Shown: piece after piece, positions 1-64,000 of the stretch
How the letters are laid out: every line of letters begins with the position of its first letter
How positions within the stretch are numbered: position 1 is the first letter of the stretch
DNA from: Segetibacter koreensis DSM 18137
GTDB taxonomy: Bacteria > Bacteroidota > Bacteroidia > Chitinophagales > Chitinophagaceae
Assembly: GCF_000374045.1 (NCBI RefSeq)
Contig: NZ_KB893322.1
Coordinates: 62,305 to 126,304 of the forward strand
Length of the DNA: 64,000 bases
Direction of reading: 5' to 3'
The notes under the pieces: generated by a model
What the model saw: the letters and a program-made list of their open reading frames with translations, nothing else
Databases searched by the model: none
Told to the model about the DNA's origin: nothing
Program-made: the position numbers and the translations under genes

Positions 1-137
1 AAAATCAGGGTTCGAAAAGCTTCGATGTTTTTTTATAATTTTTCGTAGCGGTTATACTCCTAAATATCCTATAAATCATATAAATACGGTTACGCAATAA
101 ATAATTGCTGTTAAGTTTGCAGGCAACAGCAAAAGCA

Positions 138-1550
138 ATGAAAATAAAAGCGTCAGCATATTTTTCTCTATTTATAATTTTTATAGGTGCAATCTTTATT
201 ATCGGCATTACCGGTTGTGCTAATATTATTCCGCCCGCTGGTGGACCAAGAGACAGTCTTCCTCCTGTTTTAATTTCTGCTACTCCAAAAGATTCCACCA
301 CAAATTTTACTGGCAACCGTATCAATTTAGAGTTTAATGAATTTGTAGAAATTGACAATGCATTTGAAAATGTTCTCGTCTCACCTGTTCCTAACAATAT
401 ACCTAATATTACTTTTCACTTTAGAAATGTTAATATAAAGCTGAAGGATACCTTGGAGCCTAATACCACTTATTCTATCAATTTTGGAAATGCGCTAAAA
501 GATATAAACGAAGGAAATATCTACAAAAATTTCACCTATGTATTTTCGACTGGAGGAAAACTGGACCACGATTCAATTTCAGGAAAAGTTGTAATGGCTG
601 AGACAGGAAAAATTGATACTACATTGATCGTTGTACTTCATAGAAATTTAAATGACAGTGCTGTTGCAAAAGATAAACCGAGGTATGTTGCAAAACTTGA
701 CGGGCAAGGAAACTTTGCTTTTCGCAATTTACCTGCCGGCACTTTTGCTTTATATGCAATACCCAATGATTTTTCCCGGCATTACGATGATACCACCAAG
801 CCTTTTGCCTTTGCCGATTCGGCTATTAAAACCACAGCGAATACTCCTGTCACTTTATATGCCTACCAATTGGCGAAAACTGATACCGCTGGTAAAACTG
901 CCGCCCCTCAAAATTCAAAGGATCGAAAAAAGCAAGAGAAGCAACTTTTGCGGTTTCAGACCAACCTGGAGTCAGGGACACAAGGACTGCTAAGTAACCT
1001 TGAGCTGAATTTCAGCCAACCTATAAAAACATTTGACACCACTAAAATTATTCTTACGGGCAAAGATTCTATACCCGTAAAAAATTACACCATTGTAGCC
1101 GATACTAATAAAACACTTTTTTCAATTATTCATCAATGGCCACCCAATACAGATTTTAATCTATTCATAGATAAAAGTGCCTTTGTCGACTCTGCCGGTG
1201 TTACTTTAGCCAAAAGTGATACCATTAAATTTACAACTAAAAGAGAAGAAGATTACGGAAGTCTCACCATTCGTTTTAAAAATCTCGACTTAACTAAAAA
1301 TCCTGTTTTGCAGATTTTACAAAACGATAAAATAATAGAAGCTACCCCTCTTACAAGACCTGAATGGTACAGAAAGTTGTACAACCCGGGCGATTACGAT
1401 CTACGAATTCTATACGATTCAAATAAAAATGGCAAGTGGGACCCGGGTAAGTTTTTTGGCGTTCATAAACAACCCGAGATTGTAATTCCTATAAACACAA
1501 AACTTTCTGTTCGTGGTAACTGGGACAATATAAAAGATATAACCTTATAG
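138..1550 (+). CDS. Ig-like (Big_5) domain lipoprotein
   Basis: Predicted surface or periplasmic lipoprotein of unknown function, 470 residues. The first 21 residues are a hydrophobic signal with the lipobox ITGC, after which comes a short ANIIPPAGGPRD stretch. A Big_5-like domain follows (residues roughly 35-140: SATPKDS, NRINLEFNEFVEIDN, LEPNTTYSINFG), as in Bacteroidota envelope proteins that open with this kind of Ig fold. The middle resembles a carboxypeptidase-regulatory-like fold (ISGKVV, FAFRNLPAGTFALYAI), and a second Big_5-like repeat lies near residues 280-370 (ELNFSQPIKTFD). The C-terminus carries YDLRILYDSNKNGKWDPG, a common end motif in this family. I chose the ATG at 138, not the TTG at 105, because it places the signal peptide at the N-terminus. 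Domain naming is from recall; the true role is unknown. Confidence 0.85.
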   Translation: MKIKASAYFSLFIIFIGAIFIIGITGCANIIPPAGGPRDSLPPVLISATPKDSTTNFTGNRINLEFNEFVEIDNAFENVLVSPVPNNIPNITFHFRNVNIKLKDTLEPNTTYSINFGNALKDINEGNIYKNFTYVFSTGGKLDHDSISGKVVMAETGKIDTTLIVVLHRNLNDSAVAKDKPRYVAKLDGQGNFAFRNLPAGTFALYAIPNDFSRHYDDTTKPFAFADSAIKTTANTPVTLYAYQLAKTDTAGKTAAPQNSKDRKKQEKQLLRFQTNLESGTQGLLSNLELNFSQPIKTFDTTKIILTGKDSIPVKNYTIVADTNKTLFSIIHQWPPNTDFNLFIDKSAFVDSAGVTLAKSDTIKFTTKREEDYGSLTIRFKNLDLTKNPVLQILQNDKIIEATPLTRPEWYRKLYNPGDYDLRILYDSNKNGKWDPGKFFGVHKQPEIVIPINTKLSVRGNWDNIKDITL

Positions 1551-2145
1551 ACCAATCTTGTAAAATCAGTAATGAAAAACTGCCTGTAATAGCATAGACT
1601 TCTTCATAATAAGTATGTAAAGGACAAACGGGTATAGAAATTCACTGAGTATTATACAATAGATTAATGTCTGATATTATCTCATAGAAAATACTTTAAA
1701 CAAAATAATTGGTATGTGAAGAATGTTTACTTTATCATCTGCTGTTTATAAAAACTAAATAAAGGCGAACACACAACTTTACAAAAAGAAGTGAATAAAA
1801 ACAGACAGTCAAAGCGTTGTCAGTTATCTTACTATTAGCTTCTCCTAGAAATTTACCGGATACTATCTGCAGCGGGTTGAAGGAAACAGACCTATTTAAA
1901 TTAATTCTGATTATTTTGAACTTTATAAATAGGGCAATTGCAAATAGTAGTATTGCTAAAAACATCAATGGCAGGGAAAAATTAAAATTGAAAAGAATTA
2001 AAACAAATTGTCGCATAATTTCAAGTTATAGTATATAGATAACGGAGTAGCCAACAGAGGATGTGTCTGTAAAAGGCCGTTAAATAACCCAAAGAGACAT
2101 ATTGACCGCAGCAACAAAAGATTTGTATAAACTAAAATGCATAAA
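1551..2145. other. AT-rich intergenic stretch, no confident gene
   Basis: About 600 bases between the lipoprotein gene and the typA terminator. It is AT-rich and carries only short overlapping open frames on both strands. The only frame with protein-like character is a hydrophobic minus-strand frame at 1735-2016, listed separately. No RNA gene, clear promoter or repeat was recognised. Confidence 0.6.
1735..2016 (-). CDS. possible small membrane protein (weak)
   Basis: Open frame of 93 residues starting at ATG. Residues about 12-32 form a strong hydrophobic segment (FSLPLMFLAILLFAIALFI) followed by basic KFKIIR; a second hydrophobic patch is near residues 72-90. It has no visible ribosome binding site, no recognised family and lies in AT-rich DNA, where hydrophobic chance frames are common. 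Listed because nothing else explains the stretch; it may well not be a gene. Confidence 0.2.
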   Translation of the reverse strand: MRQFVLILFNFNFSLPLMFLAILLFAIALFIKFKIIRINLNRSVSFNPLQIVSGKFLGEANSKITDNALTVCFYSLLFVKLCVRLYLVFINSR

Positions 2146-2177
2146 AAAAGCTGCTTACATTTCTGTAAACAGCTTTT
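2146..2177 (-). terminator. terminator of typA
   Basis: Inverted repeat with 14-base arms (2146-2159 and 2164-2177, one mismatch) and a 4-base loop. Read on the minus strand it ends in a T-rich arm and lies 22 bases after the typA stop, so it is a good intrinsic terminator. The A-rich and T-rich flanks could make it work from both sides. Confidence 0.8.
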
Positions 2178-2198
2178 AAATTTTATATTTTTTATGAA

Positions 2199-4010
2199 TT
2201 AAGCCACAGCTTCACTCTTTGTACTCTTAGAATCACGCTTTCTTTCTTCTTCATTTAGAATAACCTTACGCATGCGAATGTTTTTTGGTGTTACTTCTAT
2301 ACACTCATCCTGCTGAATGTACTCCATGCATTCTTCCAGGGTCATTTCTGTTTTGGGAGCAATGCGTGAGGCGTCGTCACTGCCACTTGCACGGTGGTTA
2401 GTAAGTTTTTTAGGCTCGGTCGCATTTACAACTAAATCTCCTGGTTTTATGTGCTCAGCTATTATTTGTCCTGTGTAAACTTCTTCTCCCGGATCAACAA
2501 AAAACTTTCCGCGGTCCTGAAGTTTATCGATAGAATAGCCGGTAGTTTTTTCAGTATTCTTTGATATTAAAACACCGTTATTTCTTCCGGGAATGAAGCC
2601 TTTCCATGGCTTGTATTCGCTAAAGCGATGAGCCATAACAGCTTCTCCCTGTGTGTTGGTAAGCATTTGAGACCGCAGACCGATCAAACCTCTCGACGGA
2701 ATATCAAATTCGAGATGTTGCATTTCACCCTTACTTTCCATTATAAGCATTTCACCTTTGCGTTGTGTAACAAGGTCAATTACTTTCCCGCTCAATTCCT
2801 GAGGCACATCAACCACTAAAACTTCATACGGCTCATTCTTTTTGCCATCTATTGTTTTAACCAACACCTGTGGGTTACCAACGGTTAATTCATAACCCTC
2901 GCGGCGCATTGTCTCAACCAACACACCTAAATGGAGAATTCCCCGTCCAAAAACAAGAAAACTATCAGCACTGTCTGTATCTTCTACTCTTAGGGCAAGA
3001 TTTTTTTCTGTTTCTTTCATCAGGCGGTCACGCAGGTGACGAGATGTTACAAACTTTCCGTCTTTACCAAAAAAAGGTGAGTTATTGATGCTGAACATCA
3101 TACTCATTGTAGGTTCATCTACACTGATAACAGGTAAACCTTCAGGATTTTCGAAATCGGCAATGGTATCACCAATTGTAAAATCTTCTAATCCAACTAC
3201 GGCACAGATATCTCCTGCTAAAACCTCAGGTACTTTTCTTTTACCCAGAGATTCGAAAATATATAATTCTTTAACTTTTGATTTTTTAATACCGTCAGCA
3301 GTAACAAGGCTAAAAGGCTGACCTTCTTTAATGCTTCCACGATTTACTTTACCGATAGCAACACGGCCAAGAAAAGTCGAATAATCTAAAGAGGTTATCT
3401 GTAACTGCAGATTTCCTTCGGGAACTTTAGGTTCTGGCACATACTGCAAAATACCATCTAATAAAGGTGTAATGTCTTCACACTGTTCATTCTTACTATT
3501 AAACCAACCATTTTTACCAGAACCATAAAAAGTAGGAAAATCAAGTTGTTCTTCTGTCGCATCCAAGTTAAAAAACAATTCAAAAACTGCATCGTGCACT
3601 TCATCAGGGCGGCAGTTTGGCTTATCTACTTTATTAATAACTACAATTGGCTTCAGATTTAATTGCAATGCTTTCTGCAACACAAAACGTGTCTGTGGCA
3701 TCGGGCCTTCAAAAGCATCGACAAGCAACAAAACTCCGTCTGCCATTTTTAATACTCTTTCCACTTCTCCGCCAAAGTCAGCGTGACCAGGAGTATCTAT
3801 CACATTTATTTTAATGTCCTTATATACTACAGAAGCGTTTTTACTGAAGATAGTTATACCTCTTTCTCTTTCGAGGTCATTGCTATCCATAATTAATTCA
3901 CCTGTCTCCTGGTTGGCACGGAATACATTAGTTTGATGAAGTATTCTGTCAACCAATGTAGTCTTACCATGGTCAACGTGTGCAATAATTGCGATGTTTC
4001 TAATATTCAT
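2199..4010 (-). CDS. typA: ribosome-associated GTPase TypA/BipA
   Basis: Translational GTPase of the EF-G superfamily that binds the 70S ribosome and helps 50S assembly and stress growth. 603 residues, normal for the family. The G domain has the P-loop AHVDHGKTT near residue 12, the G2 region RERGITIF, DTPGHADFGGEVER (G3) and NKVDKPNCRPDEV (G4). Then come the beta-barrel domain (DYSTFLGRVAIGKV), the EF-G III/V-like domains (RGILHLGVLVETMRREG; PSRGLIGLRSQMLT) and the BipA-specific C-terminal domain (ASGSDDA, ECMEYIQQDECIEVTPK). The frame is open 23 codons further upstream, but I chose the ATG at 4010 because the conserved MNIRNIAIIAHVDHG start is typical. It stands alone, with a TACCTTTG promoter box upstream and a hairpin terminator downstream. 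Confidence 0.97.
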   Translation of the reverse strand: MNIRNIAIIAHVDHGKTTLVDRILHQTNVFRANQETGELIMDSNDLERERGITIFSKNASVVYKDIKINVIDTPGHADFGGEVERVLKMADGVLLLVDAFEGPMPQTRFVLQKALQLNLKPIVVINKVDKPNCRPDEVHDAVFELFFNLDATEEQLDFPTFYGSGKNGWFNSKNEQCEDITPLLDGILQYVPEPKVPEGNLQLQITSLDYSTFLGRVAIGKVNRGSIKEGQPFSLVTADGIKKSKVKELYIFESLGKRKVPEVLAGDICAVVGLEDFTIGDTIADFENPEGLPVISVDEPTMSMMFSINNSPFFGKDGKFVTSRHLRDRLMKETEKNLALRVEDTDSADSFLVFGRGILHLGVLVETMRREGYELTVGNPQVLVKTIDGKKNEPYEVLVVDVPQELSGKVIDLVTQRKGEMLIMESKGEMQHLEFDIPSRGLIGLRSQMLTNTQGEAVMAHRFSEYKPWKGFIPGRNNGVLISKNTEKTTGYSIDKLQDRGKFFVDPGEEVYTGQIIAEHIKPGDLVVNATEPKKLTNHRASGSDDASRIAPKTEMTLEECMEYIQQDECIEVTPKNIRMRKVILNEEERKRDSKSTKSEAVA

Positions 4011-4096
4011 AACCCTAATCCACCTTTTGGCAGACTTTATTTTAAAAATTGAATAATTCCCTAAAAAAAATTCCCCCATTACGGGGTTACGGGGTG

Positions 4097-4104
4097 CAAA
4101 GGTA
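4097..4104 (-). promoter_or_regulatory. putative -7 box for typA (TACCTTTG)
   Basis: On the minus strand the bases read TACCTTTG, an exact fit to the Bacteroidota primary-sigma -7 consensus TAnnTTTG, about 85 bases upstream of the typA start. I do not see a good -33 TTTG at the usual spacing, so this is a prediction from one element only. Confidence 0.45.
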
Positions 4105-4222
4105 CGGTTTTACAACCGGCTTTCCTTGTCGTTAATACTATAGTAATCTTAATAATACTTAAAAGTTTTAAAAATAAGGAGATGGCATGGAAATTTTGCG
4201 ATGTATATAAAAATGATAATAT

Positions 4223-4465
4223 ATGTAAAGCCAGGATAAAGAATTTGAAAAAAAACAGCCAGTAGAAACTAACGCCACTGATGGTAAAACTCCTGATGTT
4301 GGCGCAGGTCCTGTAAAATCAGTTGCCGATGGAGGCGTTGAAGGCGAAGCCAAACAACCGAAAGAACGTACAGGTAAATCAACAAATATGGGTGGAGCTA
4401 CCGGTGGCACCCCTGGATTACCGGATGCCAGTGAAGGGAACGATAACACAGGAACAGCAGGATAA
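4223..4465 (+). pseudogene. small disordered Gly-rich protein, frame broken at codon 2
   Basis: From 4229 to the stop at 4463-4465 there is an uninterrupted frame of 78 codons whose translation looks like a real protein: SQDKEFEKKQPVETNATDG, then DVGAGPVKSVADGGVEGEA, ERTGKSTNMGGATGG and a tail PDASEGNDNTGTAG. It is hydrophilic, Gly/Glu-rich and probably disordered. The codon just before it is TAA (4226-4228), and just before that is ATG (4223-4225). A single base change of the TAA to AAA, CAA or GAA would restore an 80-residue gene. No other plausible start exists until an internal ATG near the middle. Either this is a recent nonsense mutation, a sequencing error, or a start-stop arrangement. 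The G/C-rich composition here contrasts with the AT-rich flanks, supporting coding origin. No function can be given. Confidence 0.45.
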
Positions 4466-4500
4466 TAAAAGAAGTTGTCATAAAGAAAAGTAACAGGGAA

Positions 4501-4722
4501 TCATAGCCTTTTTAAAAGATTTATTATAAGAGTAAGCAACAGACTCAGTAGAATCATTGTTGTCAATGGAAAATAGAATTTAAAATTTTCCCTTTCAATT
4601 CGTATGTCTCCTGGTAATCTTCCGACCCAGTTTAATTTATTGTGAAAGAAATAAATTAGTATACCAATCACCGTTACTACAATCCCTATGTAGATTATAA
4701 ATTTTCCTGCTTGCGAACCCAT
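4501..4722 (-). CDS. DUF2905 small membrane protein
   Basis: 73-residue protein with two membrane segments: residues about 6-25 (FIIYIGIVVTVIGILIYFF) and about 50-70 (TTMILLSLLLTLIINLL). Between them lies the family signature NWVGRLPGDIRIERENFKFYFP. This is the DUF2905 architecture, common in bacteria and of unknown function. The open frame extends 11 codons upstream, but MGSQAGKFIIYIG at 4722 matches the family start. It is a lone gene. Confidence 0.85.
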   Translation of the reverse strand: MGSQAGKFIIYIGIVVTVIGILIYFFHNKLNWVGRLPGDIRIERENFKFYFPLTTMILLSLLLTLIINLLKRL

Positions 4723-5249
4723 ATTTAAAAATAATAAGAATAAATAAGCAAGCAAATAAAACCGAAGTAATAATCTTAAAAAGAAGCCATATTTGTAGGA
4801 TTATTAATAGAAGTTCCTTACCTTTTTACTGGCTGAATTGAAACTTTTAGAGAAAAAATGTTAGAATAAAAGCGAACATAAAGCTGCAGCTTTTAGTTTT
4901 TTCATTTTTCAACTTGTTGCTTTGTTAAAATAAGTCAATAAAAAAGTTGCCATAGAATACAGTTTTCCTGTTTAATCAGACGTTCACTTTGTTATTTTGA
5001 AGGCTTGTTTTATGTTCGCACCGTATAAGTAGATGAATTAGGAAATTTTAAAAACTCAGTGAAAAAACTATTGAATAAATAGATAATGAGTTATTTAAAT
5101 ACAACAAAAAGAGGGTTTTTCTGTTAGTTATTTGTTCAAAAGGGAGTTGAAAGAAAAAATTCATTATTCTATGTTGCTGCTGATTTTATTAAAAGCAGGT
5201 AATAGGAGTTGACCCAGGGCAAAGTGAAACGGAACTAAATTAAAGAATA
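4723..5249. other. AT-rich intergenic region between divergent genes
   Basis: About 530 bases between the DUF2905 gene (leftward) and the lipid kinase (rightward). It has a 14-base perfect palindrome AAAGCTGCAGCTTT (4880-4893) followed by a T-rich run, which could be a weak hairpin. It should hold two divergent promoters; I cannot place them with confidence. No coding frame of note. Confidence 0.5.
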
Positions 5250-6164
5250 ATGGAAAGAAAAATAGTTTACCTGGTAAATCCGGTATCAGGGACTGGTAAA
5301 AAAGAAATGCTGGAAAAGTTGATTCAAAAAAAAACCAGTGAACAGTCTATTAAATTTGAAATACAACATAGTAATATCTTAGGCGATTACGATTATTTAA
5401 AGGATAAAATTGAAAGAGACGAAATAACAGACATAGTAATAGTAGGTGGTGATGGCACTGTAAATCACGTAGTATCAGCATTACAAGACACCGGAGTTAA
5501 TTTTGGAATCATACCTGTAGGAAGCGGTAACGGCCTTGCTTATTGCGCAGGAATTCCTAAGAATCCTATTAAAGCATTACAAATTATTTTTAATGGCAGT
5601 TACAATTATGTAGATGCGTTTACCGTAAATGATAAATTTAGTTGTATGCTTAGCGGCTTGGGCTTTGACGCCCAGGTTGCTCACGACTTTGCAAATAAAG
5701 CATCTAGGGGATTATTAACGTACACCCAGCAAAGTTTGTATCAATATTTTAAGGCACACCCGTACCTGTTTCAGATAGTGCTTGATAATTTTTCGTTCTA
5801 CAGTGATGCTTTTTTTATAAGCGTAGCAAACAGCAACCAGTTTGGTAATAATTTTACGATAGCTCCCAAAGCCTCTCTGGACGACGGGTTGCTTGATATT
5901 GTCATTGTACAGAAAATGAACAAGGCAAAACTGCCTTTTGCTATCTTGAAACAAATAAGAGGAGATAACGAATTGCAACAACTTGTAGAAGACATGTCGG
6001 AGAAAAATATACTTTATTTTCAAACACCTTCTCTAACAATCCGTAACCTGAAGCATGCACCGTTTCATATAGATGGTGAACCTGCAGAAACAGAGGAAGA
6101 GTACAAAATACAACTTATAAGAAAATGTTTTAAATTATATCAGCCAGAGGCGGCTGTATCTTGA
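5250..6164 (+). CDS. diacylglycerol/lipid kinase family protein
   Basis: Cytoplasmic lipid kinase of the DAGK_cat family (YegS/BmrU/LCB5 type), 304 residues, typical length. The N-terminus starts with the family opening IVYLVNPVSGTGKK. The nucleotide-binding motif VGGDGTVNHVVSAL is near residue 67 and the glycine-rich PVGSGNGLAYCAG near residue 90. The C-terminal beta-sandwich half contains KASLDDGLLDIVIV and ends with the typical HIDGEPAE. The family phosphorylates diacylglycerol, phosphatidylglycerol, sphingosine-like bases or similar lipids; the sequence alone does not tell which. Bacteroidota make sphingolipids, so a sphingoid base kinase is possible, but nothing nearby supports that. It stands alone and converges on the heme A synthase gene. 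Confidence 0.85.
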   Translation: MERKIVYLVNPVSGTGKKEMLEKLIQKKTSEQSIKFEIQHSNILGDYDYLKDKIERDEITDIVIVGGDGTVNHVVSALQDTGVNFGIIPVGSGNGLAYCAGIPKNPIKALQIIFNGSYNYVDAFTVNDKFSCMLSGLGFDAQVAHDFANKASRGLLTYTQQSLYQYFKAHPYLFQIVLDNFSFYSDAFFISVANSNQFGNNFTIAPKASLDDGLLDIVIVQKMNKAKLPFAILKQIRGDNELQQLVEDMSEKNILYFQTPSLTIRNLKHAPFHIDGEPAETEEEYKIQLIRKCFKLYQPEAAVS

Positions 6165-6213
6165 TCAAAGAGTTGCTTGTTCTATTGCTACATCTGGGCG
6201 ACTCCATTTATAT

Positions 6214-7278
6214 TTAAATTGTCCTATGCTTTTTACCAGCCATGTATATTACGGCAATGAGACTTAGCAGAAGTAACATTCCCGTTAATTGATGTAGTTC
6301 TGCCAGCCATTCAAAAGCACCAAATTTTCCGGCAACTATTTTGTTACCATTTAGCACGGTAAATATTCCCAGGCACACCTGTGTTATTACAAGAAAAAAA
6401 GTAAGGTTTTTAGCTTTATTAAAAGCGGCGGAGGAAGTCACGCTCCTTGCGTTGTACCACCAGATAACGATAAAAAATACAATAATATATGCAAGTGTAC
6501 GGTGAATAAAGTGGATAGTTATTTTGTTGTGAGCAATATTGTAAAAGAAACCTCCGTTTGAAAAAAGACCTTCTGGTATTATCATTCCATTTATGTCAGG
6601 CCAGGTAGGTGCAGTTGCTGCCGCTTTTAAACCAGCCATGAAAGCACCAAAAACTAACTGAATGCAGACTAGAACTGTAATAACAATAGCCCCTCGTAGC
6701 AGCGCTGGTTCCGCTATTCGGCTACGTGGGTTTATCACCAGTTTTAACCCAAACAACAAGGCATAACATATTAGAACCATTGCTGCCATAAAATGTGTAG
6801 CAAGCCGTATATGGTTTACATATACATCACTGTCATTTAGACCGCTTTTAACCATTATCCATCCAATTGCGCCTTGCAGTGCACCCAGCAAAAACAAAAT
6901 GACTAAAGGAAAAACCATCCAGCTTTTAAAATATTTTTTGACTAAAAAATAAATAAAAGGAATAAGAAAGACTACCCCTATCAGCCTTGCCCACAACCTG
7001 TGAAACCATTCCCAGAAAAAAATAAATTTAAAATTGCTTAAGGTAAAATGCTCGTTAATGTATTTGTACTGGGCTATCTGCTGGTATTTATGAAATGCCT
7101 GCTGCCACTCTGCCTCTCCCATCGGTGGCATTGCACCCATTATCGGTTTCCATTCGGTTATAGATAATCCTGACCCTGTTAAACGTGTTATGCCCCCAAG
7201 CAACACCTGCACTATTAACATTCCTACCCCTAAAAAAATCCAGTACGCTACAATCTTTGTTGATTTATCGTGATGCAT
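6214..7278 (-). CDS. ctaA: heme A synthase (COX15/CtaA)
   Basis: Integral membrane enzyme that oxidises the methyl group of heme O to the formyl of heme A for aa3-type oxidases. 354 residues, eight predicted membrane spans. Conserved histidines that bind the two hemes are visible in EWFHRLWARLIG, NHIRLATHFMAAM, HFIHRTLAYII and AELHQLTGMLLL. The N-terminal QVLLGGITRLTGSGLSITEW is diagnostic of the COX15-type branch. A TTG at 7293 opens the frame five codons earlier; I prefer the ATG at 7278. No ctaB or oxidase genes lie in the window, so it acts with genes elsewhere. A TAATTTTG promoter box lies about 55 bases upstream. Confidence 0.93.
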   Translation of the reverse strand: MHHDKSTKIVAYWIFLGVGMLIVQVLLGGITRLTGSGLSITEWKPIMGAMPPMGEAEWQQAFHKYQQIAQYKYINEHFTLSNFKFIFFWEWFHRLWARLIGVVFLIPFIYFLVKKYFKSWMVFPLVILFLLGALQGAIGWIMVKSGLNDSDVYVNHIRLATHFMAAMVLICYALLFGLKLVINPRSRIAEPALLRGAIVITVLVCIQLVFGAFMAGLKAAATAPTWPDINGMIIPEGLFSNGGFFYNIAHNKITIHFIHRTLAYIIVFFIVIWWYNARSVTSSAAFNKAKNLTFFLVITQVCLGIFTVLNGNKIVAGKFGAFEWLAELHQLTGMLLLLSLIAVIYMAGKKHRTI

Positions 7279-7330
7279 ATCTTTTATTTGCAATGCCTAA
7301 AAATTGTATTGCCATCTTTATTTAGTTTGG

Positions 7331-7338
7331 CAAAATTA
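7331..7338 (-). promoter_or_regulatory. putative -7 box for ctaA (TAATTTTG)
   Basis: Minus-strand TAATTTTG matches the Bacteroidota -7 consensus TAnnTTTG and lies about 55 bases before the chosen ctaA start. The -33 element is not clear. Confidence 0.35.
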
Positions 7339-7424
7339 ATGGTAAAACAATGGTGATAACTTTTTGATTAATCTTTCGCAGGTTTTTACTTATTTTAAAA
7401 CTGAAACCGCAATTTTGTATTGAA

Positions 7425-8045
7425 ATGTTACTGCCCTATTACCAAAAAAGATATGTGGAAGCCGGGTGTGATGAGGCCGGAAGAGGTTGCTACGCTGGCC
7501 CTGTCTTCGCTGCTGCGGTTATTCTTCGCAAAGATTTTTATCATCCCTTTCTTAATGATAGCAAACAACTATCGGAAGCTCAGCGAAATGAACTAAGGCC
7601 AATAATCGAAAAAGAAGCTGTAAGTTATAGTGTAGCTAAAGTCGATAATGAAGAAATAGACCGTATTAACATATTAAGAGCTTCAATAAAGGCGATGCAC
7701 CTGGCCTTAGATAATTTGAAAAAACGCCCAAGATACCTTATAATAGATGGCAACCGTTTTACAGCATACCAGGATGTAAAGCATAAGTGTATCATAAAAG
7801 GGGATGGATTATATTCCTCAATAGCTGCTGCCAGTGTTCTGGCAAAAACATATCGCGACGAATACATGAAAAACCTTCATGCAGAACACCCTCTATATAA
7901 CTGGAGCAGCAATAAGGGATACGGAACGGAAGAACATCGGCTGGCAATAGAAGCACATGGGTTGTGCAAATATCACCGCATGAGTTTCAACATCAATACC
8001 AAACAATTATCGATAGATTTTGAAGAAGAAAGTATAGTAATGTAA
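7425..8045 (+). CDS. rnhB: ribonuclease HII
   Basis: Endonuclease that cuts the RNA strand of RNA-DNA hybrids and removes single ribonucleotides from DNA. 206 residues, normal for the family. The N-terminal active-site motif AGCDEAGRGCYAGPV (Asp16, Glu17) is intact. Further conserved parts are LNDSKQLSEAQR, LIIDGNRF with the third acidic residue, KGDGLYSSIAAASVLAKTYRDEYM with the fourth, and the family end YNWSSNKGYGTEEH. Divergent from ctaA with about 145 bases between starts, which must contain both promoters. Start at the only ATG that keeps the motif at the usual distance. Confidence 0.95.
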   Translation: MLLPYYQKRYVEAGCDEAGRGCYAGPVFAAAVILRKDFYHPFLNDSKQLSEAQRNELRPIIEKEAVSYSVAKVDNEEIDRINILRASIKAMHLALDNLKKRPRYLIIDGNRFTAYQDVKHKCIIKGDGLYSSIAAASVLAKTYRDEYMKNLHAEHPLYNWSSNKGYGTEEHRLAIEAHGLCKYHRMSFNINTKQLSIDFEEESIVM

Positions 8046-8299
8046 AAGTTATCGTAAGTTACTTTACTTTACTGCTTTACAATATATTACTACACGTTTT
8101 TTGTAGCCGGCTTTTGTGTTTCAGTTAAGCTTCGTTGCGACGCTCCGTTCAGCGATTGTACTACCTATTATACTTTCCAGCTTTTTAATGAGAAAACTTT
8201 CGTTTGCGATTTTTCTTCAAAATCAATAGGAACCGTGCAATCTCCATTAAATGAAAATGGATAAGTGAAGATTATTAATAAAAATTGCAAATCTTATAA
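8046..8299. other. intergenic, possible degenerate repeat
   Basis: Convergent spacer of about 250 bases. The part at about 8098-8160 (TTTTTTGTAGCCGGCTTTTG and then GCTTCGTTGCGACGCTCCG) is clearly richer in G and C than its surroundings and reminds me of short intergenic repeats seen in Chitinophagaceae genomes. Only one copy exists in this window, so I cannot confirm it as a repeat. Confidence 0.3.
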
Positions 8300-9811
8300 C
8301 TATTGTTGCAGAGTTATATCTCTTGTCATCATCTCATTTCTGTTACTCATTTCCCAGGCGGTAAAAAATACCAACTTCAATCTTTTAGCCATCAGGTCAA
8401 ACTTTATTTTATCAACTGTGTCTGTCGGACGATGATAATCGGCATGAGTGCCATTGAAGTAAAAAATTACAGGAACACCATTCTTAGCAAAATTATAATG
8501 ATCAGATCTGTAATAGTAACGGTTAGAGTCATTTAAATCATTAAAACGTCTGTCAAGCTGCAGGTTCAAATACCTTTTATTAATCGAATCGGTAACAGGA
8601 CGAAGATTGCTGCTTAGCTTATCGTCTCCAATAATATAAAGATAATTTGAAGAATCTCCCTTATAATCAGGATCTATACGCCCTACCATATCTATATTAA
8701 GATCAACTGTTGTTTTAGTAAGGGGAAAAGCGGGATGCTCGCTATAGAATTCAGAACCAAGCAAACCTTTCTCTTCGCCTGAGACTGTCATAAAAACAAT
8801 ACTTCTTCTTGGGCCGTGTCCTTCATTTTTTGCTTTTGCAAAAGCTTGTGCAATTTGCAATACACCCGTAGTGCCTGAACCATCATCATCAGCTCCATAA
8901 TAAATTTCTTTGTCTTTTACTCCCAGGTGGTCATAATGACTTGTTATAAGAACAAATTCATTCTTCTTGTCGGTTCCGGGCAAAAGAGCAACAACATTAC
9001 TGCTTTGAAGAGTGAGGGTTCTTTTATTTATTAAAAATTGTACACGTGATTTATAACTGCCGGTAGGAACATTTTTTATACTTTCAAGAAGCCGCGCGGG
9101 GTTCAGGCCCAATAATTCATGAGCTAGGTCGCTCGTAACAGTAATAACCGGAACACTTTCAGTAGCGATCTTTTTTAAATACATCCTGCCTTTTTTATTA
9201 ACAGTTGTCTTCTTCACAAAATCCCGGGCCATAATAAAAACACCGTTAGCTCCCAGTGCTTTTGCCTGTAACACCTTCATCGAGTTACTATAATTACTAC
9301 TTTTTTCAAGCGTAGCCTCGTTATCGGGCATTCCCTCAAAAATTAATACCCACTTCCCTTTTATATTAAAATCTTTATAATCATTTCGTGAAGAATCAAC
9401 TATGCCATAAGAAGCAAAAACAATTTCATTTATATTGTAAGAGCCATTTGCAGCAGAGGCAATATCTAATGAAAAGGAGTCATCTAATCGATACATTTTC
9501 CCATTTACCTGCAAACCTGTTTCGATCAAAGTATCCTGGTATACGGGAAACTGCATTTGATATCCTGACGTAGTTCCTGGCAGTAAGCCTAACTTTTGAA
9601 AGTGATTTTCAATATATGCAGCAGCTCTTCGCTGGCCTGGTGTAGCAGTTTCCCTCCCTTCCATCTCTGCACTTGCAATCACCGACAGCTTTTCCTTCAA
9701 ACCTGAAGCAGTAATATCCTGAGCATATTTATTGGCAAAATCAATTTGTTGTCTTTGTGAAAAAGCTGTAGCAACTGCGAACAAAAAAGTAGGCACTAAT
9801 AATTTCTTCAT
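8300..9811 (-). CDS. secreted M28 family zinc aminopeptidase
   Basis: Exported metallopeptidase of family M28 with an inserted PA domain, 503 residues. Residues 1-18 are a Sec signal peptide (MKKLLVPTFLFAVATAFS). An N-terminal section (MEGRETATPGQRRAAAYIENHF) typical for the family precedes the PA-like domain (KGKWVLIFEGMPD, GANGVFIM). The catalytic domain shows the zinc ligands and catalytic acids in SHYDHLG, ADDDGSGT, SGEEKGLLGSEFY, DMVGRIDPD and a final RSDHYNFAKNGVP histidine. It probably removes N-terminal amino acids from peptides in the periplasm or outside the cell. It lies 21 bases after rpiB and is probably cotranscribed with it, without an obvious functional link. Confidence 0.9.
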   Translation of the reverse strand: MKKLLVPTFLFAVATAFSQRQQIDFANKYAQDITASGLKEKLSVIASAEMEGRETATPGQRRAAAYIENHFQKLGLLPGTTSGYQMQFPVYQDTLIETGLQVNGKMYRLDDSFSLDIASAANGSYNINEIVFASYGIVDSSRNDYKDFNIKGKWVLIFEGMPDNEATLEKSSNYSNSMKVLQAKALGANGVFIMARDFVKKTTVNKKGRMYLKKIATESVPVITVTSDLAHELLGLNPARLLESIKNVPTGSYKSRVQFLINKRTLTLQSSNVVALLPGTDKKNEFVLITSHYDHLGVKDKEIYYGADDDGSGTTGVLQIAQAFAKAKNEGHGPRRSIVFMTVSGEEKGLLGSEFYSEHPAFPLTKTTVDLNIDMVGRIDPDYKGDSSNYLYIIGDDKLSSNLRPVTDSINKRYLNLQLDRRFNDLNDSNRYYYRSDHYNFAKNGVPVIFYFNGTHADYHRPTDTVDKIKFDLMAKRLKLVFFTAWEMSNRNEMMTRDITLQQ

Positions 9812-9832
9812 GAAAAATTCTTCTGATGTTTT

Positions 9833-10288
9833 TTATAAACAGGCTATTTTGTTTACTCTCCCCTCATGTCTTCCACCTTCGAAAGAGGTATTTAAAAATG
9901 TATCGATTATGTCAAGAGCGTTTTGAACACTTATAAAACGTGCAGGCAGACATAATACGTTTGCATTATTATGCTTACGGGCTAGCTCTGCAATTTCTTT
10001 TTGCCAGCATAAAGCGGCACGAATACCCTGGTGTTTATTCGCAGTTATAGCTACACCGTTAGCACTGCCACATATTAAAATCCCACATGCAGTTTCACTT
10101 TTTTCAACACTGTCAGATGTAGGGTGAGCAAAGTCAGGATAATCGACAGAATTTTCAGAATACGTACCAAAGTCCGCTACCTGGTAGCCCATTTTATTTA
10201 AATGTTTAACAACAGCGGTTTTATAATCAAAACCTGCATGGTCAGCTCCGATAGCAATCGGTTTTGAACGATCAAATTCAATAGTCAT
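9833..10288 (-). CDS. rpiB: ribose 5-phosphate isomerase B
   Basis: Cytoplasmic enzyme that interconverts ribose 5-phosphate and ribulose 5-phosphate (pentose phosphate pathway), RpiB/LacAB family. 151 residues, usual length. Conserved parts: IGADHAGFDYK with the phosphate-binding Asp-His, the catalytic cysteine loop ACGILICGSANGVAITANK, GIRAALCW, HNNANVLCLPARF and the C-terminal phosphate/ring region FEGGRHEGRVNKI. It starts 56 bases after the tatC stop and is followed closely by the M28 peptidase gene, suggesting a tatC-rpiB-peptidase transcript. Confidence 0.94.
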   Translation of the reverse strand: MTIEFDRSKPIAIGADHAGFDYKTAVVKHLNKMGYQVADFGTYSENSVDYPDFAHPTSDSVEKSETACGILICGSANGVAITANKHQGIRAALCWQKEIAELARKHNNANVLCLPARFISVQNALDIIDTFLNTSFEGGRHEGRVNKIACL

Positions 10289-10344
10289 TAATTAGACGAT
10301 ATAAATGTTTTAAGAAATAATAACTGTAAACAGTTTTGAGAAGT

Positions 10345-11202
10345 TTAGCTCCATTCTTCTTCATCATGCTTCTTCATTTCTTTGTAGGCACGTTTAGAAA
10401 CAATTATGCTTAGCTGGTACAACAAAAACAATGGAATGAAAACAAGCATCTGGCTGCTCCAGTCAGGGCTTGGTGTTATAACTGCAGCAATTACTAATAT
10501 AACAACGATAGCATATTTACGGTAAGCACTTAAAAATTCGGGGGTTATTAATCCAATTTTCGTCAGTACGTAGGCTAAAACAGGTAATTCAAATGCTAAC
10601 CCGCAACCGATAATGATATCTACAAGGTTTTCGAGATAATCATTTAAAGTTGGTCTTGTTTCTAAAATTTTGGAGATGCCCAGAGTATAGTTTGCAAGAA
10701 AATTGAACGTAAAAGGACCAAGTAAAAAATATCCAAATGCGGCACCGGTAAAAAAGAAAAGTGATACGTAAAATATGCTTCCACGAGTACTTTTAAGCTC
10801 TGATGGTTTTAAGGCAGGTCTTATAAAACGCCACATTTCCCAGAAGATGTACGGAAACGCTGCAATAAAGCCCCCCACAAAAGCGATTGTAATGCTACTC
10901 ATAAACTGGCTGCTAAACTCAGTTGTCTGCAGCTTGATGTTTATTGATGGCATACATAGCGCATCACCAAGATGCAACCAGTGACCAAAACGGCACATGG
11001 CTGTGTAACTGACAAAATTATCATGAAGGGGTCCGGTAATTATTTTCTCAAACACCCAATCTATCTTGATAAAAATAATGATCGCAAAAACTACTATAGC
11101 CAACAATGAACGCACAATATGCCAACGCAGTTCTTCAAGGTGGTCAACAAAAGTCATCTCATCGTTATCCGGCCTTAATTTCTTTAAAATGCTAGTAGCC
11201 AT
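10345..11202 (-). CDS. tatC: Sec-independent protein translocase TatC
   Basis: Multispanning core of the twin-arginine translocase; it recognises RR signal peptides of folded proteins. 285 residues with six predicted membrane spans. The N-terminal cytoplasmic signature MTFVDHLEELRWHIVRSLL with the conserved Glu is present, as is FFTGAAFGYFLLGPFTFNFL and the late segment TPEFLSAYRKYAIVVILVIAAVITPSPDW. A longer first periplasmic loop (MCRFGHWLHLGDALCMPSINIK) with two cysteines is seen. tatA is not in the window. First gene of the probable tatC-rpiB-peptidase unit, with a well-formed promoter upstream. Confidence 0.95.
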   Translation of the reverse strand: MATSILKKLRPDNDEMTFVDHLEELRWHIVRSLLAIVVFAIIIFIKIDWVFEKIITGPLHDNFVSYTAMCRFGHWLHLGDALCMPSINIKLQTTEFSSQFMSSITIAFVGGFIAAFPYIFWEMWRFIRPALKPSELKSTRGSIFYVSLFFFTGAAFGYFLLGPFTFNFLANYTLGISKILETRPTLNDYLENLVDIIIGCGLAFELPVLAYVLTKIGLITPEFLSAYRKYAIVVILVIAAVITPSPDWSSQMLVFIPLFLLYQLSIIVSKRAYKEMKKHDEEEWS

Positions 11203-11236
11203 GAAAAAATTGAATACTTGTTTTAATTAAATGCGG

Positions 11237-11265
11237 CAAAGTTAACTGAATGAAGGATAGTAAAA
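11237..11265 (-). promoter_or_regulatory. promoter of tatC unit
   Basis: Minus-strand TTTT (11262-11265), 17 bases, then TAACTTTG (11237-11244). This is one mismatch from the Bacteroidota consensus TTTG-N17-TAnnTTTG at the ideal spacing and lies about 35 bases before the tatC start codon. The best promoter prediction in the window. Confidence 0.6.
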
Positions 11266-11421
11266 TTAATAATAACACCAGTAACGGCAGGTTTATAACG
11301 TTGTATGTAAAATAAAACAGAGAATTAAGATTTTATTAATTAAAGAATGATTTATTCTAGTACAGAAGTGAACCAAATTGTAAGTTGATAAGAGATATAG
11401 CACAAAAGAGATTATAAACGA

Positions 11422-12678
11422 TTACCGTAAAACTTTCATTTTCACCATATCTATTCTTGTTTCACTTACACTCATAATTTCAAATTCGAACCTATCAATA
11501 ATTATTCTTTCTTTTTGATGGGGAATTGCTTCATGCTTCGAGATGATAAATCCTGATAAAGTTTCTGATTCTGTAACTGCAAATTCAAAATCGTATTTTT
11601 CGTTCAAATAATCAATCTCAAGACGGCCGCTAAAAATATATTCATCTTCGGCTAACTGTTTTTCTACAAATTCCTCTACATCATATTCATCTTTTATTTC
11701 TCCAAATATCTCTTCCAAAACATCTTCCATAGTCACAATACCTGATGTTCCGCCAAATTCGTCTACTACCCATGCTATACTTTTGCGTTCTTTGGTAAAC
11801 TTATTTATAAGGTCTGTTGCACTCATGCTCTCAGGCACAGCCGGAATGGGAAGTAAAATGGATTCTATGTTGGCAGGATTTTTAAAAAGATCTAACTGAT
11901 GTATATAACCTAAGATATTATCAATATTATAATTGTATATTATTAGTTTACTTAGTCTTGTATCTATCATATGCTGCCTTACTTCTTTGATAGGTGTTTT
12001 TATATCAAAACCTTCTATTTCTGTTCGTGGCACGAGGCATTGCCTTATTTTAACCATTGGGAGAGACAATGCATTTTCAAACAATTCTGAGTTCAACTCC
12101 TGGCTATCCTCCTCCTCTTTATTTTGATGAAAGAAGTGTTCGAGGTCTCCTTTTCCGAATGCTTCATTACGGTCGACAACCCGTACATTAAATATATATT
12201 TCAAAATCCACTCTGCAATACTTACTAAAATAGAAGCAACCGGGTAAAATATACCATGAAAAAATTTAGTTACGGGAGCAAAGAAACTAAGCAAGTCATC
12301 GTTTTTAGCTCTAAAGATGGCCTTGGGTATAAATTCTCCAAACAAGAGAATCAACAAAGTAAAAATTATAGTATCTGCAATAAGAGCAATATAATTATTA
12401 TTTATGCCAAACTTTTGCCATATAGGACTCATTAGGGTGGTGAAAAGTAAACCATAAATAACAAGAAAAAAATTTACGCCTATAATACAGGTACCAATAA
12501 AGCGTGAAGGTTCTTCCATAAATTTGGAAAGTATAACGCCACTTAATTTGCCCTGCTTTTTCTTTAATTCAATACTTAGCCGGTTAGCTGTTAAAAAGGC
12601 TATTTCCATACCTGCAAAAAAACCTATAAAGATTACAGTGATGACAAGAAGAATAATAGTAAAATAAACGGTATTCAT
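11422..12678 (-). CDS. CNNM/HlyC-CorC family membrane protein with CBS pair
   Basis: Membrane protein of the CNNM transmembrane (DUF21), CBS pair and CorC_HlyC type, 418 residues. Membrane segments lie at about 5-25, 60-85, 95-115 and 125-150 (EIAFLTANRLSIELKKK; TLLILLFGEFIPKAIFR). A CBS pair follows (VPRTEIEGFDI; WVVDEFGGTSGIVTMEDVLEEIFGEI) and a C-terminal FAD-binding-like CorC_HlyC domain (SGRLEIDYLNEKYDF). Relatives take part in magnesium or cobalt export; others in Bacteroidota are named gliding protein GldE, which has the same layout. It has no gld neighbour here, so I do not assign that name. Single gene unit. Confidence 0.85.
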   Translation of the reverse strand: MNTVYFTIILLVITVIFIGFFAGMEIAFLTANRLSIELKKKQGKLSGVILSKFMEEPSRFIGTCIIGVNFFLVIYGLLFTTLMSPIWQKFGINNNYIALIADTIIFTLLILLFGEFIPKAIFRAKNDDLLSFFAPVTKFFHGIFYPVASILVSIAEWILKYIFNVRVVDRNEAFGKGDLEHFFHQNKEEEDSQELNSELFENALSLPMVKIRQCLVPRTEIEGFDIKTPIKEVRQHMIDTRLSKLIIYNYNIDNILGYIHQLDLFKNPANIESILLPIPAVPESMSATDLINKFTKERKSIAWVVDEFGGTSGIVTMEDVLEEIFGEIKDEYDVEEFVEKQLAEDEYIFSGRLEIDYLNEKYDFEFAVTESETLSGFIISKHEAIPHQKERIIIDRFEFEIMSVSETRIDMVKMKVLR

Positions 12679-12905
12679 AAGCTATTGTAATATTAGAATA
12701 ACAATTTAAAGATATAAAAATATAGGATTAGACGATAATGATGCGTAAATCATTTTAGAATGAGTTGCAGGAAAAGCTTAGAACGCCATAGTAAAAAAAA
12801 TACCTGCATTGACCCTGAAACATTTTCCCGTCTTTATAAAAAGTCCGCTCATTTTAAAATTTTAGAGCACTCAAAGCAGTCAGCAGTAAATAATAGATTT
12901 TATTT

Positions 12906-13574
12906 CTAAATGTCCTTCACTTCACCGGGGTTAAAGATAATGACATGTGAATGAGGAGAAGTTTCTTTGCATTGGTCAACAAAAACAGTAGGATCTTGTT
13001 TAATTGACTCTGTTGTATTGTAATGCATCGGTACAACCCATTTAGGATGTATATCCCGAACTGCATACGATGCTTCTATTGGTCCCATTGTATAACGGGA
13101 ACCTATTGGAATGAATAGAGTATCCGGCTTGTAAAGCTCACCCAAAAAATCCAGACCTTTGAAGTATGCCGTATCACCCATGTGATAAAGAGTCCTGTCA
13201 GCAATCTTTATAATAAAACCTACGGGAATACCGGTATCACTTGAATGTTCTGCATGAGTAAGTACAACTTCTATTTCCCCGCTTTTATATGGGCCTCCTA
13301 TGTTTGCGCTTTCTATTTTCAGTACCCCATCTTTCAAAGCACGATAAGTAATTTCATAACTGGAGTGAAAAGTTGCGTTATCCCTTTTTGCAATTTCTAT
13401 CCCAAATTTTACATCATGATCTCCATGGTCATGAGAAACAAAGACATGATCAATTTTTGGCACTTTATCAAGTGAAACAGGGTTAACAGGATTGTCTGAC
13501 CACACGTCTATGGCAATTCTCTGGTCCATATATTCGATAATAAATCCCGATTGTGCAACGAAATGAACTTTCAT
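12906..13574 (-). CDS. UPF0173 metal-dependent hydrolase (beta-lactamase fold)
   Basis: Cytoplasmic metallo-beta-lactamase-fold hydrolase of the UPF0173 family, 222 residues. The zinc motif HxHxDH appears as VSHDHGDHDVKFG; other ligands are in LTHAEHSSDTG, HMGDTAYF and the late PMHYNTTESIKQDP. The substrate is unknown for the family. The frame opens 38 codons earlier, but the ATG at 13574 gives the conserved start MKVHFVAQSGFIIEY. It lies 103 bases after the GH31 gene and could be cotranscribed. Confidence 0.9.
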   Translation of the reverse strand: MKVHFVAQSGFIIEYMDQRIAIDVWSDNPVNPVSLDKVPKIDHVFVSHDHGDHDVKFGIEIAKRDNATFHSSYEITYRALKDGVLKIESANIGGPYKSGEIEVVLTHAEHSSDTGIPVGFIIKIADRTLYHMGDTAYFKGLDFLGELYKPDTLFIPIGSRYTMGPIEASYAVRDIHPKWVVPMHYNTTESIKQDPTVFVDQCKETSPHSHVIIFNPGEVKDI

Positions 13575-13677
13575 AATACACTTGTAATTGGATCCTTTCA
13601 ACAATAAAATGATAAATCCGCAGGGAATTATATTTGTTGATTGAGAAATATTAATTAATTGGAAATGCAAAAGATGC

Positions 13678-15828
13678 TTACTGTGCAATCTTCTTCCAAT
13701 CTATAATCTTATAAACCTGTTGTTTAAAATTACCGGTTCGTAATGCGTTTCCGTTATTACCTTTCCATGATAAGCTGAGCCAGTTGTACTGTCCCTTTTC
13801 GAAGTTAAAATTACTGCTGTTGTCTTCAAAAAGTTTTACTGCAGTCGCAGGGTTGCCATAAACCTTACAAGAGATATTGAAAACAGTAGAAGGTGTTACA
13901 TACTCAACCGGTTGGGCGAGTGGCAGCAAAGTATTGTCTTTTACAAACATTGGAATTTGATCCAGGGTCATAGAGATAGAATACTCTTTGCCGCCTTCGT
14001 ACTTTTTGTTCGTATTATAATCGTACCAGTTTCCGGCAGGAAGATAAACAGTTCTTTCTGAGGAACTGTCTAAGAAAGGAGCGCAAAGCAAACTCTCGCC
14101 CATCATGTACTCATCATCTATTTTCCAGGTGTTTTTGTCAGTAGGATAATCGATGATCAATGCGCGGAATGGAGGTGTGCCATCAAAATGATATTTCGCA
14201 AATGCACTATATAAATAAGGCAGGAGACTCATTCTTAATTCGATCAGTTTTTTTGCTTTCTGCTCGAGGACCTTATAATTTGGAAGCAATTCGTTATTAT
14301 TGTTTTTGTCGATATTGTACTGCAACCACGGCGGCTGGCTCAGGTACCAGCAATTTGCAACCATGTGAGCAGACATAGTAATTGTTTGTAGCCGTCTTAC
14401 CAACTCAGCATCGTTAGATGTTTCTCTTAGCTCTGGTGACCAGTTAACGCCAGAAAATCCTGAATTAACAATCATTCTTACAAAATCAGCATGACTATAC
14501 ATATCGGAGTACAAGGCAGAAGTGTAAGGCGCAGCAAACAGGTGCGAAGCTCTGACATCAAACATGGTGCGAATGTTGTTTTTATGGTATAGGTTAAGCA
14601 TTGTTTTTTGGTATAACAAACCATACAATTGCCGCATTTGTTCACCATCCAGCCCGGAAGGAAAAGTTGCAATGTCAGGAAAACTCCATTCTCTGTCGGC
14701 CTTGGTATAATCTGCAGCATCACATTCATCGAGCTTAAAAGCTGCAATACCTTTTTTTACAAAATTATTTTCGTGGTAGTCCCCAAAAACTTTTCGCCCT
14801 CCGGCAGAAATAAAATCAGGCACAGCGCCGCCCCAAACAGTATAATTAGCTGAATAAGGAGCAATCTTTTGGAAGATGGGAGAAGTAGGATGTGTGTAAG
14901 CGTGCTCCCACAGGTTTAGCTTGAAGCCATTTTTGTTCATGCTGTCAATGAAGGAAGAGGGATTGGGGAAGTTTTTAGGGTTCCATGCAAATGAACAGGA
15001 GTAAGAAGCTGTTTGCCAGCCTGGCTCCAGTCCAATCATATCGCAGGGAATATGGTGATTACGAAAATACTGTCCTGTTTCTTGTATTTGTTTATCAGTA
15101 AAAGTAGCTTTTCCCCTGTATTTAAAACCCAATCCCCACATCGGTGGAATGCCGCCTCCACCTGAAAAAAGGTTGTACCGTTGCATGACCTGCAGCATTT
15201 CCGGGCCGGCGAATACATATATTTCAATTCCTTTTGTGCCCTCTACCTGTATACTTACCTCATTTGATGGGGTTACTGCCTTACCATATAGCTGTACTGT
15301 ATTCAGCACTACTTTTTGTTCTTTTTGGTTTTCTTTTTTATTACGAACCCGTTCATCGAGCTTGCCCTTAGAAGCAACATAAAAAGTAACGTACCTTGAT
15401 GAGTTAACGAGAACGCCATAGCCTTTAGTAGAAATATAAAAAGGCATGGGTGCATGACCAAAACCAATATTGCCTACTGTCCAACTGTTAGTACGAATTT
15501 CTCGTCGCATGCCTGTCTGGTCAAATGTGTTGGTTTGCAACCCAAAGCCATAAAACCTTTCTGATGTGTCTACTTTCATTTCGGCCAAAACTCCTTTTGA
15601 CATTTGTTTAAAATGAATAGTTTTTACATCAACAGGAGCGACATGTATCGCCGGCATTTTGTTGAGCCCCGAAAAGGCAGTAGGATTTTTAAATTCGGTA
15701 GGTAAATGATGTTCAGGAGTACCATACGTTATTTTCCAGATACCATTTGCAACTTTTTCAATGGTTTGAGCTTGTGTAAACTGAAAGGTGATAATGAGGA
15801 TGGCGATAAGAAGTGACTCTTTTTTCAT
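13678..15828 (-). CDS. secreted GH31 alpha-glycosidase
   Basis: Exported glycoside hydrolase of family GH31 (alpha-glucosidase, alpha-xylosidase and relatives), 716 residues. The signal peptide is MKKESLLIAILIITFQFTQA. The N-terminal beta-sandwich has RFYGFGLQTN, typical of GH31. In the TIM barrel the probable nucleophile is Asp in FKLDECDAAD (about residue 367) and the acid/base Asp in ALYSDMYSH (about residue 442). The C-terminal sheet domains carry DYPTDKNTWKIDDEYMMGESLL and AGNWYDYNTNKKYEGG. The acid/base area (GFSGVNWSPEL) departs from the plain alpha-glucosidase pattern, so the substrate may be something other than maltose-type sugars. The ATG at 15828 is chosen because it starts the signal peptide; the frame is open 19 codons earlier. 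No SusC/SusD pair is near, so this is not a classical PUL. Confidence 0.88.
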   Translation of the reverse strand: MKKESLLIAILIITFQFTQAQTIEKVANGIWKITYGTPEHHLPTEFKNPTAFSGLNKMPAIHVAPVDVKTIHFKQMSKGVLAEMKVDTSERFYGFGLQTNTFDQTGMRREIRTNSWTVGNIGFGHAPMPFYISTKGYGVLVNSSRYVTFYVASKGKLDERVRNKKENQKEQKVVLNTVQLYGKAVTPSNEVSIQVEGTKGIEIYVFAGPEMLQVMQRYNLFSGGGGIPPMWGLGFKYRGKATFTDKQIQETGQYFRNHHIPCDMIGLEPGWQTASYSCSFAWNPKNFPNPSSFIDSMNKNGFKLNLWEHAYTHPTSPIFQKIAPYSANYTVWGGAVPDFISAGGRKVFGDYHENNFVKKGIAAFKLDECDAADYTKADREWSFPDIATFPSGLDGEQMRQLYGLLYQKTMLNLYHKNNIRTMFDVRASHLFAAPYTSALYSDMYSHADFVRMIVNSGFSGVNWSPELRETSNDAELVRRLQTITMSAHMVANCWYLSQPPWLQYNIDKNNNNELLPNYKVLEQKAKKLIELRMSLLPYLYSAFAKYHFDGTPPFRALIIDYPTDKNTWKIDDEYMMGESLLCAPFLDSSSERTVYLPAGNWYDYNTNKKYEGGKEYSISMTLDQIPMFVKDNTLLPLAQPVEYVTPSTVFNISCKVYGNPATAVKLFEDNSSNFNFEKGQYNWLSLSWKGNNGNALRTGNFKQQVYKIIDWKKIAQ

Positions 15829-15958
15829 AGGTAATACTTTTTGTAAGAATATAAACTTAGCATCTTCAAACTCCCTAATTAACAAGTTGATTTCGATAAC
15901 CAGCTAGACAGGTCAGTAAAAAATGTTTTGAAAACAAAATAAGCAACGAATTTGGAAT

Positions 15959-17158
15959 TTAATAGTAATTAGGAGCCCTAAAATTATTATTCGCACTTAC
16001 GCTTACTCTTTCAGGTTTTGCTGAAGCGTTTGTATCTAAATCAAAAACGATTACATTTTCGTTTCGCATTATACAAGTATAATTAGAATGCAAGTAATAG
16101 TCCATCTGTGAATAATAGCTAAGTAGCCAGAAAGCAGGCCATGCAAAGACTATAAAAGAAGCACCGTTATTTTGTTGACGTTCAATTTCTCTTATTGCAA
16201 TTGCGTCATCACCCGGCGGACCCCAATACGTGCCATCATGCTCTACAAAAGGAATTGACTTTCTGCCCGCCACCTCTCCTGCTGCCTCCCACTGATCTTC
16301 GTCAACAAGAATGAAAGTTTTGTCCGCAGGAATAACGTTTTTGATGTCATTTACAGCATTACGAAGTTTATAAAACCAGGAATTATCTTTCCAGCTTCGG
16401 GTGTCGGCGCTAATTGCAAGACTATCTAAAAAGCTTTTCAGAATAAGGCAGGAGGTATCGTATTGCGATATTATAGATACCAGTGTTTCCTCCTTCAACG
16501 TGTTGCCTTTATAATTATTCTTACTATGTATACGATAAAAGCTTTGAGGCTCTTTAATAAGCCTAACCAACCCAAACAGGGGAGCTAACATAAATAAATA
16601 GCTGTCAGCAGATATTTTAAAAGAGTCCGCAGGCACTGGCAATACCTGTTCAAGAAATTTTCTTGACCATGCGTTTCCCGAAGTGGGGGAACTGGTATAA
16701 CCATTGGGCCCATACTTAGCCATTTCTTCCAGTAAATCTCCCTCGCACAGAGTAACCTGTGGAAACATTCCTCCTTTTTTTTGACCAACCTCATTAATTT
16801 CCCACAGCGGCCAATGTACTTTAGAAACGTTAGAATCTTCAAATAACGCTACCACTTTAGTAGCTGCTGTTGGTAGTAATATGTCATCAGAATCCAAAAA
16901 AATAACGATCTCCCCATGGCTCGCCTCAAAACCAGCATTAAATGCTGAAGCCTGGCCTCCATTTTCTTTTGATATAGCAATTATTTTATTGCCGTATTCA
17001 GCTATGATGGCTGCAGACTCATCCGTTGAGCCATCATCAACAACAATAACTTCTACATTGGAATATTTCTGTTTTATCGCACTATCGATCGCATGCCTCA
17101 AGAATCTACCGTAGTTGTAATTATTAACTATAATGCTTACCAGGTTATTTTTGCTCAT
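15959..17158 (-). CDS. GT2 glycosyltransferase with unnamed C-terminal domain
   Basis: Glycosyltransferase family 2 protein, 399 residues, last gene of the glycan cassette. The GT-A domain begins SIIVNNYNYGRFLRHAIDSA and has VVDDGSTDES, ENGGQASAFNAGF and the DxD-type LDSDDIL near residue 90. It probably moves a sugar from a nucleotide donor to a glycan or lipid acceptor in the cytoplasm. Residues about 275-375 form a second domain (FILVDEDQW, GRKSIPF, YWGPPGDDAIAI, GASFIVFAWPAFWLL, VIVFDL) that recurs, about half identical by eye, at the end of the next gene upstream, an FkbM methyltransferase. I do not know its function. A tail of about 25 residues follows. GTG at 17167 is an alternative start. 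Confidence 0.85.
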   Translation of the reverse strand: MSKNNLVSIIVNNYNYGRFLRHAIDSAIKQKYSNVEVIVVDDGSTDESAAIIAEYGNKIIAISKENGGQASAFNAGFEASHGEIVIFLDSDDILLPTAATKVVALFEDSNVSKVHWPLWEINEVGQKKGGMFPQVTLCEGDLLEEMAKYGPNGYTSSPTSGNAWSRKFLEQVLPVPADSFKISADSYLFMLAPLFGLVRLIKEPQSFYRIHSKNNYKGNTLKEETLVSIISQYDTSCLILKSFLDSLAISADTRSWKDNSWFYKLRNAVNDIKNVIPADKTFILVDEDQWEAAGEVAGRKSIPFVEHDGTYWGPPGDDAIAIREIERQQNNGASFIVFAWPAFWLLSYYSQMDYYLHSNYTCIMRNENVIVFDLDTNASAKPERVSVSANNNFRAPNYY

Positions 17159-17207
17159 GTTTTTCACGGCATATTTATGCTTTATGCCTAAACTATTGAT
17201 TTTACTA

Positions 17208-18281
17208 TTATTCCGCTTTTATGAAATTGAAGATAATAATCCTGTCATTTTGCAATAAGCACCTTGAGTTTGATCTAATATAATCGTGCATGCCTTTATA
17301 ATAATCAAATAACCAGAACCCGGGCCAGGCAAAGATGATAAAAGCAACTCCTTTTTTTTGCTGGCGCTGAATCTCCTGGATGGCAGTAGCATCATCAGCC
17401 GGAGGACCCCAGTAAAGTCCGTTTTTCTCAAGAAAAGGGATAGCAGCTCGCCCTGCAAATTCTCCTGATACCTGTAATTGATTGGCATCAATAAAAATAA
17501 AACTTTCATTTTGCGGAACAAGCCCTTTGATCTCACCAGCAGATTGAATCATGCGACTAACATAGGGGCTTCTGTTAAGTAGTTCAGGAGGAATATTCAT
17601 ACCTAATTGATCAAAAATCCTTTTGCCATCCTTGCTTGAATAATCTAAATAATAGATACTGGAATAAAATAACTTTGAAAGCAACTTATAGCCTTTACTG
17701 ACCAGAAACTCATGCAGTTCTCCATCATTTATATCTGACATTTCAGTGGAGTCTTCTACAATTATAAAATTGAAGGAGTACTCGTTAAAGTCAAGTGTTT
17801 TTAATATTCTTAGATCGAGTCCTTCAACATCAATTGATAGAAAATCAAAATTTTTTTTCTGCTGACCATGCTCTTTCAAAATCGAATCTATCGTAGCCGT
17901 TTTCAGCTTTACCCTGTCTATTATTTTATTGTCGCCCCGGCCATGCCAGTGCAAAGCATGCTCTTCGGAAAACGTATTTAACTCCGGGTTATTAAATACG
18001 TAAAATGTTAACTCTTCTTCTTTATCAGAAACAGGTATTTCAACATTGATATCTAAGGGACGTACTTCGTTAAAAATTTTACTGCTTCCAGGTGTAGCTT
18101 CAATATTAATACCCCTCCAGCCTGCCTGGTAAAACTTATAAGTATTAGAAAATCGCACAGGGTGGTGAGCACCTATATCTACAAAAGATCCGTTATAATC
18201 AATATCGCCAAGAATTCTTTCCAAAAGAACATCTTCTCCCTCCTGGGAAAAGGATGTTCTGCCTTTAAATTGCTCTTGCAT
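17208..18281 (-). CDS. FkbM family methyltransferase with unnamed C-terminal domain
   Basis: SAM-dependent methyltransferase of the FkbM family, 357 residues. The N-terminus FSQEGEDVLLERIL is typical of FkbM proteins in polysaccharide loci. Motif I is SFVDIGAHHPVRFSNTY (about 32-48), followed by GINIEATPG; the later FLSIDVEGLDLRIL (about 147-160) and FIIVEDS complete the Rossmann fold. It probably O-methylates a sugar of the glycan made by this cassette. Residues about 254-353 form the same unnamed domain as in the adjacent GT2 (FIFIDANQ, GRAAIPFLEKNG, YWGPPADDATAI, VAFIIFAWPGFWL, RIIIFNF). Spacing to the downstream GT2 is about 50 bases, fitting one transcript. Confidence 0.87.
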   Translation of the reverse strand: MQEQFKGRTSFSQEGEDVLLERILGDIDYNGSFVDIGAHHPVRFSNTYKFYQAGWRGINIEATPGSSKIFNEVRPLDINVEIPVSDKEEELTFYVFNNPELNTFSEEHALHWHGRGDNKIIDRVKLKTATIDSILKEHGQQKKNFDFLSIDVEGLDLRILKTLDFNEYSFNFIIVEDSTEMSDINDGELHEFLVSKGYKLLSKLFYSSIYYLDYSSKDGKRIFDQLGMNIPPELLNRSPYVSRMIQSAGEIKGLVPQNESFIFIDANQLQVSGEFAGRAAIPFLEKNGLYWGPPADDATAIQEIQRQQKKGVAFIIFAWPGFWLFDYYKGMHDYIRSNSRCLLQNDRIIIFNFIKAE

Positions 18282-18382
18282 TCTTTAATTTTTAAAAATT
18301 AATTTTATTTATGCAGGTAATCCTGCTTTCCCTTTTAAACATAAAAGAGGAAATTGTGGTCCAGCTTGTAGTACAATAGGTT

Positions 18383-19531
18383 TCAAAATCCTAATTCGTT
18401 TAAAAACTTTCTTAAAACATTTTTGGCGTCAAGGTATTCGCAAGCTATTTCCCATGCTTTTTTACAGTGAAACTGATAATTACTTTCAATGATTTCTATG
18501 GCATTTTTTGCCTCATTTACATCGGTGACCGAAAAAAGTCCTTCACCTGTCGGAAGGTATTCACTAAACCCTGTGTCTTGCACTACCACTGGTCTTCCAC
18601 TGGCCATATAAGCCGCACTTTTATCACTAAACCACCCCGAATGAGTTGCTGTATACATGTTTTTGCAAACGCTAAATTCGCCTTTGCAATGAGACAGATA
18701 ATTCCTGAAAGAATTGAAGGAAAAAGTTACTTTCTGCGCGTTGTTTATTGTCCACCCTTTTTCGCGCAATTCCTGTTCTTTAGTATCATGTAAACCAGAA
18801 ACTGCCACCTCTACAGGCACATTCACTAACTGGGGCAGTGAGATAAATTTTTCAAATTCTACATCTTTCTGCCCATAGGTAACACCTCTATATTCTACAC
18901 TTTCATAAGACTTCCAATTCATAATAGTAGAATAAGGTGCATTTACGGGAGGATCTGTGCGGTTGAATAAACCGGGGTTAACAGGATTGAAAATATATCC
19001 CCAATTGATGCCGGCGGTTGGTATAATATTACCCGGCTTGCCGACATTAAAACCGTTGGTGTAATAACGATCAAAGTCAGGAAATGGAAGACCGTGAACA
19101 GAAGCATAATCAAACCTGATCTGGGAATATGCAGGATCGGTTTCTATATATACCCGCATAGTTGCAGATAAGGACTCCTCATTCCATGCATCGTGGGCGC
19201 CATGTTCGATGTAGAGATCAGCTCGTCGAAAAACATCATTTATCTTTTTCTTAGATAAACCATGATATATCTCGCCATGCTCAACAAAACACCATTTATC
19301 TTCTAATCCATACCGGGCCAGTAAATCTGCTACGACTTTAACCCCATAAGAACATTCGTTGCTTAGAACTTGCTTTTGAGGATCATAGCAAGAATCTGAA
19401 TGAACATATTTTTCAACGAAATAAACATCATGGCCAAGTTCCTTAAACCCAACGAGGTATTGAAGAGCCCATGAAAGATTGCCGCCAAGAGGATAACGAA
19501 CCATGTATGTACCAAGAATAATTGTAGCCAT
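18383..19531 (-). CDS. GT-B-like glycosyltransferase, paralog 1
   Basis: 382-residue protein, not matched to a named enzyme. The N-terminus (LGTYMVRYPLGGNLSWALQY, LGHDVYFVEKY) looks like the first Rossmann domain of a GT-B glycosyltransferase. The C-terminal part has the donor-site pattern SGWFSDKSAAYMASGRPVV, QDTGFSEYLPTGEGLFSV and then a helix SNYQFHCKKAWEIACEYLDA, as in GT1/GT4-like proteins. The upstream neighbour (19589-20773) is a clear paralog by shared motifs and length. Both sit between the FkbM methyltransferase and the acyltransferase pair, so a sugar transferase of the same glycan is the best guess. The donor and acceptor are unknown. Confidence 0.72.
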   Translation of the reverse strand: MATIILGTYMVRYPLGGNLSWALQYLVGFKELGHDVYFVEKYVHSDSCYDPQKQVLSNECSYGVKVVADLLARYGLEDKWCFVEHGEIYHGLSKKKINDVFRRADLYIEHGAHDAWNEESLSATMRVYIETDPAYSQIRFDYASVHGLPFPDFDRYYTNGFNVGKPGNIIPTAGINWGYIFNPVNPGLFNRTDPPVNAPYSTIMNWKSYESVEYRGVTYGQKDVEFEKFISLPQLVNVPVEVAVSGLHDTKEQELREKGWTINNAQKVTFSFNSFRNYLSHCKGEFSVCKNMYTATHSGWFSDKSAAYMASGRPVVVQDTGFSEYLPTGEGLFSVTDVNEAKNAIEIIESNYQFHCKKAWEIACEYLDAKNVLRKFLNELGF

Positions 19532-19588
19532 CGTATATGAAAGTGGAGAGAGGTAAAAATGATCGACTTACTTAATCTGATTTTTCAG

Positions 19589-20773
19589 CTATATATTTTT
19601 TAATATATCAGATAATATTTTATCACTATCGAAATAATCATCGGCAATTGCCTTTGCAGCCTGCGAGTGGCGCTTGTAATTGCCAACCACTTCCTTTACT
19701 GCTTCTTCAGCAGTTTCCAGATCACTAATAGCTAATAATCCTTCTCCGGAAGGAATATACTTGGACCATTGCGTATCCTGGGTAAGAACGGGTTTCCCGG
19801 AAGCTAAATAAACAGCTGATCTTCCTGAGAACCAGCCGCTTCCTGACTTAATGTAAGTTTCTTTTGTTACAGAAAATTCAGCAAAAGATGATTGAACAAA
19901 ATTTTTATAATTTTCTTTATCAGCAATCAAATTATCCGGGCTTAAAATGTTCCAGCCACATTTAGTTAAATAGTCCATTGATTTAGCTGTTTCCGGATCC
20001 TTTGGCCTGTTAATTATTATTTCGAATTTCTCTTCTGATCGGGCAGGAAGGTCAAAAAACTTCTTAAATTCTTTATTTTTTTGCCCCCAGGTCTCATTCT
20101 CATAATTAAAATCGGGTCTTTCTGTCCAGTTCATAATGGACGTAAATCCGTATTTTGTCTTATTAGAAAAAGGCTGATCCCAAAATGAAAGGCAAATTGG
20201 TTTTTTTGTTGTCATCCATTTAAAATCAAATTGAGGTATACGGCAGTCGTGCTGTCCTATATTTAAACCAAAAGTGAAAAAAAGATCATGAGCCTTCATG
20301 TAAGTTGTAGCGTCCTGAGCTTCTGCGCCCCCTGCTTCCTGCTTTAAAAAGTATTGATATTGGGTAAACATAGGATCTGTATCAATCAATATCTTATTAG
20401 GGATTTTAATATATTCGTCTCGCAGAAAAGTAGATGATGAAACGTTTATAAATACATCCGCTGATTCGCATACACTTTTAAATTTTGCTTCCGACATCCC
20501 GAATATTTTTCCAGATGCTACATCCCGATAGGCCCACTTGTTCTCCAAACCAACTTCCTCCATAGCTTTTTTTAAATAGGCTACTCCAAAAGAACAATCG
20601 TCCCATTTTTCACCAACGCTTTGATATACAGGATAAAGCATAGTATCTTCTACGTAGTACACATCATGACCGAGCAGTTTTAATCCAAGAGGGTACTGAA
20701 GATAATCCCATGTGGCACCGCCGGTTGGAAACAACCCAATAAATCCACCAACAACTATTTTTAATTTTTCCAT
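19589..20773 (-). CDS. GT-B-like glycosyltransferase, paralog 2
   Basis: 394-residue paralog of the preceding protein. It starts KIVVGGFIGLFPTGGATWDY with LGHDVYYVEDTM, a GT-B-like N-terminal domain, and ends with SGWFSGRSAVYLASGKPVL, QDTQWSKYIPSGEGLLAISD and a final helix NYKRHSQAAKAIADDYFD. The middle regions differ more, as expected for different acceptors. The duplication suggests two successive transfers of similar sugars or one heteromeric enzyme. Only the fold assignment is supported; substrate is unknown. It lies 58 bases from the next gene and 41 from the acyltransferase, all in one direction. Confidence 0.72.
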   Translation of the reverse strand: MEKLKIVVGGFIGLFPTGGATWDYLQYPLGLKLLGHDVYYVEDTMLYPVYQSVGEKWDDCSFGVAYLKKAMEEVGLENKWAYRDVASGKIFGMSEAKFKSVCESADVFINVSSSTFLRDEYIKIPNKILIDTDPMFTQYQYFLKQEAGGAEAQDATTYMKAHDLFFTFGLNIGQHDCRIPQFDFKWMTTKKPICLSFWDQPFSNKTKYGFTSIMNWTERPDFNYENETWGQKNKEFKKFFDLPARSEEKFEIIINRPKDPETAKSMDYLTKCGWNILSPDNLIADKENYKNFVQSSFAEFSVTKETYIKSGSGWFSGRSAVYLASGKPVLTQDTQWSKYIPSGEGLLAISDLETAEEAVKEVVGNYKRHSQAAKAIADDYFDSDKILSDILKNI

Positions 20774-20813
20774 TTTTAAACACTATTTACGTTTCAACTA
20801 TATTTCGCTATGC

Positions 20814-21479
20814 TCAGTTTATAATTTCCTTAATTGCTTTTTGCTTGCTTTCCGGTGTATCTGTAGCTTCTAAGAATTTAACTATTTTGCCAGGGTTGCC
20901 AACAACCACAGCATAGGGAGGAACATCTTCAGATATGATCGTTTTTGAACCAATTACGGCACCTCTTCCTATAGTCACTCCCGGTAAAATAATTGCTTCA
21001 AAACCTACCCACACATTTTCCTCTATTACCACGGGTTTGGGATCTGTAAACTCGAGATGTCGGTTGCCAGAACGTGAAACTCTTTCTAGCATAAGTCTTC
21101 TGACTACTGGCGATAAAGTTTCAGCCGTTATCCAACTATCGGTTATAACCGATCCCCAGGAAAACATGCAATGATCTTTTATAGTTATAGAAAGGTTGCT
21201 TATAAGCCGGACGCATTGAAGAACAACAAACTTTCCAATTTTAATTTCACCGTCTTTTCCTGTTGTAAATATTCCATGTCCATAATTTCCGCTGGCATAT
21301 CCTAACGAAAGCCCGACAGTCTTTTCAGAAAAAAAGGTCGTGAAAGAATAGGAAGTATCCGGGTAAGCCATTTCATCCAGAAAAATATTTTTTGGTAAAG
21401 GATTTGGATACCAATCTCCTTCGATAAAGAGTTCACCTGAAGTATTTTCAACAATATTTTGTGCAAGGTGTTTATGCAT
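20814..21479 (-). CDS. hexapeptide-repeat acyltransferase, second of pair
   Basis: 221-residue left-handed beta-helix (LbH) acyltransferase of the WcaF/LacA/NodL kind. Hexapeptide repeats run through the middle and end ([61 protein letters not shown]). It probably O-acetylates the glycan made here. The ATG at 21479 overlaps the stop of the upstream paralog by 8 bases (ATGCATAA), a sign of translational coupling; the longer reading frame to 21536 would overlap far into that gene and is less likely. Residues 110-160 hold a longer insertion ([27 protein letters not shown]) than in the upstream copy. Confidence 0.85.
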
Positions 21480-22080
21480 ATTCAATTGATTCGATTTTTG
21501 CAGGATTACCTGAAACAATGACTCCGGCAGGAACACTTTTTAAAACAACAGCACCTGGCTGAATTATTGAACCTTTTCCAATTGTAACGCCTTTTAAAAT
21601 AGTGGCATTAAACCCGATCCATACTTCATCTTCTATTATTACCGGTGCAGCATCAAACATTGGCCTTAAGCACTTATTTCCTACTGTTGAAATTGCAATG
21701 GTGTCAGCTATTCTTGCAGCAGGATCAAGGGGATGAAAGTCAGTATCAACAATTGTTACACCGCCTGCAATAAATACATGTTTTCCAATTATTATTTTTT
21801 TGTAAGCCGCGATACAGGCACCAGAAATAAAGCTAAAGTCGCCAATTTCAATATATCCATTTTCTTCCGTTGCAAGAGCAGGGCTTTGTAATGTTATGTT
21901 ACTACCTAGTTTTAATCCTACCGGAAGTTTAGAAAAGAATTTTTTAAAACAAGAGGAAGAGTCAATTACAGAATTTTCTCCAACCTCAATATTTGCTGGA
22001 ATTGGGAAATTACACCAATCACCTTTTAGAGGCTCTCCGGGCTTCAGTTGTTGAAATAGTTCGTATGATGTATTAGCCAT
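21472..22080 (-). CDS. hexapeptide-repeat acyltransferase, first of pair
   Basis: 202-residue LbH acyltransferase. Hexapeptide repeats run from [20 protein letters not shown] through [19 protein letters not shown] to [19 protein letters not shown] and end in [14 protein letters not shown]. The catalytic His of this family fits TDFHPLD (about residue 117). The N-terminal 60 residues ([20 protein letters not shown]) match the same section of the downstream copy ([15 protein letters not shown]), so the pair arose by duplication. Likely role: O-acetylation of sugars in the cassette's product. Confidence 0.87.
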
Positions 22081-22169
22081 AATAATTAAATAAATAATTC
22101 AAATCTTTCTTCTTTTATCTATACCAGGAATGGCCAATAAAGGCTCTTGACGATTTAAGACTTTTAATG

Positions 22170-23966
22170 TTACGATGCTACATGCTGAAACTTATGCAAT
22201 TCCGCATATACCTTATCCTCTTTTAATAAACTTTCGTGGGTTCCTTTTTCTGCTATTTTTCCATCTTTAATAGATATGATCATATCTGCATGCCTGATAG
22301 TTGATAATCTATGTGAAATAATAAATACTGTTCGTCCTGCGGAATATGCAGCTAACGATTTAAAAATTTTCGCCTCTGTTTGTACATCGAGTGCAGAAGT
22401 TGGTTCATCAAGAATTAATATCGGCGTATTTCTTAAAAATGCACGAGCCAATGATATTCTTTGTTTTTCTCCACCTGACAACGATACACCACCTTCGCTC
22501 GCTATTGTGTCGTAACCATTTGGAAGCCTCATAATAAAATCATGAGCCTGGGCTGCTTTAGCGGCAGAAATTATTTCATCTCTTGAAGAACCAGGATTTC
22601 CAAAAGCAATGTTGTCTGCGATTGATATTGGAAAAATAAATGAGTCCTGCAGTACAAGCGATATGTTGTTTCTTAAGGATTTAAGTGTAACATCTTTTAC
22701 ATTTTTACCGTCAATTAAAACTTCTCCTTCCCATGTATCATAAAAACGTAACAGTAACGAGATCATCGATGTTTTTCCAGCTCCCGTGGGCCCTACTATC
22801 GCAACAATTTTTCCGGCTTCCACCTGAAGGTTAAAATCTTTAAGAATGGTAGTAGCCTCATCTTTTTTCCCATAACCAAAAAATACATTTTTTAACTCTA
22901 CATGACCTTGAATATCTGATAATTCCATTGCACCCGGTTTTTCATGTACTACTTCTTCCGAGTCCAATATCTCAAAGATGCGCTTTGCCCTTGCAGTTAT
23001 GGTAAAAGATGCTGCAACAATACCTGCCAGTGCGCTAACTGGGCCAAATAAAGCTCCTATATAACTTATAAAAAGAAATAGTTCGCCAGTTGTAATGACG
23101 CCAGTTAAACCTTTATATGCACCAATACCAACTATTGCTGCAGTAGCTACCCCGGAAACAACTGCAAGAAGCGTGTTATACACCATTGAGATGTTAGTAG
23201 AGTTAACAGATGCTTCATTGAACTCCAGGCTTTGATCCCTGAATTTATCCCTCGTGAAATTTTCCCTTGAGTATGCCTGTATTATTTTAACAGAGGTTAA
23301 ACTTTGCTGTATAAATGACCATAGTTTACCTGAAACTTCGTATTGGTAAGTGGTAGAGTTTGTCATCGGTTTATTAAATGCAAACAATACGATGACAAAA
23401 ACAGGAACAACCGAAATAGCGAGCAACGCAAGGCTGTGATTTATATTATACATTACATAAAACATAGATCCTAGTGAAGCTACTGAAAGCAATGTTGGTA
23501 AGAGTATTCCGCCAACTATAGAGTATATAACGTAAGTATCTCCTGAAAGTCTTTGCATAAGGTCTCCTACATTATTTTTTGAATAAAAAGCAAGAGACAG
23601 CTTTTGCATTTTATCAAACAATGCAGAAGAAAAATCATAAACTAACCGCTGACAAACTTTTGTTGTGACGTTTGAGGATATAAATGATACAACAGAAGTG
23701 CTTACAACCATAAAAACGGAAGCAATTACAAAAATTACAAGTAATCCTTTGCTGTCCGGAACATGACCAAATTTTCTAAAAAAAGATTGCAAACCTGCGG
23801 GCAAAGGATGATTGGAAAGAACATTGTCAATAATATACTTTATGGGCAATGGTTTTAGAACTTCAAAGCCGACACTTAAAAAGCCCAAACAAATCAATAA
23901 GAAAATTTTGCTCTTATAATTAGCTGTAAACCTTATTAATCTAAGGAGAACGTGCGTTTTACTCAT
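22170..23966 (-). CDS. ABC exporter, fused permease and ATPase (MsbA-like)
   Basis: Half-size ABC exporter of 598 residues. Residues 1-330 hold six membrane spans of the type I exporter fold. The nucleotide-binding domain has VAIVGPTGAGKTSM (Walker A, about residue 388), the signature VSLSGGEKQRISLARAF (about 495) and ILILDEPTSALD (Walker B, about 518), then the switch His in IISHRLSTI. It forms a homodimer and probably flips a lipid-linked glycan or exports a glycolipid across the inner membrane. In the middle of a cluster of GTs, acyltransferases and a methyltransferase, a lipid-linked saccharide is the natural cargo, but MsbA-like proteins also move other lipids. It begins 28 bases after the GH-GT fusion gene. 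Confidence 0.9.
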   Translation of the reverse strand: MSKTHVLLRLIRFTANYKSKIFLLICLGFLSVGFEVLKPLPIKYIIDNVLSNHPLPAGLQSFFRKFGHVPDSKGLLVIFVIASVFMVVSTSVVSFISSNVTTKVCQRLVYDFSSALFDKMQKLSLAFYSKNNVGDLMQRLSGDTYVIYSIVGGILLPTLLSVASLGSMFYVMYNINHSLALLAISVVPVFVIVLFAFNKPMTNSTTYQYEVSGKLWSFIQQSLTSVKIIQAYSRENFTRDKFRDQSLEFNEASVNSTNISMVYNTLLAVVSGVATAAIVGIGAYKGLTGVITTGELFLFISYIGALFGPVSALAGIVAASFTITARAKRIFEILDSEEVVHEKPGAMELSDIQGHVELKNVFFGYGKKDEATTILKDFNLQVEAGKIVAIVGPTGAGKTSMISLLLRFYDTWEGEVLIDGKNVKDVTLKSLRNNISLVLQDSFIFPISIADNIAFGNPGSSRDEIISAAKAAQAHDFIMRLPNGYDTIASEGGVSLSGGEKQRISLARAFLRNTPILILDEPTSALDVQTEAKIFKSLAAYSAGRTVFIISHRLSTIRHADMIISIKDGKIAEKGTHESLLKEDKVYAELHKFQHVAS

Positions 23967-23994
23967 GTAACTGTTTTACTTTCTGTTTCCCTTA

Positions 23995-26625
23995 TTAAAT
24001 TTTACTTGCCTGCTGCTTTAAAACTTTTGGAGCACCCTCTTTTCGTAATACATATGAAGCGTTTTCGACTTCGTTAGGGTCTGCTACGTCTATGAATTTT
24101 AATTCACCTGTTTTCGTTGGTTCTTTAGATAAATTAGTGAACCCTTTTATCAAACAGTTTGCTACGCTGGCACAATCAAATACGTACTTACCAATTAATC
24201 CTATTGTTAATCCTGCTATAATAAAACTTACAACCCAGCTATGGTCTAAAGCTGCGAATACAGCAATAAGTGCTGATAGAATTATAAGAGATATGCCGGT
24301 TTTAGAATAATTAACCCAATATCTGAATTTGAGGTATTGCTTTTGTGCTCCATGTTCTTCAATAGTAAGAACCCCTTTGGCTGTTGAAAAAAATCCGTTC
24401 CTGGTTTGAATATCCCACCTGTCAAAATCACCACCCCTCTTTACTCTTGCCTGCAATGCAATAAGATTTTGTTCAATTTCTTCTAGCCATGTTTCAGAAC
24501 CTTTCCAGTTGCCTTCAGACCAATGCGTTAATAACCGGGGCCTGAAAAAAGTTAAATTACTCATATTGCCATTTGCAGCTCTCATTCTCCATGGAGTCAA
24601 ACCATGAGTAATTCTTCCTTTTAATCTTGCCAAAGGTTGAATGATGTGTAGGAGAATGATTAAAGGCCTGTATTTCCAGCTTGTATGCTGCACCTTGGTA
24701 AGTGAAGAATTTTTTGATGCACTAATGATTGCCTGGATAATAATAACGGTTATAGAAACAATAAAAACAGGCCATACAAGTAATAAGGGTTTCCATAAAA
24801 AACCGAGGCAAGCCATGAAACCAAAAAAGATAGAAAATAAATACCATTCGGGCATTAAAGGAATCGATTTCGAAAATCCTTCCGCAGGTTCATAAACAGA
24901 TTGAAATAATGCACTTCCCCATGTTCCATGGAAAATTTTATCTTTTTTTGTTTTTATAGGTATTGTAAATCCATTTCCATAAATTCTTCCTGCCCACTCT
25001 AAATGACCAAAAGCGTTATACTTTTGAGGCCATTTACGCTCAAGCAGCGCTTCTGCTTTTCCATATCCCTTTTGTTGTTTCCAGTATGCTTTTAACGAAT
25101 TACGACGGTGATGCCAAACTAAAGCCGACGGATGAAAGCCGATCGTATAGCCAGCCTCCTGTATTCGCCAGCAAACATCTACGTCATCTCCTGCAGATGT
25201 GTAAACAGGATCGAACCCTCCTACCTGTACTAAAACATTTTTTCTTACCGAAAAATTACATCCCGGAATATGTTCTGCAATTTCATCGGTAGCTAGTACG
25301 TGAACAGGACCTCCGGGGGCGTTGGCTACACAAGTGGCTATATAACCATCTTCTGCAGGAATGATATTTGGTCCACCAACAGCCACATGATTGCTATTAA
25401 TATAAGTATAGGCGAGGTATTGTAACCAGTGAGGATCAGGATAAGCATCATCATCTATATAAGCAATAATGTCTCCCTTTGCATTATACATCCCTGTATT
25501 GCGTGCACTACTTAAACCTTTGTTTCTAGTAGAAATAAGTTTAACAGGATACCTTCTTACAATATTTGCTGTATCATCTTTTGATCCATCATCAACCACA
25601 ATAACCTCATAATTCCCATATTGCAGTTTCATCAGTCCTTCCAAAGTGTCTTTGATAGTTGCAGAACCGTTATAAGAACATACGACGATCGAAAAAAACG
25701 GAAGATTTTTTTGATTTGATAAAGGAATTGCCTGCATGGAATTTATGACAGCTGACAATGCGGGCTTTGGAGTTCTTTGCCGGTCAACCAAGCCAAAATT
25801 CCAGTCTTCTATTTCGAACCCCCCACGCCACCATTCATCTGTCCACGCAAAAACAAACATTCCGGCACATCCTTTACCAAAAACGGTTTTTATTTGCCAA
25901 TTCATTACCTCTGCCTGCTTTTCGTCTCCGTTTCGCAAACTGTCTAAACCAATTTCCGCTAAAACAAGAGGGCGCTCTCCACATAAGTTGTGCAGACGCG
26001 AAATATAGCTACTAAGCTTTTCAGGTGTTTCAAGATATACGTTGAAGCAATCAAAATCGAGGAACGATAAATTGAGATACTCTGTGGTAGGATAATTAAC
26101 ATAAGTTACTAATCCTTGCGGATCAGCCTCTTTTGCTGCGTTATACAATTCTTTTAAAAATGCTTCTATTTTTGCCTTTCCGTACCACCGTACAATAGAA
26201 GCCGGAATTTCATTACCTATGGCGTAACATAAAATAGCTGAATGTTTTTTGCAATCCTTTACCCCTTCCTGAACTCTTCTAACTATATCTTTTTTATTTG
26301 TTTGATCGTCTAAAAAAGTAATGTGTTGTTCCCACGGCAGCCCCACCATTACTTTCAAGTTGTAGACGGAAGCTAAATCGAGCAGGTACAAAGGAGGAAC
26401 TGTATACGTACGTACGCAATTGATACCATTTGCAGCCATCATTTCAAAATCCTTTTTTATAACAGCTAATTCAGGATATTGAGTACCATTTGATGGTTTA
26501 AACGTACCGTAGGTAACACCCTTAATATACATCTTTTTGTTTCTGGAGTATAAAAACTTCCCTTTTATATATACTCTGTCAGAAATAAAATTTGCTAGGG
26601 CACCGGGGGAATGTGTCACTTTCAA
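23995..26625 (-). CDS. GH-like TIM barrel fused to membrane GT2
   Basis: 876-residue fusion, first gene of the cassette. Residues about 20-295 form a glycoside-hydrolase TIM barrel of the GH2/GH5-like clan with acid/base Glu139 (YAIGNEIP) and nucleophile candidate Glu224 (LVLAEIGLDS). Residues about 308-540 are a GT2 domain: FSIVVCSYNGSATI, VVDDGSKDDT, the triple Asp at 391-393 (YIDDDAYPD), NFSVRK and DDVDVCWR. Hydrophobic spans lie at about 596-640 and 776-822, so it is membrane-bound. The start is a TTG at 26625 with GTG at 26619 as alternative; the first ATG (residue 32) would cut into the first strand of the barrel. Such a protein may both extend and trim or transglycosylate a glycan. No -33/-7 promoter was clear upstream. 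Confidence 0.82.
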   Translation of the reverse strand: MKVTHSPGALANFISDRVYIKGKFLYSRNKKMYIKGVTYGTFKPSNGTQYPELAVIKKDFEMMAANGINCVRTYTVPPLYLLDLASVYNLKVMVGLPWEQHITFLDDQTNKKDIVRRVQEGVKDCKKHSAILCYAIGNEIPASIVRWYGKAKIEAFLKELYNAAKEADPQGLVTYVNYPTTEYLNLSFLDFDCFNVYLETPEKLSSYISRLHNLCGERPLVLAEIGLDSLRNGDEKQAEVMNWQIKTVFGKGCAGMFVFAWTDEWWRGGFEIEDWNFGLVDRQRTPKPALSAVINSMQAIPLSNQKNLPFFSIVVCSYNGSATIKDTLEGLMKLQYGNYEVIVVDDGSKDDTANIVRRYPVKLISTRNKGLSSARNTGMYNAKGDIIAYIDDDAYPDPHWLQYLAYTYINSNHVAVGGPNIIPAEDGYIATCVANAPGGPVHVLATDEIAEHIPGCNFSVRKNVLVQVGGFDPVYTSAGDDVDVCWRIQEAGYTIGFHPSALVWHHRRNSLKAYWKQQKGYGKAEALLERKWPQKYNAFGHLEWAGRIYGNGFTIPIKTKKDKIFHGTWGSALFQSVYEPAEGFSKSIPLMPEWYLFSIFFGFMACLGFLWKPLLLVWPVFIVSITVIIIQAIISASKNSSLTKVQHTSWKYRPLIILLHIIQPLARLKGRITHGLTPWRMRAANGNMSNLTFFRPRLLTHWSEGNWKGSETWLEEIEQNLIALQARVKRGGDFDRWDIQTRNGFFSTAKGVLTIEEHGAQKQYLKFRYWVNYSKTGISLIILSALIAVFAALDHSWVVSFIIAGLTIGLIGKYVFDCASVANCLIKGFTNLSKEPTKTGELKFIDVADPNEVENASYVLRKEGAPKVLKQQASKI

Positions 26626-27348
26626 GGTTAGCGGAATTTATGTTTATCACAATTAGGTAAAGCACTTATACAAGCTTCTTCTTTCTTATCGAAAGAGTAG
26701 AAAGCGTTACAATAATTGTAATCATTATAAAAAAGAAATGCAGTTATTCTTCGATCTTATTTACCCATAACGACCATTATATATTTAATTCTAAACGAAC
26801 CGATTTCATTTTTTATCCTATATAATTTTTGCATTTCTACATTTTGTCTTGTCTTCATAGCTATTACGGATTTGTTCTTTTGCAAAAGACAAAAGAAGAA
26901 CAACAGAGAACAGGGCCTATATGTATTGCTGCCTAGTCCTATTTTTTATTCTCATATGAAATAGAATAAGACGGAAATTCTTAAAGTATTTCAGAGTATT
27001 GGATAATCTTTTTTTCAAGAAGAATGAGTTTGGCGAACAGCAAGGATTATGCCAGAGATCTTACTTAAAGTCTTCTTTATATATGTATTACGCTTAATAT
27101 AAATGCCTGAATATTGGCGCAAGTTTGAAATATCCTTTTCGAATGTATTTGGGAGAGTACAAAAACAAAAGGAAATTTAAATAAGACTTTTGAACCAACA
27201 GGTGGAAGTAGTAATGAAAATGAATTACAATTTGTACAAAGGGCTATAAAAAAGCTGGCAGGGCTAAAAGGGTCACACTCTTTTTGATATGACCAGAATA
27301 TTTCCCGGCAGAAACAGAATATACAGTGAAAGATACCTTTAAAAAATA
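26626..27348. other. 720 bases without a supported gene
   Basis: AT-rich spacer upstream of the glycan cassette. It should contain the cassette promoter. A minus-strand TATAAT at about 26729-26734 is present, but this is not the usual Bacteroidota form. On the plus strand at 27129-27287 an open frame without a start codon reads like protein (FEPTGGSSNENELQFVQRA) and could be the remnant of a gene. Nothing else is recognised. Confidence 0.5.
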
Positions 27349-27386
27349 ACCGCAACTGCTTTCTTTATATATGTAGCAGTTGCGGT
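27349..27386 (-). terminator. terminator of the DHS-like gene
   Basis: Perfect 12-base inverted repeat (27349-27360 and 27375-27386) around a 14-base loop. On the minus strand it is followed by a T-rich run (TTATTTTTT). It lies about 95 bases after the stop of the gene at 27481-28455. Confidence 0.8.
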
Positions 27387-27480
27387 ATAAACCCTGAAAT
27401 GAATTATACAGATTGTAGCAAAGATTTTAATAGCAATTTCCTGATTTTAAACTAAAAAGGAAACAGTAAGCTCGTTCTAA

Positions 27481-28455
27481 TTACAATCCTAGTATATAGG
27501 CAAATATCAGTGGAACTACTATGGTAGCGTCACTTTCTACGATAAACTTAGGTGTATGAATGTCTAGTTTTCCCCAGGTAATCTTTTCATTGGGAACAGC
27601 GCCGCTGTAGCTTCCGTAACTCGTTGTACTATCGCTAATTTGGCAGAAATAACTCCAGAAAGGGATTTCGTGCATTTCAAGGTCCTGGTACAGCATAGGA
27701 ACAACACAAATGGGAAAGTCTCCTGCAATACCACCGCCAATCTGGAAAAAACCGATTCCTTTTCCTGCACTATTGTGGCGATACCAGTCGCTGAGCCAGA
27801 CCATATACTCAATGCCGCTCTTCATAGTGCTTGCTTTCAGCTCACCTTTTACCACGTAGCTGGCAAAAATGTTACCCATCGTACTGTCTTCCCAACCGGG
27901 AACAATGATAGGAAGGTTTTTCTCAGCTGCCGCAATCATCCAGCTATGCTCTTCAGGTATCTCATAATTCTCTTTCATGACCCCGCTCAGAAGCAACTTG
28001 TACATGTATTCATGTGGAAAATACCGCTCGCCTTTATCCTCTGCATCTTTCCATATTTTATGTATGTGCCTTTGAATACGTCTAAAAGCCTCCTCCTCAG
28101 GAATACAAGTATCTGTTACGCGGTTATAACCATTCTCGAGCAATTCCCATTCTTCTTTAGGGCTTAGTTCACGATAGTTGGGCACTCTTTTATAATGGGT
28201 ATGTGCAACAAGGTTCATAATATCTTCCTCAAGGTTTGCACCTGTACAGCTGATTATTTGTATTTTGTCCTCGCGTATCATTTGCGCCAGCGAAATGCCC
28301 AGTTCTGCAGTACTCATTGCACCAGCTAAAGAAACAAGCATTTTTCCACCTTCAAGAAGATGAGTTTCATATCCTTTTGCTGCGTCAACCAATGCAGCAG
28401 CATTAAAGTGTCGGTAATGATGTTGTATAAATTGAGAAACAGGCCCTTTATTCAT
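27481..28455 (-). CDS. deoxyhypusine synthase family protein without catalytic Lys
   Basis: 324-residue cytoplasmic protein of the deoxyhypusine synthase fold. Family landmarks: LAGAMSTAELGISLAQMI, ISCTGANLEEDIM, IIVPGWEDSTMGNIFASYV, then IGGGIAGDFPI, ITWGKL and VESDATIVVPLIFAYIL. In eukaryotic DHS the motif is GGGVVKHHI with a Lys that carries the butylimine intermediate; here the equivalent position is Gly245. Bacteria have no eIF5A, and other bacterial members make homospermidine or have unknown roles. NAD and polyamine chemistry is a reasonable guess, but classical DHS catalysis is unlikely. Single gene with a TACTTTTG box upstream and a strong terminator downstream. Confidence 0.85.
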   Translation of the reverse strand: MNKGPVSQFIQHHYRHFNAAALVDAAKGYETHLLEGGKMLVSLAGAMSTAELGISLAQMIREDKIQIISCTGANLEEDIMNLVAHTHYKRVPNYRELSPKEEWELLENGYNRVTDTCIPEEEAFRRIQRHIHKIWKDAEDKGERYFPHEYMYKLLLSGVMKENYEIPEEHSWMIAAAEKNLPIIVPGWEDSTMGNIFASYVVKGELKASTMKSGIEYMVWLSDWYRHNSAGKGIGFFQIGGGIAGDFPICVVPMLYQDLEMHEIPFWSYFCQISDSTTSYGSYSGAVPNEKITWGKLDIHTPKFIVESDATIVVPLIFAYILGL

Positions 28456-28472
28456 ATATTGAAATTTGGCTG

Positions 28473-28480
28473 CAAAAGTA
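28473..28480 (-). promoter_or_regulatory. putative -7 box of DHS-like gene (TACTTTTG)
   Basis: Minus-strand TACTTTTG fits the TAnnTTTG consensus and lies about 18-25 bases before the start codon, implying a very short leader. The -33 element is weak. Confidence 0.45.
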
Positions 28481-28518
28481 ACTCAATTGAATATAAAGAC
28501 AGGTTAATAAAGACGAAA

Positions 28519-28549
28519 AAAGATGCCCCAATCGCTTGGTGACATCTTT
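28519..28549 (-). terminator. terminator of PepSY-like gene
   Basis: On the minus strand: AAAGATG, a small bulge, CCAA, loop GCGA, TTGG, then CATCTTT and further T residues. Arms are at 28519-28525 and 28543-28549. It lies about 20 bases after the stop of the gene at 28570. Confidence 0.75.
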
Positions 28550-28569
28550 AAATCAGTTTTTATCTGAAG

Positions 28570-29007
28570 TTATTTTTTTGTTTTTTGAAACATCGACACC
28601 TGGTTGCAGTCACTTACTTTAAGAATTACAGATTCTTTTTCATTTTCGCCTGAAATATAGTAGGAAACCTCATCAAAACCATCAAACCGGATAGCTTCTT
28701 TTACATTGTAGCCGTCGAACATTTTGGCAAAAGTTCTTTTAGCGTTTATAGGCAATTCATCCAGCTGTATACTTTTGCTGCTGGCAATAATATCCCCACT
28801 GGAGTTGTAAAAAATTTCTCTTTTTGTATTGCCTTCTTTAAAACTTGCCTTTGAGTAATCATCGGTTACAACCCATTTTACGTTAGAGGCTCCTTTAAAT
28901 TCAACATTAAAATTTGCAAGTATTATAGAACTCAACTTTTTAGGTGTCGCGAAAGCTGCACCACCAACTGCAATCGCTATTAATGCAGTAATAAATAATT
29001 TTTTCAT
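28570..29007 (-). CDS. secreted PepSY-like protein
   Basis: 145-residue exported protein of unknown function. The signal peptide is MKKLFITALIAIAVGGAAFA. The mature part resembles the small PepSY-like (DUF2874/BLIP-like) proteins common in Bacteroidota: FNVEFKGASNVKWVVTDDY, KASFKEGNTKREIFYNSSGD, LPINAKRTFAKMFDGYNVKEA. The frame is open 45 codons upstream, but the ATG at 29007 starts the signal peptide. It may bind or inhibit something in the periplasm; no partner is visible. Confidence 0.75.
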   Translation of the reverse strand: MKKLFITALIAIAVGGAAFATPKKLSSIILANFNVEFKGASNVKWVVTDDYSKASFKEGNTKREIFYNSSGDIIASSKSIQLDELPINAKRTFAKMFDGYNVKEAIRFDGFDEVSYYISGENEKESVILKVSDCNQVSMFQKTKK

Positions 29008-29419
29008 GATAAAGGTTGTTAGTGTTTGTTTTAATGTTTGCTCTTGCAGAGTTAAAATTATAGCGATCGCGAACGTGCTACAATACATTTGTGATGAGCG
29101 TTGTGTGTAAAAAAATAATGGATTGACAACAATAACAATCAACTACAGGTAATGACTTGAAACCGTGGACCGGTAAGGGTTGAGTGAGAATAAGAAGAAT
29201 ATTTTAAAGGGAAGTATTTTAAATAATCCCTATCCATCCGATGCAAAAACTTGATGAACGGTAAGTACACTCCTTGTTTAGCTAAAATTGATAGAAAAAT
29301 TATAGAATAAACTACTGGTAAAGTTTATCACTTTGAATCCTGTTTCAAGGTTTTTGTGTTAAATAAAACTGAACCGCTTTGTTGTTTATTTAATAGTGAG
29401 AATATTCGCCTAAATACAT
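29008..29419. other. intergenic, 410 bases, no gene seen
   Basis: Spacer between the PepSY-like gene and the DUF2007 gene on the same strand. Just upstream of the PepSY-like gene, a minus-strand TTG followed by about 18 bases and TATAATTTT (around 29050-29078) could be its promoter. No clear terminator for the DUF2007 gene and no coding frame were found. Confidence 0.4.
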
Positions 29420-29629
29420 TTAATTTGATAAGCCCTGTTCTAACAATTGCCTTGCGATATCTTTTAAATGAGTAGGAACATATAATTCAATATCCCCAAA
29501 ATTTAGATAACTACTATCCTGTTTATTCAATATCATTACAGGCACATTATTTTCTTCCAGCATTCCTTTTATAATGCTGGCTTCTGGCAGGTTGCGTGTA
29601 GAATATAAAAGGTACCATTTTTCTGTCAT
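29420..29629 (-). CDS. DUF2007 domain protein
   Basis: 69-residue protein matching the DUF2007 'putative signal transducing protein' fold: LYSTRNLPEASIIKGMLEENNVPVMILN, DIELYVPTHLKDIARQLL. Such small proteins are common in Bacteroidota and of unknown function. Its ATG overlaps the TGA of the CPBP protease gene (ATGA), so the two are translationally coupled. Confidence 0.85.
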   Translation of the reverse strand: MTEKWYLLYSTRNLPEASIIKGMLEENNVPVMILNKQDSSYLNFGDIELYVPTHLKDIARQLLEQGLSN

Positions 29630-30552
29630 GCTATATAATCATTCTCGTCATTCGTAACAATTTCAGGAAAATCTTCATCGCTTTTCCTTTTAATAAAAAA
29701 GATTATTCCAACTCCTATCACACCACTCAATAATGCTCCGTACAAGGGAACAGAAATATCATCACCGGCAAGTCTTTTTAGAAGAGAGCTGCTGTCTGCG
29801 TAATAAACAGACAAGACTGCAAAAGCATTATTTATAAAATGGATAGTAATAGTGTACCAGAGATTGCGGGTCACATGATAAACAGTTCCTAATAAAAGAC
29901 CAAGTGTAAAAATGGGCAGCAGTTTAAAGAAAGTTCCATGCAGTAAGCCAAAGACTAAAGAAGATACAAGAATCGCTAACCACGGTTTTTGACTCATACG
30001 AAGTAATGCTTTTTGCAATGAACCTCTGAAAAACAGTTCTTCACCAATGGCTGGCAACAAAGCCATAATAAACAGGTTAATCAGCAGATCTTTAAAAGTT
30101 TTCATTTGTAAAAAAACCTTAAGAGCCCGGTTGTATACAGCCTCCATTTCTTCAAGTGTTTTTTGCAAAGAACCAAATTTAGTGTGGGCATTTATTTCTC
30201 CCAGCCATCCTATAAAAGGCTGAATGCAGAATAATAAAGCCACTGATGCAAAAAATAATACGGGTGTAACACTTTTTTGTATCCCTATGTATGGCAAAGC
30301 TTTGGGAGAAGAATAATAACCAAAAAATAAGGCAGGAAAAATAAATGATATAATTGAGCCTGTTAATTGTGCCCACTTAAATTTATTAATTATAGCGGTA
30401 GAAACAATAGTATTTTTATCAAGTAGCACACTGCTAATATCGTTAAAGAAAAAAGATGAAATAGCATAATCAACCAAAAAAAAACCGCCGGCCAGTGCCA
30501 GGAAAACTAAAAACTGAATGGCAGGAGGCTGATATTTTAAGTAAGTGTTCAT
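29626..30552 (-). CDS. CPBP family intramembrane protease
   Basis: 308-residue integral membrane protein with about eight hydrophobic spans. The CPBP (CAAX protease/bacteriocin-processing, ABI) motifs are present: EELFFRGSLQKALL (paired Glu and Arg), LVFGLLHGTFFKLLP and IHFINNAFAVLSVYY. The family are glutamic intramembrane proteases with many roles. The direct overlap with the DUF2007 gene suggests the small protein may act together with it. The start ATG at 30552 is followed by a charged segment and the first span. Confidence 0.87.
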   Translation of the reverse strand: MNTYLKYQPPAIQFLVFLALAGGFFLVDYAISSFFFNDISSVLLDKNTIVSTAIINKFKWAQLTGSIISFIFPALFFGYYSSPKALPYIGIQKSVTPVLFFASVALLFCIQPFIGWLGEINAHTKFGSLQKTLEEMEAVYNRALKVFLQMKTFKDLLINLFIMALLPAIGEELFFRGSLQKALLRMSQKPWLAILVSSLVFGLLHGTFFKLLPIFTLGLLLGTVYHVTRNLWYTITIHFINNAFAVLSVYYADSSSLLKRLAGDDISVPLYGALLSGVIGVGIIFFIKRKSDEDFPEIVTNDENDYIA

Positions 30553-30677
30553 AAATCAGGAAAAAATAACAGTGTAAGTTTGCATTTTTAAAAAGAGGCG
30601 CAAGATACAAGGATGTTACTTATATACAAGAGGCAGTCGCTAATGTTTGCAAGCCTTAAAGGATTTAACACAGAACC

Positions 30678-31715
30678 ATGATAACTATTGGAAATATACA
30701 ATTACCGGGCTTTCCGCTTTTGCTGGCACCTATGGAAGATGTGAGCGATCCGCCCTTTCGAGCAGTTTGCAAAGAGAATGGCGCAGATCTTATGTACACC
30801 GAATTTATTAGCAGTGAAGGTTTAATTCGTGACGCGATTAAAAGCAGGAAAAAGCTTGATATTTTCGACTATGAGAAACCTGTTGGAATACAGATTTTCG
30901 GGGGCGATGAAGATAGTCTTGCCATGGCTGCTAAAATTGTAGATGTTACTAACCCTGATCTATTGGACATAAATTTTGGATGTCCGGTAAAAAAAGTTGC
31001 CTGCAAAGGTGCAGGAGCAGGTGTGTTAAAAGATATCGATTTGATGGTAAGGCTAACGGATGCGGTAGTAAGGTCTACCAGTTTGCCTGTAACAGTAAAA
31101 ACAAGATTAGGTTGGGACGAGAACACAAAAAATATAGAGGAAGTAGCAGAACGGCTGCAGGATGTGGGAATTAAAGCATTGGCAATACACGGACGTACTC
31201 GCAGCCAAATGTATAAAGGCGAAGCAGATTGGTCACTTATAGCTAAAGTAAAAAATAATCCACGCATTAACATTCCCATATTTGGTAACGGTGATATTGA
31301 CAGTCCTCAAAAAACACTGGAATATAAAAACCGTTACGGCGTAGATGGCATAATGATAGGCCGCGCTGCAATAGGTTACCCGTGGATTTTCAGGGAAATT
31401 CAACATTATTTAAAGACTGGTGATTTGCTACCTGCACCGACTGTTGAAGAAAGAATTGCGGTAAGTAAAAATCATTTGCGAAAGTCGGTCGAATGGAAAG
31501 GAGCTGTTGTAGGCATAAACGAAATGCGTCGCCATTATTCAAATTACCTTAAAGGGCTACCGGGAATTAAAGAATTTAGAAACCGCCTGGTTGTATTAAA
31601 AGAATTAGAAGAGGTTGAAGCCGTACTTGATGAAGTGCAACAGTATTATCAGGGATTTGAAATTGACAGGTCACCAATTGTTTTGGAGAACTATCATGAG
31701 CATTGCGCTATTTAG
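30678..31715 (+). CDS. dusB: tRNA-dihydrouridine synthase
   Basis: FMN-dependent enzyme that reduces uridine in tRNA D-loops, 345 residues. TIM-barrel motifs: LLLAPMEDVSDPPFRAVC with the FMN site, IQIFGGDEDSLAMAA, DINFGCPVKKVACKGAGAG with the catalytic Cys, VTVKTRLGWDENTKN, IHGRTRSQMYKGEADW and PIFGNGDIDS followed by GIMIGRAAIGYPWIF. The C-terminal helical domain has MRRHYSNYLKGLPG. The DusB subgroup is the usual one in Bacteroidota; no fis gene follows. Divergent from the CPBP gene. Confidence 0.94.
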   Translation: MITIGNIQLPGFPLLLAPMEDVSDPPFRAVCKENGADLMYTEFISSEGLIRDAIKSRKKLDIFDYEKPVGIQIFGGDEDSLAMAAKIVDVTNPDLLDINFGCPVKKVACKGAGAGVLKDIDLMVRLTDAVVRSTSLPVTVKTRLGWDENTKNIEEVAERLQDVGIKALAIHGRTRSQMYKGEADWSLIAKVKNNPRINIPIFGNGDIDSPQKTLEYKNRYGVDGIMIGRAAIGYPWIFREIQHYLKTGDLLPAPTVEERIAVSKNHLRKSVEWKGAVVGINEMRRHYSNYLKGLPGIKEFRNRLVVLKELEEVEAVLDEVQQYYQGFEIDRSPIVLENYHEHCAI

Positions 31716-32033
31716 CAATACAAGTATCGAAACATAAAGGCCCTTTTATTACACAATGGAAAAAGAAGGTTTATAAGCGTATAATCAAATTTTTAAGAAT
31801 ATGATTTCAAAAAAGTTTCCTGTAAAATCAATTTCTTCTACACTTTGATAACTCTTTTGACAAGGCTTTGTTTTGCTTGCACATACTGATTTTTTCTATC
31901 CTGAATTTATTTTTGTTCTCAATTTTATATATTCATTCTTTTTAACCGGAAAAAAAATAGTTTACCTTTCCTTTGTTTTTTCAAAAAATGAATTTATCTT
32001 GATAATCAATTTAGATCTTTTAATTTTTTTGTT
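31716..32033. other. AT-rich leader region before the CBS gene
   Basis: About 320 bases, strongly AT-rich and rich in T-runs. A TTTT at about 31938-31942 followed by TACCTTTC at about 31962-31969 is near the Bacteroidota consensus and could drive the CBS gene and perhaps the nuo genes. Overlapping open frames here look like chance AT-rich translations. Confidence 0.35.
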
Positions 32034-32462
32034 ATGGGAACCGTTAAAAATCTCTTGCAAAAAAAAGGCACTATTGTCCATTCTGTTAGCCCCGACAGTT
32101 CTGTCTACGATGCACTTGAAGTTCTTGAAAGTAAAAATTTAGGAGCGCTGGTAGTAGTAGAGGACCAAACCCTCATTGGCATTTTCACTGAACGTGATTA
32201 TGCACGCAAAGTAGTTTTGAAAGGCCGTTCTTCTAAAGACACTTTAGTTAGAGATATAATGACGGATCGTCCTATATATGTAACCCCTGATAATACTATC
32301 GACGATTGTATGCAAATCATGACAGATAAATTTATCCGTCATCTACCAGTACTGGACAATAGCAAACTGGTAGGCGTTATTTCTATTGGTGACGTTGTTA
32401 AGTATGTGATTGAAGAAAAGAATTTTATTATTGAAAATCTTGAACATTATATAGTGAGCTAA
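32034..32462 (+). CDS. CBS domain pair protein
   Basis: 142-residue stand-alone pair of CBS domains, residues about 8-65 and 75-135 (KGTIVHSVSPDSSVYDALEV, LIGIFTERDYARKVVLKGRS; RDIMTDRPIYVTPDNTIDDC, LPVLDNSKLVGVISIGDVV). Such proteins bind adenine nucleotides, SAM or NADH and act as sensors. It ends 68 bases before nuoA in the same direction, so it could be cotranscribed with complex I and sense energy state, but this link is only positional. Confidence 0.88.
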   Translation: MGTVKNLLQKKGTIVHSVSPDSSVYDALEVLESKNLGALVVVEDQTLIGIFTERDYARKVVLKGRSSKDTLVRDIMTDRPIYVTPDNTIDDCMQIMTDKFIRHLPVLDNSKLVGVISIGDVVKYVIEEKNFIIENLEHYIVS

Positions 32463-32530
32463 TGATATTGTTTTTAGTAAGGAAAACAACGAAGTAAGGA
32501 TCAACTATAGATAGTACAAAAAGAACAGAT

Positions 32531-32959
32531 ATGCCAGGAAACGAAACGTTGAGCAACCTATGGCCACTGCTGTTATATGCAGCCATAGTTGCTTTTTTGC
32601 TCACAGCCATTCTACTTTTATCGTACTTTTTAGGGCAACATCACCAGGATAGAGCTACCCGCCTTCCTTATGAAGGGGGTATACAACAGTCAGGTTCTGC
32701 CCGTTTGCGTTTTTCTGCCCAGTTTTACCTTGTAGCAATGCTTTTTGTAATATTTGATGTAGAAGCCGTATTTATAATGTTATGGGCTTTGGGGTTTTAT
32801 GAACTGGGATGGGCCGGGTATATAGGAGCAGCATTTTTTATAGCACAATTAGTCGTCGTTTTAATATATGAATGGGGTATTGGAGCTTTAAATATTGGAC
32901 CTGATACCCGTGCAATTTTTAAAGCGTACAATCGCTTGAAAACAAACAAAGCAGTATAA
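32531..32959 (+). CDS. nuoA: NADH-quinone oxidoreductase subunit A
   Basis: Small membrane subunit of proton-pumping complex I, 142 residues, three spans. The family signature is complete: LPYEGGIQQSGSARLRFSAQFYLVAMLFV, with FDVEAVFIMLWAL in the second loop and span. It helps form the link between the peripheral arm and the membrane arm around the quinone site. First gene of the nuo operon. Confidence 0.95.
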   Translation: MPGNETLSNLWPLLLYAAIVAFLLTAILLLSYFLGQHHQDRATRLPYEGGIQQSGSARLRFSAQFYLVAMLFVIFDVEAVFIMLWALGFYELGWAGYIGAAFFIAQLVVVLIYEWGIGALNIGPDTRAIFKAYNRLKTNKAV

Positions 32960-33061
32960 GAATATCACTTGGGAATTGCCCTTTAGATTGGAGATAGTTA
33001 GTACGAAATTCTCTAACCTTTTGAGATAACACTATTTTTCCTAAACCGTAACTCCTCTCCC

Positions 33062-33067
33062 GGAGGT
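33062..33067 (+). promoter_or_regulatory. strong Shine-Dalgarno before nuoB
   Basis: GGAGGT lies nine bases before the nuoB ATG. Such a full match to the anti-SD is unusual among the starts in this window, most of which lack a clear site. It supports the ATG at 33077. Confidence 0.6.
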
Positions 33068-33076
33068 GGGAACATC

Positions 33077-33715
33077 ATGAATTGGTGGTTATCAAAAACA
33101 AATAATGCAACCGGTAAAGTCACAGGCACAGGCACTATGGAAGAAGCTGTCAGCAAGAGCATAATGCTAACCTCGATGCAAAGCCTTTTAGCCTGGGGAC
33201 GAAGCAATTCTTTGTGGCCCTTTCACTTTGGTTTGAGTTGTTGTTTTGTTGAGATGGCGACAAGTATAACAAGCAAATATGACGTAGCAAGGTTTGGAGC
33301 AGAAGTTATACGTGGTACTCCACGTGAAGCAGATGTAATGGTAATTGCGGGAACGGTCTTTATCAAAATGGTACCAATTATAAAGCGCCTGCACGAGCAG
33401 ATGATGGAACCCAGATGGATAATTTCGATGGGTAGTTGCGCCAATAGCGGTGGTATGTATGATATTTATAGCGTAGTACAGGGAGTAGATAAATTTTTGC
33501 CGGTAGATGTATATGTACCTGGCTGTCCTCCACGACCCGATGCTTTTATGCAAGGCTTGGTATTGCTTTCGAAAGCTGTCCGCGAGGAAAAGCGACCACT
33601 AAGCTGGACAATCGGCGAACAGGGAGTGATTAAACCAGATATGCAACCAATGAAAGAGCAAAGAAGAGAAGAGCGAATGGGAATGGTAAACTTCAGACCA
33701 ATAGATGAAATTTAA
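33077..33715 (+). CDS. nuoB: NADH-quinone oxidoreductase subunit B
   Basis: Peripheral-arm subunit carrying iron-sulfur cluster N2 next to the quinone. 212 residues. The four ligands are present: the adjacent pair Cys55-Cys56 (LSCCFVEMA), Cys121 (MGSCANSGG) and Cys150 (VPGCPPRPD). The region [21 protein letters not shown] is also typical. The N-terminal 20 residues and the C-terminal tail after EKRPLSW are less conserved. Confidence 0.97.
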
Positions 33716-34031
33716 ATAAATAGCTACTTTTCAGAATCATAATTTTAGAATTGTAAGTATTGTGAGAACCTATATTTAAAGGGATAACAAACAACTTAGA
33801 AACTAACAAATCGACAACTTGCACCCAACATAGTACTAACCTGTGATTTATTGCCTGAAAGGCTAGATAAGCTTTAATAATAATATTTATAACAAGTGAA
33901 GCACCACTATGTGATATGGTGGACTCTAGCGCATAGTAGCGTAATCGATTTACTAAGTCTCATTTATTTCAAATAATGCCGGTGAAGTATAAAACATCAA
34001 ACGATAACTATTGACTTGTTAACTTATATGA
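33716..34031. other. nuoB-nuoCD spacer, no gene seen
   Basis: A 316-base spacer inside the nuo operon, longer than expected for cotranscribed genes. I see no coding frame. A short imperfect hairpin is possible around the CACCA/TGGTG pair near 33910-33930. No copy of the repeat families found elsewhere in the operon was recognised here. Confidence 0.5.
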
Positions 34032-35780
34032 ATGCCAGCCTCTGACCTCATATTACAAGATTTGCAACAATGCTTTGGCGTTGAAACTTTTCAATTGCAA
34101 AATACGGTCGATGATATCCTTACTTTATGGCTATCAAAAAATAAAGTTGTTCCCGTTATTGATAACTTGAAGTCATCTGTATCCCAACCATTTAATCTTC
34201 TCTACGACATTTGTGGAATAGATGAACGCGACAAGGCTAAAAAGAACGGCCTTCCTTCGAAAGATTTTACCATAGTTTATCATTTATTCTCTTTTGAGCG
34301 CAACGCTTTCATTCGATTAAAAGTTGGACTGGAAGGCGAATACCCTTCGTTGCCTTCTATCTGTTCTATTTTTAAAAATGCAAACTGGTACGAGCGGGAA
34401 GTGTTTGATATGTTCGGTATTCGTTTTGAAGGGCATCCTCACCTCCAACGTATTTTAATGCCGCTGTCATGGAAGGGATATCCTTTGAGAAAAGAACATC
34501 CGGCAAGAGCAACAGAAATTGGTCCTTTTAAATTATACGACGAATTGCAGGACCGCGAACAAGACGCTTTGGAATTTAAACCCGAAGAATGGGGCATGCA
34601 AAGAGAAACCGATGATGCCGATTTTATGTTTCTTAATATCGGTCCTCAACATCCGGGTACACATGGAGTGCTAAGAATTGTTTTGCAACTGGATGGCGAA
34701 GACATCGTAGACGCTGTACCCGAGATAGGTTTTCATCACCGCGGAGCGGAAAAGATGGGCGAACGACAAAGTTGGCATACCTACATTCCATACACCGACC
34801 GCGTTGATTACCTCGGAGGCGTCATGAACAATCTCGCCTACTTATTGGCAGTAGAAAAACTCGCAGGCATAGAAGTGCCCGACAGGGTAAAAGTAATTCG
34901 CGTAATGCTTTGCGAACTTTTTCGAATCAACAGTCATCTTGTATGGTTTGGCACATTTGCACAGGACCTGGGACAACTCTCACCTGTATTTTACATGTTT
35001 ACCGACAGGGAAAAAGTATTTGATATTATCGAAGCAGTCTGTGGTGGTCGAATGCATCCCAACTGGTTTAGGATTGGCGGTGTAGCACAGGACCTTCCGA
35101 ACGGTTGGGATGGACTTGTCAGGGACTTTGTAAATTATTTTCCCAAAAAACTAGTCGAGTATACCAACATGGTTCTTCGTAACAGCCTCTTTAAAGCCCG
35201 TACAAAAGGTATCGGCATTTATACGCTGGAAGAAGCAATCGAATGGGGCGTTACAGGACCGGGTCTAAGAGCTTGTGGATTTGACTGGGATTTTAGAAAA
35301 AAACGTCCTTATTCTGGTTACGACATGTTTGATTTTGATATTCCGGTAGCACAAAACGGTGATTGTTTTGACCGCGCAGTTGTGCGTGTTGAGGAAATGC
35401 GTCAGAGCCTGCGAATAGTTGAACAGTGTTTGAATAATATGCCTGAAGGCAGTTATAAAGCAGACCATCCGCTTACAACCCCGCCTTTAAAGAAACATAC
35501 AATGCAGGATATTGAAACGCTGATAACTCACTTTTTGAGTGTTAGCTGGGGGCCGGTGATTCCACCAGGAGAAGCCATGAGTTGTATTGAAGCAACTAAA
35601 GGCGCAAACAGTTATTACCTCACAAGCGATGGTAATACTTCACCTTATCGTTCACGTATTCGCACTCCATCGTTTCCGCATATGCAGATGGTGCCTTATA
35701 TCAGTAAAGGATATACAGTTGCGGATCTATTATCAATACTGGGGAGTGTGGATTATGTGCTTGCGGATATTGATAGGTAA
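34032..35780 (+). CDS. nuoCD: NADH-quinone oxidoreductase fused subunits C and D
   Basis: Fusion of the 30-kDa (NuoC) and 49-kDa (NuoD) subunits, 582 residues. Residues 1-170 are NuoC with [21 protein letters not shown] and [18 protein letters not shown]. Residues about 190-582 are NuoD, starting [16 protein letters not shown] with the quinone-site His, then [33 protein letters not shown] and the end [19 protein letters not shown]. The fusion is the arrangement of the E. coli enzyme. The C-terminal LADIDR is the usual end. A repeat starts directly after the stop. Confidence 0.96.
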
Positions 35781-35827
35781 TGTCTGAACTGGGATGGTGG
35801 GATGAGTGGGATTTATGGGAAATGAAA
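35781..35827 (+). repeat. intergenic repeat family A, copy 1
   Basis: Begins TGTCTGAACTGGGAT directly after the nuoCD stop and ends in GTGGGATTTATGGGAAATGAAA. It matches the segment at 36523-36561 except for a 7-10 base insertion. Sequences of this GTCTGAACT type are scattered between genes in many Bacteroidota genomes. Confidence 0.7.
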
Positions 35828-35850
35828 CAAGAATAAACACTGAATAATGA

Positions 35851-35873
35851 GGCACGTTCACGAAGAATGTGCC
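35851..35873. repeat. small hairpin next to repeat B
   Basis: GGCACGTTC, five-base loop, GAATGTGCC: nine-base arms with one G-T pair. It directly adjoins the palindromic repeat that follows and may be part of the same element or a processing site in the nuo transcript. Confidence 0.5.
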
Positions 35874-35958
35874 GTCATTGCGAGGAGGAACGACGAAGCA
35901 ATCTGATGACAAAATGATGAGACTGTCAAGTTAAATAGCAGATTGCTTAGTGACGGAA
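35874..35958. repeat. palindromic intergenic repeat family B, copy 1
   Basis: About 85 bases with ends related as an inverted repeat: left GTCATTGCGAGGAGGAACGA followed by CGAAGCAATCTG, right CAGATTGCTTAGTGACGGAAC. The right arm is degenerate compared with copies 2 and 3. Shape and size fit a REP/MITE-like element. Confidence 0.75.
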
Positions 35959-36064
35959 CTATAGCGTTTTTGAGTAAACATTAGTTAAAGACATGGCATT
36001 TACAATGATTAGCTGAGAGGTTGAGTGAACAATGATTTATGATTAAAATGGTGAAATAACTGAT

Positions 36065-36529
36065 ATGCTTTCTGAAACCGAAATACATGCAATAGACCAC
36101 GAAGTATCGTTGGTACCGTATAAAAAGGCTGCGGTGATTGAGGCATTGAAAATTGTTCAGCAAGAGCGAGGGTGGGTTAGTGATGAAAGTGTTGAAGCAA
36201 TTGCGGATTATCTGGAAATAAGTGCTGCAGAGGTTGACAGCGTGGCAACTTTTTATAACCTCATTTTCCGTAGACCGGTTGGTCGTCATGTGATTTTGTT
36301 GTGTGATAGTATCTCTTGTTATGTTATGGGTTATCAAACCTTGTATGAAGCATTGCAACAGCAGTTGAATGTAAAGTTTGGAGAAACGACTGCTGACAAA
36401 AATTTTACGCTTCTTCCCAATGCTTGTCTTGGTTGCTGCGACCATGCACCGGCGTTGATGATTGGTGAAGATTTATACAGGGATGTGAAGGTGGAAGAAT
36501 TAGAAGGGATTTTGAAAAAATATGTCTGA
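36065..36529 (+). CDS. nuoE: NADH-quinone oxidoreductase subunit E
   Basis: 24-kDa thioredoxin-like subunit with the binuclear cluster N1a, 154 residues. The helical N-terminal part (KAAVIEALKIVQQERGWVSDE, AEVDSVATFYNLIFRRPVG) precedes the cluster domain with ligands in LLCDSISCYVMG (C-x4-C) and LPNACLGCCDHAPALMIGED (C-x3-C). It works with NuoF in NADH oxidation. Its last codon GTC and stop TGA lie inside a copy of an intergenic repeat, so the C-terminus was probably set by insertion of that repeat. Confidence 0.95.
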   Translation: MLSETEIHAIDHEVSLVPYKKAAVIEALKIVQQERGWVSDESVEAIADYLEISAAEVDSVATFYNLIFRRPVGRHVILLCDSISCYVMGYQTLYEALQQQLNVKFGETTADKNFTLLPNACLGCCDHAPALMIGEDLYRDVKVEELEGILKKYV

Positions 36530-36561
36530 ACTGGGATTTGTGGGATTTATGGAAAATGAAA
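36523..36561 (+). repeat. intergenic repeat family A, copy 2
   Basis: TGTCTGAACTGGGATTTGTG followed by GGATTTATGGAAAATGAAA; pairs with the copy at 35781-35827. It overlaps the end of nuoE: the repeat supplies the final Val codon and the TGA stop. Confidence 0.7.
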
Positions 36562-36626
36562 ATTGTCTGAAAATCTGTTAACTATTACTAATGACAACTG
36601 CAATTGACTTTTGACTTATTACTCAT

Positions 36627-37943
36627 ATGGAACGTCCTTTAACCAAAAATATTAACCAAGCTCAGCCACTCAATCTTAAAGAGTATGAAGCGGTTGGCGG
36701 TTATGCGGCTGTCAGAAAAGTAATACAGGGGATGACACCGCAGGAAGTGCAAAAGGTGGTGCAGGACAGCACGTTAAAAGGTCGCGGTGGAGCCGGATTT
36801 AATACAGGCATGAAATGGAGTTTTGTGCCTATGGGGCCAGATGCACGGCATCCGAAATACCTGATTGCAAATGCTGATGAAATGGAGCCGGGCACTTTTA
36901 AGGATAGATTACTATTAGAAGGCAATCCGCACCAACTAATAGAAGGGATGATATTATCAGCGTATGCGATACAGGCAGATATTTCCTACATTTTTTTGCG
37001 TTGGGCTTATAGAAAAGCTGCTCAATTATTGCGAAAATGCTTTGCAGAAGCTTACGAAGCAGGTTACTTGGGAAAAAATATCTTAGGTAGCGGATGGAGC
37101 TTAGAAATGTATTTACACACAGGAGTTGGACGCTACATATGCGGAGAAGAAACGGCTTTGCTGAATGCGCTTGAAGGCAAACGTGCGACACCAAGGGCAA
37201 AACCACCTTTTCCGCAAGTAAGCGGCCTGTTTGGAAAACCTACCATTGTAAATAATGTCGAAACCTTTTGTTGCATTCCTCATATTTTAAATAATGGCGT
37301 GGAATGGTTCAAAGGATTAAGTAAAAGTGAAGACGGCGGAACAAAAATCTATGGTGTAAGCGGCAAAGTAAAACGACCGGGAGCATGGGAACTGCCTATG
37401 GGAGTTACTATGCGTGAACTGCTTGAAGAACACGCAGGGGGAATGCTTGATGGCTACCAATTTAGAGGAGCCTTACCCGGCGGTGCTTCAACAGACTTTT
37501 TAACCGCTGACCATTTAGATGTTAAAATGGATTTTAAATCTGTGGCTGCAGCCGGAAGCCGCTTAGGTACCGGAACCATGGTAGTATTGGATGATGCAAC
37601 TTGTCCGGTCGGTTTCGTGCATAACCTGCAGCATTTTTTTGCACAGGAAAGCTGTGGCTGGTGCACGCCTTGCCGAGAAGGACTGCCGTGGGTTGAAAAA
37701 ATTTTACTAAGAATGGAACAGGGACGTGGCAAAACAGGAGATATTGAATTATTGGAAATGCATTCAAAAATGTTAGGACCAGGTAATACTTTTTGCGCGC
37801 TTGCACCGGGAGCGGTAGAACCTTTACAAAGTGCCTTAAAATATTTCAGAGAAGATTTTGAAAGACACATTATTGAAGGTAAATGTCCCTATCACTCAGC
37901 AACAGAAGCACCCAAGAGATTTTCCAAGAGTATGGTAGTTTAA
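36627..37943 (+). CDS. nuoF: NADH-quinone oxidoreductase subunit F
   Basis: 51-kDa flavoprotein that oxidises NADH through FMN and cluster N3, 438 residues. NADH/FMN glycine-rich loop LKGRGGAGFNTGMKW near residue 50; the second motif NADEMEPGTFKDRLLLEGNPH; GAGRY-like region as TGVGRYICGEETALLNALEG; cluster N3 ligands in ESCGWCTPCREGLPW and the later Cys in GNTFCALAPGAVEP. It forms the NADH input module with NuoE and NuoG. Confidence 0.97.
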   Translation: MERPLTKNINQAQPLNLKEYEAVGGYAAVRKVIQGMTPQEVQKVVQDSTLKGRGGAGFNTGMKWSFVPMGPDARHPKYLIANADEMEPGTFKDRLLLEGNPHQLIEGMILSAYAIQADISYIFLRWAYRKAAQLLRKCFAEAYEAGYLGKNILGSGWSLEMYLHTGVGRYICGEETALLNALEGKRATPRAKPPFPQVSGLFGKPTIVNNVETFCCIPHILNNGVEWFKGLSKSEDGGTKIYGVSGKVKRPGAWELPMGVTMRELLEEHAGGMLDGYQFRGALPGGASTDFLTADHLDVKMDFKSVAAAGSRLGTGTMVVLDDATCPVGFVHNLQHFFAQESCGWCTPCREGLPWVEKILLRMEQGRGKTGDIELLEMHSKMLGPGNTFCALAPGAVEPLQSALKYFREDFERHIIEGKCPYHSATEAPKRFSKSMVV

Positions 37944-38168
37944 ATAGAACCCAATAGCGCTGGATATTGAAAATAAACAAACAGTTGTGAAAAAAGTAGA
38001 AATCAAAAATGAAATGAAATGAAATAAGCTAAGGTATTTGGCGAATAGAATTACAAAACGATGCAGTGAGTGACACTGAAATAATCCTGAAACAAATCAG
38101 GACAGTGCACGCTTCACAGTAATGATAAGAGCACTAAAGCTGGTTAATAAAAAAATATAACAGCAAAT

Positions 38169-40877
38169 ATGCCTACGATATACATAGATAACAAGCCATA
38201 CGAAGTAAAAGCCGGAAAAAATCTGCTTGAAGCTTGTCTTGCGCAAGGGGTAGATATTCCTTATTTCTGTTGGCATCCATCGTTGGGCAGTGTAGGTGCG
38301 TGCAGGCAATGTGCTGTAAAGTTATTTAAAGATGAAAATGATACACAGGGCCGTTTAGTCATGAGTTGCCTGGAAGGAGTTAGAGACGGATTGAGGCTTT
38401 CTGTAAATGATAAAATGGCAAAAGCTTTTCGTGAGCAAATCATTGAATGGCTGATGACAAATCATCCGCATGATTGCCCTGTTTGCGATGAAGGCGGAAG
38501 TTGTCACTTGCAGGACATGACTGTGATGACGGGACATGACTACAGGCATTATGATTTTAAAAAACGCACCTATCGAAATCAGTACCTGGGACCGCTTATT
38601 CATCACGAGATGAACCGCTGTATTCAGTGCTACCGATGTGTTAGATATTATAAAGATTATGCAGGTGGCGAAGATTTGAATGTTTTTGCGGCAAATAATA
38701 AAGTATACTTTGGCCGGGAAAAAGATGGTGTTTTAGAAAGTCCGTTTAGCGGGAATTTGGCAGAGGTTTGTCCAACAGGTGTTTTTACCGATAAAACATT
38801 AAAAGAACATTATACGCGGAAATGGGATTTGACCATGGCACCGTCTGTTTGTCAGCATTGCAGTGTTGGATGCAATACAATAGCAGGTGAACGCTATGGA
38901 GAACTTCGGGTTATTCTTAATAGATATAACGGAGAAGTGAATGGGTATTTTTTATGTGACCGCGGTCGTTTCGGATATGAATTTGTGAATGATGAAAACC
39001 GCGTTAAACAACCTGTCATACGTAACCGTACAAGTGAAGCTGTAACCGAACCAGAGTTAACAACCTACCTGCAAACTGCAATGTATAATTCCAAACTAAT
39101 TGGGATTGGTTCTCCGCGGGCAGCTGTAGAAACTAATTTTGCTTTGCAACAGCTTGTTGGTCCGGGCAATTTCTATAAAGGTATAAGCGAAGATGAAGCT
39201 TACCTAACGAACAAAGTAGTTCGCATACTGGAGACCGGGACAGTTCATAGTGCTTCTTTAAAAGATATAGAACAATCTGATGCAGTATTAATACTTGGTG
39301 AAGATATTTGGAACACTGCACCTATGATGGCGCTAGCTGTTCGTCAGTCAGTTAAAAAAACTGCTTATTCTCATGCCGCTGAACAATCGAAATTACCCAT
39401 TTGGCACGATGCAGCGATACAGGAATTTGTACAGGAAGAAAAAGGATTTTTGGCAAATATCACCGTAGCAGGTTCGCCTCTCGATGGCATTGCTGCTTAT
39501 ACAGCTTATGGTGCACCTGATAATTTAGCCCGACTTGGTTTTGCTATTGCTCATGAATTAAATACTTCGTTGCCTGTTGTTTCAAATGTCGATGACGATT
39601 TGATAAACAAAGCGAAATCAATTGCGGCAGTTTTATTGAAAGCTAAAAAACCTGTAATCGTCAGCGGTATTTCATGTTACAGCGAAGGAGTAATCGAAGC
39701 AGCTTTTAATATTGCAGCTTCACTTAACACTGCAGAAAGAAAAGCTGCTATTTGTTATGCTTTACCGGCTTGTAACAGTATGGGTCTTGGAATGATGAAT
39801 GCTCCTTCATTTGATCATGCAGTCACAAGACTGCAAAGAGAACAGGACATGACTGTAGTGATAGTAGAAAATGACCTTTACCGGGATATATCTTCTTCAG
39901 TATTGGATACTTTTTTTAGTAAGGCTGCAAATATTATTGTCCTTGATTCTTTGCATAATCGTACCACCGAAAAGGCCAATGTTTTAATTCCGGCTGCAAC
40001 TTTTGCCGAAGGAGACGGAACGATGGTTAATTATGAAGGACGGGCGCAAAGGTTCTTCCAGGTTTTTATGCCTGCAAATCCATTTATAAGGGAAAGCTGG
40101 AAATGGCTGAAAGAAATGAATTTATACAAAACGCAGGGCAGCAATGGCCACAACCAGCCGCCAGAGGAATTGTTGGAAAAGCTGGAGAGCACGTCGCACC
40201 AGTTTGAGGGAATTTCAAAAGTAACACCACCACATGATTTCACCATTCATGGCGAACGTATTCCAAGGGAGCCGCACCGGTATAGCGGTCGTACAGCTAT
40301 GCTGGCTAACCTAAATGTCAGTGAACCAAAGCCCATGCAAGACAACGACTCTCCACTTTCGTTTACGATGGAAGGCTTTAAAGGTATTCAGCCTTCCATA
40401 GCCATCCCATTTTTCTGGTCACCCGGCTGGAATTCTGTTCAATCTGTAACAAAGTATCAGGAAGAACCAGGAGGCCACTTGCGTGGAGGTGACCCGGGCG
40501 TAAAGCTTTTCCATGATAGACAAGGAAGTGAACCTTCTTTTTTTAAAGGCATGCCTGAAAGCTTTGCAGAAAGACCCGAAAAATGGCTGGTATTGCCACA
40601 ATATCATGTGCTTGGTTCAGGTGAACTGAGCATCTATACAAAAGCATTGGAAGAGCTTACACCTTCTCCGTCTGTTTCATTATCACAGCAAGATGCGAAC
40701 AGGTTAAATGTACAGAACGGCGATATGCTGCAAGTAAATGCAGATGCGAAAAAATATTTGCTGGCTGTTACGATTAATAAAAATCTATGTAACGGCGTTG
40801 TGCTTGTTTCTGCAGGATTGGGTGAAGTTGAAGGTATGAGTTGGGGTTCCTGGGTAAAGGTGTCAAGATGTGAATAG
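38169..40877 (+). CDS. nuoG: NADH-quinone oxidoreductase subunit G
   Basis: Long form of the 75-kDa iron-sulfur subunit, 902 residues. N-terminal ferredoxin domain with N1b ligands (Cys34, Cys45, Cys48, Cys67), N5 region PHDCPVCDEGGSC (His plus three Cys), N4 ligands Cys151, Cys154, Cys157 and Cys201. The extra N7 cluster site is present (VCQHCSVGCN, then Cys263 in LCDRGRFG). A molybdopterin-oxidoreductase-like domain without cofactor follows (about 290-680) and a C-terminal aspartate-decarboxylase-like barrel. Length and N7 site resemble the E. coli and Thermus type and not the short NuoG of many relatives. Confidence 0.95.
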   Translation: MPTIYIDNKPYEVKAGKNLLEACLAQGVDIPYFCWHPSLGSVGACRQCAVKLFKDENDTQGRLVMSCLEGVRDGLRLSVNDKMAKAFREQIIEWLMTNHPHDCPVCDEGGSCHLQDMTVMTGHDYRHYDFKKRTYRNQYLGPLIHHEMNRCIQCYRCVRYYKDYAGGEDLNVFAANNKVYFGREKDGVLESPFSGNLAEVCPTGVFTDKTLKEHYTRKWDLTMAPSVCQHCSVGCNTIAGERYGELRVILNRYNGEVNGYFLCDRGRFGYEFVNDENRVKQPVIRNRTSEAVTEPELTTYLQTAMYNSKLIGIGSPRAAVETNFALQQLVGPGNFYKGISEDEAYLTNKVVRILETGTVHSASLKDIEQSDAVLILGEDIWNTAPMMALAVRQSVKKTAYSHAAEQSKLPIWHDAAIQEFVQEEKGFLANITVAGSPLDGIAAYTAYGAPDNLARLGFAIAHELNTSLPVVSNVDDDLINKAKSIAAVLLKAKKPVIVSGISCYSEGVIEAAFNIAASLNTAERKAAICYALPACNSMGLGMMNAPSFDHAVTRLQREQDMTVVIVENDLYRDISSSVLDTFFSKAANIIVLDSLHNRTTEKANVLIPAATFAEGDGTMVNYEGRAQRFFQVFMPANPFIRESWKWLKEMNLYKTQGSNGHNQPPEELLEKLESTSHQFEGISKVTPPHDFTIHGERIPREPHRYSGRTAMLANLNVSEPKPMQDNDSPLSFTMEGFKGIQPSIAIPFFWSPGWNSVQSVTKYQEEPGGHLRGGDPGVKLFHDRQGSEPSFFKGMPESFAERPEKWLVLPQYHVLGSGELSIYTKALEELTPSPSVSLSQQDANRLNVQNGDMLQVNADAKKYLLAVTINKNLCNGVVLVSAGLGEVEGMSWGSWVKVSRCE

Positions 40878-40936
40878 GTGTAAGTTGGGGGTTGTCAGTT
40901 GTTTGAAATTCTTTTAATAAATTTAAAGAAAGTACA

Positions 40937-41890
40937 ATGACAGTAATGCAACATATATGGATTGTGCTTGGTGTCTTGTTCGTGCTGCTAAATATTGCTG
41001 CTGGGTTAATATGGGTAGAACGCAGAATGTTAGCGCTTTGGCAAGACAGGCTGGGACCTAATCGTGCCGGACCTTTTGGAATTCTTATTGTTCTGGCGGA
41101 CACTTTAAAGCTTTTTTTTAAAGAAGACTGGATACCGCCATTTGCTGACAAATGGATTTTCATAACAGCGCCGGCGATAGTTGTAGGTACTGTGTTATTA
41201 AGCTTTGTCATCATTCCGTTTGCGCCAAATATTGTTGTGGCAGATTTAAACATTGGTTTACTGTTTTTTCTTGCAATGTCGTCTTTAGCTGTTTATAGCA
41301 TTGTACTTGGAGGGTGGGCTTCTAACAACAAGTACGCTTTGCTGGGTGGAATGCGTGGCGCCTCCCAAATGATTGCCTACGAAGTTTTTATGGGTTTGAG
41401 TTTAATGGGCGTAGTAATGCTGACAGGTTCATTTAAGCTAAGTGATATTGTAGCTGCCCAAAAAGACATGTGGTTTTGTATAAAACAGCCGGTCGGATTG
41501 GTTGTCTTTTTTATAGCAGGAATTGCAGAAACTCACCGCCTCCCTTTTGATATTCCCGAGTCGGAAAGTGAGTTGGTTGCAGGATATCATTCGGAATATT
41601 CCGGAATGAAGTTCGGGATGTTTTTTATCGGTGAATATTTGGGAATCACTCTTATTTCAGCCATGACAACAACCATATTTTTTGGTGGTTGGCTTGGTCC
41701 TTTTCTTCCGCCGTGGTTATGGTTTTTTATAAAGACGTTTGCTTTTATCATGTTTTTTATACTGTTGCGCGCCTCGCTTCCGAGGCCGCGATACGACCAG
41801 TTGATGGAGTATGGCTGGAAGTTGTTACTGCCACTTGTCTTATTGAATTTATTGATTACAGGAGCAATTGCGCTTTGGATAAGAGGATGA
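40937..41890 (+). CDS. nuoH: NADH-quinone oxidoreductase subunit H
   Basis: Membrane subunit that builds the quinone chamber with NuoB and NuoD, 317 residues, eight spans. Signatures: [22 protein letters not shown] near residue 27, [41 protein letters not shown] and [27 protein letters not shown] with the acidic quinone-site residues. C-terminal [18 protein letters not shown] is also typical. Confidence 0.96.
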
Positions 41891-42034
41891 GGAAAGAAGA
41901 ATGAACAATGAACAGAGAAAAATGAAAAAGCAACAAAATAGTGGGGTATCGGTCAATAGAGAACCTAGAGTACAAGTGAGTGACACAACCGGGGTTGAAT
42001 AAAGGACAATAGTTGGCTACCTAAAAAAATTATT

Positions 42035-42550
42035 ATGATAAGTCACGTTAGAACAATCTGGTTAACGTTTTTACACCTTTTCACGAAAAAGGTGACGATT
42101 GAATATCCTGAAGAAAAGGTGAAGCTGCATCCGCGATGGCGGGGGAGAATTGTATTGACTAAAGATCCTGACGGTGGAGAACGTTGCGTGGGGTGTTACC
42201 TGTGTGCGGCCGCATGCCCTGTCGATTGTATTGCATTGCAGGCTACAGAAGATGAGAACGGGCGGCGCTATCCTGAATTTTTTAGAATAAATTTTTCAAG
42301 ATGCATTTTTTGCGGCTTTTGTGAAGAAGCCTGTCCGACATATGCTATTCAATTAATACCAGATTTTGAGATGGGGGAATACAACCGGCAAAACCTGGTT
42401 TTCGAAAAAGAGGATTTATTGATTAATAGCGAGGGAAAATACCCGGGATACAATTTTTATAAAGTCGCAGGAATAAATGCAGGTGTGAAGGGCAAAGGAG
42501 AAGGCGAGCAGGAAGAAGCACCGGTTGATATACATAGTTTGTTACCGTGA
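42035..42550 (+). CDS. nuoI: NADH-quinone oxidoreductase subunit I
   Basis: TYKY-type ferredoxin subunit with two 4Fe-4S clusters (N6a and N6b), 171 residues. Ligands are in [15 protein letters not shown] (51-65) and [16 protein letters not shown] (90-105). The preceding [16 protein letters not shown] and the following [23 protein letters not shown] are standard. It passes electrons to N2 in NuoB. The C-terminal tail (residues 145-171) is acidic and variable. Confidence 0.96.
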
Positions 42551-42578
42551 GGCCCGCCCCCAACCCCTAAAGGGGAGT
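42551..42578. repeat. intergenic repeat family C, copy 1 (CCCCTAAAGGGG)
   Basis: Follows the nuoI stop at once: GGCCCGCCCCCAACCCCTAA, then AGGGGAG; the palindromic core CCCCTAAAGGGG is at 42564-42575. This C-rich element is typical between genes of Bacteroidota. A shorter version follows nuoM. Confidence 0.6.
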
Positions 42579-42652
42579 AAATGATGCTATTGACTTAGTG
42601 TGACACAATGCCCTAATGACGAAAAGCTTTATTGACCAAATGAATAATAAAT

Positions 42653-43258
42653 ATGCCTGTTCTTTTTTACATATCGTCTGCTATCGCCATTATCGCAACT
42701 ATAATGGTGATTACAAGGTATGAACCTATTCATGCGCTTTTATACCTTGTTGTTTCTTTCATGGCGGTATCGATGATTTTCTTATCGGTCGGTGCGCCTT
42801 TTGTTGCCGTATTGGAGGTTATACTTTATGCCGGGGCCATAATCGTCCTTTTCATTTTTGTTGTTATGATGCTGAACCTTGGCTCTGTAACGGCCGTTCA
42901 GGAAAAACAATGGTTGAAGCCAAAAGTGTGGGTTGGCCCTTCGGTTCTCACCTTGCTTTTATTAGTTGAATTAATCATATTGCTCTTTCGTGGAAGCAAT
43001 ACAGACATGAGCATGCCCCCTGTAGAAGTAAAAAGAGTTTCTTTGACTTTGTACCGGGAATATATAATTGCAGTAGAGCTTGCAGGTTTTCTTTTGATGG
43101 CAGGTGTGGTCGGAGCTGCGCATATTGGAAAGCATACGAAAAAACATTTGCACAGATTTTTACAGGAAGAGAAACCGACAATAGCCGATTTACCGGATAA
43201 CCGGAGCGAAATACCAATTGAGAAAGACAAAAAAGAACTGGCTGAACCGGTTGTGTGA
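42653..43258 (+). CDS. nuoJ: NADH-quinone oxidoreductase subunit J
   Basis: Membrane subunit of 201 residues with five spans. The conserved glycine-containing third span, which takes part in coupling, is AVLEVILYAGAIIVLFIFVVMMLNL. Start MPVLFYISSAIAIIATIMVI and RYEPIHALLYLVVSFMAVS are standard. The C-terminal 40 residues after the last span are charged and variable. Confidence 0.95.
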   Translation: MPVLFYISSAIAIIATIMVITRYEPIHALLYLVVSFMAVSMIFLSVGAPFVAVLEVILYAGAIIVLFIFVVMMLNLGSVTAVQEKQWLKPKVWVGPSVLTLLLLVELIILLFRGSNTDMSMPPVEVKRVSLTLYREYIIAVELAGFLLMAGVVGAAHIGKHTKKHLHRFLQEEKPTIADLPDNRSEIPIEKDKKELAEPVV

Positions 43259-43290
43259 AGATAAAATGTTTAAAAATTAATTTACATGCT

Positions 43291-43378
43291 CGTCACTGGA
43301 GGAACGCCGAAGCAATCTAATAACAAATAAACAAACGTTCAATGAAGAGCAGATTGCTTCGTTCCTCGCAATGACGAC
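43291..43378. repeat. palindromic intergenic repeat family B, copy 2
   Basis: CGTCACTGGAGGAACGCCGA then AGCAATCT on the left; AGCAGATTGCTTCGTTCCTC then GCAATGACGAC on the right. The two ends form an inverted repeat of about 28 bases around an AT-rich centre. It fills almost the whole nuoJ-nuoK spacer and ends 23 bases before the nuoK ATG. Confidence 0.85.
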
Positions 43379-43401
43379 ATGTGCTAATTAAATTGACTAC
43401 T

Positions 43402-43719
43402 ATGCCTTTCAACTCACATGCTGTATTAACTGTTGCTGCAATACTTTTTGTATTGGGATTGGTAGGTGTGCTTACAAGAAAAAATGTGCTTTTTATATTA
43501 ATATCTATAGAGATTATGTTGAATGCGGCGGGACTCGCATTTGTTGCAGCAGGCTCGAGGTGGGGACAGGCTGATGGACAGGTAATGTTTCTTTTTATCC
43601 TTGCAATGGCCGCCGCAGAAGTTTCGATTGGTCTTGCCCTGATACTACAGGTGCAGCACCAGCATAAAACCTTGGATGTGGACGAATTGAGAGCGTTGAG
43701 AGATGAGGGGCAGCTGTGA
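43402..43719 (+). CDS. nuoK: NADH-quinone oxidoreductase subunit K
   Basis: Membrane subunit of 105 residues with three spans. Conserved glutamates are in [19 protein letters not shown] and [20 protein letters not shown]; the final charged [12 protein letters not shown] is also seen in relatives. I chose the ATG at 43402; the GTG at 43381 would lie in the tip of the preceding palindromic repeat. Confidence 0.95.
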
Positions 43720-43776
43720 GGGTGGTCAATTGTGAGTGGTGAGTTGTGAAACAACATCTTTACTTAAACTTGTGTT

Positions 43777-43870
43777 CGTCATTGCAGGGAGGAACGACGA
43801 AGCAATCTGATGACGATAAACAGAGTTTTCAATGTAAAGAGCGGATTGCTTCGTTCCCCGCAGTGACGAG
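43777..43870. repeat. palindromic intergenic repeat family B, copy 3
   Basis: Left CGTCATTGCAGGGAGGAACG followed by ACGAAGCAATCTG; right GCGGATTGCTTCGTTCCCCG followed by CAGTGACGAG. The arms are inverted copies of each other. It fills the nuoK-nuoL spacer and is the longest copy in the window. Confidence 0.85.
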
Positions 43871-43905
43871 ACAACTTTCAATTTTCAATTATCAATTCAG
43901 ATGAT

Positions 43906-45792
43906 ATGAATAATTTGATTGCATTTATTCCTGCTTTGCCACTAATTGGTTTCCTTATTTTATCCTTGGCAGGAAGACGTTTGCCTAAACAATTAATAGC
44001 CTGGATTGGTGCAGGGACAGTGAGTTTAGCAGCTATTCTTACCATTATTATCGGAATCCAATTTTTGCAAAACCCTCCTGATAACGCTTACACACAAACT
44101 TTATGGCAATGGATTAAGACTGAAAATTTTTCCTGTGCTATCAATTTTAGAATGGATGCCTTGTCGCTTGTATTTGTATTTATCATCACTTTTGTTGGCG
44201 CACTTATTCATATTTATTCAACTGCCTTTATGCATGATGACAGGGATTATGCGCGGTTCTTCGCAAGTATGAATCTGTTTGTCTGCTCAATGCTTATATT
44301 GGTACTTGCCGACAACCTTTTATTGATGTACTTAGGTTGGGAAGGCGTGGGTTTGTGTAGTTATTTATTAATTGGATTTTGGTATGAAACACTTGCGAAT
44401 GTACAGGCAGCAAACAAGGCTTTTTATATCACCCGCATCGGAGATACTGCAATGGCTATTGGTCTTTTTTTGCTGTTTAAAGAATTAGGTACACTAAACA
44501 TTCCTGATATTTTAAATAATTCCACCACACATTTTACGCAAGGTTCGGCAAGGATAACAACTATTGCTTTATTACTGTTGGCAGGTGGAATGGGCAAGTC
44601 AGCACAATTACCATTACAAACATGGCTACCAGATGCGATGGCAGGTCCATCACCGGTAAGCGCGTTGATACATGCAGCTACGATGGTTACTGCCGGTGTG
44701 TATCTAATAGCAAGAATGCATACTATTTTCGAATTGTCTCCACTAGCAATGAGTATTACTGCGGTTGTTGGAGCGGTTACTTTATTCGTTGCAGGTACGA
44801 GCGCAATGGTTCAAACAGATATCAAAAGAATTTTAGCTTATTCCACTATTAGTCAGATTGGATATATGTTTCTTGCATTAGGTGTAGGTGCATGGAGTGC
44901 GGCTATTTTTCATTTCTTTACGCATGCTTTTTTTAAAGCCCTTTTATTCCTTGCTGCTGGAGCCGTCATTGAATCCCTCCACCACGAGCATAATATTTTT
45001 AGAATGGGTGGATTAAAAAACAGGATGCCTGTTGTATTCTGGACTTTTTTAGCGGGCTCCGCTGCATTGGCTGCCCTGCCTTTCATTACTGCCGGCTTTT
45101 TTAGTAAAGACCAAATATTATTTTATTCCTGGACAGCCGATAACGGACATCCAATCCTTTGGGTAGTTGCTCTTTTGGGCGCGTACATAACTGCTTTTTA
45201 TACTACCCGCCTTATGATTATTGTTTTCTGGGGAGAAATGAAAACGCCAATCGGGCATCCACCCGGTAGGGTAATGACAGTGCCATTAATTATATTAGCT
45301 GTTCTGAGTGTTATAGCCGGGTTCGTTGAATGGCCACATAACATGATGCACGTGACACTTTTTTCAGACCTCGTACAAAAAGTTTTACCTGCAACGATTG
45401 TACAGGAAACCGGACCATCCGAAATTATTTTTGAGCTGATAGCAATAGCAACCACGCTTTTAGGAATATATACGGGATATTCTTTGTATTACCGCGACAC
45501 TCGTTTAATTGAACAATGGAGACAGATGCCGGAAATGAGGGATGTACGTAACTTCCTGTATAAAGGATGGGGGTTTGATTGGTTGAATAACCTCATTTTT
45601 GTAAGGCCTTTTGTGTACCTCACCTCTATAAATAAATCAGACTTTTTTGACCAGTTGTACAAGGGCATTGCGTCGGGAAGCCGCAAGCTAAATGAATCCT
45701 TTTCAGTTTCTCAAAACGGCTCGTTGAGGTGGTATGTGGCAGGTGTGCTAATAGGAATTCTATTCATCCTAACCTTACAACTTATGTTATGA
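43906..45792 (+). CDS. nuoL: NADH-quinone oxidoreductase subunit L
   Basis: Distal antiporter-like proton channel subunit, 628 residues, about 15-16 spans. Landmarks: FRMDALSLVFVFIITFVGALIHIYS, LLMYLGWEGVGLCSYLLIGFWYE with the channel Glu, LPLQTWLPDAMAGPSPVSALIHAATMVTAG with the channel Lys region and HAFFKALLFLAAGAVI. The long lateral helix region and the final span VAGVLIGILFILTLQLML are present. The stop overlaps the nuoM start (ATGA). Confidence 0.96.
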   Translation: MNNLIAFIPALPLIGFLILSLAGRRLPKQLIAWIGAGTVSLAAILTIIIGIQFLQNPPDNAYTQTLWQWIKTENFSCAINFRMDALSLVFVFIITFVGALIHIYSTAFMHDDRDYARFFASMNLFVCSMLILVLADNLLLMYLGWEGVGLCSYLLIGFWYETLANVQAANKAFYITRIGDTAMAIGLFLLFKELGTLNIPDILNNSTTHFTQGSARITTIALLLLAGGMGKSAQLPLQTWLPDAMAGPSPVSALIHAATMVTAGVYLIARMHTIFELSPLAMSITAVVGAVTLFVAGTSAMVQTDIKRILAYSTISQIGYMFLALGVGAWSAAIFHFFTHAFFKALLFLAAGAVIESLHHEHNIFRMGGLKNRMPVVFWTFLAGSAALAALPFITAGFFSKDQILFYSWTADNGHPILWVVALLGAYITAFYTTRLMIIVFWGEMKTPIGHPPGRVMTVPLIILAVLSVIAGFVEWPHNMMHVTLFSDLVQKVLPATIVQETGPSEIIFELIAIATTLLGIYTGYSLYYRDTRLIEQWRQMPEMRDVRNFLYKGWGFDWLNNLIFVRPFVYLTSINKSDFFDQLYKGIASGSRKLNESFSVSQNGSLRWYVAGVLIGILFILTLQLML

Positions 45793-47258
45793 TATTGGGA
45801 ATAATGATATCAATTTTACTTGTTGGTGGACTTCTTTGTTGGTTAACAGCAAAGTGGAATATTCAACTTACCAAATGGATAGCACTACTGGCGGTATTAA
45901 TCGATTTTGCTCTAATTAGTAATATTTGGTCGCAACATCCAACAACAACATCAACTGGTTCAAATGCGTGGTTTATCAATTTCCAGGCAAACTGGATTCC
46001 TTCTTTTGGTATCACCTTTCATCTTGCATTAGATGGTCTTAGTACCATCTTATTGTTGCTTACTTTTTTCCTTGGAATCTTGGCTGTCCTTTGTTCATGG
46101 AACGAGATAAAAGAACGGATAGGATTTTATTATTTCAACCTTTTATGGACCCTTGCTGGAATTAGTGGCGTCTTTGTAGCACTCGACCTATTCCTGTTTT
46201 ATTTTTTCTGGGAAGTTATGCTGATACCGATGTTTTTCTTAATCGGAATTTGGGGAGATAGCAACCGAAGATACGCAGCTTACAAATTTTTCATCTTTAC
46301 TCAAGCCGGCGGATTACTAATGCTGATTGCTATACTTGCTTTGTACTTTATTCATGGCGCGCAAACGGGAACTTATTCTTATGATTATTTAAGCCTGTTA
46401 AATACTAAACTTACACCTTCTGCCGCTGGTTGGATTATGTCTGGTTTTCTCATCGCTTTTGTGATAAAATTACCAATGGTTCCTTTTCATAACTGGTTGC
46501 CTGACGCACACAGTGAAGCACCGACAGCAGGCAGTCTAATACTTGCCGGATTGCTGCTAAAAACAGGCGCATATGGAATTATAAGATTTGTGTTGCCATT
46601 GTTTCCAGATGCATCAGCAGGTATAGCATGGTGGGCAATATTGTTTGGAGTAATCGGCATTGTGTATGGAGCTATGATGGCTTTTTCACAAACAGATATA
46701 AAAAGGTTGATAGCATATACTTCAGTAAGCCATATGGGGTTTGTATTAGTGGGAATTTTCGCTTTTACTGAAATGGCGATGCAGGGAGTTGTGATGCAAA
46801 TAATTACCCACGGAATAAGCACTGGGGCACTGTTCGTGATGGCAGGCATGCTAAAGGAACGGCTGCATACAAGGGACATCGGAAGAATGGGAGGATTGTG
46901 GACGTCCATGCCGCGAATGGGAGGGGTAGCGCTATTATTCACAATGGCTTCTTTGGGATTGCCGGTATTAGGAAATTTTATTGCCGAGTTTTTAATATTA
47001 ATGGGGACATTTTTAGTAAATGTGCCTTTAACGGTAATTGCTACCCTCGGATTAGTTTTCTCTGCGTTGTACTCCTTGCGTCTAATGCAAAAAGTATTTC
47101 TTGGACCGGTTGCGGTTCAACAAGCTGTGCGAGATTTAAGTGTGAGAGAAATCGTTATCATGTCAGTATTAACGATAAGCATTGTTTTGTTAGGGTTGTA
47201 TCCGCAACCGGTGATAGACATGGCGAAGACTATGGTGAATGACGTTGTAAGAAGATGA
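45789..47258 (+). CDS. nuoM: NADH-quinone oxidoreductase subunit M
   Basis: Antiporter-like proton channel subunit, 489 residues, 14 spans. Landmarks: FHLALDGLSTILLLLTFFLG, FYFFWEVMLIPMFFLIGIWG with the channel Glu, LPMVPFHNWLPDAHSEAPTAGSLILAG with the Lys and TPxH-like part, SQTDIKRLIAYTSVSHMGFV. The start is the ATG at 45789, which overlaps the nuoL TGA by four bases; the TTG at 45729 opening the frame is inside nuoL and not needed. Confidence 0.95.
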   Translation: MILGIMISILLVGGLLCWLTAKWNIQLTKWIALLAVLIDFALISNIWSQHPTTTSTGSNAWFINFQANWIPSFGITFHLALDGLSTILLLLTFFLGILAVLCSWNEIKERIGFYYFNLLWTLAGISGVFVALDLFLFYFFWEVMLIPMFFLIGIWGDSNRRYAAYKFFIFTQAGGLLMLIAILALYFIHGAQTGTYSYDYLSLLNTKLTPSAAGWIMSGFLIAFVIKLPMVPFHNWLPDAHSEAPTAGSLILAGLLLKTGAYGIIRFVLPLFPDASAGIAWWAILFGVIGIVYGAMMAFSQTDIKRLIAYTSVSHMGFVLVGIFAFTEMAMQGVVMQIITHGISTGALFVMAGMLKERLHTRDIGRMGGLWTSMPRMGGVALLFTMASLGLPVLGNFIAEFLILMGTFLVNVPLTVIATLGLVFSALYSLRLMQKVFLGPVAVQQAVRDLSVREIVIMSVLTISIVLLGLYPQPVIDMAKTMVNDVVRR

Positions 47259-47265
47259 GCCCCGG

Positions 47266-47275
47266 CCCTAAAGGG
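47266..47275. repeat. intergenic repeat family C, short copy
   Basis: CCCTAAAGGG in the context GAGCCCCGGCCCTAAAGGGA, starting right at the nuoM stop. A shortened version of the element after nuoI. With the hairpin it could affect transcript stability between nuoM and nuoN. Confidence 0.45.
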
Positions 47276-47313
47276 AGAAAAACAAATGCTTTAAACTTAT
47301 TTAATTTAAAGTT

Positions 47314-48741
47314 ATGACATCACTTCAATTTTATGGATTACTTCCTTTTATAGTACTTGCCATAGCTTCTGTGGTTGTGATATTGCTGATAGCATTTAAA
47401 CAAAGTCATACACTGATACAGGTGACAGGTTTTGGGATGATGTGTTTAGTCATTTTTTCTATGTGGTATGTTCGAGATAGACTGCCTGTTGACGTGCCGC
47501 CGCTATTTGTCGTTGATGGGTTTGCAGCAGTATTTACAGGCTTGATTGTTTTTTGTGTTTTGGTCGTAGGACTGCTTTCTTTTATTTATTTTGAAGAACG
47601 GGAAGAAAATCCAAAAGAATATTACATCCTTCTTTTTCTTAGTACGCTAGGTGCTGCCACCCTTACTATCAGCAGACATTTTATTTCTTTCTTCTTAGGA
47701 TTGGAAATTTTAAGCGTGAGTTTATATGCACTTATTGCCTATCTGCGTACCCGTAATAATGCTGTAGAAGCCGGGATGAAATATCTTGTACTCGCGGCTT
47801 TATCATCCGCTTTTCTTTTATTTGGTATGGCTCTTATTTACATGGAAACCGGTACTATGGATTTTGCCACAATAGCCCGTACAATTAGTACTTCATATTC
47901 TCCCCTATTTATTACCGGCATGGGAATGATGGTTGTTGCAATCGGGTTTAAACTTGCATTAGTGCCTTTTCATTTATGGGCTGCAGATGTGTACCAGGGA
48001 GCTCCATCACCGGTTACTTCATTTATAGCAACAGTATCAAAAATCGGTGTTTTTGCCGTATTGCTGCGTTTTGCACAAGCAGTTCAATTACAAAAATATC
48101 CTTCGGCTCTTTACATTTTTGCGGGTCTCGCTATTGTATCAATGATTATCGGTAACGTACTTGCCCTGCAACAGCAGAATATTAAACGATTGTTGGCCTA
48201 TTCATCAATCGCTCATTTCGGTTATTTGCTGGTTGCTTTTTTGCCGGGGAATGCGGCAGGTGTGCAAGCGGCTATTTTTTATCTTTCTGCTTATTCGATT
48301 ACTTTATTGGCAGCGTTTGGTTGTATTACTATGCTATCGACAAAAGAAAAAGATGCTGAAAGCCCAGATTTTTATCGTGGGTTATTTTGGCAAAACCCAA
48401 TCCTGGCTGCCGTTCTTACTGTTGTTATGTTATCCCTTGCAGGTATTCCGCTTACCGGGGGATTTATGGGAAAATTTATGGTATTAACTTCTGGTGTTCA
48501 ACAACAGTTGTGGTTCCCTGTGATTGTACTAGTAGTAACAAGTGTCCTTGGCTTGTATTACTATTTGCGTATTATCAGCTTACTATTTGCAGAAGCACCG
48601 GCAGCAGGATTGAGAGAGAAAAACCTTCATCCCTTTTTTAATTTCGTCACTTATACAGCACTGGTTGTGCTGGCTTTATTGTTACTGGGAATAGGGATTC
48701 TCCCTGGATTGCTTATTGATGGCATTAGGCAGTTTTTATAG
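47314..48741 (+). CDS. nuoN: NADH-quinone oxidoreductase subunit N
   Basis: Third antiporter-like subunit, 475 residues, 14 spans, last gene of the operon. Landmarks: FFLGLEILSVSLYALIAYLR, RNNAVEAGMKYLVLAALSSAFLLFGMALIY, KLALVPFHLWAADVYQGAPSPVTSFIATVSK, NIKRLLAYSSIAHFGYLLVAF and LAGIPLTGGFMGKF. No clear terminator is visible after the stop. Confidence 0.96.
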   Translation: MTSLQFYGLLPFIVLAIASVVVILLIAFKQSHTLIQVTGFGMMCLVIFSMWYVRDRLPVDVPPLFVVDGFAAVFTGLIVFCVLVVGLLSFIYFEEREENPKEYYILLFLSTLGAATLTISRHFISFFLGLEILSVSLYALIAYLRTRNNAVEAGMKYLVLAALSSAFLLFGMALIYMETGTMDFATIARTISTSYSPLFITGMGMMVVAIGFKLALVPFHLWAADVYQGAPSPVTSFIATVSKIGVFAVLLRFAQAVQLQKYPSALYIFAGLAIVSMIIGNVLALQQQNIKRLLAYSSIAHFGYLLVAFLPGNAAGVQAAIFYLSAYSITLLAAFGCITMLSTKEKDAESPDFYRGLFWQNPILAAVLTVVMLSLAGIPLTGGFMGKFMVLTSGVQQQLWFPVIVLVVTSVLGLYYYLRIISLLFAEAPAAGLREKNLHPFFNFVTYTALVVLALLLLGIGILPGLLIDGIRQFL

Positions 48742-48819
48742 TGTGGTGCTGAGCCATTTAAATTTACCCATGTAAAAATCCTAAACAGTCACAAATACGT
48801 GAATCAGATTATCATGAAA

Positions 48820-49320
48820 TTATTGTTTTTTATAAGCTTTTTGAGAGAGTGAAGATTTAGAAAGTGAATCCATTTTGTAGACTACGGAGTCCAATCGCTG
48901 TTTTAGTTCCTTATATTCTTTATCTCCTTTCTGCTTATCTATTAGCCATATTATAATGGCTACTGCCAAAGTGATTATACCAGTAATTACCCCTTTAAAC
49001 CATTCATATCGAACAGGGTATTTTTCATGCCAAGACTTGAGCTTATAATTTGGATTTTTTGTTATGATGCATTGAGTAATTTCTCCTCTTGGAATTATTT
49101 TGTATTGATATTGGTCTATATATATGGAAGTTATTTTTGAACATATACCTTCCATCAATGTAGCCGTTATACGTAAGTCATACCTCGGACTTTGATTTTG
49201 TTTTTGATCCCTAAACTTCGCAAGAACATCTCCAACACTAACGCTATAGTCCGAGTCGATCTTATCCAAAATCTCTTTTATTATTTTCGCCTTGTCCTTT
49301 TCTTCAATAATTGTTTCCAT
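48820..49320 (-). CDS. hypothetical protein with one membrane span
   Basis: 166-residue protein that I do not recognise. The N-terminal half (METIIEEKDKAKIIKEILDK, GDVLAKFRDQKQNQSPRYDL) looks soluble and charged; a middle part has RITATLMEGICSKITSIYID and PRGEITQCIITKN. One membrane span lies near residues 112-132 (GVITGIITLAVAIIIWLI), and the C-terminal 35 residues (KEYKELKQRLDSVVYKMDSL) probably form a coiled coil. The ATG at 49320 is preferred over a TTG eight codons upstream. It lies between nuoN (convergent) and the ergothioneine operon (same strand, about 130 bases after egtD), with no sign of a link to either. Confidence 0.65.
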   Translation of the reverse strand: METIIEEKDKAKIIKEILDKIDSDYSVSVGDVLAKFRDQKQNQSPRYDLRITATLMEGICSKITSIYIDQYQYKIIPRGEITQCIITKNPNYKLKSWHEKYPVRYEWFKGVITGIITLAVAIIIWLIDKQKGDKEYKELKQRLDSVVYKMDSLSKSSLSQKAYKKQ

Positions 49321-49448
49321 ATCAATTTCGGTTAGCTGAACCAATTATACTTATAAAGACTCCCCCGTTGGATGTCTTTGTATCCTCAATAATCAAACTG
49401 ACAGTACCAAAATTCAATATTCATTTTCAGTTAAATAATAATTGAACC

Positions 49449-50387
49449 TCACACACACTCCCAAATCGTATCTAAAAACCATTTTTTTGCGTCAAAAAAA
49501 TGAGCCTTTGGTGTAAAGCCACTTTTCTTTGCTAATTCATCCGTTTGTTCTAATGTATATTTCTGGGCTATTTCCATAAATATCGTCTCCCCTTCTGCAA
49601 AATTAAACGTGTTATCTGCAATCTCTACTTTTTGATTTTTTGCGCTTACAACGTAACTTTTACATGCTCCTGTCGCGGGGTCATAAGTGGGATAATGATA
49701 AAAATTTTTTATTTTAAAATTTCCACCTAAATCATTATTTATTCTCTTTAAGAGATTAAGATTAAATTGTCTTGTATAGCCTGACTTATCATTATAAGCG
49801 TCAAGAACTTTTATAGGGTCTTTCTTTAAATCAAATCCAACTAAAACAAGGTCTCCAGGTACTAAATGTTGTCGCATCAATTTACAAAAATCTCCTGCTT
49901 TATCCATCGGCACGTTTCCTATGTTGCCACCTAGAAACAAAACGACTTTTATTTTATTTGATAATGTTTTGGCCTTTTCAAGCATCTCAAAATACTCGCC
50001 TTTTAAGCCATGAAACTGCAATCCGGCAAGTTTTTTAGGAAGGGTTGAATGAAGCAGGTTGATAACGTTTTCAGAAATATCAACAGGAAAATATGTGAAT
50101 TTTACCTTTTTAGCTAAAAGACCTTTGAGCAAATGAACTGACTTTGTTGCATCGCCTGCGCCTAGTTCTACTATGTCAAATTCTTTGCTATGCCTGCTTA
50201 AGATTGATACCAGTTCATCTGTTTGCTTTGTGAAAATTTCCATTTCACATTTAGTAGGATAATACTCCTTACACTTCATTATCTTTTGAAACAATGCATC
50301 ACCCTCCGCATTATAAAAATATTTTGATTGAAGAAATTTATCTTTTGCAGATAATCCTTTCAAAACATCCTCTAAGAATTGATTCAT
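49449..50387 (-). CDS. egtD: L-histidine N(alpha)-methyltransferase EgtD
   Basis: SAM-dependent enzyme that trimethylates histidine to hercynine, the first step of ergothioneine synthesis. 312 residues. Signatures: KYFYNAEGDALFQKIMKCKEYYPTKCE, SAM motif IVELGAGDATKSVHLLKGL, FLGGNIGNVP (with the substrate-amino-binding Asn region), GFDLKKDP and the late GETIFMEIAQKYT. In the mycobacterial enzyme the last motif carries Glu and Ser that hold the imidazole; here Glu272 is kept, but the Ser position reads Ala274, so substrate binding may differ slightly. Last gene of the operon, six bases after egtB. Confidence 0.9.
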   Translation of the reverse strand: MNQFLEDVLKGLSAKDKFLQSKYFYNAEGDALFQKIMKCKEYYPTKCEMEIFTKQTDELVSILSRHSKEFDIVELGAGDATKSVHLLKGLLAKKVKFTYFPVDISENVINLLHSTLPKKLAGLQFHGLKGEYFEMLEKAKTLSNKIKVVLFLGGNIGNVPMDKAGDFCKLMRQHLVPGDLVLVGFDLKKDPIKVLDAYNDKSGYTRQFNLNLLKRINNDLGGNFKIKNFYHYPTYDPATGACKSYVVSAKNQKVEIADNTFNFAEGETIFMEIAQKYTLEQTDELAKKSGFTPKAHFFDAKKWFLDTIWECV

Positions 50388-50393
50388 GATTTT

Positions 50394-51557
50394 TTATTGT
50401 GCCAACCTGATACCGGTATATTGCCAGCGCAGGTGCGGATGAAAAAAGTTGCGGTAAGTTTTGCGGCTATGCCCGGGAGAAGTTACCTCAGAGGCTCCGC
50501 GCAGTACTTTTTGATTGACCATAAATTTGCCGTTGTATTCACCAATTGCTCCTGGTGCTTTTTTAAAGCCAGGATAAGGCAGATAAGCACTCTCGGTCCA
50601 CTCCCACCGGCTACCCCATTCAAATTTATCGGCGGCTACTTCCCATTCAAATTCAGTCGGCAAACGCATTCCTTTCCATGCTGCAAATGCTGAGGCTTCG
50701 TAAAAACTGATGTGATTAAGTATGCCTTCCGCATCAACAGGTATCAATCCCTCTAAAGTATAATGATGCCATTTGCCATCCACCAGATGCCAGTACATAG
50801 GAGATTGAATATTATTGTTTTTTACCCAATCTAAACCTTCTGCATGCCATAGTGTAAAATCTCTATATTCTCCTGCTTCAATAAATTCAATGAATTCACC
50901 ATTGGTAATTAGATTCTTTGATATTTGATATTGAGGCAGGTAAACTTTGTGTCGGCCCAATTCATTATCAAAGCAAAAACCATTTCCGTTATACCCTATT
51001 TCGTATATCCCTTCATCAATAATTATCGAGCCTCCGACAGAAGTGTTTTTAATAGTTTTAGAAGCATCTTTTTTATATGAAGGAAATAATGGATTATTAC
51101 CAAGAATATATTTTATATCAGTGTACAAAAGCTCCTGGTGTTGCTCTTCATGATTAAATCCAAGCTCCAATAATTCTTCCACATCTTCACTGCAGCCACA
51201 TTCTATCAGCTTTATCATGGCTTCGTCAACATATTTGCGATAGCGTTTAACATCCAGAACTGTTGGCCTGCTTAAGTTTCCCCTATCGGTGCGTATTACT
51301 CTTGCACCAACTGTTTCGTAATAACTATTAAATACATAATTATAATCAGGATTAAACTCCTGGTATCCGTTATAAAAGTTTTTTAAAATAAAAGTCTCAA
51401 AAAACCATGTTGTATGTCCAATATGCCATTTCGGTGGACTGACATCGGCTACAGGCTGTACAACATAATCTTCAGTTTCCAGCGGTTCACAAATGTCTTC
51501 AGTTCTTTTTCTTACAGCTATATATCTATCTAAAACAGTCATTTTTTCAATTGTCAT
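50394..51557 (-). CDS. egtB: ergothioneine sulfoxide synthase EgtB
   Basis: Non-heme iron enzyme that joins hercynine with cysteine or gamma-glutamylcysteine to a sulfoxide. 387 residues. The N-terminal DinB-like domain gives the iron ligands His48 (KWHIGHTTWFFE), His136 and His140 (FNHEEQHQELL). The C-terminal FGE-sulfatase domain has YEIGYNGNGFCFDNE, LITNGEFIEFIEAGEY, MRLPTEFEWEVAAD, WEWTESAYLPYPGF and RKTYRNFFHPHLRWQYTGIRLA. Length and layout fit EgtB, not the longer OvoA. No egtA/egtC/egtE in the operon, so a cysteine-using EgtB and an unlinked lyase are likely. The ATG overlaps the transporter stop by 11 bases; an ATG at 51542 is an alternative. Confidence 0.9.
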   Translation of the reverse strand: MTIEKMTVLDRYIAVRKRTEDICEPLETEDYVVQPVADVSPPKWHIGHTTWFFETFILKNFYNGYQEFNPDYNYVFNSYYETVGARVIRTDRGNLSRPTVLDVKRYRKYVDEAMIKLIECGCSEDVEELLELGFNHEEQHQELLYTDIKYILGNNPLFPSYKKDASKTIKNTSVGGSIIIDEGIYEIGYNGNGFCFDNELGRHKVYLPQYQISKNLITNGEFIEFIEAGEYRDFTLWHAEGLDWVKNNNIQSPMYWHLVDGKWHHYTLEGLIPVDAEGILNHISFYEASAFAAWKGMRLPTEFEWEVAADKFEWGSRWEWTESAYLPYPGFKKAPGAIGEYNGKFMVNQKVLRGASEVTSPGHSRKTYRNFFHPHLRWQYTGIRLAQ

Positions 51558-53118
51558 CTATATACATTTTTAATTCGGAAATGGTTCGAATTTTTAAATC
51601 CGAAGCCTGCTTTTTTCTCATCATTAATGTATAAGCATTATTAAACCCAATAGGTTTCAACCATTTAATATGGTATTTCCTCATAAACTCTTTTTGCACA
51701 AAATCAAATACGCTTTCTTTGTTTCCAATTATACTTTGAATAGTATGGTTGTCTGGCTGCAAAACTACCAGCAATCCTGTTCCGGTATATTCAGGATACA
51801 AATCAATCTGGTCATTTGTTAAAGCATCGAAACAAATTTTAGTTCCCCCTAATCCAGTTTTTGTTTCTACACTTAAATCTGTATTTCCTTTCAACAAAAT
51901 AGCATATATCTGTAATAAAATATATTGTTCTCCAAATATTTTTGACCCCATCTGTATTATTCCCTTTTTTCCATTCCGGGGTTTTTTATACAGTTTTTGT
52001 TGAGTCAAAAAATCCCTAGCTACTTTTTCCGGTGATTGCTTAAGGTAGTCTACTCTATAATTAAGCTCTGTCATTATTGAATCGTTAATTTTTCCTGACA
52101 GAATATTTAATGCAGGTTCAAGCTCAGGATATTTCTCTAGAACCTCTTCCCTTACAATAGGTGCAGCATAATACGGTGGAAATATTGTTTTATCATCCTT
52201 AAGCACAACAAGATCATACGCTTTTAACCTGCCATCTGTACTGTAACCGCTAATAACATCAAGCTGTTTTTCATAAGCTGCTTTGTACATAACAGCATCA
52301 CTAATAACTACTGTTCTGATGTTTAATCCGTACTTATTTTTCAGCCCAAGATAACCATCGCTTCTGCCCATAAATTCGGGTGTAAAGCCGGCAAGCATTT
52401 TACTACCAATAGCTGAAGGAAGCAGGTAAAATGACGAAAGAGCAATTAAAATTATCGGAATAGCTATAAAAGCTGTTTTTGCTTTTTTTATATTAAAATG
52501 TTGTGCTTTTGCAAGAAGAAAATCGAAAATGATGGCAAGCAAAGCAGCGGGAATAGCTCCGGCCAAAATCATATTAGTGTTATTCAATGCAATTCCGCCA
52601 AATATAAATTCGCCTAGCCCACCGGCAGCAATATAGGCGGCGAGCGTCGCTACACCAACATTAATAACCGTTGCGGTTCTAATTCCTGCAAGAATAACAG
52701 GCATAGCCAGAGGAAGTTCTACTTTAAAAAGAATTTGCGAAGGACTCATTCCCATTCCTTTTGCTGCATCGGTTACGGCTGCATTTACTCCAATTATTCC
52801 TGTATAAGTATTTCGGATAATAGGCAAAAAAGCGTACAGCATCAGTGCAACAATAGCAGGCCTTGCCCCGATACCTAAAAGAGGAATCATGAAACCAAGC
52901 AGTGCGATACTTGGAATGGTTTGTAAAATCCCGGCAATTCCAAGTACTGGACCGCTCCATTTCTTTTTTCTGCTTATCCAGATACCGGTAGGGATTCCTA
53001 TTAATATTGATAAAAACAATGAAATAAAGGTTAACCCGATATGAGCAAGGGTCTGCTGCAGCAATTTATCTGATTGCTGAGCCATAAAGTTCCAGAGGGT
53101 TTGCTGTTGCTCATTCAT
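51547..53118 (-). CDS. ABC permease fused to permuted OpuAC-type binding domain
   Basis: 523-residue fusion. Residues about 15-235 are a permease of the OpuCB/ProW kind with six spans and the EAA loop GMSPSQILFKVELPLAMPVI; FGGIALNNTNMILAGAIPAALLAI is also typical. The rest is an OpuAC/ProX-like binding domain in permuted order: residues 240-375 carry the canonical second half (GFTPEFMGRSDGYLGLKNKYG, GYSTDGRLKAYDLVVLKDD, FPPYYAAPIVRE, LNYRVD, ARDFL) and residues 386-523 the first half (IQMGSKIFGEQYILLQIYAI, GLGGTKICFDAL, DLYPEYTGTGL, WLKPIGFNNAYTLMMR, IRTISEL). EgtU-type ergothioneine transporters have a comparable permease-binder fusion. With egtB and egtD in the same operon, ergothioneine (or hercynine) is the likely ligand; betaine or carnitine is the alternative. 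Confidence 0.85.
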   Translation of the reverse strand: MNEQQQTLWNFMAQQSDKLLQQTLAHIGLTFISLFLSILIGIPTGIWISRKKKWSGPVLGIAGILQTIPSIALLGFMIPLLGIGARPAIVALMLYAFLPIIRNTYTGIIGVNAAVTDAAKGMGMSPSQILFKVELPLAMPVILAGIRTATVINVGVATLAAYIAAGGLGEFIFGGIALNNTNMILAGAIPAALLAIIFDFLLAKAQHFNIKKAKTAFIAIPIILIALSSFYLLPSAIGSKMLAGFTPEFMGRSDGYLGLKNKYGLNIRTVVISDAVMYKAAYEKQLDVISGYSTDGRLKAYDLVVLKDDKTIFPPYYAAPIVREEVLEKYPELEPALNILSGKINDSIMTELNYRVDYLKQSPEKVARDFLTQQKLYKKPRNGKKGIIQMGSKIFGEQYILLQIYAILLKGNTDLSVETKTGLGGTKICFDALTNDQIDLYPEYTGTGLLVVLQPDNHTIQSIIGNKESVFDFVQKEFMRKYHIKWLKPIGFNNAYTLMMRKKQASDLKIRTISELKMYIDDN

Positions 53119-54076
53119 GGTTAAACGAATTTTTATACTGTGTATAAGCTGCCATTAACGAAGCAATTTCAATTTGTTTTTTATCATTGTTATTAATAGA
53201 AACAAATCTTTCAAAACCTTGCTGTCTGGCTGATACAGTTTCTAAGACCTGCCATAAACTATTTTCTGGCGAAATTTTGTTTTCATTAGTTCCATCAATC
53301 GCTTTTGGCAAAAGCGACCAAATATCATTAATAAAAATATTTTCAAGCTCAAGCTGAAAATGTTGTTCTTTTATAAAAGAGCGTACAAAATCATTTATAG
53401 GATTAAATAACAAATCTGTTGCTTTCCCTATTTGCACAATCTTACCTTTATCCATGAGGCAGACACGGTCACCTAATTCAAAAGCTTCCTGCACATCGTG
53501 TGTAACCATTAAGATCGTTTTACGTTTCAATTCATCGAGGGTTGTAAATTCTTTTCGAATGCCTACACGTGTAACAGGGTCAAGCGCTCCCAGAGGTTCA
53601 TCCATTAATAAAACCGGCGGGTATGCCGCCAACGCCCGGGCAAGTCCTACCCTTTGTTGCTGACCTCCACTTAGCTGCGACGGATATAAATCTCCCAATG
53701 TTTGCGACAATTGCAATTTTTCCAGTAATTCCCTGGTCCGGTTAATTATTTTGTCTTTACTCCATTTCAACAAGTTAGGAACAATAGAAATATTCTCGGC
53801 AACTGTGTAGTGCGGAAACAACCCATGATGCTGCAAAACATAACCTATTCCCCGCCGCATTTTTTCTGCAGGCTGTTCGAGTATGTTTTGCCCGTTTACA
53901 ACAATTTTTCCCGAAGATGGTTCTACCAGCCTGTTTATCATACGAAGTGTAGTTGTTTTGCCACATCCGCTTGTACCCAGCAGCACTACAGTTTCACCTT
54001 CTTTTACCTCGAAAGAAATATCATCTACCGCTTTTGTGCTTTTATAAAATTTACTTACATTTTTAAGTCGTATCAT
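53111..54076 (-). CDS. ABC transporter ATPase (OpuCA/ProV/EgtV-like)
   Basis: 321-residue ATPase, first gene of the ergothioneine operon. Walker A is LLGTSGCGKTTTLRM (about 32-46), signature LSGGQQQRVGLARAL (about 138), Walker B VLLMDEPLGALDPVTR (about 157), switch MVTHDVQEAFELGDR. RMINRLVEPSSGKI and GYVLQHHGLFPHYTVAENI are typical of the osmoprotectant-type subfamily. The C-terminal 80 residues are where OpuCA has CBS domains; here they look reduced (ETVSARQQGFERFVSI). The stop overlaps the start of the permease (ATGAATGA, 8 bases), so subunits are coupled. Confidence 0.9.
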   Translation of the reverse strand: MIRLKNVSKFYKSTKAVDDISFEVKEGETVVLLGTSGCGKTTTLRMINRLVEPSSGKIVVNGQNILEQPAEKMRRGIGYVLQHHGLFPHYTVAENISIVPNLLKWSKDKIINRTRELLEKLQLSQTLGDLYPSQLSGGQQQRVGLARALAAYPPVLLMDEPLGALDPVTRVGIRKEFTTLDELKRKTILMVTHDVQEAFELGDRVCLMDKGKIVQIGKATDLLFNPINDFVRSFIKEQHFQLELENIFINDIWSLLPKAIDGTNENKISPENSLWQVLETVSARQQGFERFVSINNNDKKQIEIASLMAAYTQYKNSFNHE

Positions 54077-54290
54077 TTATTTCTTTCTCTGTTATTGCTA
54101 AGGAGCTCGTGTTAAGGTAATAATTTTAATTTAAATGATTAACTACAGAAAAATGTAGAAATAGTAAAACTTTTAAGCGGGAAAAAAGTTTCACAGTGAC
54201 TTTAATCAACTGGAATTATACGGACTTCTGTAAAAGATGGCATATAATTTTCAGCAAATAGTATTTTAGATCATTGCAAAAATAACAATT

Positions 54291-54623
54291 ATGATAAAAG
54301 ATAATAGTGGCCTTGACAGGCTCGACGAAAAAGACAATATAAAGTCTTCTTTAGGAAATATTGAAGAAGACAAGCAAAATAGCGAACATAAGGTTAAAGT
54401 ACAGGGTACAACCTTTACAGAAGAGGAAATTGAAGAAGCAAACAAACCTCAGCCTAATGTAATTCTTGATAAAGTAGGTGGAGCAGGCAGTTCGGCCAGT
54501 TATGGGACAGCGCAACGTGATAGTGAACGGGTAGAAGACAGGGCAAATGAAGCGCCCGACTCCACAGACAGCAATACCGGGGGAATAATTGCAGGCGCTG
54601 CAAAAGGCACGAGCCAGTCATAG
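54291..54623 (+). CDS. small disordered acidic protein
   Basis: 110-residue hydrophilic protein without a membrane or globular part. It is rich in Asp, Glu, Asn and Ser (GLDRLDEKDNIKSSLGNIEE, TFTEEEIEEANKPQPN) and ends with a Gly/Ala-rich section (VGGAGSSASYGTAQRDSERV, GGIIAGAAKGTSQS). EEIEEAN is echoed by YIEEANN in the acidic protein at 58582-58965. It is probably intrinsically disordered; a stress-related role is only a guess. A strong terminator follows 19 bases after the stop, which supports it as an expressed gene. Confidence 0.65.
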   Translation: MIKDNSGLDRLDEKDNIKSSLGNIEEDKQNSEHKVKVQGTTFTEEEIEEANKPQPNVILDKVGGAGSSASYGTAQRDSERVEDRANEAPDSTDSNTGGIIAGAAKGTSQS

Positions 54624-54641
54624 AATAAATAATAACATGGA

Positions 54642-54681
54642 GTGTAGGGCTAGTAAAAAATACTAGCTCTACACCTTTTTT
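54642..54681 (+). terminator. terminator of the small acidic protein gene
   Basis: 14-base arms (54642-54655 and 54661-54674, one G-T pair) around AAAAA, followed by C and six T. A classic intrinsic terminator, separating the small gene from the polyketide operon. Confidence 0.9.
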
Positions 54682-54745
54682 GTTTTAATCAACCTGTTTA
54701 TCGGTATTAATAGATTAAGCATTATATTTATCCATAAAAATACCT

Positions 54746-55609
54746 TTGGTTCATCGCTCCACAATACAACTGCTACGATTTCATTTTTCCTGGTTTTTGA
54801 TGCCTGTTTACTGGTTTGCATTAAGTTTTGTAGAAAATATATATTTACCAAGGGCAATACTCGTATTTATTATCCTTCACCTGTTGATTTATCCTTCAAG
54901 CAATGGTTATAATAGTTTTATGGATAGAGATGCAGGCAGTATAGGTGGTCTTAAAAAGCCACTGACACCTACAAAGCAATTATTTCTGGCGTCTGTTATT
55001 ATGGATGTTATTGCGATTGCTTTGTCGTTGTTTATTTCCACATTGTTTGCTACATGTATTTTTATTTATATTGTCTGTTCACGATTATACAGTTATAGAG
55101 GTGTAAGGTTAAAGAAATATCCAATTATAGGATACTTAACCGTGATCGTAAACCAGGGAGCGCTTACTTTTTTTATGGTATATCATGGTTCAGATATTTT
55201 CCTTACAAATCATATGTCATGGATGGGTTTATTGGCTGCTGCTTTTTTAATCGGTGGCTTTTATCCTATTACCCAGGTCTACCAGCATGAGGCAGATAAA
55301 AAAGATAACGTCACTACTATAAGCATGCTGATGGGGAAAAAAGGAACTTTTATTTTTTGCGGAATCATGTATTTGCTGGCGATGCTAATTTTATATTTAT
55401 ACTACAGTGGTCGCGAACTTTATACGCCGTTTATTGTTTTATTAATCTTTTTATTACCGGTACTCGTATATTTTATGCAATGGTTTTTGCAGGTGTTGAA
55501 AGACGAAAACAAGGCGGATTTTCAGCATACTATGCGGATGAACTGGATTGCCAGTACATGTACCAGTCTTGCATTTTTAACAATAATCCTTATTCATAAA
55601 TTTGGCTAA
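54746..55609 (+). CDS. UbiA family prenyltransferase
   Basis: 287-residue integral membrane prenyltransferase, about eight spans. The first Asp-rich motif that binds the magnesium-diphosphate is NGYNSFMDRDAGSIGG (about residue 53); the second lies in VYQHEADKKDNVTT (about residue 183). It should transfer an isoprenoid chain to an aromatic ring, or a related acceptor. The start is TTG at 54746; the next in-frame ATG would remove LLRFHFSWF, which is typical for the family. The stop overlaps the type III PKS start, so the polyketide phenol could be its acceptor. This is inference from position; some UbiA members act on other lipids. Confidence 0.85.
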   Translation: MVHRSTIQLLRFHFSWFLMPVYWFALSFVENIYLPRAILVFIILHLLIYPSSNGYNSFMDRDAGSIGGLKKPLTPTKQLFLASVIMDVIAIALSLFISTLFATCIFIYIVCSRLYSYRGVRLKKYPIIGYLTVIVNQGALTFFMVYHGSDIFLTNHMSWMGLLAAAFLIGGFYPITQVYQHEADKKDNVTTISMLMGKKGTFIFCGIMYLLAMLILYLYYSGRELYTPFIVLLIFLLPVLVYFMQWFLQVLKDENKADFQHTMRMNWIASTCTSLAFLTIILIHKFG

Positions 55610-56678
55610 AATAATATCAATAGGAACAGCTTTACCTGAGTATTGCCATGAGCAAAACGAGATTTTGAAGTTTATGCAAAAGGCGTACGTGCTGGGTGAA
55701 AGTGAAGCGCGTAAGCTGGCTTTTCTATATAAACAAAGCGAGATACAACAACGATACTCTGTTTTAAATGATTTTACAAAGACGGAAAATGAATGGGATT
55801 TTATCATTCCGGATTATAGCCCTTCTCTTGATGACCGAATGCGACTGTTTCAGCAATATGCGCCTGAGCTTTCTGTTGCTGCTATACAAAATGCAATTAA
55901 CGGTTTTATAGATCCGGGTCAAATTACTCACTTAATTACGGTCAGTTGTACTGGCATGAGCGCTCCTGGTCTTGATTTACAGATTGCAGAAGCATTGCAG
56001 CTTAAATCTAATCTTTTCCGTACGTCCGTTAATTTTATGGGTTGCTATGCTGCCATTCATGCGCTCAAAATGGCGCAGATGATCTGTGATTTTTCGCCAA
56101 ATGCGAATGTCGTTGTTGTGTGTACTGAACTTTGCACCATTCATTTTCAACAAGAGTACACACAGGACAATGCCTCCAGCAGTTTGTTGTTTGGTGATGG
56201 AAGCGCTGCAGTACTCGTTTCCAATACAGTGACTTCTGGTAATGCGTTAACGCTAAAAAGTTTCTATTCCGAGATTTGTTACAAAGGCAAGGAAGATATG
56301 TCGTGGCAGTTGAGCAGCAGTGGTTTTTTAATGAAGCTTAGCTCCTATATTCCTCAACTGATACACGAAGATATATCGGAGTTAGTAAGTAAGGCCTTGA
56401 AACATTGTGATTTGCTAAAGGATGAAATTACTCACTGGTGTCTTCATCCCGGTGGCAAAAAAATACTGGAGGTGATAAAACAACAGCTATCATTAAGTAT
56501 GGAAGACCTTTCGTGCAGCCGGAAAATTCTTTCAGAATATGGCAACATGTCTTCGCCTACAATACTATTTGTATTGAAGGAAATTATGCAAGGTTTGGAA
56601 GAAAAACCCGCTAAAATATTCGGTGTTGCATTTGGTCCGGGGCTAACAATGGAAACCTTTATTGCCTCAAAAGAATGA
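55602..56678 (+). CDS. type III polyketide synthase
   Basis: 358-residue chalcone-synthase-like enzyme. The catalytic triad is complete: Cys116 (TVSCTGMSAPGLD), His282 (WCLHPGGKKIL) and Asn315 (EYGNMSSPT). Also visible are SVNFMGCYAAIHALKMA, LLFGDGSAAVLV and GVAFGPGLTMET. Such bacterial enzymes extend fatty acyl starters with malonyl-CoA to alkylresorcinols, alkylresorcylic acids or pyrones. It starts with TTG (55602) within the end of the UbiA gene, and its stop overlaps the methyltransferase start (ATGA). The neighbours match the logic of phenolic lipid operons such as srsABC of Streptomyces (PKS, methyltransferase, flavoprotein). Confidence 0.93.
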   Translation: MAKIISIGTALPEYCHEQNEILKFMQKAYVLGESEARKLAFLYKQSEIQQRYSVLNDFTKTENEWDFIIPDYSPSLDDRMRLFQQYAPELSVAAIQNAINGFIDPGQITHLITVSCTGMSAPGLDLQIAEALQLKSNLFRTSVNFMGCYAAIHALKMAQMICDFSPNANVVVVCTELCTIHFQQEYTQDNASSSLLFGDGSAAVLVSNTVTSGNALTLKSFYSEICYKGKEDMSWQLSSSGFLMKLSSYIPQLIHEDISELVSKALKHCDLLKDEITHWCLHPGGKKILEVIKQQLSLSMEDLSCSRKILSEYGNMSSPTILFVLKEIMQGLEEKPAKIFGVAFGPGLTMETFIASKE

Positions 56679-57373
56679 CTTTTTCACGGAGGTCATATCA
56701 AAAAGAATTGCTCGACCAGGACGAAATTCCATTTGCTGATATTCAGCAGAATATGAAGGAACTGGATTTTATTAATACATGGCTCGGTGGTCATGCCATA
56801 ACTGTTGCTGCTTTTAAACTTTTATCCCGTGGAAAAAAGGAAATTTCTGTTTGTGAAATAGGCTGTGGAGGAGGTGACAATCTGGTAGCAATATACAATT
56901 GGTGCCAGAAAAAACATATTCAACTTTTAATCACCGGCATCGATATAAAAGAAGAATGTATCGATTATGCAAAAAGCCGTAAAACTCTTTCTTCAACGAC
57001 ATGGATAACAAATGATTATAAAAAAGTGCTTTTCGACACCAAGCCCGACATCATATTCTCAAGCTTGTTTTGCCATCATTTTGCTGATGAGGAGCTAATA
57101 TTACAAATTAACTGGATGAAACAGAATAGTAAAATCGGCTTTTTTATAAATGATTTGCATCGAAACTTCCTCGCATATCATTCTATTAAATTGTTAACCC
57201 GGCTTTTTTCAAAATCTTATCTTGTAAAAAGTGATGCACCTTTAAGTGTTGCAAGAGGATTTAAGAGGAATGAATTGAAGAGGTTATGCAGTGAAGCAAG
57301 GACAGGCAAGGCTACAGTGACGTGGAAATGGGCTTTTCGTTACCTTATAATGTATGAACATGAAGGAGCATAA
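56675..57373 (+). CDS. class I SAM-dependent methyltransferase
   Basis: 232-residue methyltransferase. SAM motif VCEIGCGGGDNLVAI (about residue 61), the acidic loop TGIDIKEECIDYAK (about 90) and IIFSSLFCHHFADEE (about 128) as in Methyltransf_11/25-type enzymes. Its place between the type III PKS and the FAD enzyme suggests it methylates the polyketide phenol or a derived hydroquinone. Start overlaps the PKS stop by four bases, and its end overlaps the FAD gene by 20 bases or 14 if the later ATG is used. Confidence 0.88.
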   Translation: MTFSRRSYQKELLDQDEIPFADIQQNMKELDFINTWLGGHAITVAAFKLLSRGKKEISVCEIGCGGGDNLVAIYNWCQKKHIQLLITGIDIKEECIDYAKSRKTLSSTTWITNDYKKVLFDTKPDIIFSSLFCHHFADEELILQINWMKQNSKIGFFINDLHRNFLAYHSIKLLTRLFSKSYLVKSDAPLSVARGFKRNELKRLCSEARTGKATVTWKWAFRYLIMYEHEGA

Positions 57374-58499
57374 GCGATATGATATTGCCATAATTGGCGG
57401 TGGACTTGCCGGCCTATGTCTCGCTATTCAATGCGTTGAAAAGCACTATAACGTAATACTTTTCGAGAAGGAAGAATATCCTTTTCATAAAGTATGCGGC
57501 GAATACATAAGCCTTGAAAGCTGGGATTTCCTGCAAACATTAGGGGTTCCATTACCTGAGTTAAATTTACCTATTATAAAAACCCTGCAAGTAACAGACG
57601 CTAAGGGTGAAGCTTATACTTTTAATCTTCCGCTTGGGGGATTTGGTGTCAGCCGCTTTTCTTTGGATAGTTTACTCTATCATATTGCTTTAACTAAAGG
57701 AGTCGAGATTTGCACAAACAGCAAAGTAAATAGTATTGAGTATAACAACGAGGAATTTACAATTTGCAGCTTAAAAAAAACAGTAAGGGCTAAAGTTGCG
57801 GCTGGCACTTTTGGAAAACGAAGTAATCTTGATATTAAATGGAACAGAACTTTTACAAGGCAAAAGCCTAATTCCTTAAATAATTATATCGGTATAAAAT
57901 ACCACGTTCGTTATAACCATCCTACAGATCATATTTATTTGCACAACTTTTATAAGGGCTACTGTGGAATCTCGAAGATTGAAGAAGATAAAAGTTGTCT
58001 TTGCTATCTAACTACAGCGCAAAACCTAAAAAATTGTGGAAACTCTGTTTCGGAAATGGAACGTCAGGTCTTATATAAAAATCCATTGCTTAAAGAAATT
58101 TTTGATTCGGCTGAATTTTTATACGAAGAGCCTCTTGCCATTTCTCAAATAAGTTTTGATAAAAAATTGCAGGTTGAAAATCACGTATTAATGCTGGGAG
58201 ACGCAGCGGGAATGATAAGTCCGTTGTGTGGAAACGGAATGAGTATGGCAATGCATTCAGCAAAATTAGCTTTTGAAAAAATACACCTCTTTCTTATAAA
58301 TAGCATTTCTAGGAGGCAGATGGAAAAAGATTACAGTGAAACCTGGAAAAGACATTTTTTCAAAAGATTGTGGATGGGAAGAAATGTACAAAAGCTTTTT
58401 GGTGGAGAAGTTTCTACGTCACTTTTTCTTAAATCCATGCATTCGTTTCCTCTTTTATCATCGTTGGTCATACGTTCAACTCACGGTCAGCCATTTTGA
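57354..58499 (+). CDS. FAD-dependent oxidoreductase of the PKS operon
   Basis: 381-residue flavoprotein of the geranylgeranyl reductase/PHBH superfamily. FAD dinucleotide motif IAIIGGGLAGLCLAI with FEKEEYPFHKVCGEYIS, and the second FAD motif MLGDAAGMISPLCGNGMSMAM near residue 284. Such enzymes hydroxylate aromatic rings or reduce isoprenoid double bonds; with a type III PKS and a UbiA enzyme in the operon both are possible. An ATG at 57360 is an alternative start, two codons later and preceded by a better-spaced region. Last gene of the operon. Confidence 0.87.
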   Translation: MNMKEHKRYDIAIIGGGLAGLCLAIQCVEKHYNVILFEKEEYPFHKVCGEYISLESWDFLQTLGVPLPELNLPIIKTLQVTDAKGEAYTFNLPLGGFGVSRFSLDSLLYHIALTKGVEICTNSKVNSIEYNNEEFTICSLKKTVRAKVAAGTFGKRSNLDIKWNRTFTRQKPNSLNNYIGIKYHVRYNHPTDHIYLHNFYKGYCGISKIEEDKSCLCYLTTAQNLKNCGNSVSEMERQVLYKNPLLKEIFDSAEFLYEEPLAISQISFDKKLQVENHVLMLGDAAGMISPLCGNGMSMAMHSAKLAFEKIHLFLINSISRRQMEKDYSETWKRHFFKRLWMGRNVQKLFGGEVSTSLFLKSMHSFPLLSSLVIRSTHGQPF

Positions 58500-58534
58500 C
58501 TAAACATAAATCATTCACTTGTCATAAATAAAAA

Positions 58535-58563
58535 AGCTGCCCGATCATATAAATCAGGCAGCT
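58535..58563 (-). terminator. terminator between convergent genes
   Basis: Arms AGCTGCC (58535-58541) and GGCAGCT (58557-58563) with extra pairing inside after one mismatch. On the minus strand a T-run follows, so it terminates the acidic protein gene; the FAD gene on the plus strand may use it too. Confidence 0.75.
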
Positions 58564-58581
58564 CTTACTCCTAAAACAAAA

Positions 58582-58965
58582 CTACATTACCGGAATTTTC
58601 TTCTTTGTATCATCTGGATCATCTCCTATCTCAATTTCTGTAAAAGGATCGTCGTCATCACTGTCATCATCTTCATCGCTGTCATCATCATCCTCATCAC
58701 TCATAATGGTGCTGTTGAGCATTGTCATCCCCTTTCCATTCTGTACAGGGCTTTCATTTGCGACCTTTGTGTTATTATTTGCCTCCTCAATGTACTCTTG
58801 CTCATCATCTGCTTTTTCGTATGGTCTTTCTTCTTCATGCTCTACCACGCCTTCTCCATCCTGTACCTGGCTATCTCCGGTAGTTTTGCTATTGCTCTTT
58901 CCATCAGTTGAAGAAGTTTTAGTATCTTCTGAACTATTCGTATCTACGTTATATGATTCTTCCAT
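58582..58965 (-). CDS. acidic disordered protein
   Basis: 127-residue, very acidic protein with no hydrophobic core. An Asp run (SDEDDDDSDEDDDSDDDD, about residues 88-105) precedes the end TEIEIGDDPDDTKKKIPVM. Two related segments are seen inside: DSQVQDGEGV (about 31) and ESPVQNGKGM (about 71), an internal duplication. YIEEANN recalls EEIEEAN in the protein at 54291. Function unknown; it may bind cations or be a stress protein, but nothing shows this directly. The terminator downstream supports expression. Confidence 0.7.
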   Translation of the reverse strand: MEESYNVDTNSSEDTKTSSTDGKSNSKTTGDSQVQDGEGVVEHEEERPYEKADDEQEYIEEANNNTKVANESPVQNGKGMTMLNSTIMSDEDDDDSDEDDDSDDDDPFTEIEIGDDPDDTKKKIPVM

Positions 58966-59031
58966 AAAGAATTTTTAAGAATTAATAGTATTAATGCAAC
59001 TAAAAAACTATACCTCCATCTTAAATTCTGC

Positions 59032-59382
59032 TTATTTCAAAAACTTATCTATTTGCGAGATAGATATGGGCTTTTCCACTACATCAATTTTTGTATCACA
59101 ACTGCTATAATCAGGTTTATTTCCAATCTTATTAGCACTTATCAAGAACAAGTGAACTCCAGGAGCGGCGTCGATAATATTTTTAGCAGCAGGCCAACCT
59201 AAACCGTCAGGAAGATTGTTGTCAAGTATCACTATATCGGGCAAATAATCATGCACAAGCAGTAATCCATCCTGCAGGGTGTGTGAAATACTAACATCGC
59301 AATTTTTTTTGGATAAATAGAATTGCATTAGTAAACAAAAATCGACCTCATCATCTATTATTAATACTTTCTTCTTACCCAT
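59032..59382 (-). CDS. single-domain response regulator
   Basis: 116-residue receiver domain without an output domain. The acidic pair is in LIIDDEVDFC, the phospho-acceptor Asp in DIVILDNNLPDGLGW (about residue 54), the Thr/Ser position is in LFLISANK and the Lys in VVEKPISI. It passes phosphate to or from an unknown partner; the histidine kinase at 61708-63135 is nearby but not adjacent, so pairing is uncertain. No DNA-binding part means an effect through protein contact or a phosphorelay. Confidence 0.87.
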   Translation of the reverse strand: MGKKKVLIIDDEVDFCLLMQFYLSKKNCDVSISHTLQDGLLLVHDYLPDIVILDNNLPDGLGWPAAKNIIDAAPGVHLFLISANKIGNKPDYSSCDTKIDVVEKPISISQIDKFLK

Positions 59383-59728
59383 AAATTTTAAAGTGAAAAA
59401 ATACTGCCAATCGTTTTACGAAAACATTTTCAAAAAATGATCATACTTGTAGAAACAATTTCACAACGCTGGATAAAAGTTAATAAAAATATGTACAAAA
59501 ATTCACGCAATCTGCGCATTGTGTGTGCGTGACTAGTTTTTCAAAGTTGAATTTGAAAAATTGTTTTTTTAATAATAAAAGTAAAAAACGAACCTGTCTT
59601 TCCTCTAAGCTTTTTACAGAAAAAACACAAGTAAAACCTTTCAAAAATATTGATTTTCATTGTAATAGGAACAATAAAATGATAAAGTCGGCATTGATAT
59701 TGCTTAATACTTGAAAAATCGAATTAGT
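59383..59728. other. divergent promoter region
   Basis: About 345 bases between the response regulator (leftward) and the barrel protein (rightward), AT-rich. A CACGCA/TGCGTG pair near 59503-59532 could form a weak hairpin. No coding frame is supported. Confidence 0.4.
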
Positions 59729-60313
59729 ATGAAAAAGTTATTATTAGCAGTTATTATTTGCAGTAGTTTTTGTTTTACAGCTATGGCACAAAGCAAATTC
59801 TCATTGGGTCCCAACGCAGGGTTTGGCCATACATGGGTCTCCAATTCTAACAACGCAAAATTTAAATTAGCTGCAAATGCGGGTGTAGCAATGGTATATA
59901 GTGCTACCGAACATTTTGGTATTGGGTTAGATGCGAAGTACTCATATGAAGGTGTGAAAACAGGCTCAGGCGCAGCTAACGCTCTCGACCTTAATTATTT
60001 TAGATTTCCACTAAAAGCTATATATTTTTTCAATAATTATGGAAATCAATTCAGACCAAAGATTTTTGCAGGTCCTTCATTTGGCTTTTTGTCATCTGCA
60101 AAGACAAATGGTGTAAATGTCAAAAGCCTGTATAATTCATCAGACGTTGGTATAACCGCCGGTGCAGGTTTTAACTATCGGTTGGTTAAGAACAGCTGGT
60201 TTACTGCCGATATTAATTATTTACATGGGCTTTCAGATGTTACTAAAGACGCCTCTATAAAAAACCATAACAGAAACTTACAATTGAACGTAGGGGTAAA
60301 CTTCGGATTATAA
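59729..60313 (+). CDS. outer membrane beta-barrel protein (PorT-like)
   Basis: 194-residue exported protein. The signal peptide is MKKLLLAVIICSSFCFTAMAQ. The mature part has the alternating pattern of a small eight-strand barrel: KFSLGPNAGFGHTWVSN, FGIGLDAKYSYEGVKTG, FRFPLKAIYFFNNYG, FAGPSFGFLSSAK, GITAGAGFNYRLVKN, ending NLQLNVGVNFGL. It is of the Bacteroidota outer-membrane beta-barrel (PorT/OMP_b-brl_2) group. The TTG at 59711 opens the frame, but the ATG at 59729 starts the signal peptide. Followed by a clear terminator. Confidence 0.85.
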   Translation: MKKLLLAVIICSSFCFTAMAQSKFSLGPNAGFGHTWVSNSNNAKFKLAANAGVAMVYSATEHFGIGLDAKYSYEGVKTGSGAANALDLNYFRFPLKAIYFFNNYGNQFRPKIFAGPSFGFLSSAKTNGVNVKSLYNSSDVGITAGAGFNYRLVKNSWFTADINYLHGLSDVTKDASIKNHNRNLQLNVGVNFGL

Positions 60314-60331
60314 ACTATTTTAAATAATTGT

Positions 60332-60356
60332 ATTGCCCCTACCGGGGCAATTTTTA
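60332..60356 (+). terminator. terminator after barrel gene
   Basis: ATTGCCCC, loop TACC, GGGGCAAT followed by TTTTATT. An intrinsic terminator 19 bases after the stop. Confidence 0.9.
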
Positions 60357-60379
60357 TTAATTCAATAAATATACTTATC

Positions 60380-61066
60380 ATGAAAAAGATAAATGTAGTG
60401 CACTTCATAGTTTTTCTTGTATTTGCCGGCTTACTGGTCTCAGGTTGTAAAAGCATGAATAAGACACAAAAAGGTGCAGTTATAGGTGCAGCAGGTGGTG
60501 CAGCCGTTGGTGCAGGTGTGGGTAAAGCTGCACATAACACGGCCTTAGGAGCAATAATAGGCGCTGCAGTAGGAGGTGTTACCGGCGGCATTATTGGTAA
60601 ACAAATGGATAAACAAGCTACAGAAATAGCCCAAATTCCGGGGGCGGAAGTAAAACGTGTGGGAGAAGGTATTAATGTAACTTTTGAATCAGGAGTTTTA
60701 TTTGATGTAGACCAGTCGACAATCAGCACAACTGCGCAATCAAAAATTAAAAATCTTGCTGAAGTTTTTAAAAAATACCCTGATTCTTATATTTTGATTG
60801 AAGGTCATACCGATGCTTCTGGTTCTGCTGAGCACAATATGGAATTATCTGAAAAAAGGGCAAAAGCTGTTGCCGATTATCTTGAAACCCAAAATGTGGC
60901 AGCAGAAAGAATAAAAACTGCGTGGTACGGAGAAACACAACCGAAATTTCCCAATGATACAGAAGCAAACAAGGCTCAGAACAGAAGAGTTGAATTTGCT
61001 ATTTACGCGAATGAAAATTTAATTGAAAAGGCGAAGAAGCAAGGTGCGGGTGCAGGGTCCCAGTAA
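60380..61066 (+). CDS. OmpA-like lipoprotein with glycine zipper
   Basis: 228-residue outer membrane lipoprotein. The signal ends in the lipobox LVSGC (Cys near residue 23). Residues about 33-75 form a glycine zipper (AVIGAAGGAAVGAGVGKAA, ALGAIIGAAVGGVTGGIIG). The OmpA peptidoglycan-binding domain covers about 95-210: VTFESGVLFDVDQSTIS, ILIEGHTDASGSAEHNMELSEKRAKAV and NKAQNRRVEFAI with the Asp and Arg that bind diaminopimelate. It probably anchors the outer membrane to the wall. Own terminator follows. Confidence 0.92.
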   Translation: MKKINVVHFIVFLVFAGLLVSGCKSMNKTQKGAVIGAAGGAAVGAGVGKAAHNTALGAIIGAAVGGVTGGIIGKQMDKQATEIAQIPGAEVKRVGEGINVTFESGVLFDVDQSTISTTAQSKIKNLAEVFKKYPDSYILIEGHTDASGSAEHNMELSEKRAKAVADYLETQNVAAERIKTAWYGETQPKFPNDTEANKAQNRRVEFAIYANENLIEKAKKQGAGAGSQ

Positions 61067-61079
61067 CGATGAAACTTAT

Positions 61080-61110
61080 AAAAAAACTGCTTTAAAGAAA
61101 GCGGTTTTTT
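61080..61110 (+). terminator. terminator after OmpA-like gene
   Basis: ACTGCTTT, loop AAAG, AAAGCGGT (one T-G pair), followed by T residues; 19 bases after the stop. Confidence 0.85.
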
Positions 61111-61142
61111 TATTTTCTGTGTATCAGACCATCAAGATATAT

Positions 61143-61174
61143 AAAAAAAGTGCAGCATAATCTGCACTTTTTTT
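61143..61174 (-). terminator. terminator of DUF1328 gene
   Basis: Perfect 13-base arms AAAAAAAGTGCAG and CTGCACTTTTTTT with loop CATAAT. It ends in T on both strands, so it may work both ways; it lies 24 bases after the stop of the small minus-strand gene. Confidence 0.85.
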
Positions 61175-61197
61175 ATATATCTTTTTTACTTTACTTA

Positions 61198-61362
61198 TTA
61201 ATCTATAGTTTTTCTTCCCGAAATAAGAGAAAGAAGAAACAATACGATAAAAATAAAGAATAGTACTTTTGCAATGCCTGCAGCGCCGGCAGCAATTCCG
61301 CCAAAGCCAAAAACAGCCGCTATAATGGCGATGATTAAAAAGGTGATTGTCCAGCGTAACAT
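61198..61362 (-). CDS. DUF1328 (YtjA-like) small membrane protein
   Basis: 54-residue protein read directly from the minus strand: it starts [20 protein letters not shown], continues [16 protein letters not shown] and ends [12 protein letters not shown]. Two membrane spans (about 5-22 and 28-48) around a Gly/Ala-rich turn match the DUF1328/YtjA family, which is of unknown function and found in many bacteria. Own terminator downstream. It is divergent from nothing else and stands alone. Confidence 0.85.
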
Positions 61363-61707
61363 AAAATAATTTTTTAGGTTTTTTAAATGTTATTTCTACC
61401 ATTCTCATTAGTAAAATAATCATACCATTTTCTCTCACTGTTAGTGAAACCTTTTCTACATTCCTCAATAAGATTGCTTCCACGTATCATCAGGTATAAT
61501 ATTTTATTTATTAGCCATATTACAAGTAATACCTATGAAAGCATCTGGAAGATTTTTAAAAAATGCGTTAGAATGTATGACTCAGTGTGTACTGTTGCCG
61601 GGGGTAGAATTACATTTTGAAGACGTTATACTTTTCTATAGTAAAAATATAGGAGTAATAATCAGAAAACACAAAAGAGTTAAATAATATTAACCTATCA
61701 TTTGTCT
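61363..61707. other. intergenic region between DUF1328 and kinase genes
   Basis: About 345 bases, AT-rich. The left part must hold the DUF1328 promoter; the right part carries only the weak small frame at 61535-61687. No terminator for the histidine kinase gene was seen. Confidence 0.4.
61535..61687 (+). CDS. possible 50-residue protein (weak)
   Basis: ATG-started frame of 50 codons: MKASGRFLKNALECMTQC, then LLPGVELHFEDVILFYSKN and a basic end IIRKHKRVK. Composition is plausible and the local GC is higher than its flanks, but there is no ribosome binding site and no family is recognised. It is antisense to nothing and may be a chance frame. Confidence 0.25.
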   Translation: MKASGRFLKNALECMTQCVLLPGVELHFEDVILFYSKNIGVIIRKHKRVK

Positions 61708-63135
61708 TTATCTACTGCTATCAGCAGGAAAGTAAAGATTAAATGTAGCACCGATTCCTGCTTCTCCTTTTGCAGTAATAAATCCGTTGTGATTTAGCAT
61801 CACTTTTTTACAGATCGCCAGTCCTATTCCTTTTCCGGCAGGGAAAGAATTATTGGCGTGGAGCCTTTTAAATATAACAAACACTTTTTTATTGAACTCT
61901 TTTTCAAAGCCCATTCCGTTGTCGCTTACTGTTATTTTAGTAAAAAAACTTGAAGAATTAATTTCTTCGCCCGAAACTTTTGAAGCAATCACATTTATAA
62001 CAGGAGAAACACCGGGTTTTGAAAATTTTAAAGAATTATCAAGCAAATTGTAAAATAGGACAAAAAGTTGTTTAAAATGACCGCTTACTACCGGCAATTC
62101 TTCCACTTTTATCGTCGCTTTTTTTTGTTGTATTACCCCGTCTAATTCTTGCCTCACTTCATCAAAACATTTTTGAAGATCAACCAGCGTTACTTCTTCT
62201 TCATTTTTTGTTACATGCGTGTAATTTAAAAGATCGTTCAAAAGTTCCTGCATTCTTTGCGAGGAAGATGAAATTTTGTCTACAATTATTTGACCTTCTT
62301 CTTGCAAAACTCCTTTATATTGTATTATCAATTTGTCAGTAAAAGTTCTTATTTTTCTTAACGGCTCCTGTAAATCGTGAGACGCTACAAAAGCGATTTG
62401 TTCTAACTCAGCATTTGTGACATTTAGCTGGTTTATTTTCTGCTCTAGTATTCTTTGATGAATTCTTCTTCTTTTAAAATCTTTAATGATGACTAAAAAA
62501 GAAATTGCCTGGAACAGGCACGAAACCAAAAGTATAAGCGCCAGATTTTTAGGTGCTGCTACTTCGACAATACTTTTCTGTTTCCTTCTTTTCTGCAGCA
62601 GGTTTGACTCCACATTATCCATTTGCTGCGACAACTTCATAAACTGCTGCATTATCTTATTACCCCTTTCCCGGTATTTAAGAAATAAATTAAGCTGGCC
62701 ATTTGAAGCATAATCGATTGTTGCATATAACATCTGGTATCGTAAAGAAACTGTTTCCTTTAGCTTCTTTACTAAAACTTGTTGTTCCTGGTTGTCTTTT
62801 GTAAGTAGTCTTAAAGAGTCTATCTTTTCAAAGATGGTTATTTGAGTTTTAGAAAGCGGCTTTAATAACAAAGTATCTTCTGTAAGCAAAAAAACCTGTT
62901 GGCTGTTCTCTGCTTCAATTAAATCTGATTGTACCTTTAATAGCTGGTTTTTTACCTCGTAAGTATGTTCAACAGATGAATTACTTTTTATGATAGAAGT
63001 AAACTTTTGTAGTAAAGAGAGAGAAATTGTGATAATGACAGCAAAAGATAACCCAAAAGCGATATAAATAAATAAAAGGCGGTTTTTCAAAGTTGGAGCT
63101 TTACTACAAAGAAAAATAAAAAAATATCTTTTCAT
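61708..63135 (-). CDS. sensor histidine kinase with CHASE3-like domain
   Basis: 475-residue membrane histidine kinase. Membrane span near 19-42; a helical periplasmic part of CHASE3 type (about 50-195: HTYEVKNQLLKVQSDLIEAENSQ, LLTEDTLLL); second span about 200-218; a short coiled coil; HisKA H-box AFVASHDLQEPLRKIRTF with the phosphorylated His near 255; N-box FYNLLDNSLKFSKPG, G1 VSDNGMGFEKEF, F-box IFKRLHA and G2 GKGIGLAICKKVMLNHNG. It closely resembles the bacteriophytochrome-like kinase core. No cognate regulator adjoins it; the single-domain receiver 2.3 kb away is a candidate. Confidence 0.9.
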   Translation of the reverse strand: MKRYFFIFLCSKAPTLKNRLLFIYIAFGLSFAVIITISLSLLQKFTSIIKSNSSVEHTYEVKNQLLKVQSDLIEAENSQQVFLLTEDTLLLKPLSKTQITIFEKIDSLRLLTKDNQEQQVLVKKLKETVSLRYQMLYATIDYASNGQLNLFLKYRERGNKIMQQFMKLSQQMDNVESNLLQKRRKQKSIVEVAAPKNLALILLVSCLFQAISFLVIIKDFKRRRIHQRILEQKINQLNVTNAELEQIAFVASHDLQEPLRKIRTFTDKLIIQYKGVLQEEGQIIVDKISSSSQRMQELLNDLLNYTHVTKNEEEVTLVDLQKCFDEVRQELDGVIQQKKATIKVEELPVVSGHFKQLFVLFYNLLDNSLKFSKPGVSPVINVIASKVSGEEINSSSFFTKITVSDNGMGFEKEFNKKVFVIFKRLHANNSFPAGKGIGLAICKKVMLNHNGFITAKGEAGIGATFNLYFPADSSR

Positions 63136-63318
63136 GTGGAAACTTTTCTACAGTAGTGCTTTTATTTAAAATATTATTTTTGTGCTTGTTATAAATAATA
63201 CCTTTACTTAATATACAACGGTCTATAACCTAAATATTTATGGTTTTTTTACACATTTTTCAAGTTTGGTGTTGTATTGGATTCTATTATTTCGAAACAT
63301 AAACTACAGATAATCAAT

Positions 63319-64000
63319 ATGCTCACCCAAATTCAAACCCAAAAACAGCAGTTGAAAATATTGCCTCAGCAAATTCAAATGCTGAACATTTTCCACCTAA
63401 ATGTTTTAGAGTTAGATCAGCGTATACAGGATGAATTGGAAGAAAATCCTTTGCTTGAGGTTAATGAAGAGGAAGAAACTGTGGCAGTTGAAAAATTTGC
63501 AAAAGAAAGCGTACAGGATTATGAGGATTGGGAAGAACACGGATATGATGACGTGCCCGATTACAAAATGGAATACGAAAATTACTTCAACAGCGAAACT
63601 ATTCCAAACGTTCCCATCAAGGCCTTTAGTGACTTTAGAGAATCTCTTAAAGAGCAGGTAAGATATATGGGCATTTCTGATAAAGAACTTCAACTTGCCG
63701 ATTATATAATTGATTGCCTTAACTGCAACGGTTTTTTGTTACAAGACCTTGAAGATATGGCAGATGATCTTTCTTTTAAACATGGCGTTATTGTTGAAAC
63801 CGAAGATCTTCAAAAAGTCGTTCAAATAATTCATCAGCTCGACCCGGTAGGAGTAGGCGCAAAAAATACAAGAGAGTGCCTTTTGCTGCAGCTGCATCAT
63901 ATGGCGAAAAAAGGGCCTGATGTAAAAATGGCAATTAAACTGCTCGAAAATCATTATGCAGATCTTTCTCATCGCAATATGGAAAAGATAATGGAATCTC
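63319..64000 (+). CDS. rpoN: RNA polymerase sigma-54 factor, 5' part
   Basis: Frame open from the ATG at 63319 to the window end (227 codons), so the gene is cut. The glutamine-rich activator-interacting region I is evident: QTQKQQLKILPQQIQMLNIF, then LELDQRIQDELEENPLLEV. An acidic region II follows (NEEEETVAVEK, EDWEEHGYDDVPDYKMEYEN) and the start of the core-binding region (SLKEQVRYMGISDKELQLAD, HQLDPVGVGAKNTRECLLLQL). This is sigma-54, which needs AAA+ activators. A TTTG at 63265-63268 and a weak -7 region about 20 bases later may be its promoter. Divergent from the histidine kinase gene. Confidence 0.93.
   Translation, partial: MLTQIQTQKQQLKILPQQIQMLNIFHLNVLELDQRIQDELEENPLLEVNEEEETVAVEKFAKESVQDYEDWEEHGYDDVPDYKMEYENYFNSETIPNVPIKAFSDFRESLKEQVRYMGISDKELQLADYIIDCLNCNGFLLQDLEDMADDLSFKHGVIVETEDLQKVVQIIHQLDPVGVGAKNTRECLLLQLHHMAKKGPDVKMAIKLLENHYADLSHRNMEKIMES

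Follow-up and report, generated by a model that had tools for sequence, protein, structure and literature searches.

Which compound is carried by the ABC transporter that is encoded next to the ergothioneine synthesis genes egtB and egtD, and in which direction? In the window, by which we mean the whole stretch of 64,000 nucleotides analysed from Segetibacter koreensis DSM 18137, four minus-strand genes lie head to tail and encode an ATPase, a permease/binder fusion, EgtB and EgtD. The initial annotation had described an 8-base overlap of ATPase and permease genes, an 11-base overlap of permease gene and egtB and a 6-base gap between egtB and egtD, and our coordinates agree with this description:

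53111-54076, minus strand: ABC ATPase (EgtUA/ProV-like, ABC_tran), 321 aa, the first gene of the operon here
53111-53118, minus strand: 8-base stop/start overlap of ATPase and permease, from the coordinates
51547-53118, minus strand: permease/binder fusion (Pfam BPD_transp_1 and OpuAC)
52435-53118, minus strand: permease domain of the fusion, residues 1-228 (BPD_transp_1 at residues 41-202)
51547-51557, minus strand: 11-base overlap of the fusion gene and egtB, from the coordinates
50394-51557, minus strand: egtB, sulfoxide synthase, 387 aa (Pfam DinB_2 and FGE-sulfatase; TIGR03440)
49449-50387, minus strand: egtD, histidine N-alpha-methyltransferase, 312 aa (Methyltransf_33, PF10017, 312.6 bits)

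EgtB scored 526.3 bits against NCBIfam TIGR03440 (cut-off 360), and its nearest solved relative aligned with 405 bits over residues 11-387 (6qki, 6o6l, 8qf6). Entry 6o6l is named EgtB (Cabther), and we take all three entries to be EgtB of Chloracidobacterium thermophilum. The histidines of the HxxxHxE motif and the YY pair, which are presumably the iron and catalytic sites, are present in the window and identical in 76-77 of the 78 listed loci, the rest lacking the stretch, and a glutamine near the C-terminus is variable (70 Q, 3 L, 2 H, 3 without the stretch). A selenoneine enzyme (SenA, 344.7 bits, cut-off 420) and an ovothiol enzyme (OvoA, 101.8 bits, cut-off 400) were rejected as alternative identities. 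EgtD remained under the TIGR03438 cut-off (269.1 vs 290.9 bits) but is far over that of Pfam PF10017. Its N158, Y198 and E272 match the places of Asn166, Tyr206 and Glu282 of M. smegmatis EgtD, which we take to be sites with known roles. The place of M252 is Ser in the window and in 77/77 listed loci, and that of S284 is Ala in the window and Ser in 76 of 77 listed loci, the other lacking the stretch. With EgtB and EgtD in one operon the strain should make ergothioneine. No EgtE over the cut-off of 400 was found in the genome; since the EgtE model also matches in all 14 control genomes, none of the five matches (31-113 bits) was identified as EgtE. The window yielded no RNA element at gathering score and no match to a Bacteroidota promoter pattern (1.99 expected by chance). 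For the transporter genes the nearest NCBIfam models were OsmF, ProW and ProV: the ATPase reached 290 bits against TIGR01186 proV (cut-off 326.6), and the fusion reached the cut-off of none of the 16 models listed.

The two halves of the binding domain are encoded in swapped order:

51979-52410, minus strand: residues 237-380, the leading half here, which corresponds to the C-terminal half of the classical fold (239-379 align to EgtUC 137-277)
51550-51960, minus strand: residues 387-523, the trailing half here, which corresponds to the N-terminal half of the classical fold (390-518 align to EgtUC 10-134)

Thus, this ProX/EgtU-type domain is a circular permutant in which the permease is followed by the C half and then by the N half, and alignments show the same order in relatives. 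An assembly artefact was rejected, as the permuted frame aligns over at least 510 residues in 79 of the 80 nearest listed loci, and the one shorter locus (L122) ends at its contig edge. Unpermuted relatives also exist (e.g. G200, L149 and three genomes of family f96). In the predicted structure model (pLDDT 91.1) the top full-length fold matches were OpuAC, whereas EgtUC matched over about half. OpuAC of Bacillus subtilis (2b4m, 2b4l) shares the order of halves (2b4m: 297 columns, TM 0.64/0.71), but identity is only 15-18% in the five top rows, and its cage is Trp-based according to PMC9732360, whereas that of the window protein consists of Tyr. These differences argue that the permutation belongs to another subfamily than OpuAC, which suggests that the OpuAC-type half-swap arose in a second subfamily. 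Among the titles and abstract openings listed from the open-licence literature we found no permuted binder of the ProX/EgtU class, which is weak evidence of absence. The circular permutation, like the flavin disulfide reductase described below, was absent from the initial account of the operon.

By score, the nearest solved binding domain is EgtUC of Streptococcus pneumoniae (190.7 bits for the wild type, 194.4 for T274G), which bears out the proposed relation to EgtU-type fusions with an ATPase. The acetylcholine/nicotine sensor binders, which presumably derive from a choline/betaine binder, reached 180.5 bits, the related EgtU binder of Helicobacter pylori (PDB 8dp7, 8dp6) 134.7 bits for 8dp6 and AfProX 131.2 bits; the alignment of 8dp6 with the L149 domain, which is unpermuted, is a single stretch in unpermuted order. 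The C half is 46% identical to EgtUC, and the N half alone scored best with the sensor binders (80.6 bits), followed by AfProX (69.2) and wild-type EgtUC (67). The window system resembles S. pneumoniae EgtU (EgtUA and EgtUBC) in combining an ATPase with a fusion of permease and OpuAC-type (F-III) binder of related sequence. However, its binder halves are swapped and it sits in an operon with EgtB and EgtD.

We next consider how well the cluster is conserved. The 80 loci compared are the nearest homologues among the matches listed and not a random sample. EgtB lies beside the fusion in 78 of them and EgtD as well in 77; in L063 only the first part of EgtB is adjacent. When loci lacking a same-strand match for the gene were omitted, the ATPase/permease overlap was exactly 8 bases in 48/77 and 4 bases in 13/77 listed loci, the distance between fusion and EgtB was at most 50 bases in 73/77 (median -11) and that between EgtB and EgtD at most 120 in 72/76. 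The order ATPase-fusion-EgtB-EgtD is not the sole arrangement, and some genera keep the cluster reordered:

EgtD-ATPase-fusion-EgtB: G268
EgtD-EgtB-ATPase-fusion: G521, G632
EgtB-EgtD-ATPase-fusion: G590

In three loci of family f96 (L221, L222, L223) an unpermuted fusion occupies the same place in ATPase-fusion-EgtB-EgtD. The neighbourhood survey in Bacteroidota that had been proposed at the outset indicates that the cluster is widespread in this phylum. A gene order confined to this genome would have spoken against the initial proposal, and so the survey does not refute it. Among the open-licence titles and abstract openings listed, none dealt with an egt operon of Bacteroidota that includes a transporter, again weak evidence of absence.

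The tight coupling of the transporter to EgtB and EgtD, on which the initial annotation was built, also held at the genome level. In an evenly drawn survey of the class, EgtB was present in 16/16 fusion genomes and in 40/280 others (hypergeometric 3.8e-13 by genome, 9.8e-6 by genus), although such counts overstate the independent events because linked genes are co-inherited. An evenly drawn phylum survey gave EgtB in 21/23 fusion genomes (117/392 overall), and among the nearest relatives the numbers were 13/13 with and 9/46 without the fusion, where 12 genomes whose EgtB matches were all weak and partial were scored as lacking it. In six genomes (G112, G224, G241, G305, G332, G010) EgtB is encoded elsewhere in the genome. 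EgtD, which was searched in 48 chosen genomes, was found in 37/37 fusion genomes checked. These include G412 and G656 (one genus), which carry a permuted fusion near EgtD and no EgtB over the cut-off. In the evenly drawn surveys the fusion is almost confined to genomes with EgtB, even when the genes are unlinked.

According to PMC9732360, G244, F293 and Y337 are the ergothioneine determinants of EgtU, and the exchange G244F in SpEgtUC lowers the ergothioneine affinity about 100-fold, the mutant also being less stable. Alignment placed the following residues at these positions:

51934-51936, minus strand: Phe395, place of EgtU Gly244 (AfProX: Phe), in 80/80 listed loci
51787-51789, minus strand: Tyr444, place of EgtU Phe293 (AfProX Tyr63), in 80/80 listed loci
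51643-51645, minus strand: Phe492, place of EgtU Tyr337 (AfProX Phe107), in 80/80 listed loci

It can be seen that Phe stands for the glycine, and Tyr444 with Phe492 for the Y-to-F switch of EgtU (Phe293 with Tyr337), in all 80 nearest listed loci; in the four g262 genomes examined the Gly244 place is Gln. All three residues are identical to those of AfProX (Archaeoglobus fulgidus, 1sw1 and others), the motifs being SKPF, YVEYTGT and LGFRDDY in the window vs SKIF, YPEYTGT and IGFNNAY. Unlike the window fusion, AfProX, a glycine/proline betaine binder, is unpermuted, and it is unfused in the solved chain. As in AfProX, there is a cage of four Tyr with two Phe (Y292, Y316, Y444, Y496, F395, F492). 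E248, R252, K393, T426, Y444, T447, N494, Y496 and Y316 are invariant in the 80 nearest listed loci, and Y292 is conserved in 79 of the 80; Ser stands at this position in the loci L116, L012 and L013. Alignment to EgtUC indicates that the aromatic cage and the Lys/Thr/Arg contacts to the betaine carboxylate are preserved, as in S. pneumoniae EgtU, and the cargo is probably a trimethylammonium carboxylate. I243 is retained in 78/80 and the place of EgtU T274 is Gly in 80/80 nearest listed loci; for the EgtUC mutants T274G and I243P, structures with bound ergothioneine have been solved (PDB). The F/Y/F letters also occur in unpermuted relatives, including G200, which lacks EgtB and EgtD, and the pocket therefore fails to distinguish the pathway-linked members.

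Judged from sequence, genomic context points to the ergothioneine pathway and the pocket to a betaine, and the two disagree. The suggestion that ergothioneine or hercynine is carried, originally drawn from gene coupling, is strengthened by context and co-occurrence, but the likeness to EgtU carries no specificity, the three diagnostic residues being of the AfProX type; a score-based resemblance does not predict cargo here. We assign a probability of roughly 0.5 to the reading that this ergothioneine operon has its own importer for pathway betaines, either hercynine or ergothioneine bound in a different way. EgtD would convert histidine to hercynine (trimethylhistidine), and EgtB would add sulfur, probably from cysteine, which we assume to be the sulfur source of its nearest solved relative, the Cabther enzyme. 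ABC systems with a fused binding domain are importers, and the fused domain suggests import here as well. ATPase and fusion may recapture hercynine, perhaps ergothioneine, that has leaked out, comes from neighbours or stems from oxidised ergothioneine. Hercynine appears favoured over ergothioneine, as the EgtU-specific residues are lost and G412 and G656 keep the fusion near EgtD without EgtB, a situation which hercynine fits at least as well. Since the affinity of SpEgtUC for hercynine is about 10,000-fold below that for ergothioneine (PMC9732360), importing hercynine would amount to a new specificity.

Uptake of glycine betaine is the main rival to this recapture of pathway betaines. An ordinary compatible-solute importer for glycine/proline betaine, serving osmoprotection or as methyl source for the three SAM-dependent methylations of EgtD, is possible but on the unlikely side. 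It would account for the AfProX letters at all three diagnostic sites, for the N half scoring sensor binders and then AfProX above wild-type EgtUC and for the OpuAC, OsmF, ProW and ProV assignments, and the variant that supplies methyl groups would explain why the importer is linked to EgtD. However, a general osmolyte importer is not expected to occur almost solely in genomes with EgtB and EgtD (16/16, 21/23, 37/37), nor to cluster with them in several orders.

Somewhat more doubtful is an EgtU-like scavenger specific for ergothioneine in a producer, with the thione site built differently. The best overall PDB score, the identity of the C half, the conserved I243 and the ergothioneine-bound T274G and I243P structures argue for it, whereas the replacement of G244, F293 and Y337 in all 80 nearest listed loci argues against it; moreover, a pure scavenger would not need EgtD, yet EgtD is retained close to the importer in the EgtB-less G412 and G656. 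An ergothioneine importer in a producer strain has been suggested for the betaine carrier BetP of Corynebacterium glutamicum, but BetP is a secondary carrier, the producer was engineered and the effect was marginal (PMC12689799).

Joint inheritance of the operon genes in the absence of any functional link is quite improbable: many cases are linked and all tests rest on related genomes, but other gene orders, unlinked co-occurrence in several genera and the unpermuted f96 fusions at the same operon place speak against such neutral hitch-hiking. Export of ergothioneine, initially kept as an option, is most improbable and was rejected on transporter architecture, as the fused binding domain and the betaine-importer-type permease appear to mark an importer, despite the tight linkage to the synthesis genes and the secretion suggested for M. 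smegmatis, for which no exporter is reported (PMC12689799).

A wider version of pathway-betaine recapture, which we consider rather unlikely, would unite a hercynine-selective permuted importer, resulfurisation by EgtB and a flavin disulfide reductase in one ergothioneine repair module. The importer would retrieve the desulfurised product of ergothioneine oxidation, EgtB would sulfurise it again, and the reductase of the operon would return oxidised ergothioneine to the thiol. If true, both the importer, as a hercynine transporter, and the reductase, as one dedicated to ergothioneine, would be the first of their kind as far as the literature was searched; neither turned up among the open-licence titles and abstract openings listed, a weak argument for absence. 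Ergothioneine importers of bacteria are known from non-producing species (PMC9732360), and synthesis together with a newly built importer and often a reductase would show that producers also use uptake and repair. In 61 of the 73 scorable listed loci the first gene of the operon encodes the flavin disulfide reductase, and in the genome of the window a copy is located elsewhere.

The initial annotation had described four minus-strand genes that overlap or nearly touch, and the positions and overlaps that we obtained agree with this description:

53111-54076, minus strand, ABC ATPase
51547-53118, minus strand, permease fused to an OpuAC-type binding domain (the fusion, which together with the ATPase forms the importer)
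50394-51557, minus strand, EgtB
49449-50387, minus strand, EgtD (Methyltransf_33 enzyme)

These domains were assigned by Pfam. When NCBIfam cut-offs were applied, EgtB scored clearly over (526.3 vs. 360 bits) and EgtD slightly under (269.1 vs. 290.9 bits), the latter being far above its Pfam cut-off. For the fusion, all 16 listed NCBIfam models scored under their cut-offs. The genome (6.1 Mb, 99.97% complete) carries a single fusion gene of the permuted kind. On one flank of the operon (45729-48741) there are NADH dehydrogenase subunits M and N, and the other carries a divergent cluster (54746-58499) of a UbiA prenyltransferase, a chalcone-synthase-like type III polyketide synthase, a methyltransferase-like protein and a geranylgeranyl-reductase-like flavoprotein.

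Residues 239-379 of the fusion match the second half (137-277) of EgtUC, the binding domain of the Streptococcus pneumoniae ergothioneine importer EgtU, and residues 390-518 match its first half (10-134). Judged by sequence, the window's binding domain is circularly permuted. When the pieces were matched separately, the relatives examined had the same order of permease, C half and N half, including 23/23 permuted members of the phylum survey. Structure prediction for the isolated binding domain, based on 38 sequences (window plus relatives), gave a mean pLDDT of 91.1 and a pTM of 0.87. In an order-dependent fold search, the top full-length matches were to Bacillus subtilis OpuAC (2b4m: 297 columns, 16% identity, TM 0.64 by query and 0.71 by target), whereas EgtUC structures aligned over only about 140 columns (46% identity). 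OpuAC and ProX differ by a swap of halves of this sort. Thus, the window's binder combines a sequence of the ProX/EgtU subfamily, with the halves swapped relative to EgtUC, with the chain order of OpuAC. Trees without an outgroup were calculated for 38 fusions, 27 permuted and 11 ordered N half, C half, permease. In the permease-only tree the permuted fusions grouped together (support 0.84), unlike the 11 unpermuted ones; in the joined-block tree the latter grouped together (label 1.0), with the permuted fusions on the opposite side of the midpoint root (label 0.375). These trees fit, but do not prove, a single origin of the half swap.

With 12 permuted fusions as queries, named genomes yielded at least 540 relatives, of which the best 80 loci were kept; being the nearest relatives, they are a biased set. 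They come from Segetibacter, Mucilaginibacter, Pedobacter, Dyadobacter, Chitinophaga, Flavipsychrobacter, Hufsiella, Ginsengibacter, Ilyomonas, Parafilimonas, Pseudopedobacter and other Bacteroidetes. ATPase, EgtB and EgtD surrounded the fusion in 74 of these 80, with tight gene spacings; the cluster is not unique to this genome. The rest had EgtB and EgtD only (3), ATPase and EgtB only (1) or the ATPase only (2: L108 and L122, the latter running off its contig). At L063, on a MAG contig, a reductase directly precedes the fusion, there is no ATPase, and EgtB is split, its first part lying next to the fusion and its remainder, with EgtD, on the opposite strand; this locus is likely chimeric or rearranged. 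Residue 274 of the window's EgtD (49449-50387) is alanine, and serine was found in 76 of 77 relatives from the best 80 loci, the remaining one lacking this stretch. M. smegmatis EgtD likewise has serine at this place (S284).

Among 296 evenly drawn class-mates (at least 90% complete), 16 genomes had a permuted fusion and all of them had EgtB (16/16 vs. 40/280 of the others). EgtB is absent from two further genomes with matches that were not counted among the 16, G126 (a permease match only) and G200 (binder ahead of the permease). At genus level, EgtB was present in 8/8 fusion genera and in 42/166 overall. The hypergeometric values (3.8e-13 by genome, 9.8e-6 by genus) overstate the evidence because related genomes are not independent. 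In the overlapping phylum survey (392 evenly drawn genomes, 117 with EgtB), 21 of 23 full-length permuted fusions were accompanied by EgtB, the two exceptions, G412 and G656, belonging to genus g262. For the 59 nearest relatives the figures were 13/13 fusion genomes vs. 9/46 others, when five genomes with short weak permease matches were scored as fusion-less and 12 with only weak partial matches as EgtB-less. EgtD was searched for in 48 chosen genomes: it was found in 37/37 with a permuted fusion, in 5/6 EgtB-less genomes with an unpermuted fusion (all five of genus g282) and in 0/4 EgtB-less genomes with an unfused permease match. Unpermuted-looking fusions of the phylum survey (permease-only match, frame of at least 484 aa, order checked in 11) co-occurred with EgtB in 26/32 genomes, vs. 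6/10 for unfused permease matches, a weak contrast since EgtB is common in those lineages.

Linkage varies. In G112, G224, G241, G305, G332, G010, G661, G672 and G448 the ATPase-fusion pair is on its own and EgtB lies at another place in the genome; in G268, G521, G632, G590 and G647 the genes are clustered in other orders. Three genomes of family f96 (L221, L222, L223) have an unpermuted fusion in the order ATPase, fusion, EgtB, EgtD. In G629, a 152-aa reading frame just before EgtD (L251:3733-4191) matches only a short piece of EgtB and looks like a remnant. G412 has the order EgtD, DUF427 protein, ATPase, fusion, and so does G656, where a single large gene is interposed; an EgtB over the cut-off is absent from both. 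The DUF427 genes of g262 are:

L228, DUF427 protein (PF04248), adjoining EgtD near the importer, identified by Pfam
L227/L253 and L226, DUF427-like protein, adjoining EgtD near the importer, start of sequence similar to L228

The gene context links the importer to the metabolism of histidine betaines. As regards the pocket, the EgtU study (PMC9732360, Zhang et al.) names K242, T296 and R379 for the carboxylate, further E375, Y341, Y419, Y443 and N339 for the cage, and G244, F293 and Y337 as ergothioneine-specific residues, which are Phe, Tyr and Phe in the glycine/proline-betaine binder AfProX. The carboxylate residues, E375 and the cage residues are retained in the window (K393, T447, R252; E248; Y496, Y292, Y316, N494), but the specific sites are F395, Y444 and F492, unlike EgtU and identical to AfProX in our alignment. 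F, Y and F occupied these sites in 80/80 of the best loci. Thus, the usual recognition is expected for the betaine end of the cargo, whereas the site for the thione end is not built like that of EgtU. The N half alone scored best with acetylcholine/nicotine sensor binders (80.6 bits), AfProX (69.2) being close to wild-type EgtUC (67). The F/Y/F letters also occur in G200, a relative without the pathway, and thus do not identify pathway members.

The importer had been proposed to carry ergothioneine or hercynine. The context upholds the link to histidine betaines, but the pocket says betaine and not specifically ergothioneine. An osmolyte uptake system, which the AfProX-like letters would suit but the gene context would not, is a serious alternative. 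PMC12689799 suggests that ergothioneine can serve as a compatible solute and that a producer can import it through a betaine carrier, so that one function does not rule out the other. Context and pocket would both be satisfied if the importer recovers hercynine, and perhaps ergothioneine, that the cell itself has made. In g262 the first site was Gln in 4/4 genomes examined (two with EgtB, two without) and the other 13 listed sites were likewise identical; with the importer kept near EgtD in the absence of EgtB, this favours hercynine. For the EgtB-less genomes, however, scavenging of ergothioneine or another sulfur-inserting enzyme is equally conceivable.

Of the best 80 loci, 73 extend 1500 bases or more upstream of the ATPase, and in 61 of these a flavin disulfide reductase of about 460 aa precedes the ATPase; the gap between the two genes ranges from -4 to 499 bases, with a median of 9:

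L080:112-1497 and other loci of L052-L131, reductase at the operon head
G000:C68:154477-155853 (L201:5078-6457), unlinked reductase in the window's own genome
L205, reductase between EgtD and EgtB

The window itself has no reductase gene, the unlinked copy being 56% identical and located on a different contig. A CxxxxC cysteine pair was present in 61 of 62 reductase loci (match at least 50%; from the best 80), the remaining alignment lacking this stretch. The best of three scanned members stayed under the cut-off for all 25 NCBIfam models shown (PRK06370.1-4: 540.4 vs. 629 bits), and the top PDB match (6kgy, 300.7 bits) is named only pyridine nucleotide-disulphide oxidoreductase. By position and family, the enzyme is a candidate ergothioneine reductase. 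At E ≤1e-110 it was found in 9 of 59 relatives, all nine with EgtB (p 4e-5), but its absence at this threshold from 13 EgtB genomes and its presence in only 3/10 genomes of the window's own genus count against this reading. In G027 the reductase lies between EgtD and EgtB in a genome with no permuted importer, and in G010 it adjoins EgtB, with the importer elsewhere.
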